The notes under the pieces: generated by a model
The model's input: the letters and a program-made list of their open reading frames with translations, nothing else
Databases searched by the model: none
What the model was told of the DNA's origin: nothing
Program-made: the position numbers and the translations under genes
Assembly: GCA_029582155.1 (NCBI GenBank)
Contig: CM055905.1
Span: forward strand, 61,403,656-61,467,655
DNA length: 64,000 nucleotides
DNA from: Panopea generosa
Lineage: Eukaryota > Mollusca > Bivalvia > Adapedonta > Hiatellidae
Direction: 5' to 3'
Shown here: piece by piece, positions 1 to 64,000 of the stretch
How positions within the stretch are numbered: position 1 is the stretch's first letter
Layout: the number at the start of each line of letters is the position of its first letter

Positions 1-471
1 GTATAAAGTGTACTTTTTCGGTAAGACAAAGTTGACAAAAAAAAAACGTGTCATATTTGCTCCATTTTATTGAGCCACAAAATCGACAATTATGAAAAAA
101 CGTATGCCAAATCCTACTCAAACCGCTACATTCAATTTATGTACACACAGTTATGTTCAATATAAGGGAATTAACTCGTGATTGTCAGTCGTATTAAATA
201 TGTATGGATTATTTCCCGTTGTTTACAAAAAAAGTATCCGAACGATATATTAGAATTGTAGACTGCAATTTTTTATGTTTTATACAATTAAGACATGGAG
301 AATGAAAACTAAAGATTTCGTTTCAAGAGCCAATTTTGAGATTAATATGAAATATAAATAATATAGATGTATTTCTAAAAATAACGCAAATAAAATAAAA
401 TAAAGATTCGATATATAGTATTATAGTATTAATACAATACAACATGACGTTAAACCCAGCCAGTACCTTCA

Positions 472-600
472 ATGAAGTCCGTAGCCCAGTGGTAGAGCAT
501 CGGACGCAGGGTTAGGATCGGGGTCGTGGCTTTGATTCTCCGCCACCGTTATGTGTGGTGTTCTTGAGCAAGCCACTTTAAGTTCTGATTCTTCGAGTGT
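472..600 (+). mobile_element. tRNA-derived SINE fragment
   Basis: A tRNA-like head is visible: the A box appears as GCCCAGTGGTAGAGCAT near 485-501 and a degraded B box as GGCTTTGATTCTCC near 528-541. It is followed by TTGAGCAAGCCACTTTA (563-579), close to a segment commonly seen in animal SINE bodies. The tail fades by about 600. It is a decayed insertion, not a functional tRNA gene, because the stems do not pair fully. Confidence 0.6.
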
Positions 601-607
601 GATTTGT

Positions 608-985
608 CTATATGTCACATACTAGGAGAGAAATGTATGTAAGCGGCCCGGTTAGCTCAGTCAGTAGAGCATTTGCCCTGTAAGCGAAGGGTCCTGACTT
701 TGTTTGAGTCCCGGACTGGCTACATATTTTTCTCGGTCTGTTACACTGGCACCCATTGAGGGATTGTGACTCATATGTATTCCGAGAAACATTCACGTGA
801 TTCTCTGGTCTCTATGGAAATTCGGGGACGAATTCCAAATTTGTGGTGAGGGAATATGTCACAGTGTGTACGTAACCTACTAGGAGAGAAACGTATGTAA
901 GCGGTCCAGTTAGCTCAGTCGGTAGAACATTCGTCCTGTAAGCGAAGGGTCTTGGGTTCGAGTCCCGGACTGGCTTCTTTTCTCG
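608..985 (+). mobile_element. Dimeric tRNA-Thr-like SINE repeat, two head-to-tail monomers
   Basis: Two monomers share the series TACTAGGAGAGAAA, TGTAAGCGG, a tRNA-like body with TTAGCTCAGTC and CCCGGACTGGCT. The shared GTAAGCGG marker recurs about 258 bases apart. The anticodon stem-loop reads CCTGTAA between TTCGT and GCGAA in the second monomer, which would give UGU (threonine). The first monomer has lost the start of the unit. The same dimer, with related spacer sequence, lies on the other strand at 23515-23842. The tRNA shape is visible, and the SINE origin is inferred from copy number. Confidence 0.7.
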
Positions 986-1775
986 TCCTGTTACACAATT
1001 TATAATAACTTGTTTCACAACCGAATTAAAATAAATAGGTTATAAAAACAAGCACAGTACCTGTATTTATTTAATCATACATAATCCTATGTTTAAATAT
1101 TAAAATTAATCTTTGCGTTAATGACTATCGCAATACGGGGCACTGGTTGAATATTGGATTACATACAAATACACACGTTATGTCTGCAGTGAAGGTGTTA
1201 ATCCGATTGACGTCCACAGAAAGGTTTTGTACACATTTTTTTAATTAATACATGCAGGTAGTACAGCTTGTATGTTTAACCGCGATTAGCCGGATTACCG
1301 TGTACACATGTCAGCTCAATTTTCACTTACACTGAAAGAAAACTTACAGACAAGTCATTTTATTTGACGAACGACTGTGTTAAACTGGATTCTTGGTTTG
1401 CAGAATCATGGAATTTATTGTCTGGAATAATTAATTGTAAAACACATTTTTTATGTTAATCATAACACACTAAAAATATGCTGGACAGTCAGAACTCACA
1501 GACATTTCGCACCCGTATGGCATAAACATATAGTGCACATGTGATAAAATCATAACGGATTAATTACAATTAAGGATTAACTAAATTGATAAAACCAATC
1601 CTAGCCACGTTGTCGAATGTCAAGTTATATACCATGGATCGCCAAGGGTTTGATACTTAAGATTTTGAGTGTATAAGTATTCTCCAGATTTCTCTCTCTC
1701 TTTTTTTTGGAATGGGGTCATACGTCATTTTCATCATAATACAAGTTCAGATCATATATTCAGTTTTGTTGCAAG
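986..1775. other. Featureless AT-rich stretch
   Basis: No open frame with splice signals, no recognisable tRNA head and no tandem repeat beyond a short CT run near 1690-1706. Confidence 0.5.
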
Positions 1776-1779
1776 AGTG

Positions 1780-1930
1780 AGACCTCAGCACGGGTCTGGT
1801 TAGAACCACGGTCAGCACATAAATGTCACCTGCCTCACATAAAGTTTTCTGATCGACCAGGGCTCGTGCCCACAACCTCAGCGGTGAGAGGTAAGTGGTC
1901 GCTAGACGACACTTACCCAGACCACTCGGC
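1780..1930 (-). mobile_element. tRNA-Leu-like SINE, degraded copy
   Basis: Read on the minus strand this matches the copies at 27872-28085, 32312-32760 and 50330-50505: a head with CTCACCGCTGAGGTTGTGGGC, a middle containing TTTATGTGAGGCAGGTGACA and an end containing TGAGGTC. The 5' end of the head (the GGTCTAAGGCGC type seen in better copies) is altered. Confidence 0.5.
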
Positions 1931-2040
1931 ACTGAGTACCCACCAACCCCCACCCCACCACCCAAAGGTTGTCTTAAATATACAAAAGACAACAAAATAC
2001 TCCGCTTCGTCGGCAGTGAGTGGTTTTTCATTTCATATAA

Positions 2041-2328
2041 GCCGGGTCCGATTAGCTCAATCGCTAGCACGTCTGACTGTTAATCCAGGGGTCGTGGGTT
2101 CGAATTCCCGCTCTGCAACAATCATATACGACATTGTGGCTCATTATCATTCGTTTCTCACCGCTGATTCAAGTGGGAAAGCTATCAGTTACTTGCGGAG
2201 ATGGGGGGTGTGCTCGATTACTGGTTAACCTTCCAGGATCCCAGGAAACAGCGGTTAGGTTAACTGATCGTCTGTTAGCCCTCGGTGGCATAAAAATGAC
2301 GATAAATATTCAATCAATTAATCAATCA
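2041..2328 (+). mobile_element. tRNA-Asn-like SINE, near full length
   Basis: The head carries an A box (TTAGCTCAATCGCTAGCACG), an anticodon-loop-like CTGTTAA (GUU, Asn) and a B box (GGGTTCGAATTCC). The body includes CTCACCGCTGATTCAAGTGG, GGATCCCAGGAAACAG and TGTTAGCCCTCGGTGGCATA, and the tail is a short CAAT-rich repeat. Related copies lie at 17281-17572 and 48780-49045, with 3' pieces at 9826-9870 and 62055-62205. This is the best-preserved SINE family in the window. Confidence 0.8.
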
Positions 2329-3400
2329 TATCATAGAGTTGTTATTGTAAAACATAAAATAATTTAAATTTTACGATACAAAAAAACCAACAAAAAACAA
2401 ACAAAAAACAAACAAACAAAATATTTTCAATACACTACCCTCATGTTAACTAAGGACTGTAACTATATCCATTATAGAGGTTATCTCATTTATATCAGAC
2501 AAAACGGTCCATCAATAAACTTATTCTTATCAAACTTAATATCAGGACCTATACAAAAATCTTCATTATGCAAATACCTAGTGCAAGAATATAGTCAAAC
2601 AGATTTAGAGATAACCCGCCGATCACAGTATAACAAAGGGAGGGCATACGAAGCATATGAAAACAAATCTTAAATCTTAAGCAAAAAAAATGTAAATACC
2701 TTGTTTTAGACAGAGGTTGAAACAATACTAGTGTATAGCATGAATGTTGCCACTGTGAGATAGTTGGGTTTTCTGCAGACGGAGTCGAGCTGGGTTTAAT
2801 ATTCGTTTCATATGTAAATTTAAATTTTGATTTAATCTAGATAAAGAACGTTTTTTTAAAATAGATATAAAATTTAAATCATTCGACAACATCGCCATAT
2901 TGACATTTGAGTGTTTGTAAATATTTGATTTTAAGTAAATTTTTAGTTGAATACGAGAAAGGACTTCTGTTGCGATGAAGGAGTTTGATAAATTAGTTTT
3001 GGCTCTATTTTTATCTAATTTTGACGTAAATGATGTTTAGTCATTTGCTACATTAATGTTGGAAATTGATTGATTTTAAAGCAAACACATTTTATAGCCA
3101 GTGCCGTGTATCAAAAGATTAAAAACGGATTATTTGATTATTTTATCAATCTATTAAACTTGAGCGGAAAAAATAACGTGCTTTTAAAAAATTGTAACAG
3201 TATAGACGCAATTCTCATTCGAATTGTAACCACAAGTTGAAATTGCCAAAATCAAAGTGGAGTAAACATTAATTTTGATTTGTTTACATAAATATACATT
3301 ACGACGAATGTCACTTTCTGTCAATCAAGTAGGCAAGTGAAACAAACATTACTTAATTATTCACAAAAAGATTTAGTGACTGTGGATTGGTCAGTTTAAT
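2329..3400. other. AT-rich upstream flank of first exon A
   Basis: An A-rich run with a CAAA repeat (2375-2420), then AT-rich sequence with no supportable coding exon. An inverted CCAAT (ATTGG) about 90 bases upstream of the start codon of exon A may be part of its promoter. No clear TATA box was seen. Confidence 0.4.
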
Positions 3401-3472
3401 GCTGACTGATAGTTGCTAGAAGGATTTACAACGAGGCGACAGCTGACTAGAGGAACAAATCAACACCTGAAG

Positions 3473-3642
3473 ATGACGAATTTTGGAGATTTCAGTGATA
3501 AAAGTTCGGCAGCGAAAAGGTTTCGGATTCCTATAGAAGAATTATTAGATTACATTGATAAAGTGACTCGGATGGAACGCCGACAGCCACCAAAACGGTT
3601 CCAGAAACCGAGATCGGAAAAGGGTCTCAAATTCGAAGAACG
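3473..3642 (+). CDS. Gene 1, alternative first coding exon A
   Basis: ATG at 3473 opens 56 codons plus two bases and ends at a good donor (CG|GTGAGA, GT at 3643). The peptide starts MTNFGDFSDKSSAAKRFRIP and continues through an acidic-to-basic segment (IEELLDYIDKVTRMERRQPP) to a Lys/Arg/Pro-rich end. The start was chosen because it is the first ATG of the open segment and is followed by coding-like composition. Phase 2 at the end matches exon 20349-20469, whose first base completes an Arg codon (CG+C). Function is unknown. Confidence 0.65.
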
Positions 3643-3777
3643 GTGAGAAAAATGAAATTTAGTTTATTATACATTTTATTATGTGCGTGATATTTTAAGC
3701 ATATGATGAGAGAGTATCCAGCCTGCAAGGCACGGCGCCGGACTCAATGTCCTGGTCTATACTGTTTTGAATAATCC

Positions 3778-4110
3778 GTCCGTCCGTGCGTCTGTCGGTC
3801 TGTCTGTCGGTCGGTCGGTCTACCCTAGACACGTGTCTAGGGTTTAGGGTTAGTAATTTTTATGGACAGTTGAAAAGCAGTTGAAAAATAATTACGTGGC
3901 TGTTTCTAGACACTTAAAACAGCTTTTATGTGGCTAAAGCCACACAAGTAATAAGCTTGACGCAAAGAAGCCACTTAAATACCCATTCGTAAGAACGTCC
4001 GTTTGTTCGTCCGTTCGTCCCCACATACACACACTCTCTCTCTCTTTCTCTCTCTATCTCTTTTTCTCAATCTCTCTCTCTCTCTCCCTCTCTCTCTCTC
4101 TCTCTACAAC
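3778..4110. repeat. Simple repeats: GTCCGTCC-type run and CT microsatellite
   Basis: A degenerate CGTC/GTCG/GTCT run lies at about 3778-3825 and a second GTTCGTCC run at 3990-4020. An interrupted (CT)n tract occupies about 4030-4106. Confidence 0.85.
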
Positions 4111-4478
4111 TAAAAAACGTTATGTTTACATTTGTACTAAACAATAAACCGACCAATAGTTAATACGTGCCAAGGCATTCCAATGCTTAATGCCAGTACC
4201 TTCCACAAAATGGCGATCTCCACTCTGATAATACTGCGACAATACTATCATGCCATAAAACTATAAATAACTGGGCGCTTTAAGATATGTGATAAAACTT
4301 ATGTTTGGCAACCTTGAACCTCGTCCGGTGACCCGACTTTGGCACACAATACACAGTTTCGACTCCGGTCTTTATCCAGATCGCAGACCGGATTATGGAT
4401 AACTAGGGTACGTAACCGAAACATAAAAGGTGCTCCAACTGAAACCTGACATGTTTTTGGTAATTTTGGTGGTAATAG

Positions 4479-4665
4479 TCATGATGCTGATGATGATGAT
4501 GATGATACTGATGATGATGATGCTGATGCTGACGATGATGATGTTGATATTGATTCTAATAATGATGATTTTGATATTGATGATGATGATGATGATGATA
4601 ATGATGCTAAAAATGCTGCTGCTGCTGATGATGATGATGCTGCTGCTGATGATTATAGTAATATA
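4479..4665. repeat. GAT/GCT trinucleotide microsatellite
   Basis: An imperfect (GAT)n array interrupted by GCT and ACT triplets. It creates a spurious Met/Leu/Ile-rich open frame that should not be called a gene. Confidence 0.9.
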
Positions 4666-5221
4666 TCAATAATGATACAATCAATGCTCGATCATGCATG
4701 TGCGCTTGCGTGACGCATGTACCCTCTGCTTTGCTTATATTTTATACTATTTAACAAATTCGGCTCTTATGTACAATTCACACCAGCGATAAAAAATATA
4801 AATATAGTTTATTATGTATCAAAACAATACACTTTCCCCTTATATAGATAAGGCAATAAGTGTTGCTATAAAACTTGAAACAAATGGGCGGGGTGTGTAA
4901 AATACATTACTGATGTATGGGGTCAAATGCAAAGGTCAAACTTTGTTACAGGTTAAGAGGGTGGATGTTTGTTCAAGTTGTGTATATAGACAGAGACGTT
5001 TGTTTCTTTCTCAGTGTAAATAAATGTTTTATAAATCATACCGGCTCTCGGTAAACACTTAATATCAAAAATAACCAAAACATGTTTAATTTCAATAATG
5101 GTACAATAACTACATAAGGAAAAGTGCGCATTTCTTTCTTTGATGGTTTTTTTTTCGAATAAAGTACACTATCAAGATTTGTCTGAGTAACTAGTTTCAA
5201 GGTGACCTTTGCAACCGTCGT

Positions 5222-5403
5222 TATTAAAGGGGCAATGCTTTTAACATGTTCAAACTACATCAACAACGGCATTCAAATAAAACAAACAACATTTAGATAA
5301 GGACAATTTGTTTTTAAAGAAGAAGAAACAAGGATTATTTATAACAGCTATTATGCGACTACCCCACGGAAGCATTTCCTGTTTCCATTGGTGGTACTAT
5401 ATA
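5222..5403 (+). mobile_element. Family A element, 3' part
   Basis: It shares GGATTATTTATAACAGC, TTATGCGACTACCCCACGG and AAGCATTTCCTG with the long copies at 50592-51108 and 36923-37393 (-). It ends TGGTGGTACTAT like the other copies. The 5' half is missing. Confidence 0.65.
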
Positions 5404-5408
5404 GATGC

Positions 5409-6081
5409 TTATAGAGCCACATTGTAACTTTTTTGTCCACAACACAGTGAAAAAAAAACATACTCTGCAGCATGTGTCTGGGCTCAAATTCTGCACTGTT
5501 TCAAAGTATTCTATTATAAAAAAAACCCCCACAAAAAATGATACCTTGACCATTTTTTTTTAATTCAATGATTTTGTAATATCTAACAAACAATAGATTT
5601 CTGTCAACAATCTGCCCACGTTGCAATTCGACCAATCAAGTATACAATGACACATAACTTGTAAAAGTCAAAGTTGGTGATACTAAAATACTGATCATTT
5701 AACACATGGTTGGAATAAATAAAACACTGCAATATAACTCCCCCGGAACATCGGTTGTATAGTTCGAACTCTTCCATTACAACCGCGGATGATTTAAACG
5801 TAAAGAGGAAATCGTCCGCTGACTAGGGAGCGAATAAAAGTCTTGAAAAAAAAGAATACAAACTTCACTTCTGTCTCCTACAGTTGTTCGGAGTATTCAC
5901 GGGAGATAATAGTGACGTGTGACCTCCACCTGTCCGGAGTATTAAAGGGAGATAATAAGGGAGATAATAGTGACGTGTGACCTCCTCCATATGTCCGGAG
6001 TATTCAAGGGAGATAATAGTGGTGTGAGATCTCCTCCACCTGTCCGGAGTATTCAAGGGAGATAATAGTGGTGTGAGACCT
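5409..6081 (+). mobile_element. Family D element, 5'-truncated, with tandemly multiplied 3' end
   Basis: From 5409 it matches 21968-22382 and 45470-45896 (shared CTGCAGCATGTGTCTGGGCT near 5465-5484). The 3' terminal block (CCGGAGTATTCAAGGGAGAT followed by AATAGTG and GTGTGA) occurs about four times at 5888-6081 in units of roughly 50-60 bases. The left terminal repeat seen in the other two copies is absent. Confidence 0.6.
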
Positions 6082-6159
6082 GAAGGCAGTGAGTTCGTCG
6101 CTAATCGAGAAATTATAACTTTGTTCTTGTTGTAATAACCCCCAAATATGCCATTTATA

Positions 6160-6240
6160 TTTTATCCGGCTGGCCGAATCGGACACGCACCTGTGAGTCA
6201 GTCCAGGGGTCGTGTGTTCATATCCCCACCCGGTCACCGT
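6160..6240 (+). mobile_element. tRNA-like SINE head, isolated
   Basis: A degraded tRNA-like segment with GGCTGGCCGAATCGGAC as the A-box side and GTCGTGTGTTCATATCCCC as the B-box side. The anticodon arm may read GUG. No body is recognisable after it. Confidence 0.4.
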
Positions 6241-7190
6241 TTTTGTGAATATTAGTCATAAACATTTTCTGCGTCTTTAAGACAAAATATCGGTATGCTG
6301 CAAAAATAAGATTGCAAACGTGCTTTTGTTGTATGTTTTGAGAAGAAAACGTGTCTTTTTTAATTTCCTAATTTTCATAGTGATTGTTTATTTTTAACAA
6401 CAGCAAGCGACTTAATGACCAGTGCTCGGCTCCCCGTGAAACCACTTCCGGAACCAAGTTTTTTTCGATCCGTTAATGTTTTGATTTCTTTTCAACATAA
6501 GTTTTACAACGTGCGAGCATTTAGCGCTCGCTCGCTGCGCACGCCAAAACCACACGCGTAATATGTGTGCGATTCCCGAACTACAATTCAAGAAAAGTGA
6601 TAGCTTATCTTTATTTAAGATAAAATAAAACACACGGTTTATACCCAAATTATAATTATTTCGAATTGACCTTTAACAGCTTTTGATAAAGTATTATAAT
6701 ATAGTATCCATTGAACCTAATTGATGGACAAACATTATAGATACTTGAAAGACGATCGTACCGTTTTACGACTGTTCGAGTGTTTGAACGTTTATAGGCT
6801 CTCGTCTCGAGGGTAAGGTGTTGTTTACAGATAATATTTATATCAAATATAAGACAAGAGGATTAAAACAGAGCATATTTGATACATGTAGATTTGGTGA
6901 GGATCGGTCAGAGGTGTTGTGTTCGGATACCTTTTGTTCATTGTATGGTAGGGTTCTGGAACTTACCTTATACCTATGACAGCATTTTTAATCGCTTGGT
7001 TTTTAGCATCTTGTAAAAACTATTCAAAAATATCACCGTACAGCAAGTCTCCGATTTTCTCTTATTTTTGACAATGGCTGATATCCGAGTTGGTTTGCGC
7101 TAGGAGATGTACGCCGTTCAGGGCAGGCAGCAGTTAACATGCTTACATGGGCTATTATCTACCACCTGAACAGAGACAAAAGACGGAAGA
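6241..7190. other. Intron sequence without recognised features
   Basis: AT-rich sequence inside the long intron of gene 1. No splice-bounded exon or repeat was recognised. Confidence 0.4.
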
Positions 7191-7194
7191 TAGA

Positions 7195-7330
7195 TAGAAG
7201 AGGGAATGGCCGAATCTAATGTTGAGAGAACTTGTGGCCAGACCCTTTTGCCTTAAATTGTATTTGACTTATATGCATGATAAATATTGTAATATGTGTT
7301 TATTTGGCAATAAAATATGTTTAAACTATA
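7195..7330 (+). mobile_element. LINE 3'-end fragment
   Basis: It contains GGAATGGCCGAATCTAATGT, CTTGTGGCCAGACCC and a terminal GGCAATAAAATATGTTTAAA. The same block occurs reversed at 53170-53315, just beyond the 3' end of the decayed LINE, and weaker relatives lie at 59780-59870 (-) and 60115-60220 (+). This fits a 5'-truncated insertion of the same or a related LINE family. Confidence 0.55.
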
Positions 7331-7377
7331 GAATGATGTGAGAAAATGCCTGGTTGCTGTCTTCACAACGATCAGAT

Positions 7378-7452
7378 GGGGCGGTAGTGTAGTGGATAGA
7401 GAGTTAACCGCTCACACCAGAGGTTGCGGGTTCGATCACCCAGCTCTGCCCG
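7378..7452 (+). mobile_element. tRNA-Val-like SINE head
   Basis: It reads GGGGCGGTAGTGTAGTGG, then the CTCAC anticodon region (CAC, Val) and GGTTGCGGGTTCGATC as B box. Animal tRNA-Val begins with a similar GTAGTGTAGTGG. The body is cut off by the following ATC array. Confidence 0.65.
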
Positions 7453-7478
7453 AATACCTCTAAAAAACAACACTCAGA

Positions 7479-7905
7479 TATCATCATCATTTTGTATCAT
7501 CATCATTTTGTATCACCATCTTCATCATCATCACCAATGATGATGATGATGATCATCATCATCATAATCATCATCATCATCATCATCATCGTCGTCATCA
7601 TCATCATCATCTTTATCATCATCTTCATCATCATCATCATCATCATCGTCACCATCATCATCGTCGTCATCATCATCATCATAATCATCATCATCATCAT
7701 CATCGTCGTCATCATCATCATCATCATCATCTTTATCATCATCTTCATCATCATCATCATCATCGTCACCATCATCATGGTCGTCATCATCATCATCTTT
7801 ATCATCATCATCATCATAATCATCATTGTCATCAACAACATTATCATCAACACCATTATCATCATCATTATCTTTTTTGTCATCGTCATTATCAATACAT
7901 TTTTA
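7479..7905. repeat. Long (ATC)n microsatellite
   Basis: About 420 bases of ATC with occasional ATT, GTC and TTC variants. It produces long Ile-only and Met-only open frames on the two strands, which are artefacts. Confidence 0.95.
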
Positions 7906-8600
7906 AAAATATACAATTAGCAGGACGGGGCTTATTTATAACGAACAAACGCTCATAAAATCAGGAAATAATTAAACGATGGAAAAAAAGAAAATTGGAA
8001 ATATGTTTCGATGCGTTATTATACGTACACGTGAACGATACTTGAAGCGGCTGTAATTTATTACGTTTTAACCTTATAGAGTAAGAGTTGCGTGTTCCCA
8101 TTTACCTTTGTCGCACCTCTTCATTGTCTCTCTCTCTATTTTGATGGGTTGCTACAAAAACAAGAAACAGCAATTAAACGACAATTTTACCACAATTTTC
8201 TTATCTTAATGATAGTAAATTAATGGCATCTTATTTTTTGTGTTCAAAACAGAAATGTGGCCATTAATAGAGACAAAAGAGTGTGTGCTGTCTGTGTGAC
8301 TTTGTATTCACGCCATTTAATTGACTTCATTGCTTAATCAATGTAATTGGTTTGAATTGTTTAATTTTCTTTTAAAATTGAAACAACCAGAAATAGAAAC
8401 CGTGAACCGGAATAGTAAAAATAAATCAAACCAGTCTGGAAAGGATTGATCACGTGGTGTTAATTACAATGTTGTCGTCTGTATATTTTCAACATTAATG
8501 AAGTGTATGTTTCTAAAATTAAGGAACGTGTTTTAATATGCTGCTGGAGGTGTTTGTTTTATTTTGTGATTTGATTTGGATTGTATCAGTGAAGTGTTAT
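7906..8600. other. Intron sequence without recognised features
   Basis: AT-rich and non-coding by eye; nothing repeated within the window was recognised. Confidence 0.35.
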
Positions 8601-8755
8601 TTGCAAGGATATTGTTTACTTGTAGTGACATTTTGATATTTTTAGTCTTATCTGCAAGGATTTGGTTTACTTGTAGTGACATTTTTTATATTTTTAGTCT
8701 TATTTGCAAGGAAATGGTTTACATGTAGTGACGTTTTTATATTTTTCAGTTTCCT
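8601..8755. repeat. Three tandem copies of a ~50-bp unit
   Basis: TGCAAGGAT starts at 8602, 8652 and (as TGCAAGGAA) 8705. Each unit continues with GTTTAC.TGTAGTGAC and a TATTTTTAG run. Confidence 0.85.
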
Positions 8756-8869
8756 TCGGTGGTAAAATTCTATGGTTTGTTTTTATTGTGCACGTATACG
8801 AGAATATATTTTAACTGAATTTTACCTATGTACCAGTTGATATCTGTTTAATATATGTTGTAATGTTGA

Positions 8870-9160
8870 AAGTATAGGTCTTATTCCACAGTTGAATTTT
8901 GATCTATGTTCTATATGAAATAAAGTATAGGATTTCAACGGTAAGAAAGATATCAACATAGAAAAGGTTTTAAAGTATTTTTATATGGCATAAAAATGCG
9001 CGACAAATGGTGGGTTGACCATCTTATTTTTTAAAGTCAATGCCGTGACACTCCTACCTTTTTTTTTTTTTTTTAAAAAAATCATGAAATGCTTTAAAAT
9101 ACACTTTTTCTTTTAAAATCCAATAAAAAGGCAACTTTTTAACACCAGTGATGTTTTACT
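8870..9160 (-). mobile_element. Family B element copy
   Basis: It shares the reverse of GAACAAAATTCAACTGTG and the segment ACAAATGGTGGGTTGACC with 36105-36610. Related pieces lie at 12510-12680, 52165-52262 and 61335-61535. A short non-autonomous element is inferred from copy number only. Confidence 0.5.
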
Positions 9161-9167
9161 GCAGTAT

Positions 9168-9665
9168 TCACCCCGCCCAACGTATACGTTACATAAACGG
9201 TAACTACGCCGCATTTACGGTGATAACTACACACGATAAATCGGTACTTCCTGTTATTTTTATGCACGCGGCCGAACAGTGAGGTAAGTAAACCCCCTTT
9301 TTTCACATTATTATTATAGCCGATACGAGCGGCATTCTATTTATATTCCAAGCGGGCATGTTTTTGAATGGGCATATGACCGTTTCCTCAAACATTCGAG
9401 AAAAGCGACAGATTGAACCATTTCAGATTGAAAACAGCTAGGACTACTTTATGTGTTTTACATTTGTTTTATGTATCAATATACCAAATTATATCAGTAA
9501 AATACAAGTAGATGTTATAAGAATGCTTAACACAAAAAAATGCCGAGTACGTAGTATAAGTAGGTGCCTCGTATATTGTACACTACATACGTCGGTGTAT
9601 TGTGTCATTCAGCGGTATTCTAATAACATGAAATAATACTACTATCCAACTTTTCCAGGGTTGTT
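9168..9665 (+). mobile_element. Family C repeat, left copy of an inverted pair
   Basis: It begins CCCAACGTATACGTTACATA and matches, in reverse, 11950-12520. Similarity runs through CGCCGCATTTACGGTGATAA, ACGAGCGGCATTCTAT and CATTCAGCGGTATTCTAA. Both copies keep a 45-codon overlapping open segment (around 9505-9633 here). Confidence 0.7.
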
Positions 9666-9825
9666 TTAAAGTTGTGTCGTTTACACTTCACAAATAAACT
9701 AAGTATTTTTTCCGTTTTAAAACATTATCGTCTATCTCACTATTTTGTATGACATATGGCAGCTGTTTCAGACTTGTAGACCTGTTCTTGTAATACATGT
9801 ACAATATTTACATTGTACTATTCGT

Positions 9826-9870
9826 CTATTAGCCCTCGATGTCATAAACTGACTCTAAATATTCAAACAA
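9826..9870 (+). mobile_element. tRNA-Asn SINE, 3' fragment
   Basis: CTATTAGCCCTCGATGTCAT followed by CTAAATATTCAAACA matches the 3' end of the SINE at 2041-2328. Confidence 0.65.
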
Positions 9871-10615
9871 AAAATTGTTCTACTTATCTTTCTTTCAGCT
9901 GTTAAGAGTTGAAGATCTTAATTATATATTACCCACACAGAGGCAGACGGAGGCTCTTGCCTCCTGTAGTATTTGTGGAGTATTACATGTTTATTAGTGA
10001 TTTGTAAAAAATAATAGTTATTCCCAAAATATGAATTACTCTTGCAAAAATATGATATATCCTTCACATATAATACATGCAGTATAAATGTATCATAATA
10101 CCCAGCAAATACTTGTCTCACAACAGTGTATTACTAAGAGTTGGTATGTACTGTTATGTCTGGTCTAAAAAGCCACCAATGTGTATTCAAGATTATGTGT
10201 AAAACTGGACAATTGTAAAAAATGTTGTTTGTGTTATATATTTAAACAGCTTAAAATGTCTGAAATATCAGAAAAATGCAGGAAATGCATGCCACCAGCT
10301 AAATATCTGTTCGTGGCAGCATGCCCCCGGACACCGCTAGCAAAGTTGTGATCGTGCCTGCTGTAAAATCAAACAGGGCAATATAATAGAATAACTACTT
10401 CAACGTGTCTGATACCTCAGCATAATAATATTGCTTTTATTCAAATACAACATGTATACTTCTACATCATAGGATTGCAAGAGAGATTGTGATTTTGTCG
10501 TTGCTTTAAGTTGACATATTTTTCAAACGTGTAAGAATACCGGTAACAGTTTCAATAAAAAAGATAAAAAAAATAAAAAAAAATAATAAAATAAATGTTT
10601 TATTATTTTTGTATT
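9871..10615. other. Intron sequence without recognised features
   Basis: No exon or shared repeat was seen. The stretch ends in an A/T-rich run at 10558-10620. Confidence 0.35.
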
Positions 10616-10617
10616 TT

Positions 10618-10702
10618 TTTAGCATTGACCGCGGTTTGAACATACGACATCCTGATTGACAGTCGAAGGCGTACACCATTAGACCACTTTGGAGCCTAAT
10701 AA
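10618..10702 (-). mobile_element. tRNA-Asp-like SINE head
   Basis: The minus strand reads as a tRNA-like head with AAGTGGTCTAATGG and a loop CTGTCAA (GUC, Asp), then a B-box-like ATGTTCAAACC. An A/T-rich tail follows on the minus strand (10558-10620). Confidence 0.5.
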
Positions 10703-11865
10703 TAGTGTAACAGTTAACACCTTTTAAAGCTGTTAGGTTTTGAAAGGGACGTCATTCTAGTTGACCGGAACTAGAATTAATTCATACGTTTAATATACGT
10801 TTTATATTATGCAAATCGTTGTAACCGACTTACAGTTTTTGCTGGTGAATATAAAATACCTCGAAATGTGTATGTTGTATCCATACATTCGGCAGTTTGC
10901 TATTACGGCGAATGGCCTAATTTTGAAATTCTCATTGATTTGAGGTCAACCCATCCAGTTGGATGTGGTTGTCTAATTTTGAAATCCTCATTGACTTGAG
11001 GTCAACTCATCCTGTAGGATGTGGTTGTCTTACAATTGCTACAATCGCCGGTCGTGGAGGATTGAGCGCATTTTGCTGTCTTCTCTCTATCTTTCTTATG
11101 TCTAATAATATTACTTTCTGTTCTTGTGTTTGTATAAACCGGTATGAGTCCATATTTAATATGGATATCATATTTGAAAATTGGTTTTTCAAACATTATT
11201 AGTACTCCGTTCTATTTTCAGATTTGACTGCTAAAACTTTCGTTCTTCATTCTAAAGGTTTTTATTCTGTACATTCCCGTATTAATCTGTTTCTCTATAT
11301 TTACTATCTTTCATTCACGAGTGTGTTTACTCATGTTCTATATACTTTCTCCGATACAAAAAAATGGATCACTAATATGTTGTTTTACTGTTAAAATAAC
11401 TAGTTCCGGTGATCCGGCAACTTGATGTAGCCACACATCATTAAAACCTAAATTTGATAAAAGATTTCCCATAAAGAAACCGAAGTAGTCTTATTTGGAT
11501 ATACCTCCAAATCAGTTAAAAGCATATTATAAACAATTCTAATGTATTTAAATTTAAACATTTTAGTCACGATACTTATAACGTATGCATGTACAAGTAT
11601 ATACAATGACTATACAATGACAACACATATGAGGGTTAGAACAAAAGCATAATGCTTATTGGGCTTCTTTTCATTGAAGTCTATTTCTAACATTGAAATG
11701 GCAGACGTACAATGTATACATAACTGGTTTAACTAAATGTGGAAATATTTCAGTCAGTACTGGCAATGAAATAAAATGATAAAAAAAAGAGAATTAGAAC
11801 AACGTAGCAAAAAAGAATCATCAAGAATTAAACAAAAAACAATTCCAAATGTCGCACGTTTAACA
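10703..11865. other. Intron sequence, one short direct repeat
   Basis: Two tandem copies of a ~58-bp unit sit at 10917-11035, each with GAAAT(C)CTCATTGA.TTGAGGTCAAC. Otherwise nothing was recognised. Confidence 0.5.
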
Positions 11866-11871
11866 CGCTAT

Positions 11872-11945
11872 GGTATAGCACCACATTGGGAACAGGATGC
11901 GCTTCCGTGGGATAGTCGCATAATGGCGTTTATTAATAATTAAAA
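11872..11945 (-). mobile_element. Family A element, terminal fragment
   Basis: GCGCTTCCGTGGGATAGTCG and CATAATGGCG match the end of family A as seen at 36950-36985. It directly abuts the family C copy. Confidence 0.55.
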
Positions 11946-11949
11946 ACTG

Positions 11950-12520
11950 AATGATAACCCTCCAATAGTTGGATAGAAGTAGTATTTCATGTGATTAGAA
12001 TACCGCTGAATAACACAAAGCCTCAACTTATGTAGCGTACAATATACGAGACACCTTCTTATGCTACGTACTAAGCAAATTTTGGCGTTTAGCAGCCTTA
12101 TAACCTCGACTTGTATATTTATATAACGATATAACTTGATGGTTTGATATATAAAATAAATATAAAACACATAAAATTGTCACAGAATTGTTTCCGAAGT
12201 GATAAAAGAATCTGTAAATTATGTGTTTTCAATCTGACAGTGGTTCATTCCGTCACTTTTCTCAAATGTTTGAGGAAATGGTCTTGTTCCCATTCAAAAG
12301 CACATGCTCGCTTGAAACTTAAATATAATGCCGCTCGTATTGGCTATATCTTTGATTTAAAAACTAAATAATAATACGAAAATAAAGGGGTTTTCTTACT
12401 TCACTGCCCAACCGCGTGCACAAAAATAACAGGAAGTACCGGCTTATCGTGTGTAGTTATCACCGTAAATGCGGCGTAGTTGCCGTGTATGTAACGTATA
12501 CGTTGGACAGGGTGGTATTG
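11950..12520 (-). mobile_element. Family C repeat, right copy of an inverted pair
   Basis: This is the reverse-oriented partner of 9168-9665, about 500-570 bases long. It holds a minus-strand open segment whose peptide shares RCLVYCTLH and CVIQRYSN with the left copy. Confidence 0.7.
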
Positions 12521-12784
12521 CTATTCCAGCTTTTGCTCTAATCATCTGCAGCGAGAAATCACATCTGCTATGAACTAATTTGTAAATATTTCGAACCATA
12601 ATAAATAAATAAATAACTTTTTTTAGCACAAGAGTTGTCTTACTGTCACTGAAAACAACTGTGTGGTGAGACTAACACTGAGCCGTGTAAACATTAACAA
12701 GCAAAACAACACCCACACAAAATCAAATTTGTTTACAGTTCTTCCTAATGCAAGATTCGGAACAGAATATTTTACAAAGTGTTT

Positions 12785-12945
12785 ATCGCCCACGTTAGAT
12801 GTTGTGGGATCGATTCCCAGCTCGACCTGGTTGGTGAGCAATCTCCCATAAAACAACGCCCATTACCGGTCCTACCCAGGAAGCTGGCTCCAGAGCCACT
12901 CTGAGCTTGTTTCGCAATTGAGCTAAACTGAATTAGCATGACATT
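12785..12945 (+). mobile_element. tRNA-Val SINE, degraded
   Basis: It keeps GATCGATTCCCAGCTCGACC, the body segment CATAAAACAAC and CCTACCCAGGAAGC, and the tail GCAATTGAGCTAAA, as in the copy at 32351-32539. The A-box half is lost. Confidence 0.6.
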
Positions 12946-13194
12946 TTTATTCTATTAATGTTGGCGTGATTTAACATGTTTAGTTGATATGCCGTAAAAT
13001 TTATTTCTGCTGATAAGTGTAAAAAAAACGTAATAGTAACAAAAACACTAAATGATCGTAAAGACTTTCCCAAAGTATTGGCTGATATTTTTTCAAATAG
13101 ATATTACCGGAGATGCGTCAATTGGTGTTTAATAGAAATGCACGCTCTTTGAAAAATCAGACTAAATGAAACTGTTGTTACCAATATATAAATC

Positions 13195-13308
13195 TGTATC
13201 CATCTCTCATTTTCCTTCTCTGGCTCTCACTCTCGTTATCCATTCCTCTCTTTCTCTCTCATTACATTTTCCTCTCTCTATCGCACTAATTCTCACTTCC
13301 TATTTTCA

Positions 13309-13383
<75 letters not shown>

Positions 13384-13445
13384 TTCTGTCTCTCTTAATT
13401 TGTCCGTCTGTCTGTTTGTCTGTCTGTCTGCGCGCGCATGTGCTT
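13195..13445. repeat. CT microsatellite with TCTG run
   Basis: A nearly pure (CT)n tract lies at about 13312-13380 with degenerate CT flanks, followed by TGTCTGTCTG at 13405-13430. Confidence 0.95.
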
Positions 13446-14440
13446 GTGCACGTAGGTAAGTGAAAGAAATTATCAGTTAAACTTATGCTAGTATTACGAC
13501 CAATAGCACATTCAAACCAATAATATTGTGACAGATTAGCTCTTTTGACACAACTATTGTTATTTCGTCTCGCCGGTTGTATCTGGTGTCACCGATCGCT
13601 TCGTGATGTGATATAACACATTTATCGGATGTAATGTAAAAACAGAAAACTAAATTGACACCTTAACACAAAAAACTAACGATGTCTTTTATTTCGCACG
13701 TTTTGTTTACATATGATTCCATTGGAACAATATAAAAAAAAATTGTTTTTGCCAATCGGACAAACTCGGCTATTTCCGTCATATTTCCGATTGATGTTTT
13801 TTGCCGGAGCAGCTTATTGGATGACATTTCCTAAAGCGGTTAAATTTCATAAAAGCAGAAGTGTCTTTTCATGATAGTGTCGTTTTATGAACGACATGCT
13901 TCTGCAAATTTCAAAGTCTTATTTACTCTTTACATTTAATGTGCATCCTCTATTCTCCGAAATGGTCAGTTATTGAGTTTTTCCACCATTTCGGAGCGAT
14001 GCTACAAATTAAGGTTCCGGATAACCACAGCATCATTCCGTGTATCTCAGTGTGCTTGAAATATATAAACAGTTTGATCACGCGATCATGTTCAACTTCA
14101 CACAAACGTTTGTGTTACTTCACAAATACGAATTTGCATAATGTAATGGAAACTCAATTAAGTGTTAAATTGATGAAAGAGCAGGTGCAATTAATCTTTC
14201 TTATTCGATCTTAAATTGCGTATGGAGCAATCCATGCAAAGTTGAGATGCAAATTGCATTATCTCCGTTTCAATTTGTATGCGTATCTGCAACGAATTGT
14301 AAACACGTAACCAGGGTGAATGAGTAAGAAGCCAATGAGCAATTTGATATCAAAAGATACTCGAGTGCAAAATTTATTCGTTAAAAACTAGACTTTTTTA
14401 ATATTAATGTTAATAAAAATGGCAAACAAAGTGTACGCTT
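13446..14440. other. Intron sequence without recognised features
   Basis: No supportable exon. The open frame at 13939-14214 has no splice signals or codon character that would justify a gene call. Confidence 0.35.
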
Positions 14441-14442
14441 GT

Positions 14443-14493
14443 GACGCTCTATCGTGAGCGGCCAACAGTCTATCCACTACACTACCGCCCCGC
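14443..14493 (-). mobile_element. tRNA-Val SINE head fragment
   Basis: The minus strand reads GGGGCGGTAGTGTAGTGGAT and then the CTCACGA anticodon region. The B box and body are missing. Confidence 0.6.
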
Positions 14494-15464
14494 TTATAGT
14501 CATGATACCATCGTATCGACTCTTCCGCTGCTCTAACCATGCCTTTAATGGTATGTAAATAATACATCAAACGTTCGTAGGTGTAAATACGAAACTAAAA
14601 CTAGTCATAAACAGACAGGTCACGTGCTCAGGTCCGCATTTGATATTCCTTTTGTTTCATCTAGTTCTTGAGCAAATGTTCACCTACTATATTTCTGGAA
14701 GTTTAAACTAGTGCGGCCTACTAACTAGTGCTGGTCACACCATCGGCAGCGTTGTCCAGAATCTATAAAGTCAGATCAACTATACAACGTTTGTTCTAAC
14801 TCTACAAATCGTAAGAAAAATGTCTGTACACAAGAATTAGTCTGCATCCTGTGCAGGCATTTTTGTCCGCTTGATGCTTTTTGCCCGCAGAAACATTAGA
14901 AATACGCCAACTTATGTATGCATGACATATTTTGTCCACAGAAAATTAAAAAAATGAAGATTTAGTACAATGAAGATTATTGTCTGTTTACCATTAAAAG
15001 TCGCCGTGCTTCTGTTTTAGGACGAAAACTATTGTTGACAAACATTGTTAAGCAGACAAAATGCACCGCCATGCACTCGAATAATGCATATTTTTCTCCT
15101 TTACTAGTATTTTTAAAATAGTTCATATGGCGCTCTTGTTTATCAAACGTTTTCAATTAAGCCAATTTTCTGCAACTGTTTTGCAATGGACATACTTTAG
15201 AAATGTCGCTCGTTAGTCAAAGTCAGACAGTCAAAATGGTGACATAAAAATAATTTTACTCATTTTCATTGTGCCAAAATTTCAATCGTCAATTATATAT
15301 TTTCATTAGCACGCCATTGTATTCGCGGCCTATTCGAGTTACTACCCCCGGACAGCTGGTGAGGAATTTTAATCGACGAACAATGTTCCTGGAACATGTT
15401 CTTAGTGTTCTTACGTCGAACATATTCTCACTTAAAAAAAAACTGCTCGCAAAAAGATGGTCCG
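14494..15464. other. Intron sequence without recognised features
   Basis: AT-rich, with nothing recognised. Confidence 0.35.
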
Positions 15465-15465
15465 T

Positions 15466-15772
15466 AAATATGAGCATATCATTGGTCCAGTGGTTAAAGC
15501 CTTGGTCTGCGAACCCAGGGGTTACATGTCCGATCCCCGCTCCTCCAACTAAAACTACTGATCAGTCTTTAGGATGATTCTTTAACAAAAATCGAGGTCC
15601 CATGTATTGGTGCTAAACATCGGGTATGTTAAAAGAACAAGGGACGCTACAAAAGGGTCTTCTGTATCTCTGCACTATCCTCCTATGACTTAAAATTACT
15701 AATACTCTTCTGGAGGCGTCGCCCGTATGGGAAACCAGTGGCGACGATAAATAAAGTCATCATCATGAAGTG
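15466..15772 (+). mobile_element. tRNA-derived SINE, long-bodied family
   Basis: The head has ATTGGTCCAGTGGTTAAAGC and a weak B box (CATGTCCGATCCCCGC). The body is about 200 bases and ends GGAAACCAGTGGCGACGATA then AATAAAGTCATCATCATGA, a plausible short-repeat tail. Only one copy is visible in the window, so the family is inferred from structure. Confidence 0.6.
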
Positions 15773-16702
15773 TTACTCTCCTTTGACCCGATCATACTTT
15801 ACTGTACAATTTACTATGAGGCAACGAGGAAATGTTCCGCTAACTTTGACAGAAAAAAAGCTTTAATCTACTAAAAAGGCTCAATTCCATTTTGTTTAAC
15901 TGTAACACGAGATCTATACACTTCTAATAAATTATTTATAATAACACTAAGTTCGAAAAAGGCACCACAATCCATATTTTGTACGTGTGCATTTTATCCT
16001 TAAAAAGAATCCCTTACGAAAACATTCGTTTGTATCAATTATACAGTGTACGGGATTGTCCAGGTCTGGAAAAATCGAACGATCAATCGATTGTAATTTA
16101 ATGATCTCTTTTTTCAATAAAAAAATAGTAGAGTTTGTTCTCCGTTTCTATGTTTGCTTCATTTGCTTTTGTTTGGATAAGTCTGTTGCGTGGATTGCAC
16201 TGGTGCCTTTGATTGGAATATCTTGTTTGGATGCTGGGAGATTAAGTGATGTTTTTTTTATTAACGTTGTGGGACAGTTGTGGGTCTGTGAATTGATAGT
16301 TTAGTGAAAGTGGTGTTTATTCTTCTAATAAATGATGTGTATTTTAGTTTCTTTCTTTAAATAAGATTTTTAGATTGTTTAGTAAAAATGAAATGCGATG
16401 TAACTGGCAATGCAGTTAATAATAATATTGTTCATTCGTGATGATTTCTTTAGTTTTGTAAATAAAAGAAGACATTTTAAATAAATATTTTATCTATTTC
16501 ATTAACTTTAAAGTGGATATTATTATTCGAGGGAAACATATATGCAAAAATATTTATTGTAATTGAGAAATTTAAAGGTGAAATAACATTCGTTGACTGT
16601 TGTAAAAATATTAATAGACTGGTTTATGCATATTTTACCTGCGTAAGCTGCAGTGTATTGTTGTAAAACAATAGAACCAGTCATTAATAATTCGTAGACA
16701 AT

Positions 16703-16709
16703 TATAAAA
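16703..16709 (+). promoter_or_regulatory. TATA-like box upstream of exon B
   Basis: TATAAAA begins 40 bases before the ATG of exon B. If used, transcription would start near 16733 and leave a leader of about ten bases. An in-frame TAA upstream of the ATG, with no AG acceptor between them, agrees with exon B being a first coding exon. Confidence 0.35.
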
Positions 16710-16742
16710 CCATACTAAACATACGATATCATCCGCGTCAAT

Positions 16743-17014
16743 ATGGAAAATAAAAAAGTTGAAAAGAACACTCGGAAAAGCTTTGTGAACGAGGAAGAGT
16801 ATCAGACCAATAGCAATGCCCGGATGTTTGCTTCGAGCAGCAATCTCGGAGGGCAAGACGATCAGAAAAAAGAGGATGACAGGACGCAAAAACAACATTT
16901 GAGTATTATAAAACGTATTCTGGACATGTTTAACTTAGAGGAAACTAAGAAAAAGTACGAATCGCAAAATGTGGTCGAATTTGTTCTTGATCCCAACGAT
17001 TTTGGCTACGACTG
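16743..17014 (+). CDS. Gene 1, alternative first coding exon B
   Basis: ATG at 16743 opens 90 codons plus two bases, ending at a strong donor (CTG|GTAAGT, GT at 17015). The peptide is hydrophilic (MENKKVEKNTRKSFVNEEEY at the start), then a helical-looking segment (HLSIIKRILDMFNLEETKKK) and an end with VVEFVLDPNDFGYD. It ends in phase 2 exactly like exon A, so TG+C makes a Cys codon on joining exon 20349-20469. An internal exon read from exon A is excluded by the upstream in-frame stop. It could instead belong to an overlapping transcript. Confidence 0.65.
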
Positions 17015-17154
17015 GTAAGTCAGTTTTAAAGTAGCTCGTTGTCACTATCGTAAATCCTTTTGCACATAAAACATTTCTTAACGTTGTGTCGATATGGTTG
17101 CCATAGATTTTATTAACACATACCATCATCATTTTGATTGTCCTCCTCTTTATT

Positions 17155-17168
17155 CATTATCATATCAC

Positions 17169-17230
<62 letters not shown>

Positions 17231-17236
17231 CCACCA
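17155..17236. repeat. (ATC)n microsatellite
   Basis: About 25 pure CAT/ATC units, 140 bases downstream of the exon B donor. Confidence 0.95.
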
Positions 17237-17280
17237 CATAGTTACAATGTAATGGGAGTGTTTTCATCTCCAATTTTTTA

Positions 17281-17572
17281 GCCGGGCTCAGTAAGCTCCG
17301 TCGGTAGTGCAACTAACTATCAATCCAGGGATCGCGAGTTCGAATTCCGGCCCGGCAACAGTCTCCGTGGTGATTGATAAACAACACTGCATCTAATTAT
17401 CAATCGTCCCTCACCGCTGATTCAAGTGGGAAAGTTTTCGGTTAGTTGCGGAGACTGGGTGTGCTCGAGTACTGATTAACCTTTCAAGATCCCAGAAAAC
17501 AGTGTTTAGGATAACTGGTCGTCTGTTAGCCCTCGATGGCATCAAATGACGCTAATCAATCAATCAGTCAAT
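17281..17572 (+). mobile_element. tRNA-Asn SINE, full-length diverged copy
   Basis: The head and B box (GCGAGTTCGAATTCCGGCCC), the body landmark CTCACCGCTGATTCAAGTGG and TGTTAGCCCTCGATGGCAT are intact. The tail is CAAT/CAGT repeats. Confidence 0.8.
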
Positions 17573-18077
17573 CAGTAAAGGACAAGAAAAAAAACATATA
17601 TTGAACTCTCTTTTCACATACATATAGAACACTCCCTACAGAATCACAAAAATATACTACAAAATGTTCAAGGGTGTAGCTAGCCTAAAAGTTATGTGCA
17701 TGTCCAAATATGCCCCCACCCCCTACCACTCGAAAAAAAGTGTGTATATAATGACTGGTGAATTTTCACGTATATATTTGAAACAGAGTTAAACACATTT
17801 TGAACCTGATTTATTTTTGAATTTGTTAAAAAAATATGCTTCTGAAAATTATGTGCAGGTAGCTACGCTACTGGTGTTGTGTTTTATATTGATTAGTTAA
17901 CATCTTTCAGTTTATTGACTTGCGTCTTGCACTACGTCACCACGACGTTTGTCTGTGTTCTATTGTTCGCATTCACACCCAACAGTAATCCAAGCTTCAA
18001 CAATCGTCATTAATAATATCAATCGTTCAATCAACAATCGATACAGCTTGTGAGACTGAGGGTAGTTGAATACGGAG

Positions 18078-18080
<3 letters not shown>

Positions 18081-18120
<40 letters not shown>

Positions 18121-18135
18121 GAGAGACAGAGAGAA
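18081..18135. repeat. (GA)n microsatellite
   Basis: GA dinucleotides with GACA interruptions. Confidence 0.95.
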
Positions 18136-19555
18136 AAGATATGTTACAATTATACTAGATTAGTTTAACATATAGCTGAAGAATTAATGACAAAACATGT
18201 TGCTGTCAGTCGACACTTCCACCTGTGATACCTGAACAGGTAAAAGACCCGCATGCATTTGCCATGAACAGAGACCATTGAAAAAGGTTTTTCATGAATA
18301 TTTTATATATGTTTGTCTTGTCATTAACCTGAAAGTAATTAATGTTTCCTTTTGTATGAGAAATCTTTGTGGAGACACACTCCCTTAATCTGGACATAAA
18401 ATGTTTAACGATACAGGGTAGGTAAAATGATATCGCTGGGTTTGTAAAGATAATGCAATTAAAATAAAAGGCCGTTTGTCGTATAACGGCGGAAATGTGC
18501 TTCCGTACCCATTAACTCAACTGTAGCAGAAGAGAATCTATTTTATTGCTGAATAAAAATGTTTTACGTTTGAAAACCTGTCATGTAAAACAATTTTACA
18601 ACTGATTTTAAATGAGGAAAATGTAAGCAACTGTTGTACTTGCCAGACAGCAAACATTTAGATATTTTATATATGTAGAACAGGTGTAAAATAGTTTGGT
18701 AAATCGTTCAGTATATATTAAAGGCGCATTAAACTTTCGAAACGACCAATTTTTGTTTATAATTTCAGTCCATTTTACTACCCGGCTCAGTAAGTTCATA
18801 GCCTACATGTTTATTTGACCTCTAAGAAAGTTTGCAAACAACGATATAAGTAAAAAAATGCAATATTTTCAAAAAAATGCAAACGGGTGTTTGTTTACAA
18901 ATTATTGGTCGTTTCTTCCCGTAATATATTAGACATAAAACGGCAAACTACGAGTCCGTTTGGAACGGTGACGGACAATAATTTATGCGCCTTTCGATGT
19001 GTGTGTGTCCGAATATTGGTGTAGGAACAGTCGGAAAACAACCGAGTCATTACGGAATCTTAATATATGCATCTGACACATACTGAATGATTAAGTTTTA
19101 ATACCAATTTCTAAATAACATGAATTGATCTACTCTTAATTTAAACTTTCATCCATCAAAATTTGCGTTGACCTTTGCTCTCGAAAATCACCATTTTCTT
19201 TCAACAACTATTCAACCGAATTTGAAAAATGAAGTATTGTATTTACTTCTAAAGGACAGTTGTTGTGACATACTTTGTGGTTTTCCTAAATACGTCTGTG
19301 TTCACAAATCCCTCTCCCCCATCCCCCACCATCCCCTCCCATAAAATATTACTAAAACACGCTCCCCAAGCCATATACCAGAGTATGTGGACTGGACATG
19401 TCTAAAGTCGCTCTGTGTAGTCTCGAACCTTGGACATCTTGCCAACAGGGCGATGTCTTCACCAACCGGGTCATTCGATCTGCTTGCATATATAATGGTG
19501 TGGTTCCACCATTGTTTTTCCTTATAATTTCTATAGTGAACGAAACGTTTTCTAA
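18136..19555. other. Intron sequence without recognised features
   Basis: No exon consistent in phase with gene 1 and no repeat shared within the window were recognised. Confidence 0.35.
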
Positions 19556-19557
19556 CG

Positions 19558-19950
19558 CTGGTCATTCAGGGAAAGACCCAAATCAAACAAGGGAAACTTA
19601 CATTTTATTGTGTTATTTTTTTACATCTGCAGTGCCAAAAGTAGGAGTCATGTTTCATCCAAAACGTTTTTTTCTGTTCAGTCACTTCAGTTTGTACACT
19701 GTTGACAATGTGAAAAACATGTTTTCATTCAAAGCATCAATTTATTTTCTCTCTAAATTCATAATTCAAACATGACAATGCTTTCAAAATATTCCAAATA
19801 CATCAGCAATGTCATTGAAATCACGAAATAAGTATTGACATAAGGAAAATGCATTTTTAGATAGGAAGAAACACGAATTATTTATCACCGTCGCACGGAA
19901 GCACTTCCCCGCCGAGGCACTTCCTGTTTGCAACGGAGGCGTTATGCCTA
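19558..19950 (+). mobile_element. Family A element, nearly complete
   Basis: It aligns with 50690-51108 from GTCATTCAGGGAAAGACCC, through the TTACATTTTATTGTG segment and CTGTTGACAA, to GCACTTCCTGTTTGCAAC and TTATGCCTAA. The outermost left end is not recognisable. Confidence 0.65.
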
Positions 19951-20348
19951 ACAAATAACAGGTAACGTGACTACTGTGGCGTGATTCTCCGTCCTACCTT
20001 ATCAAATATGTATTTGTTTTCGAATTCCTACGGGAAACAGAATTGTTTGCGTTCATGCGATATGGGGATATTGTACATACGGTAAATGTATGGTGAACTG
20101 TTTGTGTCATGTCGTTCTGTCGTTCTGATGTGGCGACAACATGAAGACAAATATGAAGTTTATCGAGCTGGCGGGCCGAAATGACGGCGTTTCATTCCCT
20201 AAAGAGCGCCGACCGGAAAGTTTGTCTTCCTTGTAGGATAACATTAACTTTGAAGCAGACGGCAAACGTGGAACATGTTATTGGAGCGTGTCTGCGACAA
20301 TTGCAACGGTACTGTGACTGAAAATAATATATATTTTATATATTACAG

Positions 20349-20469
20349 CTCCTTGTCAACGACTCGCGTTAGACAGCGCCTATGTGACTTGATGGGAACA
20401 GACGTCATCCGCCTGAATGACAAGAGGTATTTCCAAAAGCTGTCAGAGCGTCTAGGAGAAGAATATGAC
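20349..20469 (+). CDS. Gene 1, exon 2 (first shared exon)
   Basis: The acceptor is TATTACAG|C and the donor GAC|GTAAGC. The first base completes the split codon from exon A (Arg) or B (Cys), and 40 codons follow in phase 0. The peptide contains TTRVRQRLCDLMGTDVIRLN and KRYFQKLSERLGEEYD, which looks like a short folded helical segment. It is the best candidate for a conserved domain in this protein. Confidence 0.8.
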
Positions 20470-21087
20470 GTAAGCATTTTATCTATTTGATCTTATAGAT
20501 TTAAAAAGATGGTAGATCTTTTTTCTTTTTTTTTTTAAAGTGCAAAAGTGAGTCGCAACTGAACGTGAACTGATGTACGAACACGTTTGCATGCATTGTT
20601 TCACCTACTACATCAATATGAAAAAAAATACTACGAGGGTCTTTCAATATATAATGCAATTTAAATAACGTATTATACTCCCTCAAAGTAATGTCGCTGT
20701 AGTTGATGACCTATGTCCATCGCTTCGGCAGAGCTTCTATTCCGTTGCTAGGCAACCACGCCCATATACCCTCACCTGCTCGGCCACGGCAACTTCAATC
20801 TCCACTAGATCAGCGAATCGAATTCCCCTCATATTTTCTTAAAATCTTGGGAATAATTCATATTCGTAGGGGCTAATGTCAGGAGAATATGCAGGATGGT
20901 CCAGCTGTCCAATAAAATACATTACGAGGTTTTATTCAATAACTGATCCGGCTTGGTCACTTAAAATAAGAAATTGAACATGCAGTTCGGTTCTGGGTCT
21001 GTTCGGTAGTTAATCTATCCCAGTCCCTGGTATCTCTCAAATGTGGTAGTTTGGTCGTTAAATGAAAAGCCGAAACTTATTTGCATG

Positions 21088-21150
21088 CTGATTGGTCAGT
21101 TGCTTCAGGGAAAGTTGAATGACGTCACAGTTTGATAAACGTAATAATGC
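21088..21150 (-). mobile_element. Family E repeat fragment
   Basis: GCTGATTGGTCAGTTGCTTC and GGGAAAGTTGAATGACGTCA are the reverse of the core of family E. It includes TGACGTCA at 21120-21127. Confidence 0.65.
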
Positions 21151-21326
21151 TATGAATTGTGTTCCTGCTGTTTCAACATACCTGCTTTGGGAAATATCAC
21201 GGACTGAGATAGACTTCCACGATTTCATGAAATAAATGTGCATCCTTCAAATCTCAAGTGACATCAGCTAGCTTATTGTCCTCGTCTTCGGATTATTACA
21301 ATTTTTGTTGTTGTTTCCTTTTATAG

Positions 21327-21494
21327 TCAATTATGGATAAACAGGAAGATGCTCGGGCAGCGTCAGAAAATCAGCGTCTGCGCAGGTTAATGCTGGAGGG
21401 TGTAATTGACACGCCGAATGACTACAGGGCGGTCATCCAAGGTGATCACAAGAAGAAATTAAAGAAAAAGAAGAAAAGGAAAAGTAAGAAATTG
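21327..21494 (+). CDS. Gene 1, exon 3 with basic patch
   Basis: Acceptor CTTTTATAG|TC after a pyrimidine-rich run, donor TTG|GTAGGT, 56 codons, phase 0 at both ends. The first half is a charged helix (DKQEDARAASENQRLRRLML). The C-terminal end holds a run of about a dozen Lys/Arg residues (KKKLKKKKKRKSKK) that could act as a nuclear localisation signal or bind nucleic acid or tubulin. Confidence 0.85.
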
Positions 21495-21585
21495 GTAGGT
21501 ATAATATATATAAAAATCAATATGGCAATCAAGTATCTACTGCAGACACCATTGACCAGTCGTGAGGTTATTATTTTATACTAAT

Positions 21586-21764
21586 TCATTTTAGCTCGAT
21601 TGCAATGAAAACTCAGAGCTCATATGAATCGCTCACGGGACCGCTTCCTGGGTAAAACCAGTATTGAGTGTTTTCTTATTAGAAGCATTGGGTCGAACTG
21701 GGGATCGAACCCGCAATATCTGTCGTGAGCGGCTAACATTTTATCCATTACACTACCGCCCCGT
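21586..21764 (-). mobile_element. tRNA-Val SINE, full length
   Basis: Read on the minus strand: GGGGCGGTAGTGTAATGGAT, B box GGGTTCGATCCCC, a body with CTGGTTTTACCCAGGAAGCG and the end TGCAATCGAGCTAAAATGAA. It lies about 90 bases downstream of exon 3. Confidence 0.75.
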
Positions 21765-21967
21765 CTTTTGTTATAGTTAATTTTATTTGAAATGTACTCA
21801 TATATGTACATCATGGTGAATACTTTCGCCAAGATAGTTCGATTTAGTTGACCACTCGATGGGCAGATTCTGCCGTCAGATTAGTTAAACAACTGTATTG
21901 CCAATCTATTTACACATATACATGTTATAAGCATACAACGAACAATAAAATGAATAAGACAAAATGT

Positions 21968-22382
21968 CTCACACCACTATTACATTTCCCATAGCGCTCC
22001 ACTGTAACATTTATGTCCAAAACACAGTGAAAAAAATCTGCAGCATTTGTCTGGGCTTAAATACTTCACTGGTTTAAGAACTGCAGTTATAAAGAAAGAA
22101 AGTCGTACTTCGACGAGTTTTTTTTTAATTTAATGATTTTGTGATACCCGTTAATTTCCATAGTAAAATATGTCAACTATTCGCCCACGATTCGGTTCGA
22201 ATCATCCAATCTAAAATGACACATAATTGCCTATCAATCTGGTATCAGTATCAAATTTTCAGTGGTGATTTCTAAAAGACTGACCATTTAACACATGGTA
22301 GGAAAAAATAAATCATTACAATATAAAGCCCTAAAAAGAAGAATCTGTCGGGAGTATGCAAGGGAGATAATAGTGGTGTGAG
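21968..22382. mobile_element. Family D element with terminal inverted repeats, complete
   Basis: The left end CTCACACCACTATTA (21968) is mirrored exactly by the right end TAATAGTGGTGTGAG (ending 22382). The element is 415 bases with no coding capacity, so it is MITE-like. A related copy at 45470-45896 has the same ends with one mismatch in each repeat. A target-site duplication is not evident. Confidence 0.75.
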
Positions 22383-22905
22383 TCCAAAATTGGATGGCAA
22401 CAAGATGGAATAGAAACATTTTATTTAAGCCAAACATGGCCCATGAACAATATAAAATATAAGCAAATATATATTACATGTGACTATAACAAGCAATGTT
22501 AACTAAATAGTGTAAATATTGTCAAATGTTTTCTTCTAAAACGAAAACGCTATAAATATGTCAATTGTGACAACACTATGTTTAAAGTGTTTATTTTTGA
22601 CATTGTTTTAGGAGAGATTTATCGAAATAAATTTTGATATTTATATAAATTTTAATAAAAAATATAGTTTTTAAGTTTTTCAAATTTGTTTTTGAGGTTT
22701 CAAAGGACGTAACTACATATTATGTTATGAACTGTGAAGAGTTGTCTGCGCATTTCAGACCTGCAAGGAACGATGAAATAAATATGGATGACTTGGTGAA
22801 CACGTTCTCTCCACATTCCGCAACCACTAGCTTTTATATTAATTTTTACATGCTAATGTCAACATTGTTTAAAAAATCATAAATATCATTTTTGTTTTCG
22901 TAAAG

Positions 22906-23004
22906 ACTTCTGATGGAAGGCCGACTTCTGGATACGACGAGAGCAACGCAACGATGACGTCACATGGTTCCGACAACGAAGACGACGCCAGCTCTAAAAC
23001 GAAC
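22906..23004 (+). CDS. Gene 1, exon 4
   Basis: Acceptor TCGTAAAG|AC, donor AAC|GTCAGT, 33 codons, phase 0. The peptide is Ser/Thr/Asp/Asn-rich (SDGRPTSGYDESNATMTSHG, then GSDNEDDASS), typical of a disordered, phosphorylatable linker. Confidence 0.75.
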
Positions 23005-23514
23005 GTCAGTGTTTGTTTTTTTTTTCAAATAATCATTATTGATTCCATTTGCAGTTTTGATCATCTGCGATGCTTTCTTTTCTAAACTACAAACGTCTTA
23101 AAAAGATGTGCAGAAGAAACGTTTGAATTTGGGAGTATGATTTGATTGGCTGAAACAACTACACCTCTGCAATTGTTATGTTTTAATAAATACAGATTTT
23201 ATTAATAGATATATGAACGATAGAATCTTGATACAGTTTGGAAATCGCCGAGGTCGTCCGATTGTTTGAATCCACCAATCAGAAATTTTAATCTACCGTA
23301 ATATTTTTGTTCTAGGAACGTGTTTTTTTAAGAAAAGTAAGCGTCGTGGATGATCAAGACTATTTCATTTGTAATGACTCGACTGATTCCTGATAACTAT
23401 TTCAGTTGGCCTACCGTTGATGTGAACTCGTTACGAATGTGCGAGATAGTGTCTAACTGTCTCGACACTGATATACGTTTTATGTGATTTTCTTTTGTAA
23501 TATTGTTACAGAAC

Positions 23515-23842
23515 GAGAAAAAATATGCAGCCAGTCCGGGACTCGAACCCGGGACCCTACCAACTGAGCTAATTGAACCGCTTACATACATTTCTCTACT
23601 AGTAGGTTACGTACACACTGTGACATATTCCCTCACAAATTTGAAATTCGTTTCCGAATTTCCATTGAGACCAGAGAATTGTGAATGTTTCTTGGAACAT
23701 AATATAAGTCGCAAATGTAAAAGGACGAGACATGTATGCAGCCAGTCTGGGACACGTACCCGGGACCCCACCGACTGCGCTTATCGAACCGCTTACATAA
23801 ATTTCTCTCCTAGTAGGTTATGTATACACACTGTGACAAAAT
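23515..23842 (-). mobile_element. Dimeric tRNA-Thr-like SINE repeat lacking both anticodon arms
   Basis: On the minus strand two monomers with a period of about 211 bases share TGTAAGCGGTT, a shortened tRNA-like body and GACTGGCTGCATA. Compared with the + strand copy at 608-985, both monomers lack about 21 bases covering the whole anticodon stem-loop, so the D arm runs directly into the T arm. The spacer keeps CCAAGAAACATTCACAATTC. Confidence 0.7.
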
Positions 23843-24654
23843 AAAGAGTCATGGTTCAATATTTCTAAGTGGGGAATCTTTAAAAAAACTTTTTTTCACA
23901 TAATACAGTTTTGGTTAGCATTTTGATGGTTTATCGTTTCAGACGCTTGCTCTTCTAAAATAATTTTATGTTCTTTATAAACTTTTGTACATTTTGATAA
24001 AGGTTCAGACTGTTCGGATAGGAACAGACGACTGTTTTAGATGCTGATTTCAGTATTTCATATTTTTCTGTTCTGTTTTATCACTGTGACAAATATCATG
24101 CCAAGCAAATCAGAAACCGGGCATCTCCTATACATTGACCTTGTTTTAGAACAAAGACTTATATAGAGAAGGGAAAGCAATTGATTAAGATTGTATGTAC
24201 GCTTGCGTATTCATGCATAATCTCGCGAAATATTGTTTTCAAATCTTTCCATTTATCTCAGAATTACAAATTAGATTTATTCCTTTGCACAATATAATTC
24301 TGTACACTCAATAAATTGTGTTCACGTTTGTTGAAGTACTAAATGATTACAAAATGTGTTAACAGCAACTAAAAAAGTCAAAGAAAGTACTTGAAATTAT
24401 ACTTCAAACTGCAAAATTTTAAATTCAGTATCATTTTGTGTGTTTAAAACAGTATAAAACATCTAAAATTGCACACACCTTTCATTTTATGTAAAAAAAT
24501 CCGTTGCACTGTGAAATTTGAATGATTAATTTGCCAAATTATTAATTCTTCGCATGCAATTCTATAAATATTTAGTAGAGAGATGCACGTTTCCTATCTT
24601 TCTATAGAAGTCCTTGTTTAGAATAAAAAAATCAATACAATTTTTTTTTCACAG

Positions 24655-24816
24655 GAAGTAGTCACTCAAGTAGAAATTGTATCAGGTTCAAGGCCGTCAT
24701 CACATACGTCACAAAACAAACGCAGGGCACCAACTCCGAAAGGGAGACGATCATCAACTTCCGGAAATACCAGTGACGAACCAGATGACAGTGCCTTATC
24801 AAAATCATTAAAAGAG
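24655..24816 (+). CDS. Gene 1, exon 5
   Basis: A long T tract then TTCACAG|GA, donor GAG|GTATAT, 54 codons, phase 0. It begins with a short hydrophobic segment (EVVTQVEIVSGS), then a Ser/Pro/Arg-rich part (NKRRAPTPKGRRSSTSG) and an acidic end (SDEPDDSALSKSLKE). Confidence 0.85.
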
Positions 24817-24964
24817 GTATATTATACAATCACGCATTTGTTATATTTGCATGTGCAGCATTTATTTATATTTTGGAAATCTACTCTTGCGCTATTTCCT
24901 GTATTGAAAAAACATTTCTCTGGTTCTGAACATTCCCACCAATAGATGAAAGTTAATATTTAAA

Positions 24965-25083
24965 AACAACCACAAAAAAAAAACCACACAAAAAAACAAC
25001 ACAAAACAATTTCAACAACTCAACTCAACTCAACTCAACTCAACTCAACTCGACTCAACTCAACTCAACTCAACTCAACTCAA
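24965..25083. repeat. (CAACT)n pentanucleotide microsatellite and A-rich run
   Basis: About 13 CAACT units at 25017-25083 with one CGACT variant, preceded by an A/C-rich run. Confidence 0.95.
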
Positions 25084-25744
25084 TAAGCATCAAAAGTCAT
25101 CCAAACATAACCAACTGTATAAGCATTTCCCGCATTCTCACATTGAGACATATTTATCATTAGGGCGAATGTTTTCCATTTACCTATATGCTATTTTATT
25201 TCGCGCAAGAATCTTAACGTTATGCAAGGGAGGTAATTGTCCAATCAGGACATATGTCATTCTCTCCCTTGGATCATTGCCCTGCACTCCAATGCTCTCT
25301 GTCAACGTCTCAATTTTTGCAACCTTTTTGCAGTATCAAATCTTCTTGCTAAATTAACAAAATAATGACATGTCAGTTTTATACTATTTTGTTCATACCA
25401 AACTATCATTTATTATTCTACATTTGCTTAAATATATTTATCACGTTTTATTGAGACGTTACGTTTTATGACTCTTTCCTTATATAGTTATAGAATGTAA
25501 ACTTTTCCTGTGTTATGTGATAAAACGAATCTTACATTCGTGCTCACATAATATGTTTTACCAACTTGTTTAATAAATTCAATAATAAATAAGATACTCT
25601 TTATATTTTTAAACTGGGGTTTTGCGTTGGATTATTTTTGCGCTGATGTACATGTAAGGGACATGCTATAAATACGTTGTTAAATAAACATGCAGATTCA
25701 GATCGAATAGAATATGTTTAAATCGCCATGTCTGTTTTCTCCAC

Positions 25745-25990
25745 CGCAGCGGTGGTATAGTGGTAGAGTGGCCGCCTCGCATGCGGACGGTCGTGAGTTT
25801 GGTCCCGGTCCGGGACATACCAAATACTTGAAAATGGTTTTAGAAGCGTCCTTGCTTACATGACAGATCTAGGTCAGTCGGCCCGATGTCAGCATAATGA
25901 GACTGGGTAGAGTATCATACCACGTGTATCATACCACGTGTCTGCGGCATGGTACTCTAGTGTGACAGCGCTTGTAAATATTCAGCGACT
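25745..25990 (+). mobile_element. tRNA-Ala-like SINE
   Basis: The head reads GCGGTGGTATAGTGGTAGAG, the anticodon arm CCGC-CTCGCAT-GCGG (CGC, Ala) and the B box GTGAGTTTGGTCCCGG. The body ends near GGCATGGTACTCTAGTGTGA. A reversed piece of the same tail lies at 48555-48640. Confidence 0.65.
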
Positions 25991-26826
25991 TTAACATGAC
26001 AGAGTTTTTTTTTAGCAGTGCTGTTGTCACATCTTGCACGATATCGCTGATTCTGGTGTCAGAGTGTCGCTTTGTATTTAAACATTTTTCCCCACCATTT
26101 CTGTATGTGTGACGGAGACGTCATGAACTAATCGAGAATAACAAGTAATGACTTTTATAACAACCACATCCGCGTAAATAAGTGTGTCTCAAACACACGA
26201 GACACCGCCACTCCAAATTGAACTATATGGCATGAATTTACTGCGTAACATAACCTGAAAAAAGGGTCTTTTTTATTTTTTAAATATTGAAAATGGAATT
26301 ACAGAGATGGGTCATGCTCTCGAAATGATTGAATTCTATGAAGTCTTAAAGATGTCTCATCCATACCGCTCAATGTTTTCGATGTTAGCAGTAAAACTGC
26401 ATATTTATGTATAGGTTAGAAGTTACATGAAATTTTGTACTGGCGTAGAAAATATAACTTCTAACAGGCTTAGCTGCTGATCTAAGTTCTCGCTCCTGAG
26501 TTGTTTTGTTGACAAAATACTAAATCGCGGCCCGCGATAAAGTCACTCATTGGTCAGTATCGGGTTATGCTAAAACTTTGACGAATAAAACGGTAAACGC
26601 CGACCTGTGTTTTAACGAATTTCTTACGAAACTACAAGGACGGAATCGGCCATAATCTGCGAATGGGACCTTCTCCTTTGTGATTCAATAAACTTTACAT
26701 TATTACTGAATAGAAAATTATATAGATGCATATTTAAAGAAAATTATATAATTTGAAGAAATCTAATATACTATGCAATGTTACCTTTTAGAAATGTTGG
26801 TTTAGAAAAAAAACCCGACAACAACC

Positions 26827-26848
26827 CGCCCCCCCCCCCCCCCCCCCT
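26827..26848. repeat. Poly-C tract
   Basis: About 20 consecutive C residues followed by an A-rich run. Length is likely uncertain in the assembly. Confidence 0.9.
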
Positions 26849-27029
26849 AAAAAAAAGCAAAAAAAAAAAGCAATCCATTCGTTCATTTCCGGAAATACGA
26901 AGTCTTCTGCGTCATGTTTCTGTGCCTCATTTAGTCGAGAAACACCAGAGGAATGTATATGGTTGTTTCTGTAGACTTTGGAACAGGGCCGCGACACTTT
27001 TGGTTTCCATGCAATAACTTATGAATTCC

Positions 27030-27180
27030 AAAATCAAATCTTTTGAAATTTTTGTAATGACAAAACACAGGAGAAGTTCGATTTTCAGGTTTGTAACCTT
27101 TGGCATTGTAGTCAAATTTGTTGGGGTTTCCGTGCAGTAACTAAAGAATGCCTGAATCAAATCTTATGGAATTTTGATAC
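27030..27180. repeat. Two tandem copies of a diverged ~120-bp unit
   Basis: AATCAAATCTTTTGAAATTTT and AATCAAATCTTATGGAATTTT recur about 120 bases apart, together with TTTCCATGCAATAACT and TTTCCGTGCAGTAACT. Confidence 0.6.
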
Positions 27181-27389
27181 ATAACAAAGATGCTAAGTTC
27201 GATTAAAGGGGTCGTGGCATTTGTCGTTTTACAGTTATGCACCTTTAATTTGTGAAAAATCGTTGTTTTTTTGTGTGTGTTTTTTGTGATGTGGTTGGGG
27301 TGTGGGTCGTGCAATAACCATTTGCTGTATGCATGTTTACTTATTGGCAATAACGTATGTTCAAACCAACAGCAACTCAGCTTATGCTT

Positions 27390-27470
27390 GAAGTCGGTAT
27401 CGCAGTGGATAGAATGAATGTTAGCCGTTTAAGTCAGTGATGGCAGGTTCGATCCCAAACTCGATCATAT
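27390..27470 (+). mobile_element. tRNA-Val-like SINE head, degraded
   Basis: TATCGCAGTGGATAGAATG, then GTTAGCCGTT and GGCAGGTTCGATCCC align with the head of the tRNA-Val SINE family. The body is not recognisable. Confidence 0.5.
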
Positions 27471-27871
27471 TGTCTAAAAAAAATACCCAGATACAGATTT
27501 TTAATATACTCATGTTTTGATATCTTTCTCATTTTTCATGACAAACTATGATATACTTGTAAAGAATCACAAATTCCATATGCATGTACACGCGTCTCTT
27601 AAACTGTTATAAGTACGCTTTGAGAATTTCTAAGCTTTATGTATACTGAACAAACAAGAAAGAAATTTCCGAAACATTTGACTGAAATTAAAAAAAAAAC
27701 AACAAACAAAAACGACGTAGGAATTAACAATATGGTTCCTGATTCGGCTGGTATGTGTACCAGATATATTAGCTGCAGCAGTTTTCTCACAATTCTCGAA
27801 ATTCTGAATTTTTAAATTGTTTCCTTCGCATTGGCATTTGGAAGCTAAACAAACTGAGTTTAGATGGTTCT

Positions 27872-28085
27872 CCTTGATCTAAGGTACCGTCTCAATATCA
27901 CCTAACTCTTACTGCTAAGATCGTAAGATCGAGTCTCGCTCTCTCCAAAAAAAAATTGCCATTTACTTGCTGAAGGACGGTGGTTCTTCTCAGATTCATG
28001 CTGAGGTCGTGCTCCACCTGTAAAACTGGATATGCCCTATACAACCTAAAACGTGTTGAAAATGACGTTAACTCCGTCCATATAT
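27872..28085 (+). mobile_element. tRNA-Leu-like SINE
   Basis: The head ends with GATCGAGTCTCGC. The body has TTACTTGCTGAAGGACGGTG, CAGATTCATGCTGAGGTCGT and CCACCTGTAAAACTGG, matching 32547-32760 and, in reverse, 50330-50505. The A-box end is eroded. Confidence 0.65.
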
Positions 28086-29132
28086 ATATATAAACATATA
28101 TATCAGACTTCTTGGGCCAATTCACGGTCGTGTTCAGCACCGTAAAGCAGCAAACACGATTTTTGCTCTCTGGTTCCCTTAAATGATCACTTACTTCGTA
28201 CTAATTTGAGATTGAGCCAGTGTTCAGGCAAATGTTTATCCGAACTGAACCCATTCGAGATTATTAGATAGTTTAATAGTTTTATTTACCGTCATTTCAT
28301 ACCGAAAAAAATATTTATACAAACCGGACGTTTCTTGTTGTGTTCAGTATACAATGTAGCTATATATCTATCTATCTGTTGACTGCTTTATATTTATGTG
28401 TTTCATTGTGTAAACGGTCAAATGCTTTAAACATAAAATGTAATATTTAACGTTTCTTTTAATGTGAATCATACGGTACGTTTAGGTATGGTGGACTATT
28501 TTTTTTCAGTTTACCAACATTTCTTTATTGAAATGTAGGAATATGTTCAAAAAGTAAGTCTATCACAGACATACTCAGTGGCCTATTTATGATTAAGATA
28601 GATGTACAGAAACCTCGTCCACCATCTTCAACTAACAATTAAATGTTTTGAGTTGTTGTAAAAAATGTCTAAATGCAATAACCGTGTTTTATGTTTAAAG
28701 TAAGTTTTTGTCATCTCAGACGCTGCTTTTGTATCAAATGAACGTCTTGACATTCGGAACATCTCGGTGATTATCCTAATTCCTTATACCGAAGGTTGCC
28801 AGAATTTGCCGAGTATGTACGCTTGGACACTTTCGAAACGAGAGTATAATTGGCATTCTAGATTGCAGCAGATTATTATTTTTTAAAAAGTTTTTTTTTT
28901 TTTTGTTATCTTTTCCTGTTTTATGAAACGAAAATGATATTTATTTAATTTACTTACCTCGAATTTATGACGTATTTGCAGTTTCTATATTGTAACAAAT
29001 CAGATCTTCGCTTCTGTTTCCTTTTTTTCTACACAAAGTGTCAAGACGTTTGTTTTTACACAAAAGCAAGCGTCGCTGATGGTTTCGTTTAACGAATACG
29101 CCATATATTTTGTATGCACCCATGTAACACAG

Positions 29133-29264
29133 ATGCATGCTCGTCCCCCACATCACGAAGGCGCTTTACGAAGCTCTTCTCCCTGTTCTACACACCGGAA
29201 ATCAAGACGGATAAAGTCTGCTGCAGCCCGGCTCAATCGCCGGACGAAGGATCGAGACTCGGAC
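29133..29264 (+). CDS. Gene 1, exon 6
   Basis: Acceptor TGTAACACAG|AT, donor GAC|GTAAGA, 44 codons, phase 0. The peptide is highly basic with His/Pro/Ser (MHARPPHHEGALRSSSPCST, then RKSRRIKSAAARLNRRTKDR). The ATG at its start is internal to the model but could serve as an alternative start. Confidence 0.8.
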
Positions 29265-29434
29265 GTAAGAATTATTTTGTGGTTTTGTTTTATACAATTG
29301 TGATAGTGCGTTTTATTGGATGCAGGGAAAGGGAAAATAAGAACTTATCTGACGGATAAAGATAAAACACCTGTATTCAAGTATTTGTCTATCCTAGAAC
29401 CTTATATCATCCGAATCTGTTTCAACTGACACCT

Positions 29435-29595
29435 AATTAAATAGCAGGGAATTTTATGCCTGTCCCTCAATTCAAAGTTATTGAACGTTTACTTAACTTT
29501 GACGTCATTCAATCTTTCCCTGAAGCAACTGACCTATCAACGTGCTCAAATCTGGTTCCTAACCTTGCTTTTTAACGGACCCAATCGGGAGAGCT
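29435..29595 (+). mobile_element. Family E repeat copy
   Basis: It contains TGACGTCA at 29500-29507, TTTCCCTGAAGCAACTGACC and a terminal hairpin GGACCCA...TGGGTCC. A rearranged partial copy follows at 29770-29895. Confidence 0.7.
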
Positions 29596-29769
29596 GGGTC
29601 CATGCTTATTTAAGTATGCATGCTGGGATAATAAACATAACATAACCATTCAAACAATCCTGGACATCCTACTGCGCAGAAAATTGAGCCACATATGATT
29701 AGCAAGAATATGATTCTCACGTGGGAATGCTATCCAACGAGATTTAGTCTATACTGTCCAATAAACGAG

Positions 29770-29895
29770 CTCAAATGTGACTTTCCCAGCGTCAAATTCA
29801 GTGTATATTGATAGATGATAACGAGTCGGCGTGCTCGTAATAATTGCTGTTTAACGGACCCAATAGCAGTAGTGGGAGAGTTCTGCAGGTTATAC
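29770..29895 (+). mobile_element. Family E repeat, partial
   Basis: GAGTCGGCGTGCTCGTAATA and TTTAACGGACCCAATAGC match the 3' half of the copy at 36640-36912. Confidence 0.5.
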
Positions 29896-31400
29896 GAGAA
29901 GTCTCATACTGAAATTATGTGTTTCATATGGTCAAGGACTTGTATAGAAGAATCGGAAACTTGCATCTCCTGACTAAATGTTGATGAAACAGCACACGAA
30001 TGATTCATTAGTTGCAAATTAATCATTCATAATTCACAGGAATCTGATTTCTTGTACATAAACTGTAAGTTGTATGTAATCTTAGATGTTTAAATATGTT
30101 TCGATTCCACAAAATTATCTTGAATTAAAGATATTGAAGTTTGAAGGAAAATAATCGTAATTTGTCGTTACTTTAACTGCAGTATACAGAGTTTGTAATC
30201 ACAAGTACTTCAACAATTTTAAACACAAATTTCCGGTAATGGTATTGTTTTAATGACAATTTCATTCTACAGTGTAAGAATTTTGATCTGTATTCCTGAG
30301 ATGAATGGCAGTTAAGATAATTGAAAACGAGATATTGCGAGATTTTGCGAGAATACACGAGCGTTTAAAAAATCTCAATCAGTTGTATTTTCTTCGCTAT
30401 ATAATTCCTTGATATGGTGCTCAAGTGAAACATAGCATCAGAAAATAACAAATAACAAATAACATACAAATTAAGTCATAATCAAATGAGACCAGTAGCA
30501 TATAACTGACCTGTCGCGGACTGTCAATCAAAGTCGGTTATCCAATCAGCGATCGATATTTTTACCAGGGCCACCATTTTCCTTAGACAAGCTAACGGTC
30601 TCTTAGTTAACACTTCACTGTATTACAGTGTATTTAATTGGATATACATGTCCACGTGACCAGTGGGCGGGTCGATAATTACTCTCGTATCAGGTCAATT
30701 GTCATATGAGTCTGCTTTGAGAATCAAATGTATATCATTTCATATGTGACTCATATAATTATGGCTTAATTGCCAATTGTCAAATGAAACAAACTGTAAA
30801 TTTTAAATCTGCCAGTAAACCAGTCGGCTATATGACCAAATTGATTAAAATAAGCAGATCAATACAAATACTCTTTCTATATATGTATGAAACAATTCGT
30901 TGATATCATTAAATCCGGCATTGCATGGAATATATATTTGTTATGTTTGACAACATACCATGTTTGCGTGAAATTTCAATTAATCACTTTATTAACTGAT
31001 AATTTTGCAGGTGAAAACAGATCCGTGTTAACATTCGTCTGATATTATGTTTTGTTACTGCGTGTTTTTTTCTTCAGAAAACCGATAACGAAATTTGAAT
31101 TGATATGATTAGTGACCCATTTTTATAAAAATACTTATTGTTTTGCACGATACAATTGGGCTAAACAATTGAGCATGCAGACATTTATATTATTTTTTTT
31201 ATTTTGAAACGGAAAATTACTAGTAAATGTTTGTAAAGCGCCCTCTTTCGCAAACATGCGTATTTGAACGTTATTCGAAAGGTGAAGGGGCATTATTGAA
31301 GTGTTACCCCTTTCCGTTCGTCCGTGCGTCCGGTAATAAGTGTTTCCAATCAATAACATCTGAAGAGGTTTATTTATTTGATTGATATTTAGTGTGTTCC
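29896..31400. other. Intron sequence without recognised features
   Basis: AT-rich. The short CGTCCGTGCGTCCGG at about 31318 resembles the run near 3778. No exon fits the phase of gene 1. Confidence 0.35.
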
Positions 31401-31678
31401 TGTATAATTATAAGATACTAGTCAAGTTCGATAATTGTCAACGTTCGATCGAATTTTACAGGAGTTATGGCCCCTTTTCGACTTAATATTCGGTAAAAAA
31501 AATAGTTTCCGGTCAAAAGCGGGGGCATTCGTCTCGATAAACATATTTTAGTTACTCATATTTTTCAAGCTAACGTAAAATAATTAATCAACCACCATCT
31601 TACACAGGTTTTGATTCGACTTTCTCTCGTTTAACACATACTATGGTCAGTAATCTCACTAAAACCAGATCAACTTTT

Positions 31679-32175
31679 AGCTTCAATATTCTACGCACAG
31701 TAGATCTGACGGCCACGCATACTCAGATTGACCTTTCCGTCAACCAATCAGAGCATTGCTTTCAAGATTTTGAAAGTAAAAGTAGAAGTCTTTTTTTTTA
31801 CCGAAGTAAAATCTATATTTAGCTATATGATGTGAAAATATCACGCGTTTATATTTTTTTCCGACGAAATCATCATGGTGCGAAACGTAAATGATTTTCA
31901 GAAGTTTTAGAAATCAGGGACGATACCTGGACATTTTTTATTTATAAAACAGGACGGTCAATATGGCTGACTCCAGTTGTTCCGGTTTAAAACTATCGAT
32001 TTTAAAAGGCTAACCCAAAACATCTTATAAAAATGTATTTATCGATGCCATGTTGAAAATTTCAACGAACTGCGAATGTAACGATTAATCTGATTGGCTG
32101 ATTTTTTATGAATATTAATAACATGAAAGGTCAATCTGAAGTGACGTCCTAGTTTAAAAGTAGAGTATTGAAGCT
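31679..32175. mobile_element. Short element with terminal and subterminal inverted repeats
   Basis: Left AGCTTCAATATTCTAC is mirrored by right GTAGAGTATTGAAGCT, and the subterminal TCAGATTGACCTTTC by GAAAGGTCAATCTGA. About 497 bases, with no coding capacity. A reversed partial relative lies at 38540-38620. Confidence 0.6.
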
Positions 32176-32311
32176 CGAGTTGAACGAATTTTAACGAGAT
32201 TGTATTGTAACTGAGTGTTATATTTAGTCTCTCCTTCTTATGTATCTTCTTCCTTAGTTTTAGTAATACAACACTTATTGATAAATTACTCTATTATGAC
32301 AATGGAGGGTC

Positions 32312-32760
32312 GTCAGTGGCCGAATGGTCTAGGGCGCCGTCTCAAAATGAAAAGTGGGGCGGTAGTGTAATGGATAGAGTGTTGGCCGCTCACGCCAGAG
32401 GTTGCGGTTTCGATCCCCCGATCGACCCGATGCCTGTCATAAAACAACACTCAGTACTGGTTCTACCCAGGAAGCGGACTCGAGAGTGGTTCATATAAGC
32501 TCTGAGCTTTCATCGCAATCGAGCTAAAATAAAAAAAAAAAAATGAGTATAAACTTAGACCATTTAACTTTCACAGCTAAAGTTTGCAGATTCGAGTCCC
32601 GATCGCTCGAAAACAACTTTATGTGAGAACATTTGCCAGTCGGTGGTACTACTCAGGTTCATTCTGAGGTCTTCTTCCACCAATAAAACTTGATGATATG
32701 CCAAATATAACCTGAAATGTGTTGAAAATGTCGTTTAAACCCATTAAAATATATCAATTT
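32312..32760 (+). mobile_element. tRNA-Leu-like SINE split by a later SINE
   Basis: The head GTGGCCGAATGGTCTAGGGC and GCCGTCTCA (Leu-type A box) stops at 32350. The remainder resumes at about 32547, with the B box GATTCGAGTCCCGATCGC and the body TTCATTCTGAGGTCTTCTTC to 32760. The two halves make one normal family member once the insert is ignored. Confidence 0.75.
32351..32539 (+). mobile_element. tRNA-Val SINE inserted in a tRNA-Leu SINE
   Basis: A full member: GGGGCGGTAGTGTAATGG, a CAC anticodon region, GGTTTCGATCCCCCGATC, a body with CTACCCAGGAAGCGGACTCG and an end GCAATCGAGCTAAAAT plus poly-A. AAAATGA flanks it at 32344-32350 and 32540-32546, which fits a target-site duplication. Confidence 0.8.
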
Positions 32761-32839
32761 GAACAAATGTTAAAAAATGTCTACTTTGTTTTGTTGAATG
32801 CAGACGACATGAGCCAATAAATATTGTATCTTACCACAG

Positions 32840-32968
32840 GAATCTGACGAGGGCGAGCCGGACGCTCATTACGACACACGGAGTCTTCCAGGCAGGGATT
32901 ACACGCGCAAACCTTCCAAATTTTCCAAACACGAACCAGAGAGGATCCGAAACTTACGCACAGAAGAG
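32840..32968 (+). CDS. Gene 1, exon 7
   Basis: Acceptor CTTACCACAG|GA, donor GAG|GTATGA, 43 codons, phase 0. An acidic start (ESDEGEPDAHYD) is followed by a basic part (RDYTRKPSKFSKHEPERIRN). It continues the charged, disordered character of its neighbours. Confidence 0.85.
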
Positions 32969-33059
32969 GTATGATAAAAGTCACATGACATGTCTGAAAT
33001 CCGGAAGTTGCGTGTTGTATTTAGATATGGAATAGGTGTATTTATTAGTCTATCTTATC

Positions 33060-33245
33060 TCCTGATATTTTCCAAACCAGGTCTGTTAAACCCAAAATGA
33101 AAAGAGCAAGGAATTCCATGACTGTCCCACAATTTACTTACTAAAAATGTGACGTCATTCAACTATCCGCGGCTGAAGCAACTGACCAATCAACGTACTC
33201 GAATCTCACTACTATGTGACGACCCCAAGCGTTCTATAGTCAACT
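33060..33245 (+). mobile_element. Family E repeat copy
   Basis: TGACGTCA at 33150-33157 and CTGAAGCAACTGACCAATCA are present. The 3' hairpin is degraded. It lies 90 bases after exon 7. Confidence 0.65.
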
Positions 33246-33484
33246 GATTGTGTGATAATTTTCAATACGCCTTGACATCATGCTAGTAATGTGATAGCTA
33301 TTGTCTTTCACAGACGCTATTATATACTTTTAAACTAACTATTTTAAGTCTGTTTTTAAAAATGTTGCTGCATAAGATAAATCAAAAGCTGCAATAATAT
33401 CAGTCAAATTAGAAAGGCGGACATGTAGAATATTTACTAGTAGGTAAGCTCGGCTACAGTACTTTAATACTTTGATTAGTATAG

Positions 33485-33682
33485 CCGGGGAACCTGATAT
33501 CTCCCGTATCGGGTCTATTAACCCCCAATGGAAAAACAGATACTTACATACCTGTACCACAATTCATAGCAAATGAACGCTTACTAAACTGTGACGTCAT
33601 TCAAACTTTCAGCTGAAGCAACCGTCCAATCAACGTGCTAAAATGTGGATTTTCCAACTTAGCTGGTCTGTTCTATAGACTA
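33485..33682 (+). mobile_element. Family E repeat copy abutting an exon
   Basis: It starts near CCTGATATCTCCCGTATCGG and carries TGACGTCA at 33592-33599. The right end TGTTCTATAGAC stops about 28 bases before the acceptor of exon 8. Confidence 0.7.
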
Positions 33683-33708
33683 ATTCTTTGATTATTTTTC
33701 TGTTTTAG

Positions 33709-33783
33709 ACTGTGGCAGGACTCTATTCTCTGGCAGAAGAGCTGGTATCGCCCGTAAAAGTTGAGGACAAGAAAGAACGAAAA
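33709..33783 (+). CDS. Gene 1, exon 8
   Basis: Acceptor TTTCTGTTTTAG|AC, donor AAA|GTAATA, 25 codons, phase 0. The peptide TVAGLYSLAEELVSPVKVED has a small hydrophobic helix. If the donor is skipped the frame runs 12 more codons to TGA at 33820-33822, an alternative C-terminus. Confidence 0.75.
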
Positions 33784-33951
33784 GTAATAGTTAAACCAAA
33801 GAAAATGACTATGCGTTTTTGATGTTGGTTTTGTATTGCTTTTGGGGGATTTGCTTCATTTATTATTATATAATATGCTTGCATGACTTTATATGTGTTG
33901 TTATTAAACTCAATTAACGTTTTGATATTGTGTGCTGTTTTGTAACCACAG

Positions 33952-34035
33952 TGTATATCGGTGCATGTCACTAAAACATTAAACACGAACGTCACAACAA
34001 AACACATGGAGTGTCAATCGGACAACCTCAGTGAG
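33952..34035 (+). CDS. Gene 1, exon 9
   Basis: Acceptor TTGTAACCACAG|TG, donor GAG|GTAGGA, 28 codons, phase 0. The peptide is Thr/Asn/Cys-containing (CISVHVTKTLNTNVTTKHME) with no recognised motif. It is supported mainly by the intact splice signals and matching phase. Confidence 0.65.
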
Positions 34036-34640
34036 GTAGGAAGTATATGCCGGTAGTCTTGATCACCTGGGACGCTTGCTTCTCTAAAAGACAGATTCTT
34101 GAAATGTACTACCCTGAACACAAACGTAACGATATTCTCAGTGTTAAAGTTTCTGATTGGTTGTTCAAACCATCGGATTTACCCGGCGATTTTCATAGAA
34201 TTTTAAGTCTATCGGTTTATATGCTTAATTCTATATTCATTTTTGTTGTTATATATTTTCTATTTGACAATTATCTTGTCCAAGATAACTGCAATGACTT
34301 CGCGCTGGAACGAATATATATTTACAACCGTTGCAGAGGTGTATTTGTTTCAGCCAATCAAAATTTACTTCCAAATTCATTTCAGTTTAAGTTTTTGTTT
34401 CCCCTCACACGTTGAACTGGTCATTTTGGCGAGCAGGCTCCCAGATTCAATCGTTTCTTCTGCACAAAGAAAAAGCAAGCGTCGCAGATGAGCAATTCTA
34501 GTATGACAGAATTATCAGAGAATGTGCGATTTTTCTGCTTGTCTCTAGAATAGAGTTAAGATTATAGATAGCCTTTTAGTGGTTTTAAGCACTTGTTAAC
34601 ACGTTCGTCACCAATTGGTTCTTAAACACATGAGGGAGAA

Positions 34641-34827
<187 letters not shown>

Positions 34828-35144
34828 TGGAGATAGAAAGTGAAAGACAGCGATAGAGAGAAAGACAAACTGAGAGAGAAAGAACGATAGATAGATAGAA
34901 CTGTATATTTCAATTTTCAAATAAACAAGTACTAACTTATTGTAGATGTTTATATATCAAATTATAACAGCTTCTCATTAAGTATCTAAGACACTTTGAA
35001 TACTGGCACCAACAACAGCATCAATCACGAAGTGTCATTTTCTCAAACACTTGGAGTCCTGGAAGTGCACTCGATTTGTTCCAACAAAAAGGGACTTAAT
35101 TCAAACCGAAGGAGTGGTATGACTCAAAGGGCAGTCACGCAATA

Positions 35145-35215
35145 AAAGTGTGCAATGGTGCAGTGGATAGAGTGTTTTAGCTCGATTGCGAAATCATCTC
35201 AAATTAGTTTTAAGC
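35145..35215 (+). mobile_element. tRNA-Val SINE, internally deleted
   Basis: The head GCAGTGGATAGAGTGTT joins directly to the family 3' end TTAGCTCGATTGCGAAATC, so the B box and body are gone. Confidence 0.5.
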
Positions 35216-35523
35216 AATAATGCTTGTTTTATTAATACATTAATCCACATAGATTATTTATGCACGGTGTTGGCCACGCTTCTTCTAAGGTGACATGGTA
35301 ACCAATAGCATCTGTGTTCTGCATGTTTTGAAGGTAAGTTAATGTATCTTCGCACGTGTCAAATGTCACACGCCATTTTTTAGAACACTATATATTGTTT
35401 ATTTTCTCTCTTTTTTAATCTTCTGGTTATATAATTGTTCATATAACGGCTGAAATTAGAATAGTTCATAGAACATATTCATTATATGTACTAGTTGAAT
35501 CGTTAAATAAAACTATGCATGTA

Positions 35524-35625
35524 TTAACATTATCATTATCATAACAATAACCATTATTATTATTATTACCATAATTATCAGCATCATCATCATAATCATC
35601 ATCATCATCGTCATCATTAAAAAAA
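35524..35625. repeat. ATT/ATC microsatellite
   Basis: Imperfect ATT and ATC triplets with ACC and ACA interruptions. Confidence 0.85.
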
Positions 35626-35698
35626 TAACCTCACAAGATTGGCAGTTCAAGTAGTCATTTTTTGTTAATGTATTTACAATAGAAACGTATGGTATAAC

Positions 35699-35858
35699 AT
35701 GTCTGGTACCTTTCCAATGTCGATGGGAGACCATTCGGAACACCTCGCTCAATTCTCACAAAAAGTGCGAGCAGTGCCCGAAGAGTTCCGAATGGGTGGG
35801 CGACGTCTTAATAGATATTTTATTTCTGAGGTCACGAATCGTATATACTTGTGTACAG
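35699..35858 (+). CDS. Possible first coding exon of an unidentified gene
   Basis: ATG at 35699 opens 53 codons plus one base to a donor ACAG|GTAACA (GT at 35859). The peptide is mixed and plausible for a folded protein (MSGTFPMSMGDHSEHLAQFS at the start, then RMGGRRLNRYFISEVTN). It does not fit gene 1: an acceptor just upstream would place a stop in phase 0, and it ends in phase 1 while the next gene 1 exon needs phase 0. It may start a separate transcript or be chance. Confidence 0.3.
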
Positions 35859-36104
35859 GTAACATTTTAGATGTTCTTGATGTTCCATGCGCGTACAAAA
35901 TGACCTGTTTATGTGTCTTAAAATTCAGACTGTTACATACTATCCGTTTTTTTTCTCACAATTCTGACTTTATTCTGCTGGGAAGCTGATGGGTTTTTAA
36001 ACTTATAACATGAACAAGATTTTTTTTCTATTTGAACTTTATTATCAGCATTTCTTTTAAATAAATATTAATTTTCATTACTGTTGTATGTAGCACTGCT
36101 TTAA

Positions 36105-36610
36105 AGTAAAGGGGTGACGCTGCACTGTCCAAGAACAAAATTCAACTGTGTAGTGAGACCTACAACCTATATGGCCGATGTGAATATGATTCTTGGTAAA
36201 CATATACATAAGTTCCAACTTAAATAGGTCTCATTACACTGTTTAAATTTGCTCTTAGTTTTATATAAAATAAGGTCTAGGGTTTCTCAGGGTAAATAAA
36301 ATACACATGGAAAAGTTTTCCCCATAGCAGGAATGTACACGTAAAAATACACAACAAATGGCGGGTTGACCAACAAGTTTTTAAAGTTAGACGACAGTGC
36401 AGTGATACCATTAAGTTATTTTTTTATTTTTTTTAAAAAAGCTTCGAATGCTCATGAATACATCCATGTCTGTTAAAACCCTACAAAAGGCATTGTTAAC
36501 GTCAGTGATGTCTAAGCGAAGTATATGCTATGTTAACTTCTGCTCTACTCATCTGCATCAAGAAACCACAGCCCCTATGAACCATTAAACTATTTCGAAC
36601 CAAATTTCAT
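36105..36610 (-). mobile_element. Family B element copy with internal inverted arms
   Basis: GAACAAAATTCAACTGTG with AGTGAGACCT (36130-36160) is mirrored by AGGTCTCATTACACTG with TTTAAATTTGCTCTTAG (36225-36258), about 80% alike. The rest follows the family to CATCTGCATCAAGAAACCAC and CTATGAACC near 36580. Confidence 0.5.
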
Positions 36611-36639
36611 AGGATTTCATATCTTAATCTATTTATAGA

Positions 36640-36912
36640 AACTGACACCCCACGAACAGGTCCATTTATCCCCAATGGAATAGCAAGGAATTCCATGTCT
36701 GCCCCTCAAATCATAATTAGTGAACGCTTGTGACGTCATTCAATCTTTCCCTTAAGCAAGTGACCAATCGAAGTGCCGGGTGTGGTTTTCTTAATGTCAA
36801 ATTCACTGACCAATCAGCGTGCTCCTACTATATTGCAGTAGAAGATAGCGAATCAGCGTGCTCGTAACGGACCCAATAAGGAAAGTGGGATCCGTTCTAC
36901 AGACTATTCCAA
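36640..36912 (+). mobile_element. Family E repeat, longest copy
   Basis: It begins near CACCCCACGAACAGGTCC. It has TGACGTCA at 36731-36738, two GCGTGCTC blocks, AACGGACCCAATAAGG and the right end CGTTCTACAGAC. About 270 bases and non-coding. Confidence 0.7.
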
Positions 36913-36922
36913 AGTAACATAA

Positions 36923-37393
36923 AGGCATAGTACCACCATTGCAAAAAGGAAGTGCTTCCGTGGGATAGTCGCATAATGGCGGTTATAAATAATCCTCATT
37001 TCTTCTTCTTTAAAAATGCATTTTCCTTATTTTAATGCTCATTTTTTTATTTGAATGTCATTATTGATGTATTTTGAACATTTTGATAGCATTGTTATGT
37101 TTAAATGGTGAATTTAGAAAAAAAAAATTGATGCTTGGAAATTGGGTTATGAATACATAATTTCGGAAGTCTACTTGCACATTGTCACCAGTGTACACAC
37201 TGAGCAGAAAAAAATCTCTTATATGACACATGACCCCTACTTTTCTCATCATATTTTGATAGTGCAGAGGTTGGCAAACAGTAAAATGTAGGTTTCACTT
37301 CTTTCATTTGGGATTCACTATGAATGACAAGCCTTCAAACTTTTATTATTTACTATAGAATAAAGAACAAAAATCAATGGTGGGTTGACACCT
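36923..37393 (-). mobile_element. Family A element with imperfect terminal inverted repeats
   Basis: The left end AGGCATAGTACCACCATTG is mirrored imperfectly by the right end CAATGGTGGGTTGACACCT. About 471 bases, with no coding capacity. This copy and 50592-51108 define the family. Confidence 0.7.
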
Positions 37394-37695
37394 AAACAAC
37401 AATAAAACTTAAACATGTGATATGATGTTCACGTGGTTTTAACCGGAGATTCTTGTAACTTAATCTTTATTTACAATTGACGTGTGGCATCTACAGCGGC
37501 TGGCAGGCGCATTTTAGATTTTAATTAAGGCGATATCAGATCCAATAATACATCAACTTCACACGTTTTATAAGGCCACAATAAATCAATTGCTCGCTTA
37601 CCATTCAATTTTTTCTTAGAAAGGGGGAGGGCGGAAGGATTTTATTTTTTAAATTTATAAAAAAAAAAACATTTTCATTTTGCGTGAAAGTAAAA

Positions 37696-37729
37696 AGGGG
37701 GAGGGGGGGGGGGGGGGGGGGGGGGCGGG
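37696..37729. repeat. Poly-G tract
   Basis: About 29 G residues, broken by one A near the start and a C near the end. Confidence 0.9.
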
Positions 37730-38754
37730 CGGATGATATTCTAGCAATTAATTTATAAATGCCTTATGGTCTTGTTTTAATTTAGTCGATGAATGATAAC
37801 CCACACTTTTCTAATGGTATTTGTTTTTTTTCCGAATGGCAACCATGTTAAAATGCCTTGTTCAGCATAGAAATGTCTGTTCACCTATACGAACTGAAAG
37901 GATAATAAAAACGCCAGGTAAATTTCAAAGCCAGACTACTGAAACACCGCTTATAAACAGTAGTTTGATCAACTATTGTAAGCGATTGTTTTTCAATAGT
38001 TTTAGAATATGCATGTAAAGGAATTCTATTAATTATTTTGTCAATACTAATGGTCTACCGGCTCATTAATGTTATTCTTTATAAGCAAATTTCTAAAACT
38101 GTTCATTAATTTTTACATAGGACAATTTTAAGTTAAAAATCTTCTACTCAAGAAACAACCAGACAAATTCGATCATATTTTATTTAAATGATCCGTGTAA
38201 ATAGGAGTTTTAATTTTGTTCAAATTAAGTAGCCAGCGGTATGTTTTACTTAACATCTCAAGCAGACATTTAACTCAACTCAAAATTTCGATTTCTCTAA
38301 ATGGTTTCTTGAATTAACTACACAGTAATTGACCAAACAGAAATAAAAATTGGTTAAGTACGATATATGTAAATGCTGGTAAAATTTTACAGAAGTTCTT
38401 AAAAATTTCATTTTTTTTTTGATAAGGCCTTTGGTTGTCACAAAGAACGGCGCTGTGGGTTAAAATCGTACACTCTCATTAAAATCTGATCATTTTAAGC
38501 TTCCGTACACTTAGCTAAGTATATCTGACAGAATTGTATCAAAGGTCACCTCTCATTGACCTTTCATGTAATTAATATTCATAACAATTCAGCCAATCAG
38601 ATTAATCGTTAAAATTGATCTGATTTTAATGATATTGAACAATTGTAATTCAATATTTTGAAGAAAAAAAGGGAAAAAAAACTATTTATTTCATAAAATA
38701 ACTAACTTCGGACGCATGACGTAGCCATTGACATGCTCTGCTTCTAACTAAAAT

Positions 38755-39158
38755 ATGCTCTTCTTCTAGCTGAAGATATGCTCTTCAAGTCTTCTAGCTA
38801 AAGATATGCTCTTCGTCTAGCTAAAGATATGCTCTTCAAGTCTTCTAGCTAAAGACATGCTCTTCGTCTAGCTAAAGATATGCCCTTCAAGTCTTCTAGC
38901 TAAAGACATGCTCTTCTTCTAGCTAAAGATATGCTCTTCAAGTCTTCTAACTAAAGACATGCCCTTCTTCTAGCTAAAGATATGCTCTTCAAGTCTTCTA
39001 ACTAAAGATATGCTCTTCAAGTCTTCTAACTAAAGACATGCCCTTCTTCTAGCTAAAGATATGCTCTTCAAGTCTTCTAGCTAAAGATATGCTCTTCAAG
39101 TCTTCTAGTTAACGACATGCTCTTCGTCTAGCTAAAGATATGCTCTTCAAGTCTTATA
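38755..39158. repeat. Minisatellite array 1, ATGCTCTTC-based with ~25/28-bp alternating units
   Basis: Units alternate between CTAGCTAAAGATATGCTCTT + CAAGTCTT and CTAGCTAAAGACATGCTCTT + CGTCT or CTTCT, giving a composite repeat of about 52 bases. It leads directly into array 2 and shares its ATGCTCTTC core. Confidence 0.9.
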
Positions 39159-39159
39159 A

Positions 39160-41580
39160 ATATATGTGATGCTCTTCTTTAACTTAATACACTATATGTG
39201 ATGCTCTTCTTTAACTTAATACAATATATGTGATGCTCTTCTTTAACTTAATACAATATATGTGATGCTCTTCTTTAACTTAATACAATATATGTGATGC
39301 TCTTCTTTAACTTAATACAATATATGTGATGCTCTTCTTTAACTTAATACAATATATGTGATGCTCTTCTTTAGCTTAATACACTATATGTGATGCTTTT
39401 CTTTAACTTAATACACTATATGTGATGCTCTTCTTTAGCTTAATACACTATATGTGATGCTCTTCTTTAACTTAATACACTATATGTGATGCTCTTCTTT
39501 AACTTAATACACTATATGTGATGCTCTTCTTTAACTTAATACAATATATGTGATGCTTTTCTTTAACTTAATACACTATATGTGATGCTCTTCTTTAACT
39601 TAATACACTATATGTGATGCTCTTCTTTAACTTAATACACTATATGTGATGCTCTTCTTTAACTTAATACACTATATGTGATGCTTTTCTTTAACTTAAT
39701 ACACTATATGTGATGCTCTTCTTTAACTTAATACACTATATGTGATGCTCTTCTTTAACTTAATACACTATATGTGATGCTCTTCTTTAACTTAATACAA
39801 TATATGTGATGCTCTTCTTTAACTTAATACACTATATGTGATGCTCTTCTTTAACTTAATACACTATATGTGATGCTCTTCTTTAACTTAATACAATATA
39901 TGTGATGCTCTTCTTTAACTTAATACACTATATGTGATGCTCTTCTTTAACTTAATACAATATATGTGATGCTCTTCTTTAACTTAATACACTATATGTG
40001 ATGCTCTTCTATAACTTAATACAATATATGTGATGCTCTTCTTTAACTTAATACACTATATGTGATGCTCTTCTTTAACTTAATACACTATATGTGATGC
40101 TCTTCTTTAGCTTAATACAATATATGTGATGCTCTTCTTTAACTTAATACACTATATGTGATGCTCTTCTTTAACTTAATACAATATATGTGATGCTCTT
40201 CTATAACTTAATACAATATATGTGATGCTCTTCTTTAACTTAATACACTATATGTGATGCTCTTCTTTAACTTAATACAATATATGTGATGCTCTTCTTT
40301 AACTTAATACACTATATGTGATGCTCTTCTTTAACTTAATACACTATATGTGATGCTCTTCTTTAACTTAATACAATATATGTGATGCTCTTCTTTAACT
40401 TAATACACTATATGTGATGCTCTTCTTTAACTTAATACACTATATGTGATGCTCTTCTTTAACTTAATACAATATATGTGATGCTCTTCTTTAACTTAAT
40501 ACACTATATGTGATGCTCTTCTTTAACTTAATACACTATATGTGATGCTCTTCTTTAACTTAATACACTATATGTGATGCTCTTCTTTAGCTTAATACAA
40601 TATATGTGATGCTCTTCTTTAACTTAATACACTATATGTGATGCTCTTCTTTAACTTAATACAATATATGTGATGCTCTTCTATAACTTAATACAATATA
40701 TGTGATGCTCTTCTTTAACTTAATACACTATATGTGATGCTCTTCTTTAACTTAATACACTATATGTGATGCTCTTCTTTAGCTTAATACAATATATGTG
40801 ATGCTCTTCTTTAACTTAATACACTATATGTGATGCTCTTCTTTAACTTAATACACTATATGTGATGCTCTTCTTTAACTTAATACACTATATGTGATGC
40901 TCTTCTTTAGCTTAATACAATATATGTGATGCTCTTCTTTAACTTAATACACTATATGTGATGCTCTTCTTTAACTTAATACACTATATGTGATGCTCTT
41001 CTTTAACTTAATACACTATATGTGATGCTCTTCTTTAACTTAATACAATATATGTGATGCTCTTCTTTAACTTAATACACTATATGTGATGCTCTTCTTT
41101 AACTTAATACAATATATGTGATGCTCTTCTTTAACTTAATACAATATATGTGATGCTCTTCTTTAACTTAATACACTATATGTGATGCTCTTCTTTAACT
41201 TAATACAATATATGTGATGCTCTTCTTTAACTTAATACACTATATGTGATGCTTTTCTTTAACTTAATACACTATATGTGATGCTCTTCTTTAACTTAAT
41301 ACAATATATGTGAAGATCTTCTTTAACTTAATACAATATATGTGATGCTCTTCTTTAACTTAATACAATATATGTGATGCTCTTTTTTAACTTAATACAA
41401 TATATGTGATGCTCTTCTTTAACTTAATACAATATATGTGATGCTCTTCTTTAACTTAATACAATATATGTGATGCTCTTCTTTAACTTAATACAATATA
41501 TGTGATGCTCTTCTTTAACTTAATGCAATATATGTGATGCTCTTCTTTAACTTAATACACTATATATGATGCTCTTCTTC
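39160..41580. repeat. Minisatellite array 2, 32-bp unit, about 75 copies
   Basis: The unit runs TATATGTGATGCTCTTCTTT then AACTTAATACAC. The last base is often A, and rarer units have TTAGCTT or CTATAACTT. Identity between units is very high. Longer periodicity of 480 bases (15 units) is visible between 40025-40285 and 40505-40765. Confidence 0.95.
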
Positions 41581-41791
41581 AAATTAAGGATATGCTCTTC
41601 TTCTAACTACAGACATGTCCTTTGTCTTACTTAAGATTCTCTCTTCTTCTAACACAAGATATAATGGGCCGGAGGCCTAAATTGCTTAATAAAACATTTG
41701 TCATTGTCATATTACGCTTTTCTATTTTAGGGACACAAACCGTACTAGACTTGATACATTGAAATCAATACGGTGACTGATGCTATATTCA

Positions 41792-41985
41792 TTCGCCCAG
41801 AACATTCACCCGGAACATTCGCACGGAACATTCGCCCGGAACATTCACCCGGAACATTCGCCCGGAACATTCGCACGGAACATTCACCCGGAACATTCGC
41901 CCGGAACATTCGCCCGGAACATTCACCCGGAACATTCGCCCGGAACATTCGCATGGAACATTCGCCCTGAACATTAACCCGGAAC
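41792..41985. repeat. 13-bp minisatellite, about 15 copies
   Basis: CGGAACATTCGCC-type units with ACC/GCA variants. Because 13 is not a multiple of three and stops are absent, open frames run through it on both strands; these are artefacts. Confidence 0.95.
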
Positions 41986-42230
41986 ACGGCCACTGTTCAG
42001 ACAGCCCCACAAGTGTTACATCAAATACTCAAGATTGAAATTCTTTAAAATGTATAGCTACAATATAGTCACGCAAGCTGTTATAACACAGGTTTGCGGG
42101 TAGCCTTGGAAACCACGTTGCCATTTTGTGTTTTGTTAAACAACTGACAGGTTAAAAAAAATACATAAGAAACTTTTTACAGACACGGATAACGAACGAA
42201 TTTCAAATATTTTCTGTTATTTTCATTTTA

Positions 42231-42330
42231 CTGCCGAAATGGTCATTTAATTGCCGAAATCTCTATTTATTAGCCGAAATGGCAAATTAATTGCCAAAAT
42301 TGACATTTAATTGCCGAAATGGACACTTAC
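42231..42330. repeat. Five tandem 20-bp units
   Basis: TTGCCGAAATGG.CATTTAA recurs exactly every 20 bases at 42231, 42251, 42271, 42291 and 42311. Confidence 0.9.
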
Positions 42331-43780
42331 AAAAAGGCGCGCGTTTTTTATGGGGACCTTATGTTGATATACTGGAAAAATATGACAATTTACTTCTGGT
42401 ATTAAAAGTCAAATTGTTTTTAAATTAAGGTGTTTAAATAGTCCCTTCGATTTATAACAGATGATAACTCTATTAAACGTATTTTTTTAAAAAAAATATA
42501 TTGCCTGATCACAAATTTAATATCCACCGCAAAGGGAATTTATCGTACAATTTCCGATGATATGCATACGCTTATCAGTTAATTGTATTTTTAATCGATG
42601 ATGCCCAGAAATTTCCGAACCTTTACGAATATAGTCGAGATCGTATAGAATAAATCCACGGGCCAAGTCTAATTCAAATATCGGCGAATATTATGTTTTT
42701 AACAATACACAAAGATATGATGAAATATTACAATATACCAGTTTTTATTGCATTAAAATAAAATAACGTACTAGTAATGCCAATTTAAGGCTCTCGGAGA
42801 CTTGACGAGGTACAGTTGGATAATAAAACAAAATGGATATTTTTATTGTACTACATTTAAAATTATATATTCAGACTAGATGTTTATTTTACAAAAAGGT
42901 TAATGGTTAGGGTGACAATCACTATGTTTGAATAATGTGTATGTTTGTTTATTTATTTACGATTTTGTGATAGATATATTAAAGTACTTAAGTATGTTTG
43001 TAGTAGAGATTTGTTGTATATTGATGATACCGCTGTACAATTGTGCTGTAAAATACATCCATCTGTTAAAATCAAATAAATGTCAGTGTTTAAACAGCCC
43101 AAAATAACCTGTATTAAGCAACAACCTGTGATAAAATACCACTTTTACTCATTCCTTTGACTGGCTGCTTAAGACAGATTTGACTGTAGTATACACTACA
43201 TACATAGAGAAAAAGTTATAATAGTGGTCACCACATTGGAAAGGTCAGTAACAAAAGACGTCATTCGGAAGCTTGAACCTTGTGAACCCAACCTCTTCTT
43301 CCTTCGTCATCGGCCCATTACCTTTTTTGCAGTATTATAGATTTAAGAATATAGGTTACAAATATGATCATTTTTAACACTCTCCCATCCACTCTCCCCC
43401 TGATATTCTTGCAAGCAGAACTGAAAAAATTACAACTATATAAATTACAATTAAAACAACCCGACTGTCACCAGTTCCAGTTCAAGTTTGCCGTTTGAGA
43501 TATATCCAATTGTTGTTTTGTATCATTACTATTAAATAAAAACCATTGCAACTACGGTGTCCCGTTGAGGCCATTGCTGTATATTTTTTTAATCTATAAT
43601 TATTAATCTATAATTAGATGTGTTTGATGGATGTGTTAAATACTGTACTCTAAATAGACATAACCTATAAGTCCGATTTGTTTAGAATAAAATATATACC
43701 ATGCTATCATATGAATTAAGCTATTTTATGAATTTTTTGTTAAGTAACATTTGTTTTTTTTTGCTTCTGTAATACGTGTT
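42331..43780. other. Last-intron sequence without recognised features
   Basis: AT-rich, with no splice-bounded exon or shared repeat recognised. Confidence 0.35.
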
Positions 43781-43786
43781 TTACAG

Positions 43787-43948
43787 TCAAAATGTAAAGT
43801 GTTGTTGCCAATTAAATCGCGTCCCGCTCTAAAAGCTACAACAACAACTATCCTAAATCCGATAATTCCCGAGCGACATAAACAAATATTCGGATTTCCG
43901 GTAATCAGCGATGTGCGATCCGAAACTATCCGGAATTGGTTTCACTAA
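43787..43948 (+). CDS. Gene 1, terminal coding exon
   Basis: A T-rich tract then CGTGTTTTACAG|TC, and 53 codons in phase 0 to TAA (43946-43948). The peptide begins SKCKVLLPIKSRPALKATTT and ends with FPVISDVRSETIRNWFH, less biased than the upstream exons. Use by gene 1 is inferred from phase, strand and the absence of a better terminal exon nearby. Confidence 0.65.
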   Translation, partial: SKCKVLLPIKSRPALKATTTTILNPIIPERHKQIFGFPVISDVRSETIRNWFH

Positions 43949-43959
43949 AACCAATCACG

Positions 43960-43965
43960 AATAAA
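43960..43965 (+). terminator. Polyadenylation signal AATAAA of gene 1
   Basis: A canonical AATAAA 12 bases after the stop codon. The cleavage site would fall roughly 10-30 bases further on. Confidence 0.6.
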
Positions 43966-44534
43966 ACTGTTTATAGACGACCCTTTTAAACACTTATTCC
44001 AAGAAGGTAACACGTACTGTTGTAGAAAATCGCACCGATTTCTTCAAGCTGCACGGATTTCTGTTAGACTAGGTACAGTTAGATCATTTCGTGGACACAA
44101 AATGTATAAGAGATACCTTTTTAAGATGGCCAGCAGGTAGTAATCAGAGCATAAAACCCATAGTTGACCTTTATCAAAATGTCCTCATCTTAGAAAGTGT
44201 GTGTTTTTGTACCATTAATCACTGCCGACTGTTAACTCTAATTGTTTTCTGTTAATCATTCAAGGACTAGAATTGAGGAGCTATGCTATTCTATGATTCT
44301 CTTGGATGTATGCATGTATTTTTAGTTTTTTAATCACTTCTGAAGCATCTTCTGGACAGTAAATTTCGTTATTAAAGACGACTTGTTTCACAGCTATGCA
44401 TTTTTGAATGTTTTGAACCCCAGCCTCTTCATTACAAATAGTGACTTGTGACAGGATGCGAGATGTGTTATAAGATAAGTAACGAGGAGCCGGTAGACTG
44501 TGGAGCTGATCATCTCTCTTATCCGTTATGGACG

Positions 44535-44590
44535 TTCAACAGTAATGGTTCTGAGCACGCTGATTGGTCAGCCGCTTCAACGAACCAGAT
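44535..44590 (-). mobile_element. Family E repeat fragment
   Basis: GAGCACGCTGATTGGTCAGC is the reverse of the family E core; the copy is short. Confidence 0.45.
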
Positions 44591-44604
44591 TTTCTTAGTC
44601 TATA

Positions 44605-44806
44605 CCAGAACCTGATATCTCCCGAATCAGGTGTATTAACCATCAATGGAAAAAGCAGAGAATTCTATGCCTGTCCCACAATTCGTAGCAATTGAACGCT
44701 AACTAAATTATGACTTTCCCTGAAGTAACTGACCAATCAGCGTGCTTGAGACAATTGCTATTGAACGGACCCAATCGGGAAAGCTGTGTTCGTTCTACAG
44801 ACATTT
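44605..44806 (+). mobile_element. Family E repeat copy without the TGACGTCA core
   Basis: It starts AACCTGATATCTCCCGAATC and ends GGACCCAATCGGGAAAGC with CGTTCTACAGAC. Where other copies have TGACGTCA this one has TGACTTTC. Confidence 0.7.
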
Positions 44807-45159
44807 TTTTCTTCTGGGTATTTAGGCCGGCTACCACAATTAAACCGAATACTCTGATTGGCTGAAAAACGTATTGGGATGTTCAGAGCATATATTTCGA
44901 TAGTAAGCTTAATTCTGGTTCGATGAAAATGTCAAACTTGCAAATGGTTACAGTACAATTTAAGTTTATAGAGGGGGAGCAAAAAGTGGTAAAAAGAGAA
45001 TTTAAACCCAATGTTTTGGACATTTCAATTTTAGTCTAGAATAGTACTTAATAATTTAATAGGAGTTTTTTTGTTCGTGAATATTAGAATAATGATATTG
45101 ATAATACGGTCCGACGTTATATATGTAATGTACGTTTATTGAAAACGCAATGACGAATG

Positions 45160-45465
45160 ATGCTACTACTACTGCTGCTGCTGATGATGATTGTGATAAA
45201 GATGATGATGACAACAACAACAATTTAATGTAGATGATAATTATAATCTTGAAGTTGATTTTATGATATGTTGATGGTGAATATTATGATGATTGTGATA
45301 CTGATGATGATGATAATGATGATGATGATGATTGGGATACTGATGATGATGATAATGATGATGATGACTGTGATACTTATGATGATGATACTGATGATGA
45401 TGCTAATGATGATAATGATTGAAATACTGATGATGATGATTATGATGATGGTGAAGATAATGTTA
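45160..45465. repeat. GAT microsatellite, imperfect
   Basis: GAT triplets with ACT, GCT and AAT variants, densest at 45265-45460. It directly abuts the family D element. Confidence 0.9.
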
Positions 45466-45469
45466 ACGT

Positions 45470-45896
45470 TTCACACCACTATTACATTTCCCATAGGGCT
45501 CCATTGTAACATTTAAGTCCAAAACAGAGTGAAAAATCAAATTCTGCAGCATGTGTCTGGGCTCAGATTCTTCACTGGTTCAAGATATGCAATTATAAAG
45601 GGGAAAAACCATACCTTGACCAGAGTTTTTTTTTTTTAAAAGTCAATGCTTTTGTGAGACCTATCAATTTCCAGAGTAATAATGTGTCAACTATTTGCCC
45701 TAAATGCGGTTCGAACCAACAATTCTGAAATGACACAGAATTGTCCAGAAAGCTGATATCAGCATCATTTTTTCAGTGGTTTCTAAAATAATGACCATTT
45801 AACTCATGCTAGCACAATACAAACCATTGCAGTACAAAGTCCTGAAAAAAGAAGAAAAAGGTCCAGAGTACTCAAGGGAGATAATAGTGGTTTGAG
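45470..45896. mobile_element. Family D element with terminal inverted repeats
   Basis: The left end TTCACACCACTATTA is mirrored by the right end TAATAGTGGTTTGAG. It contains CTGCAGCATGTGTCTGGGCT like the other copies. 427 bases and non-coding. Confidence 0.7.
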
Positions 45897-45899
45897 TCC

Positions 45900-48335
45900 T
45901 TTAGATGAAGACGATGATAATGAAATCGACAGCAACGAGGTGTGTTATCGTTGTTGTTGTGAAAGAAGTGGTAGATGTTGTATTAGTCCTCTAAATAGTC
46001 TTAATTAATATTGAAGTCGATATATCCAAATTGAAGAGCTCTGAGCGGGATTATGACATTGATGTATCGCGAGCTCTATACGGTTTTATAATGGACGCAT
46101 AGAGTCAGGAGCTATATGCGGTCTAACAGTGCATTTTAAAGTGGTTTATTTGATCAGTACATATTTATTAATATTTTCATGAAAGTTCAGCAAAAACTTT
46201 TCCTTCCCCCAGCAAGTGGCGGAGGAATAAATGATAAATCAGTACATTTCGGTATCTGCATATTGTTTCTTGCAAAATCTCTGCAAGGAAAACATGACTA
46301 ATGGACTTTTACGACTAAAACCACGTGATCAATTAAAATTAGAGAAATACAAATAGCAACCTGCCTAGTTTATTTACAGAGTATTTGGTCACCATTTGTG
46401 TTTTAGATTACTACAGCGATATTTCCCGACGTAAATAAACCTGACTGCGTATTATTCGATGTAAAAGTGTAGGTGCTGGCATTACCATGTTTGATGAATT
46501 GTATTTTACGGCACATCGAATCGAATCAAATCGAATATTTTGTTTTGAGGCATGACGTATGTTTCGTGGCATATCTTTAGCTTTTTTCATCATAAAGTTT
46601 ACATACGTTGAAAATATATTGTATTCTATACAATGTATTTGCGCGATTAAGATTGTTTCACGAAACATGTATTTTGCAATCGTCTTCAGTTGTTACGTAA
46701 CCTAACCGATTGATACCATGAATTTGATTATTCATCAGTAATTTTGCGATGTCAAAAGAAAACAAAATGGCGGCAGTATTTTTACCACGCGCGAAATAAC
46801 GCAATCTCGGGAATACGGGCACCTGCGCATTTGTTAAACAATTATGCTCACACCCATTTCATGAAGATAGATAATTTTATCATTACTGCCTCCAAAATTG
46901 ATACTAACAATATATAGCACCATGTGGTAAGATCTAATGTTATTCACTATTCAAATAATATAATCAAAATAAGATATTATCTGTAGAAAATAATCTGTTA
47001 CTTATATATGTAAATACTATACATGTTGTAAATTGAAATTGTATTATCATATTGTAATATTTCATGTATTGGAGAATGAAATTAGAAGAGTACAAATTGT
47101 TTTTATTATTACCGATAAACATATCATAGGGTGTAAGCAAATACAAACAGTTTAAATTAGTGTCATAATTTAATTTAGTGTTATTTATATAAAGATTAGG
47201 TAGCTTTAAGTAAAAAAAAAATTTCATTATTTAGTTTTTGTATCTTTTTAAATTCCCTTTAGGTCTATGTTCTAAAATAACCAACACAGACAGTGCACAT
47301 ACTACATACTTATTATTATTATCACTTCCGATTTATTTTCATTTGGAGCTGCGAGAAGGCGGTGGTATATATATTCTTGTTCAACCGGCATCGTGTTGGG
47401 GTGGGTGTTGGGGATTGAAGCAACTTCAAAACTATGTCAAATATCTATTTTAAAATACCACATGGTGAGTAACATGCTATCTGATTCATAGGACACATAG
47501 GTGACCACGTGCTTGTTATTCTTTGGTGGTCTACGGTTGATGACATTTCCGCAATCTTTCGATCTCTATTCAAAGTACCGAGTTACCCGAATGTTCTATC
47601 CACACTTTCAATGCCGGTAATATACATCAGCAACAAAAACTAGCAACTGTATTGCTGCCTAGTTAACAACAAAGACATGTTAATGACCGGCGCTGTCTGA
47701 GGGAAGGTCGAATCTAAATTATGATCAAGTTGGCCTTTTAAAGAACGTTGTTTCGTGTCATTTACACTTGAATCTGACAAATCGGGTGGCCTTTGATAAG
47801 AAACATGTAATTATAGAAGTCACTCGATTAAAGACGTTGACGTGACGGGGGGATTAATTACAGGGCAGGTTTGTTTGTTGCTAGGCAACGGAAAGCTATC
47901 ATCAACTCAGAGACTGCCTATCTGTATGTAACTTGGTATCGATGACATTTGTCAAAAAATTATGATAATGCTTAATGATAATGTAACCGATTCATGTCCC
48001 TGTTTAGACATTTATATGATGCTTTTATGAATTTGCCTGAAATAACTTGTTTTTGTATCTATTGAAATAGATTGCTTGTATTATCAGAATTATGGTAATT
48101 AAGGTAAATTTTCTATAAATAATCCGATATTCAACTCCTGCTAATGACGAGATATTCCGAATGATGTGACTGTCCTTGTTGCATTAGAAATAAGAGAAGA
48201 ATATTTGCGTTCGTGACACTTGGATTGTATTGTATGCTGTTTAGCGTTGCTTTCGACAATTTTAGTTTATACAATATTTTATTCACATAAATACAAATAT
48301 TTAGCGGCATGCATTTAACAATGAAAAATCAAGTC
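45900..48335. other. Intergenic sequence without recognised features
   Basis: AT-rich. Open frames at 46411-46668 (-) and 46964-47227 (-) have the composition of random AT-rich sequence and no splice context. Confidence 0.35.
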
Positions 48336-48338
48336 ATA

Positions 48339-48505
48339 CAGTAGAACTCCGTTTACTCGAACACTGATTGATAGAACACCACTTATAGCTCGAACCACTT
48401 ATCTGATTCCAGGTCGAATTCCTAGTTCGATGTTTATACATGTATGATATGAACTCGAACTATTTTGTCCTGTTCCGTCGAGTTTGAGCCATCGAAGTTC
48501 TACTG
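48339..48505. mobile_element. Small pogo/Tigger-like MITE with TA flanks
   Basis: The left end CAGTAGAACT is mirrored by the right end AGTTCTACTG, with TA at 48337-48338 and 48506-48507. Internal TCGAAC/GTTCGA pairs extend the symmetry. At 167 bases it is too short to encode a transposase. The CAGT...ACTG ends with a TA duplication are typical of Tc1/mariner-superfamily elements. Confidence 0.75.
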
Positions 48506-48554
48506 TACGTTTTTTTGTTGTGACAATGTTCGAGTTAAATGAAGACAATGTCTG

Positions 48555-48640
48555 CTGGAGACAGTATTTGAGCACTGCCATACTAGAGTATCATGTCACA
48601 GACATTAGGTATGATACCCCATCCAGTCACATTTTACTAC
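48555..48640 (-). mobile_element. tRNA-Ala-like SINE tail fragment
   Basis: The reverse strand reads GTGACTGGATGGGGTATCAT and ATACTCTAGTATGGCAGTGC, matching the tail of the copy at 25745-25990. Confidence 0.5.
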
Positions 48641-48779
48641 ACCAGGCTTCTGTCTCACAAACATATGCTTAAATACTTAAAAACTAAGAGCAGCCAGGTG
48701 ATCATGATTTAAGACTAATTCCAGTTAATCTGCAAATGGCTTTATTGATAGATAACCAGCCAAAACGTTTTTAAGTTAC

Positions 48780-49045
48780 CGGGCCCAATTAGCTCAGCTC
48801 GAATCCCCGCCCGGCCGGCCAGAGTCTGCGTAATGATTGATATACGACATTGCGTCTCATTATCATTCGTCTCTCACCGCCGATTAAAGTGAAAATGTTA
48901 TCAGTTACTTGTGGAGATGGTGTGTGCTCGATTACTGGTTACCCTTCCAGGATCCCAGGAAACAGTGGTTAGGTTAACTGATCACCTGTTAGCCCTCGAT
49001 GGCATAAACATGACGCTAAATATTCAATCAATCATCAATCATTCA
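48780..49045 (+). mobile_element. tRNA-Asn SINE with deleted anticodon arm
   Basis: The A box (AATTAGCTCAG) runs straight into the B box (CTCGAATCCCCGCCC). The body and CAAT tail are intact (CTCACCGCCGATTAAAGTG, TGTTAGCCCTCGATGGCATA). Confidence 0.75.
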
Positions 49046-49629
49046 AACTAAGATCTATATTCTAAATGTATAAACGCCAAGCGTCGGAAAAAGCTACTCT
49101 TCGATGTGTCAAATATTTCGCCGTATTTCTCATTGACGTCATAATATCATCAAAGTCTCGGGTTTAACTTGCCTACAACAGTATCCATGGCAACCTTGGA
49201 CTATGAGTCGTTACTGCTACCAAACACTCCCATTTGAATTTAATTGGACTTATTTTAATGCATTTGACAACATAACTGAGGTAGAAGAATTGATAAATTC
49301 AAACATTTAAATAATATGACGAAGCAAAATTTTAACAAATCAATGCACTATACTATATATTGCATCTCCATACCAAAAGTGTCTAGCTGCGTGCTTATCA
49401 CATTTCGTAGTTCTCACTTTGAACTTTGAACATGCTGACAGTTTATTTTATTGTATATTTTGCTAATTTTAAAATGAATATGGACAGTCGTTGTTAATCA
49501 GCTCATGACAAAACTGATTTGTGGTGATAAATAAATTTCTAAAATATTTATGGCGCTGTTTTTCATACTTAGTTTCTTACTTAGGTCATTATTTTACTAC
49601 TCTTTTAGACTGTGGCGTATAACCAACTG

Positions 49630-49632
<3 letters not shown>

Positions 49633-49663
<31 letters not shown>
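49633..49663. repeat. Poly-G tract, about 31 bases
   Basis: Uninterrupted G from 49633 to 49663. Length may be unreliable in assembly, and such a run can form a G-quadruplex. Confidence 0.9.
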
Positions 49664-49664
<1 letters not shown>

Positions 49665-49910
49665 CAAGAAAGAGTCATGATAAACAGCGACTGCCCAATT
49701 CTTACTCAGTTTGTAAATATTGTTTTACTCTGTAACAGTGATTTTGACAATGTGATTTAATTGATGTAGTAGTCTCTTACAATTCCAATAGAATGACATG
49801 GTATATGTGTTAATGTTATGTTAAACTGTAAATGGTATATATGTTTATACTATGATGAGACTTTTAAAAAAAAGGATATACATGCTGTTCAATTCAACTT
49901 TAAATTGCAG

Positions 49911-49985
49911 GACTTAAAAGCACACCAGACAACACTACTACGTCACTACTACGTCACACTACAATACTGACGTTCTAATTAATAA
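49911..49985 (+). other. Possible short terminal exon with polyadenylation signal
   Basis: AAATTGCAG|GA is followed by open frames in two phases (stops at about 49966-49968 and 49977-49979) and AATAAAA at 49980. It could be an alternative last exon, but the pyrimidine tract is weak and no partner is proven. Confidence 0.2.
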
Positions 49986-50329
49986 AATGATTTAGAATTA
50001 ATGTTTTATATATGTTTTGATCAAAAGCTACCAGACAGCTTGATGAACACAACTATTTCTATAAGGAGACACATCATTTTTTAAAAGAAATATCGGTTAA
50101 TCGGCATTGGTAAAAAATGCGCGGCCGAAATCGAAATCTAAGGAGGATATAGTTTTATCTCATTTGAAATAGGGATGTAAGCGTGTCTTTAATTTAAGTA
50201 TTAGAGTACAGCTGATGAAGATCGGTAAAGTTTGGTATGTTATCAATTCAAAACTTTCCAATCTTTATTTTTTGAATGGCGTTTAACGCCATTTTCAAGA
50301 TATTTCTGGTTATTAAGGGTAAATCCAAT

Positions 50330-50505
50330 TTTATTGGTGATGGAAGACCTCAGAATGAATCTGAGTAAAACCACTCTCCTTCAGGAAGTAAATGGCAAAT
50401 TTCTCACATAAAGATTTTTTAGCAAGCTGGGCACTCCTCGAACATACAACCTTAGCGGTGAGAGGTAAGTGATCGTGTGACAGCGCCTTAGACAAGGTGT
50501 CCAAG
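50330..50505 (-). mobile_element. tRNA-Leu-like SINE
   Basis: The minus strand reads CTTGTCTAAGGCGCTGTCAC (A-box side) and GTTGTATGTTCGAGGAGTGC. The body has CAGATTCATTCTGAGGTCTT, ending near CACCAATAAAAT. Confidence 0.65.
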
Positions 50506-50591
50506 GGGGACCCTACAGTCGTTTTATAAGACAAAATTGATTTATAACAAAATTCTAATTTACATTATTATAATATCGTTAAACAAGCTTT

Positions 50592-51108
50592 AGGTGTAAC
50601 CCCACCATTAATTATTCTTTATTCTATAGTAGTAACCCCACCATTATTTGTTTGTTCTTTATTCTATAGTAAATAATACCAAATAACAGTTTAAAGGCTT
50701 GTCATTCACAGAGAGACCCAAATGAAAGAAGTGAAACTTACATTTTATTGTTTGTCAGCCTCTGCACTACCATAATATGGTGACAAAAAATAGGGGTCTT
50801 GTGTCATATAAGACATTTTGTTTCTGCTCAGTGTGTAAACACTATTGACAAAGTGAAACTAGACTTCAGAAATCATGTATTCACACCCCAATTTCCAAGC
50901 ATATTTTATTTTTCTTAATTCACAATTGAAACCTGACAATGTTGTCAAAATGTTAAAAATAAATAAAAAAATCCATTAAAATCAAAGAAATGAGCATTAA
51001 AATAAGGAAAATGCATTTTTAAAGAAGAAGAAACAAGGATTATTTATAACCGCCATTATGCGACTATCCCACGGAAGCACTTCCTTTTCCAATGGTGGTA
51101 CTATGCCT
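50592..51108 (+). mobile_element. Family A element, longest copy
   Basis: It runs from AGGTGTAACCCCACCATTA to CAATGGTGGTACTATGCCT, which are imperfect inverted repeats. The first ~38 bases are duplicated. 517 bases and non-coding. Confidence 0.7.
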
Positions 51109-51604
51109 TTAAACAGCGGCACCGAAGCTAACACTTTCTGTACCAATCTCTCTTTGATCATAATATATTGATTGCATGGAACAAGCAGCACCCATAGTTA
51201 TTTGTCACTTAGCATTAAGCGTAATAGTAGCTTAACAGACACTGAACAGAACAGCTAACCCGCAACTTTTGTATTTCTGATATTTTCGTAAAAATATTGA
51301 GAAGCTTTATTAAATGTGTTAACATAAACAGACAATATGTATTGATTTTACGTAGCCTCAATGTTCTTTCTTATTAAAGTTCAAATTTCAAGAAAATTGC
51401 TATGATACTTTTTGAGAAAATACATAAATATATTAGGTACATAAAATGTCAGACGGCGGGTTAGCTGTTCCGCTCAGTATATTTACGGTTGTGTGTACAT
51501 ATAGTACAGTGATCAAATAGTGTATAAAACACATTCCGCCGTTTCCCTTCTTATAATTATAAATATATTCGCAGTATATGTACAAAGACTTGTTCAAGCG
51601 TTAA

Positions 51605-51770
51605 ATAAAGAATATGCATAATAAAGACCATTCGTAACAAAGACTATACATAACACATACTATGCATAAAAAGACTATGCATAATAAAGACTGTGCATTA
51701 GAAATACTATGCATAATAAGGACTATGCATAACAAAGACTATGCATAACAAAGACTATGCATAAAGCCGC
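51605..51770. repeat. Tandem ~15-bp repeat, ACTATGCATAACAAAG type
   Basis: About ten degenerate units centred on ACTATGCATAA. Confidence 0.85.
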
Positions 51771-52164
51771 TCAATAAAACGCCATTCCCGCAGAGCATTC
51801 GCGTGGTTGTATCATATTCTTTTTACAAGGGTCGGAAAAAGTTAAATAAAGAAAGTATAAGTAATGTTATAATAAGCTTTGAAAAAATATCACACACGTG
51901 ACGCCACATCTCGTAAAAATATCACATATATCACCACTTTCTGTTAAACGATCACATAACGTCACTGCTATTGTTAACGACTTCGCTGTGTCAGCCCAGT
52001 TGGTGTCAAAAAATGAACACAATGTCATGATCAAGTTGAAATTAATTATTGTATTCGTGTTCACACGATAAAATAATTCAGAATTGCACCCTCTTTAAAA
52101 ACACCAAGCTTGTCAAACTACCAATTACTGAGCGTTTGTTAAGTGGGGATACTTTCCTGCTATG

Positions 52165-52262
52165 AAAAAAAAAAACACTTCTATTTCTATTTGGATTGTT
52201 TTACCGTTGAAATCGTAGGCATTGCTTTATATAGAACAAAGAACAAAGATTCAACTGTGTGG
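52165..52262 (+). mobile_element. Family B fragment
   Basis: AGAACAAAGAACAAAGATTC with AACTGTGTGGTGA matches 61495-61535. The upstream part is diverged. Confidence 0.45.
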
Positions 52263-52285
52263 TGAAGCCAGAAGCCGACAATTGA

Positions 52286-52720
52286 TTTTTTTTATTCTAT
52301 AATAAACACAATGACCTTTGCATGCTTATTTATCATAGAGAGAACAAACAAAAATAAGTGAACTTACCTTTTATTGTTCGTCAACCTCTGAACTACCAAC
52401 TTATGATGAGAAAAAAAAACATGATTATGTATCAGCGATCTGTTATCTGCTCAGTGATTACACTGTTGACAAAGTAAAAGTAAACTTCCGTATTCATGTA
52501 TTCATACCCCAATGTCCAAGCATCATTTTAATTTTCTAAATTTTCAATTCAAGCATAACAATGCTTTCCAAATGTTCAAAAAACACCAATAATGCCATTC
52601 AAATAAAAAAAAGAACATAAACATAAGGAAACTATACTTTTAACAAGAATTATTTATAATGGCTATTATGTGACTACCCCACGGGAGCGTTTCCTGGTTC
52701 CAATGGTGGCGCTATACGTC
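52286..52720 (+). mobile_element. Family A element copy
   Basis: It matches 50690-51108 through TGAACTTACCTTTTATTG, CACTGTTGACAAAGT and ATTATTTATAATGGC to GGTGGCGCTATACG. Confidence 0.65.
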
Positions 52721-52829
52721 TATAGGGCATTGTTACATTTTTCTATTAGATTACAAACAATTGTTATAAGAGGAATATAGTGTAAGTTTAAAATTTACAA
52801 AATGCTGTCAAAATGGTGAGTTATAGCAT

Positions 52830-53170
52830 GCACTGAATTTATCGTGCTGAATATTATTAGTTTATTGCACTGTCTGTCATATGAGTGTACCATGTAGCTA
52901 GTCCTCATGGGCTATAAAACCTTTAAATCATTTTTGAATGTGTAGAATAAAACACTATCATAACATACATTGAACTGATCCTAATGAAAATTGTTAGAAA
53001 TTATCATAAGTATATTGCACTGTCTGTTGTTATATAAATGTATCATGCAGCTTATGGGGTTTAACGCCTTTAAAGTATTTTGGAATGTGATGAATAAATT
53101 ATAACAAACATTGAATTTATCGTATTGAATATTGTAAGAAGTTTACCATAAGTTCATTGCACTATATGTT
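52830..53170. repeat. Two and a half tandem copies of a ~140-bp unit
   Basis: ATTGAA.T.ATC.T starts near 52830, 52970 and 53110. TATTGCACTGTCTGT and CATGTAGCT/CATGCAGCT recur in register. Confidence 0.7.
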
Positions 53171-53402
53171 ATATTTTAGTTTAAACATATTTTATTGCCA
53201 AATAAACACATATTACACTATTTATCATGCATATAAGTCAAATACAATTTAAGGCAAAAGGGTCTGGCCACAAGTTCTCTCAACATTAGATTCGGCCATT
53301 CCCTTTCAACTTTATTTTGCAATTTTTAACGATGGTTAAGATATATTACATTCCTGGCAAGTAAATATGAATGACATAAAGTGTAGTTAATGAGAAAATA
53401 TA

Positions 53403-53530
53403 CATGCGTAATCACGCAAACACACACGGACAAACACACGCACGCACGCACACATACGCACACACGCCCGTACACACATATATACACAGACATTCATATG
53501 CAAACATACATACACGCACACACATATGAA
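53403..53530. repeat. CA/ACGC-rich simple repeat
   Basis: Degenerate CACA/CACG/ACATA dinucleotide-like tract inside the LINE 3' tail. Confidence 0.9.
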
Positions 53531-53615
53531 TGTATATTGAGGTATTTACTGAAAAGCGGGAATCATTTTATTTTGTTGTTGTTTTTTTTAAATGAAATTA
53601 AATATTTAAATTATT

Positions 53616-53620
<5 letters not shown>

Positions 53621-53668
<48 letters not shown>
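53621..53668. repeat. (CA)n microsatellite, about 23 copies
   Basis: A perfect (AC)n run about 100 bases beyond the last LINE stop codon. Confidence 0.97.
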
Positions 53669-53671
<3 letters not shown>

Positions 53672-53775
53672 TATCAAGTATTATCTGGTTGGTCACTGAT
53701 ATTCACGCGATCGGTTATGGTGTGGTAGCTGTTACAGAGTCAGGGGAGAAAAACAAAATACTATAACGAAATTAA

Positions 53776-54381
53776 TTATTGGAATCTTCTGGATTCGTGA
53801 ATGAAAGTTTGAACACTTTCGAAGAGATTAACGTTGTCTTCATATGAATGATTGTCTGATCCATATAACAGCTTTTTGACATTGAGTGGATGGAACAACC
53901 TTGTGTTTTGAAATAATTTAATTCTTTGTTGTACAAAAAGAATGCAGTTAAAAAAGTAATGTTCAGCATCTTCCACTCCATGCGTACAGATACATGTTGG
54001 ATAATTTTCTATATGATTAACGTAAAGATCATGATTTGAGTTACTACAATTATTTCTTAGTCTTGCATGCTGTGCAGATAATATTCGTATACCGTAGTTA
54101 AAGTGTTTTGGAACTATAACTGGATGAAAACAAGTATTTATAAGGTTTCGTTTATATATTGATAAGGATGGTGCTTCCCTTAAAGCAACTGATAGTTTAT
54201 TCCACAACGAAACTGGTGATGGAATGAAAGAATTTGCAAAGAACTCAGTTCGTCTGGTTATGATATCAAGATCTTGTGAATTTCTAAGATCGTATGTTGT
54301 TCTAATACTAACTGTATCGGGTAATAAATCTATTAAGTAGTTTGATGTCATACCATGTTTTATTTTGTATGCCAATATCAA
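53776..54381 (-). pseudogene. LINE C-terminal region with Cys/His knuckle
   Basis: A 200-codon open segment following the reverse transcriptase. It has LWNKL and SLSIYKRNL motifs common near the end of such polyproteins, then ARLRNNC and a Cys-x-Cys ... His ... Cys cluster (CICTHGVEDAEHYFFNC) resembling the terminal zinc-binding knuckle of this LINE group. It is separated from the RT segment by a frameshift near 54480, so it is part of a broken reading frame and not a host gene. Confidence 0.8.
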
Positions 54382-54437
54382 TTTTTGATACTTTCTTCTG
54401 TCTGATAGAGATAACCAGCCAATTTCTTTATATAATT

Positions 54438-55737
54438 TTAAAATGGATATTGATCTTGTTGTGCCAGTAACAATTCTGGCAGCTTCATGTTGAATTTTTC
54501 TAAGTTGTCTTTCTCGTAGCAGGTACAGTTATCCCACACTACCGAGGCGTATTCTAAAATTGGGCGAATAAATGATATATAAATTTGATTAAGAGAGTCC
54601 CTACGTATTTTAAATTTAACTTTTCTCATCATGCCAAGAATTTTGGATGCAGACTGTATTATATTCTCAATATGAGCGTGCCATTTACCATAATTACTGA
54701 TTGTAAGGCCCAAGTGTTTGTGATTTTCAACAAATGTTACAGGAATATTTTCAAACAATAGTGAAGGATTACGAACTTTTTTAGATGTGAATAATATTGC
54801 TTTAGTTTTCAAGAGATTGAACGTAGCTAACCACTGTTTTGACCAAGCAGATAACATAACTAGATCGTGATTTATTATACCTTCAAGATCTGATATATTT
54901 GTAGCAGAGCTTGCTAAGGAAGTGCCATCTGCAAACAAACGTGCAAGACTTAATAAATTGTCTGCTATATCATTTACGTAAATTAGAAATAGTAATGGAC
55001 CCAGGACAGACCCCTGCAGTACACCAGCATTGACGGACATTGTATGAGAAGAGGATGTGCCGACAAATACTTTTTGGCTACTACCGGAAAGATAGTTATT
55101 GAACCAATTTAAGATTTTGCCATTTATACCGTATTGTTGCATTTTGAATAGAAGGCCTTTGTGTCAAACACGGTAAAATGCTTTAGAAATATCACAGAAG
55201 ACCATACATGTGTTAAGTTTAAGAGTCAGTTGAAGTAACAATTTGGTGGTATATGTCGATTAATTGGTATACAGTGGAATGACCAGTTAAAAAACCTGAT
55301 TGTCTAGAATATATAAGATTCTCAGAGATAAGGTAATTATATATATACTTATACACACAACGTTCCATAAGTTTACAAATACAACTTAACAGGGAAATAG
55401 GTCTGTAATTACTAACACACGATGAATCGCCTTTATTAAAAAGGGGCATACTAAGTGCATGTTTCCAGTTACATGGAAAAGATTCCTCACGAATAGACTT
55501 ATTAAATAAAATACATAAAGGTTTTGAAATTGTACCCTTGGTTAGTTTTAAAATTCTGTGACTTACTAGGTCTGGCCTTATAGCTTTATTAACACCTAAA
55601 CAAGAAACCATGTCTTCAATGTCCTTCTTTAATATAGTTATGTCGTTAATTGTTCTGTTTGTCCGTATGCTCGGTTCTGGTAGGGTTGACCCTCTATCAT
55701 TTACGTTAGAGATAGAGCAAAAAAAACATTTAAACAA
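54438..55737 (-). pseudogene. LINE reverse transcriptase, broken and catalytically dead
   Basis: Two open segments (55737-55219 and 55142-54438) carry RT landmarks: NKAIRPDLVSHRILK, FPCNWKHALSMPLFNKGD, SNYRPISLLS, QSGFLTGHST, then GVLQGSVLGPLLFLIYVNDI and ARLFADGTSLASS. Between them, in a third frame, FCDISKAF (the first catalytic Asp) is followed by an in-frame stop. The canonical Phe-Ala-Asp-Asp box reads Phe-Ala-Asp-Gly (codon GGC at 54924-54926). At least two frameshifts, one stop and one catalytic substitution make it inactive. Confidence 0.9.
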
Positions 55738-56204
55738 TTTGCTTTCTCATTGTCTGAGAAACATATATTTTCGGAGCTGTCGGTAAGTGTTGTTTTCAGT
55801 ATTGGGATTGTTTCGGATTTACTATTATTTTTAACCATGTTCCTTAGGATTTTCCAGCATTTATTTGGATTGTCTATCCGAGATGTGGCAATATTTTGTT
55901 CCAAGTTGCTGAAAAAGCGATCTTTTGTGTGCTTTTTCAAGTTGTTAACCTTGTTCCTTAAACGTTTGTGTTTTGTCCAATCATTTTGGTTTGTACTTTT
56001 GGTCGCTATTTTCTTTTGTCTGTCTCTTTGTCTCGAAGTTGTTCGTAACTGTGAGTCGTACCAGGGTTTGTCATTAGGTCTAATTGTTACTTCTTTGGAT
56101 GGGATACATTTAGTTATAAGAGATAAAAATGTCTGCGTAAATCGTGAACATGAGTCATTTATGTCAAGTTCTTCAATAAAGTCCCAGTCTTGGTCGGATA
56201 TCAT
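55701..56204 (-). pseudogene. LINE linker between endonuclease and reverse transcriptase
   Basis: A 167-codon open segment with NDKPWYDSQLR, the Pro-Trp-Tyr/Phe motif often found between the two domains, then a basic stretch and KCWKILRNM. It belongs to the same polyprotein and runs out of frame near 55701. Confidence 0.8.
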
Positions 56205-56240
56205 GCGGTTTAACGTTTCATAGTCACCTTTATTGTAATT

Positions 56241-57179
56241 TCAGACTTTTCGCTTTGAACATGTTTGTTTATAATCGTGAAACTTTATTATTAAGAGTGT
56301 AGCGTTGTGGTCGCTAACTCGTCTATCAATGTCTATTACGTCAGAGGTTAAAGGTAGTATACTGTCGGATATGATAATAGGGTCAAGTAAGGTTGCTGAG
56401 GTATCTGTCACTCGTGTCGGTTTATCGATTATATTTTTCATGTTATTTATGATGATAATGTTACGTAAATGGCAGTCTCTTTTGCTCAATAAATCTTGGT
56501 TTAGATCACCCACAACAAAAATATTGGAATTTTATTCGAAAGCACGTTCGATAGAAATATTAAAATTTTCCCAAAAACAAACTGGTGTATTTGGAGAACG
56601 ATATATATTACATAGTAAAAAGGAAGACGATTTGTGACAAATCTCTACCCATATTGCATGGACGAGATGCTTTCGAGATCCGTACGTCTTTTCGACATAA
56701 TTGTCTTTGAAACATAAGTTAAAAGACCTCCTGAATGGAAGTACAATCTCTTCTGTAGATACATCTGTCAAAGTTATCAATAACTAAATCGTCAGAAGAT
56801 ACCAAATTGTTAAGATGAGTTTCAGCAAAGCACATGATGTCAATATCAGTAAAGTTTTGGAAATAAAATAACATTTATGGATAATGCTCCTTATATTTAA
56901 ATGGATAATTGAAATTGCACCTAGTATGTTCACAGTATCCGTAAAGTTGGGACCGGGATTTGTCTCAACATCTCCTGACATCAAAACTAATAATAGGATG
57001 ACCATAGCACATTGGAGATTGACAGTACTTTGTTGAAAATAAACAGATGTAAATTTGAAATAGAAACCTGCGATAGTAAATATAAACTCAAGAAACATAA
57101 ACAACTCTTTCAAATGGTTATATTTTAGAGTGAGTCTCTCGAATACTTGATTGCAATTGTGAAACATACCGATTGCCAC
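56241..57179 (-). pseudogene. LINE N-terminal leader, 2A motif and APE endonuclease, frameshifted
   Basis: The segment opening at 57179 has a hydrophobic stretch (CAMVILLLVLM), the 2A motif and then IIHLNIRSIIHK, the start of an APE endonuclease. A frameshift follows. The next frame shows FAETHLN with the catalytic Glu, and further frames show WVEICHKSSSFLLCNIYRSP, GDLNQDLL, DKPTRVT and VSDHNATLL with the Ser-Asp-His box. The catalytic residues that can be read are conserved; only the frame is broken. Confidence 0.85.
56949..56975 (-). other. 2A ribosome-skipping motif GDVETNPGP
   Basis: Nine codons on the minus strand spell GDVETNPGP, the full consensus of 2A peptides (Asp-Val/Ile-Glu-x-Asn-Pro-Gly-Pro). 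They lie between a hydrophobic segment and the endonuclease. In 2A peptides the ribosome skips the bond between the last Gly and Pro, releasing the upstream product. The match is exact; activity here is not shown. Confidence 0.9.
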
Positions 57180-57199
57180 ACGCCATGATTTTATGTCAT

Positions 57200-57980
57200 T
57201 ACCCTTTGGGATATTGTCTCATACAAAAAGCAAATTGTTGGAACAACCGGTTTGTTTTCATACAAATTAAAACAACACCACGCTCATGACAAACCGCATA
57301 AACCAGGACCAAACCAGATAAAACAATGGCATATTCATTTAGTAATAAAATAAATAAGAATATTGAAATAGTGACTTTTAAAAATAAAATAAATTCATTC
57401 ATACTAAGTTAGAGAATAGACTTACTGGCCTAATTTGAATGATGATTTATAAACAGTTTTTTAATGTCACCGTATTACTTTCGTTTTAGAAGTAGTATTA
57501 AAAACTAATTCAGACTTTAGTGGAAAACAAAATGTACACATGAAAATTCAATAATTTGTAACAAGTAAGTTTCAAAGCACATCTATTTACACTTTATAAG
57601 CATTTATAAATTTGAGCCAGACATCCAACTGATTATATGTACACACGTGGAGAACGAGTATAGGTAGCGTATGTTGAATATCTTCAATGTATGCACTTAA
57701 CAATATAAACGTTCTGCACTTGCAAGATGAAAATTCAAAAACAAATTTGTATATCATACAAAAATCACACAAAGTATCTCTTGGTGTGTTGATGAACAAA
57801 CCGTATCATTTTTTGGTAGTTATAATTCAATAAAATTACAAACCAGTTGTTTTAAATAAACAAGCTGCGTTTGTGCCAAACGCATCACATAATTACAATA
57901 TATTATACTTAATCTTAATACAAATGTAATAGTTGATAGCTATAATCATTACAATATTATCTTTTAATTTCAATGTAACT
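57200..57980. other. Upstream flank of the LINE
   Basis: AT-rich. The 5' end of the element may extend to about 57400, but no boundary or duplication is visible. Confidence 0.3.
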
Positions 57981-57981
57981 T

Positions 57982-57987
57982 TAGGTG

Positions 57988-58055
<68 letters not shown>

Positions 58056-58112
58056 TTCATCATCATCATCATTAACAATATCATAATAATCATCATAGTC
58101 ATCATCATTATC

Positions 58113-58155
<43 letters not shown>

Positions 58156-58308
58156 ACATTAACAATATAATAATAATCATCATAATCATCATCATTATCA
58201 TCATCATCATCCTTATCATCATCATTACCATTAACAATATCATAATAATCATCATCATCATCATATTAATCATAATAATCATCATCATCATCATTATCTT
58301 CATCATGT
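57982..58308. repeat. Long (ATC)n microsatellite
   Basis: About 325 bases of ATC with ATT, ATA and AAC interruptions. It makes spurious Ile- and Met-rich open frames on both strands. Confidence 0.95.
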
Positions 58309-58309
58309 A

Positions 58310-59260
58310 GTAAATATTTGAAGAATGGCTGGTTAATTTGAATGAACACTGTTGTAAACAAATAGTAAATATGATAGTAGATGACAGCAGCCAGTTATAA
58401 AGTTGTATAACTGCTGATTCTATTGATAAATAAATTAATTTTCTATAAAATGTGTAAAAAGGTTACATATATATTTATTGTAAGGTGTTTGACTATTTAA
58501 GTCTGGAAAAAACATACTATTTTAATATCAATGTACCAGTCACATTTGAAATGTAATAATGTACATGTGAATAAATGTTGTATAAGTGTAACAAGAAGCT
58601 AGTCCTCATGCACTTAAAAGGCTCTAAAGTATTTTGGAATGTGTTGAACTCCTAACATCTATTATGGTACCAATGTAGGAAACACGCACATTGATAGAGC
58701 ATATCGGGTAGATGAAGACGTAATGAAAATTGAAAATCAATGTATTAACATTGAAATTGATAGTGTGGGAAAGTAAATATTATCTTTCTAACAATTGAAA
58801 TTAATTGTTGGTGATGATTTGCTGATATTGAATAGGTTGTTGACCATATCGTTTTTGACACGTTCAGACACCCTAGAGGGATACTCGTCATTAGCGCGTA
58901 AGTGATTTGTAATGTCCTGTTGCTATTAGAAACTGATACTGTGTGCGCAAGTGCAAACTTAGATTCGATTGGTTCGTTTGTGGGTGATGGATTATAAATC
59001 CGCATAAATACAGCAAAGGTATACTTCTGAAGTCATAAATCTCGTTTTATAATTACAGAGTATTTCCTAATGCAGATTTTTTATTCAAATTCACGCGTAA
59101 AATAATTATAAAGAAGAGCTGAGATTTATCAATTAACTTTCTGCCATTTATCTTTCTGTCTATTATTTTTCTGCCGTTAATAATTAGAAAAGTGGCATCT
59201 GTAATTAATTTATTCTGCTCACATATCAAAAAAGAACTAGATTAATTCAAACATATGATG
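58310..59260. other. Upstream region of the peptide-precursor gene
   Basis: AT-rich. A piece at 58598-58650 (GCTAGTCCTCATGCACTTAA) resembles the ~140-bp repeat at 52830. No coding sequence was recognised. Confidence 0.4.
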
Positions 59261-59265
59261 TTCAC

Positions 59266-59275
59266 ATATATATAA
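59266..59275 (+). promoter_or_regulatory. TATA-like box of gene 2
   Basis: TATATATAAA lies about 30 bases upstream of a candidate transcription start near 59300 and about 115 bases upstream of a strong splice donor. Confidence 0.35.
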
Positions 59276-59297
59276 ACAGATTTGAAAGAAAGATACT

Positions 59298-59389
59298 TAA
59301 TGGAAGTGGACTGCGGACTTTAAACACAAACAAGTTTCGTTTGTTTCGATTTCAGCGGAACTTGGTCAACATACTATTTAATCTAGGTG
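59298..59389 (+). other. Possible non-coding first exon of gene 2
   Basis: Sequence between the TATA-like box and a strong donor (TAATCTAG|GTGAGTAA). It has no useful ATG, so it would be 5' leader. The coding start exon at 61839 has its own pyrimidine-rich acceptor, so an upstream leader exon is expected; this is the best candidate seen. Confidence 0.35.
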
Positions 59390-59663
59390 AGTAAATCTAT
59401 ATTATTTTATATTAACACTACGTCTGTGTCAGTAATTTTTTATGTACATGTGTTAATTTAATTAAAAGGTATTATTATTTATTAATTGAGCACCAAGCGC
59501 TTAATTTATAGCCTGTGTTTGAAACGCACCAAACGGTTTAATTCTGTTTATCTGGAGAAAGAAAAACAAAACAAACCCTAATATTGTTGTATTAAACAAT
59601 ACAAAATTTAATGCAACCCTTCAATGCACCGAAACGGCATTATAACATCACTCAAAAATAAAC

Positions 59664-59870
59664 ATGTTTTTTCGCTCCTTTTTCTTATTTCCGTCTTTTA
59701 TTATTTGCTCTATTTTATTTATCTCTTCATATCTTAGAGTGTTGGTTTATATGTTATTGCATTTTTCACATTATAAGCAAACAGGTCGGGCCACAAGTTC
59801 TTGCAACATAAGTTACGGCCCCTCTCCTTTCATTATACAAATAACCTTAGAATCAAAATAGCAATTATAA
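59664..59870 (-). mobile_element. LINE 3'-end fragment, diverged
   Basis: The minus strand contains GGGGCCGTAACTTATGTTGC and AAGAACTTGTGGCCCGACC, related to 7195-7330. Confidence 0.45.
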
Positions 59871-60114
59871 CATTCAATAGGATGTAAACCAACAATCAAA
59901 GAAATGAAGAGATAAATAAAAAGAGAACATAAGAAAAAAAAGAGAAAATGTTTCCGTTTAGGTGCTGTCATAATATCGTTCCTGTACATTGAAGGGCTAC
60001 ATGAAATTGAATATCTGATGCCGAGAGTCAGTTGTTGACAAAACGTTTCGTGTTTTTAATGAATTGTTGGTTTATATCCTGTTATATGTTATAAGTGCAT
60101 TCCTGGTTCTAATG

Positions 60115-60220
60115 TTATTTGTATATTGAAAGGGGAGGGCCGTAACTAATGTTACTAAAACTTGTGGCCAAACTCGTTAACTTAGTATGTGATTTATGCA
60201 ATGACATATGTTTAAACCAA
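60115..60220 (+). mobile_element. LINE 3'-end fragment, diverged
   Basis: GAGGGCCGTAACTAATGTTA, ACTTGTGGCCAAACTCG and ACATATGTTTAAACC follow the order of 7195-7330. It is an inverted partner of 59664-59870. Confidence 0.5.
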
Positions 60221-60879
60221 TACCGTTGGCATAATAGTCTGAATAGATATTATTGTATCAATTTGATTAAACATTAATTCAATTATTACATTTGTGTCAG
60301 GATTATTCTAATCGATAAGATGCAGTTACTGAATGTATTTCATTCTTGATAAAGACCCAATAGGTCGAAATTTTAGTAAAAAAAAGTGTAATAAAAGTCA
60401 TATCTTACTTACTTATCTGCGGGATATGATATATTAAAGAGATTATTTCAGAAGCAAAAATCAGAAGAGTAAATATTTGAAAACAATGTATATTTGATAA
60501 GTTAAAAAAAAGTGAGTATTTTTTTGAACCTATGATATATAACTACTTCTCTGAAGAAGATTTTTGGATGAAAATATATATTTTGAATTTTAGAAAAACT
60601 CCTTTAAAGTATTTTTTTTCATATTTTTCTTTTATGCTTTTCTTTCTCTTCTTCAACAATAGATCCATCTCCAACAAATATAAGTAATATAAATATAACT
60701 CCGGAATGAAATATAACCGTCATTTCTCCATAGACTCACTAAGAATCGTAACTCGACTATATTGAACTATTAGGAAGAGTGGTCGATTCTGTCCGTTTTG
60801 TAAAACAGACGTAGAAGATGAGTTTCATGTTATGTAATGTAATTTGTATAATTATCAGGCAACAGTTAATGATAAGAGC

Positions 60880-61062
60880 GAACTCACAATTCAGTCATGG
60901 CAATGCTTTCAAAATCTTCTATCTACATCAATAATGATATTCAAATAAATAAAAAAATAAGCATTTAGAAAAGTAAAATGCATTTTTAAATTAAAGATAT
61001 AATCGCCATTATGCGCCTACCCCACGGAAGTATTACCTGCTTCCAATGATGGTACCTTCAAT
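60880..61062 (+). mobile_element. Family A element, 3' part
   Basis: CAATGCTTTCAAAATCTTC, CGCCATTATGCGCCTACCCC and CCAATGATGGTACCTTCAAT match the family end. Confidence 0.6.
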
Positions 61063-61105
61063 GCAGTCAAATGGACGTCTCACTGCACACTTGCGTCCCT
61101 CCCAT

Positions 61106-61330
61106 CCCCCCCTCCCCCTGTAACACGATTCTTGCGCTTAATAAGTCCTATGTAACTTAATTAGAAATATTTTCAAAATATCCCCCAACCCCCGATAACA
61201 CGATTCTTGCGCTTAATAAGTCCTATGTAACTTAATTTGAAATATTTTCAAAATACCCCCCCACCCCCGGTAACACGATTCTTGTGCTTAATAAGTCCTA
61301 TGTAACTTAATTTGAAATATTTTCAAAATA
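61106..61330. repeat. Three tandem 75-bp units
   Basis: TAACACGATTCTTG starts at 61121, 61196 and 61271. Each unit ends TATTTTCAAAATA and is preceded by a C-rich block. Confidence 0.95.
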
Positions 61331-61334
61331 TTCA

Positions 61335-61535
61335 GTGTTGTGATTTCTTGCTGCAGATGAGTAGAGCGAAATATAGCATAGCATCAACTGCGATAAGACA
61401 TCGCTGTAAAAAACGTGACTTTTATATACTTTTAACAGATACATGTATTTATGAGCATTTGAGGACTTATATCTTATTTTACTGATATAGAACAAAGAAC
61501 TAAATTCAACTGTGTAATGAGACCTAGATTGTATA
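61335..61535 (+). mobile_element. Family B element copy
   Basis: TTGCTGCAGATGAGTAGAGC and AGAACTAAATTCAACTGTG with TAATGAGACCT match, in reverse, the copy at 36226-36610. Confidence 0.5.
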
Positions 61536-61843
61536 AGTAAAATTGTAGTTAATGGATACAAGTTCACCGTGCCAGATATGATCATAAATGTTATCAATAT
61601 TGTATAGTACTTAATGAAACCAATATTATCCTCAGCAATGATACCGCAGGGTATGGTTTCAACTGAATCAAAGTACGATATAATGTTGTATTGATTTCGT
61701 GTTGGCGTGATACTGTTAGTACTACTTTTATTATTGTCTTTAATTTCTCACCACTTTCCACTTTTCTGCAACACTTTCAGCGATTTCCATTAAAATTTGC
61801 GCTGAGGCTTCCTCCAATCAATCCACTTGTCGTTTCAGAAGCG

Positions 61844-61967
61844 ATGAACTCGAAATGTCAACTTGCGGTAGTCACGTATGTTGCTATCTACGCTGTCATG
61901 ATGGTGGTCCACGCTGACGACCGTGTTCTGCGGCAACCAATGGAAGCTCCTTCCAACGTAAATACAC
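61844..61967 (+). CDS. Gene 2, coding exon 1: signal peptide of a secreted precursor
   Basis: ATG at 61844 follows an acceptor with a good pyrimidine tract (CACTTGTCGTTTCAG|AAGCG). The first ~24 residues (start MNSKCQLAVVTYVAIYAVMM) are a classical signal peptide with a likely cut after Val-His-Ala, leaving DDRVLRQPMEAPSN. The strong donor CAC|GTGAGT (GT at 61968) ends the exon in phase 1. That is exactly what the long frame of the next exon needs. An alternative donor ten bases earlier (AAC|GTAAAT, phase 0) would give a much shorter product. Confidence 0.7.
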
Positions 61968-62054
61968 GTGAGTTGGCAATTTCTATACTCTCGTTGTTGT
62001 CTGTATTCTGTAGTGATTCGTATACGGCAGTAAGTCTCATTGCCATTCTTCTCT

Positions 62055-62205
62055 GACCGCTGATTCAAGTTGGAAAGTTATCAGTGACTCGCAGAGAAGG
62101 GTGGGCTCAAGTTCTGATTAATCTTCAAGGACCCGAGGAAAGACTTGTTAGTTAACTGGTCGTCAAGGTGATATAAACATGAGGCCAAATATTCAAACAA
62201 ATCCT
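62055..62205 (+). mobile_element. tRNA-Asn SINE, 5'-truncated
   Basis: CTGACCGCTGATTCAAGTTG and GGCCAAATATTCAAACAAAT match the body and end of the SINE at 2041-2328. It lies within the intron of gene 2. Confidence 0.65.
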
Positions 62206-62689
62206 TTTCGCCTTTTAATTCGTCTTCGAGTATAGCAATTCAACCCAGCTAATCGCGCAAATAAGAAATATTAGATTATTTAATTTTTGCACAAACTGCT
62301 CGATTCATTTGCATATTGTTAAATTAAACACAGTCAAATCAGAGAGCTGAACGGATTGCTTCAATTGTATATTGTTAAATTATAGTTGACTGGTTATGTA
62401 TTTAATATATTATAACCAATATCAAAGAAATGATAAGATTTTTTTCCTGGAACCAGTTAAAATCACTTGTTTAAATTAAAATGACGCCGTTATTTAATGG
62501 CGTTACACTATATTTTATGTTGGCACCATCATAATTTTATCGGTGCAACGCTATATTTTAACGTTGGACAGATGAATTATCAACGGTGTACCGATACTTT
62601 TTATTTGGTAGCAGTCAACCGCCATCGTTACACCGCCATGCTAAGCTCCCCTACCTATATTTAATGTCTTGTAGTTTATAGAAGACAAA

Positions 62690-63083
62690 AAATAATCAAG
62701 AAGGAAAATCTGGATTTTATTTTTTTACTGACATCTGCAGGGCTAAAATATCATAAGAAATATAAAGGTTATGTTTCATCCAAGATAAAAAAAAATCTGT
62801 TCAGTGTGTACAATGTTGACAAAGTGAAAGTAGATTTCAGAAATCATGTATTCATACCCCAATTTCCAAGCACCAATGTTTCCAAATTAACAATTCAAAC
62901 ATAACAATACTTTCAAAATGGTAAAAATACGTAAATAATGATATTCAAATCACAAACTTAGAATTGAAACAGGGAAATGGAAATGCATCTTTAAATAAAA
63001 AGGAGCAGGGATTATTTATCACCGCCATTATTATATACACCACGGAAGCACTTCCTGTTTCAAATGGGCGTGTTATGCCTAAA
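62690..63083 (+). mobile_element. Family A element copy
   Basis: It matches 50740-51108 through TCAGTGTGTACAATGTTGAC, AAATCATGTATTCATACCCC and CGGAAGCACTTCCTGTTTC to TTATGCCTAA. It lies 60 bases upstream of the last exon of gene 2. Confidence 0.7.
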
Positions 63084-63141
63084 AATAACAAACATTAAGT
63101 AAACTGGAAATGTAATGGAACTCATTTTGTATATTTTACAG

Positions 63142-63680
63142 ACAACAGTGTACAAGATAGTCGGCCATATCCGAAGTCATCAAGTCCGTGGTATGTCCCT
63201 GGCTTGCACAATACCAAATACTCCGTTGACGATATGCACACAGGAAACCCAAACCCCGCTTTTGCACACAGGAGCAAACGTAGATCTTATACCGGAAGTG
63301 ACGACAAACTATTTAAAAAAAGAAATGCGTTTCAATATAGACGGCCAACACATATAGATTTAAAAGCATTTTTTAAAACAAATGAAGATTGGATAAAAAG
63401 CTTATACCACGACACTGCAATATCGGATAAATCAAGAGCGAACCGCCTGACAACATTGCAGAATTTGCTGCGGAACGGAAGTGACGTCAAAGGTTCTGCA
63501 GATAGCTCTGATAGACTAGAAAACGATGAATTTGCTAACCTTGCTGGAGACATAAGCAAGAGACGTGATTACAACTGTGATGTGACAAAAGTGACCCTGA
63601 ATACAATAATGGAATACCTGAGGACGGGAAAAGTGTGCGGATATAGAGCGGCTAATGTCAGATTTGGACTAGGTAGATAA
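63142..63680 (+). CDS. Gene 2, last coding exon: prohormone with amidated two-Cys C-terminal peptide
   Basis: Acceptor GTATATTTTACAG|AC; the first two bases complete a His codon and the frame runs to TAA at 63678-63680, giving a precursor of 220 residues. Cleavage-type basic sites are at residues 87-89 (KRR), 100-102 (KKR), 108-109 (RR) and 181-183 (KRR). After the last site a 35-residue segment starts DYNCDVTKVTLNTIMEYLRT, has Cys at 187 and 207, and ends NVRFGL followed by Gly-Arg and stop. Gly-Arg at the end is the standard signal for C-terminal amidation. This layout is that of a neuropeptide or peptide-hormone precursor, secreted through the regulated pathway. I do not recognise the family. 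A second frame is open from the same acceptor for 71 codons but has no such organisation. Confidence 0.7.
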
Positions 63681-64000
63681 AAGTCAACGTCACACCAACT
63701 TTTCTCACCTACCGAGCACGGGCATCCTGATCACGTGGGTGGGTGTGATGAAATGAATCTTTAACGATGTAGTATTGTAGGTGGGGAGATACCATTTATG
63801 TCTTTATTAAAGATACGCACAAAGATCGGGCCTCTGTCAGACGCAGCGTCGTTATAGATTTACTTCGTCTCGATTATTGGAGAAGAGCAAGAGCTATTTT
63901 ATCAGTTTGACATACTACTGTAGTGATAAAGTTCTATCCTAGATATAGAGAATGACACTTTGGTGTCTGATAACCGTAAGTTTATCAGGTGAGACAGAGA
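63681..64000. other. 3' flank of gene 2
   Basis: Probable 3' UTR and downstream sequence. No canonical AATAAA was seen before the window ends, so the polyadenylation site is unresolved. Confidence 0.4.

Follow-up and report, generated by a model that had tools for sequence, protein, structure and literature searches.

The analysed window, a 64-kb stretch of the Panopea generosa genome, carries a candidate two-exon gene on the + strand, which starts with an ATG at 61844 and ends with the stop codon at 63678-63680. As the preliminary description had proposed, the two exons join in phase, and together they encode a candidate precursor protein of 220 residues. The features of the gene and of the predicted precursor are as follows.

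61844..61967, + strand: exon 1, coding part, with the start codon, the predicted signal peptide and the start of the propeptide; phase-1 donor
61844..61915, + strand: predicted signal peptide, 24 residues, ending V-H-A before Asp-Asp-Arg (inspection and a crude hydropathy filter)
61968..63141, + strand: single intron, 1174 bases, GC 0.33
63142..63680, + strand: exon 2, with the remaining propeptide, the spacer and the predicted mature peptide, to the stop codon; a 193-codon open frame
63276..63284, + strand: tribasic KRR, residues 87-89, read in the sequence
63315..63323, + strand: tribasic KKR, residues 100-102, read in the sequence
63339..63344, + strand: dibasic RR, residues 108-109, read in the sequence
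63345..63557, + strand: middle segment, residues 110-180, between basic sites, without an amidation signal
63558..63566, + strand: tribasic KRR, residues 181-183, read in the sequence, where cleavage would release the N-terminal end of the last peptide
63567..63671, + strand: predicted mature peptide, 35 residues, of which residues 4 and 24 are Cys and the last four are R-F-G-L
63672..63680, + strand: Gly-Arg-stop, read in the sequence, with the amide donor, a basic residue for carboxypeptidase and the stop

The exon 1 donor (CAC/GTGAGT, after 61967) leaves one codon base on exon 1. It is without the usual AG on the exon side, which counts against the gene model. The acceptor TTTTACAG ends at 63141, and its pyrimidine tract (0.72) is the richest among the nine AG listed between 62991 and 63170. 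A phase-0 donor at 61957 (AAC/GTAAAT) was rejected on frame and consensus; it fits the usual donor consensus more poorly than CAC/GTGAGT and leads into the 63103-63357 frame, which does not contain the peptide. Both exons are free of frame damage.

The rest of the window is rich in repeats. Broken pieces of a non-LTR retrotransposon lie on the - strand at 53776-57218, with a reverse-transcriptase match (RVT_1, E 3e-8), and an upstream frame carries a 2A-like motif, GDVETNPGP. At 39161-41587 a 32-base unit is repeated about 76 times (96% matches) in a satellite-like array, and a 75-base unit stands three times in tandem (93% matches) at 61107-61331, about 0.5 kb upstream of exon 1. A tRNA match at 904-976 and a tRNA-like stretch, recognised by eye about 1.9 kb past the stop codon (L002 2260-2331), are probably the heads of tRNA-derived SINEs. 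We also observed exon-like open frames on the + strand at 3413-3643, 16719-17015 and 21327-21581, none with a Pfam family above the cut-off, which are perhaps exons of an upstream gene. Among 10 other window frames (of several hundred) that were run against Pfam, the one match over the cut-off was to reverse transcriptase.

Layout of the predicted precursor

The leader MNSKCQLAVVTYVAIYAVMMVVHA is compatible with a signal peptide on inspection and passed the crude hydropathy filter. The four dibasic or tribasic sites noted earlier were found as KRR, KKR, RR and KRR, in this order. The proposed final peptide, DYNCDVTKVTLNTIMEYLRTGKVCGYRAANVRFGL, with 35 residues between the last KRR and Gly-Arg-stop, two Cys 20 positions apart and an RFGL end, was likewise present in full. 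In precursor numbering its two Cys are residues 187 and 207, whereas the third Cys of the precursor (Cys 5) is in the leader. The predicted peptide has a net charge of about +2 and, if bridged and amidated, a predicted MH+ of 3980.99. The hydrophobic moment exceeds 0.55 in LTTLQNLLRNG of the middle segment and in LNTIMEYLRTG of the final peptide, reaching 0.60 over the latter, which lies between the two Cys. As an internal repeat, this pair was rejected as not significant (p 0.06).

The middle segment had also been put forward as a possible second product. It carries no amidation signal, and its resemblance to the final peptide is not significant. The segment is most likely a connecting peptide, with an unmodified second product as the alternative. 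For the protein as a whole, the sequence gives good support to a precursor that is secreted, is cut at dibasic sites and has an amidation signal.

Searches for relatives and comparison with known families

The genome searched was the window's own assembly (1,474,161,289 bases in 39 contigs; the window is G000:C12:61403656-61467655), the sole molluscan sequence set in the searches. The 35-residue peptide is single-copy in this 1.47-Gb genome (one match at E<=0.001). Apart from its own locus, exon 2 retrieved two matches, both at chance level (E 2.6 and 5.9), and there was no paralogue within the 64-kb window, where the best other match had E 3.4. In Pfam the peptide fell into no family, and the precursor had one match, which stayed under the threshold; PDB sequences gave nothing for the peptide and three weak matches for the precursor (E 0.2 to 1.6). 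The LntA_helical match of the precursor (Pfam and PDB, E 0.17-0.4) was rejected as a bacterial family under the cut-off. The silence of Pfam and PDB on the peptide was counted against the hormone-precursor reading. No relatives were found among 48 pattern stretches from prokaryote genomes or eight from viral contigs (IMG/VR), as expected for an animal gene.

Five known peptide families have their own loci elsewhere in the genome. Of the 63 matches that an APGWamide query returned at E<=10, the strongest (E 3.4e-5) is on contig C15, where a 227-codon frame forms a typical precursor with APGW, RPGW, KPGW, TPGW and SPGW, each followed by GKR. On C11 (L011 1039-1704; G000:C11:1932001-1932363), one open frame codes for an egg-laying-hormone (ELH) precursor that holds two amidated copies. 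Two calcitonin-type exons on C9 match a scallop peptide at 84% and 57%, and one NPY/NPF-type exon on C1 has a Hormone_3 match well above the cut-off. A buccalin-like gene, also on C9 (L018 901-2142; G000:C9:68242072 region), contains sixteen near-identical repeats ending GQLGKR or GKLGKR (PMGFMGQLGKR-type) in a 413-codon frame, and its match to the scallop query is weak (E 0.17). The candidate lacks defining features of each of these families and belongs to none of the five. The APGWamide precursor and the calcitonin-type exons are in line with a molluscan source, which is most likely.

Calcitonin-type peptides, as described in the source passages, resemble the candidate in being amidated, 30-odd residues long and in having two Cys; their Cys pair is close together at the N-terminus and their end is a Pro-amide, whereas the candidate has Cys 20 apart and a predicted Leu-amide. 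An N-terminal ring of few residues with a Pro- or aromatic-amide end is absent from the candidate. A calcitonin/CGRP identity, suggested by residues shared by eye (CD, VT, R-S/T-G, V, NV), was rejected at p 0.68 in local and 0.12 in global alignment. For the middle segment, p was 0.024 with CGRP and 0.039 with a scallop calcitonin, two low values among 46. The calcitonin Pfam model matched nothing in the genome, but it also missed the genome's own calcitonin-type exons, so its silence is no evidence.

The spacing Y-L ... R-F near the C-terminus of the candidate loosely recalls NPY/NPF, which ends in RF- or RY-amide and not in RFGL-amide. The peptide gave p 0.055 (local) and 0.034 (global) with Drosophila NPF. 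The Hormone_3 profile had no match at the candidate locus, its one genome match at E<=1 being the C1 exon. An NPF identity was rejected on the family member elsewhere and the different C-terminal end. The candidate and the APGWamide/RGWamide precursors, of which APGWamide is treated as the mollusc form in the passages of PMC8557429, both have two Cys; in the latter they are 20-30 residues apart at the C-terminus, with no amidated copy between them, and are split by a phase-0 intron. In the candidate both Cys are within the predicted peptide with no intron between, and the precursor has no repeated xxGW-amide copies.

In our view the candidate is probably a genuine molluscan gene, present in one copy, that encodes a secreted prohormone; its family would be undescribed or confined to a lineage. 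Several other explanations were weighed, which are not mutually exclusive with one another. The precursor could belong, in diverged form, to a molluscan or lophotrochozoan family that is already known and appears under another name in the supplements of published transcriptomes. Examples would be the families named after motifs in oyster, scallop, abalone or nemertean, whose sequences are mostly in supplements. The consulted passages report 13 potentially novel families in scallop, a mollusc-specific set with amidated and Cys-bearing peptides in oyster, and 72 peptide groups in nemerteans, brachiopods and phoronids. Nevertheless, those of PMC8557429, PMC8398477, PMC5996578, PMC6425005, PMC4200219 and PMC6523705 hold no description of a 35-residue FGL-amide with Cys 20 apart. 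Moreover, when six fragments of the peptide were searched as letters, five were absent from the full texts searched, supplementary peptide lists lying outside this search; the sixth, 'rfgla', occurred in 17 papers, of which one is on neuropeptides (PMC5831470) and the other 16 look unrelated by title. We regard such a family membership as unlikely, though worth keeping in view. The earlier label 'uncharacterised' is partly supported: Pfam, PDB, IMG/VR, prokaryotes and the genome itself gave no convincing match, and five better-known families have other loci in this genome.

The product could also be secreted without being a hormone, for instance as an antimicrobial, as a peptide of mantle or mucus or as a pheromone, but this is improbable. 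A signal peptide and basic sites alone are no proof of neural use, and the net charge and the amphipathic stretch would suit such a product; however, there are only two Cys and the charge is weak. Gly-Arg-stop after a peptide flanked by a tribasic site is the usual arrangement of amidated hormones, and its presence here points to one.

The predicted C-terminus invites comparison with allatostatin A, whose insect forms end in Phe-Gly-Leu-amide, as is predicted for the candidate. The long peptide could act through its tail as an allatostatin-A-type ligand on a galanin/allatostatin-A-type receptor, by descent or by convergence. In the passages of PMC5831470, a predicted wasp allatostatin A, AGYVYRFGLa, ends in YRFGL-amide, and the candidate tail V-R-F-G-L-amide is one residue off this end; an RFGL-amide end is therefore already known, in insects and on a short peptide. 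Between the peptide and cockroach allatostatin A the local p was 0.005; none of the 46 local tests gave a lower value, and the match depends on the FGL end. On the other side, the likeness is based on three to four residues, and the passages of PMC5996578 give a GxL-amide end for molluscan allatostatin A (buccalin); the buccalin-like gene of this genome has such ends, in its repeats with GQLGKR, whereas the candidate has a single V-R-F-G-L end. Multiple short copies with Y/FxFGL-amide or GxL-amide are absent from the candidate precursor, in which V-R-F-G-L occurs once. Members of this family are short, multi-copy peptides without Cys and with no long single copy, unlike the one long, predicted bridged peptide of the candidate. 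We find a role of this type quite improbable.

The resemblance to the CRF/DH44/ELH group was the most persistent of all, and it is a hint at most. The candidate shares with this group a weak N-terminal alignment, an amphipathic stretch and a predicted amidated end. It could be a strongly diverged hormone of this type that gained a bridge, its middle segment being a degenerate first copy. In global alignments the peptide gave p 0.0007 and 0.003 (two runs) with human CRF, 0.004 with Manduca DH, 0.017 with Aplysia ELH and 0.04 with the genome's own ELH1. Tested in a small profile, the middle segment had p 0.04, and a two-copy layout is present in the genome's own ELH gene. These values are set against p 0.27 for the peptide in a six-sequence profile test, and global p values of 0.90 with the genome's own ELH2 and 0.76 with Drosophila DH44. 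Single low p values were also to be expected, because 46 local panel tests and further alignments were made. As a positive control in the same local test, ELH2 gave p <=0.0007 with ELH1, Aplysia ELH and Manduca DH, 0.01 with Drosophila DH44 and 0.37 with human CRF. The candidate has no profile match to the family; genome-wide ELH and CRF models had no match at the candidate locus, and an ELH gene is located on C11. Neither a Cys bridge nor an FGL end is known in this family. Such a descent is very improbable.

Coding potential and simulations

The 193-codon frame of exon 2 stayed open in none of 20,000 simulations with the exon's own dinucleotide make-up. As a weaker control, sixty 64-kb windows were simulated under each model. 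The median length of their longest frame was 141-149 codons, and the greatest length was 195 (order 1), 215 (order 2) or 179 codons (order 3). Frame length alone is not conclusive, because simulated windows reach similar lengths and the window is repeat-rich. GC by codon position in exon 2 is 0.44/0.44/0.37, compared with an intron GC of 0.33. RNY codons are most frequent in the coding frame (fraction 0.30, versus 0.22 and 0.19 in the other two).

When the residues of exon 2 were shuffled 50,000 times, at least three tribasic clusters appeared in 1,097 shuffles (2.2%) and a GR or GK end in 477 (0.95%); both occurred together in four. The bare number of basic sites is uninformative, since 72% of the shuffles contained at least four basic clusters of any length. 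One ATG on the + strand of the window (61844), and none on the - strand, passed a filter for a signal peptide with an in-frame phase-1 GTRAG donor, a crude filter written after the candidate and its phase were known. It is the combination of features, rather than frame length, that argues against chance. That the frame is open by chance, or that the gene has decayed, is very unlikely given the frame and shuffle simulations, the leader-donor filter and two undamaged exons, even though long frames do occur in simulated windows.

Proposed processing and family status

By the standard pathway of such precursors, from which we infer processing, amidation and bridge, the protein would enter the secretory pathway and lose its signal peptide. 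Prohormone convertases would cut at KRR (63558-63566), a carboxypeptidase would trim the final Arg, and peptidylglycine alpha-amidating mono-oxygenase would convert the Gly to yield RFGL-amide. The two Cys would form one bridge around the amphipathic LNTIMEYLRTG, leaving a free 11-residue tail, GYRAANVRFGL-amide. Amidated tails are usually the receptor-binding end; this tail is thus the likeliest part to engage the receptor, most likely one coupled to G proteins.

More tentatively, and with slightly less than even confidence, we suggest that the gene is the founding member of a family not yet described, molluscan or perhaps lophotrochozoan, with a single 35-residue peptide, a 20-spaced bridge, an RFGL-amide tail and its own orphan receptor. 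This suggestion follows from its absence from a limited set of sources (Pfam, PDB, IMG/VR, prokaryotes, the genome itself and literature text). The precursor would be of an ordinary kind, although its family may be new, and it implies no new kind of mechanism. Many molluscan receptors are orphans. An amidated peptide of the predicted mass can be synthesised, and it would be a direct ligand candidate as well as a probe for neuroendocrine cells.
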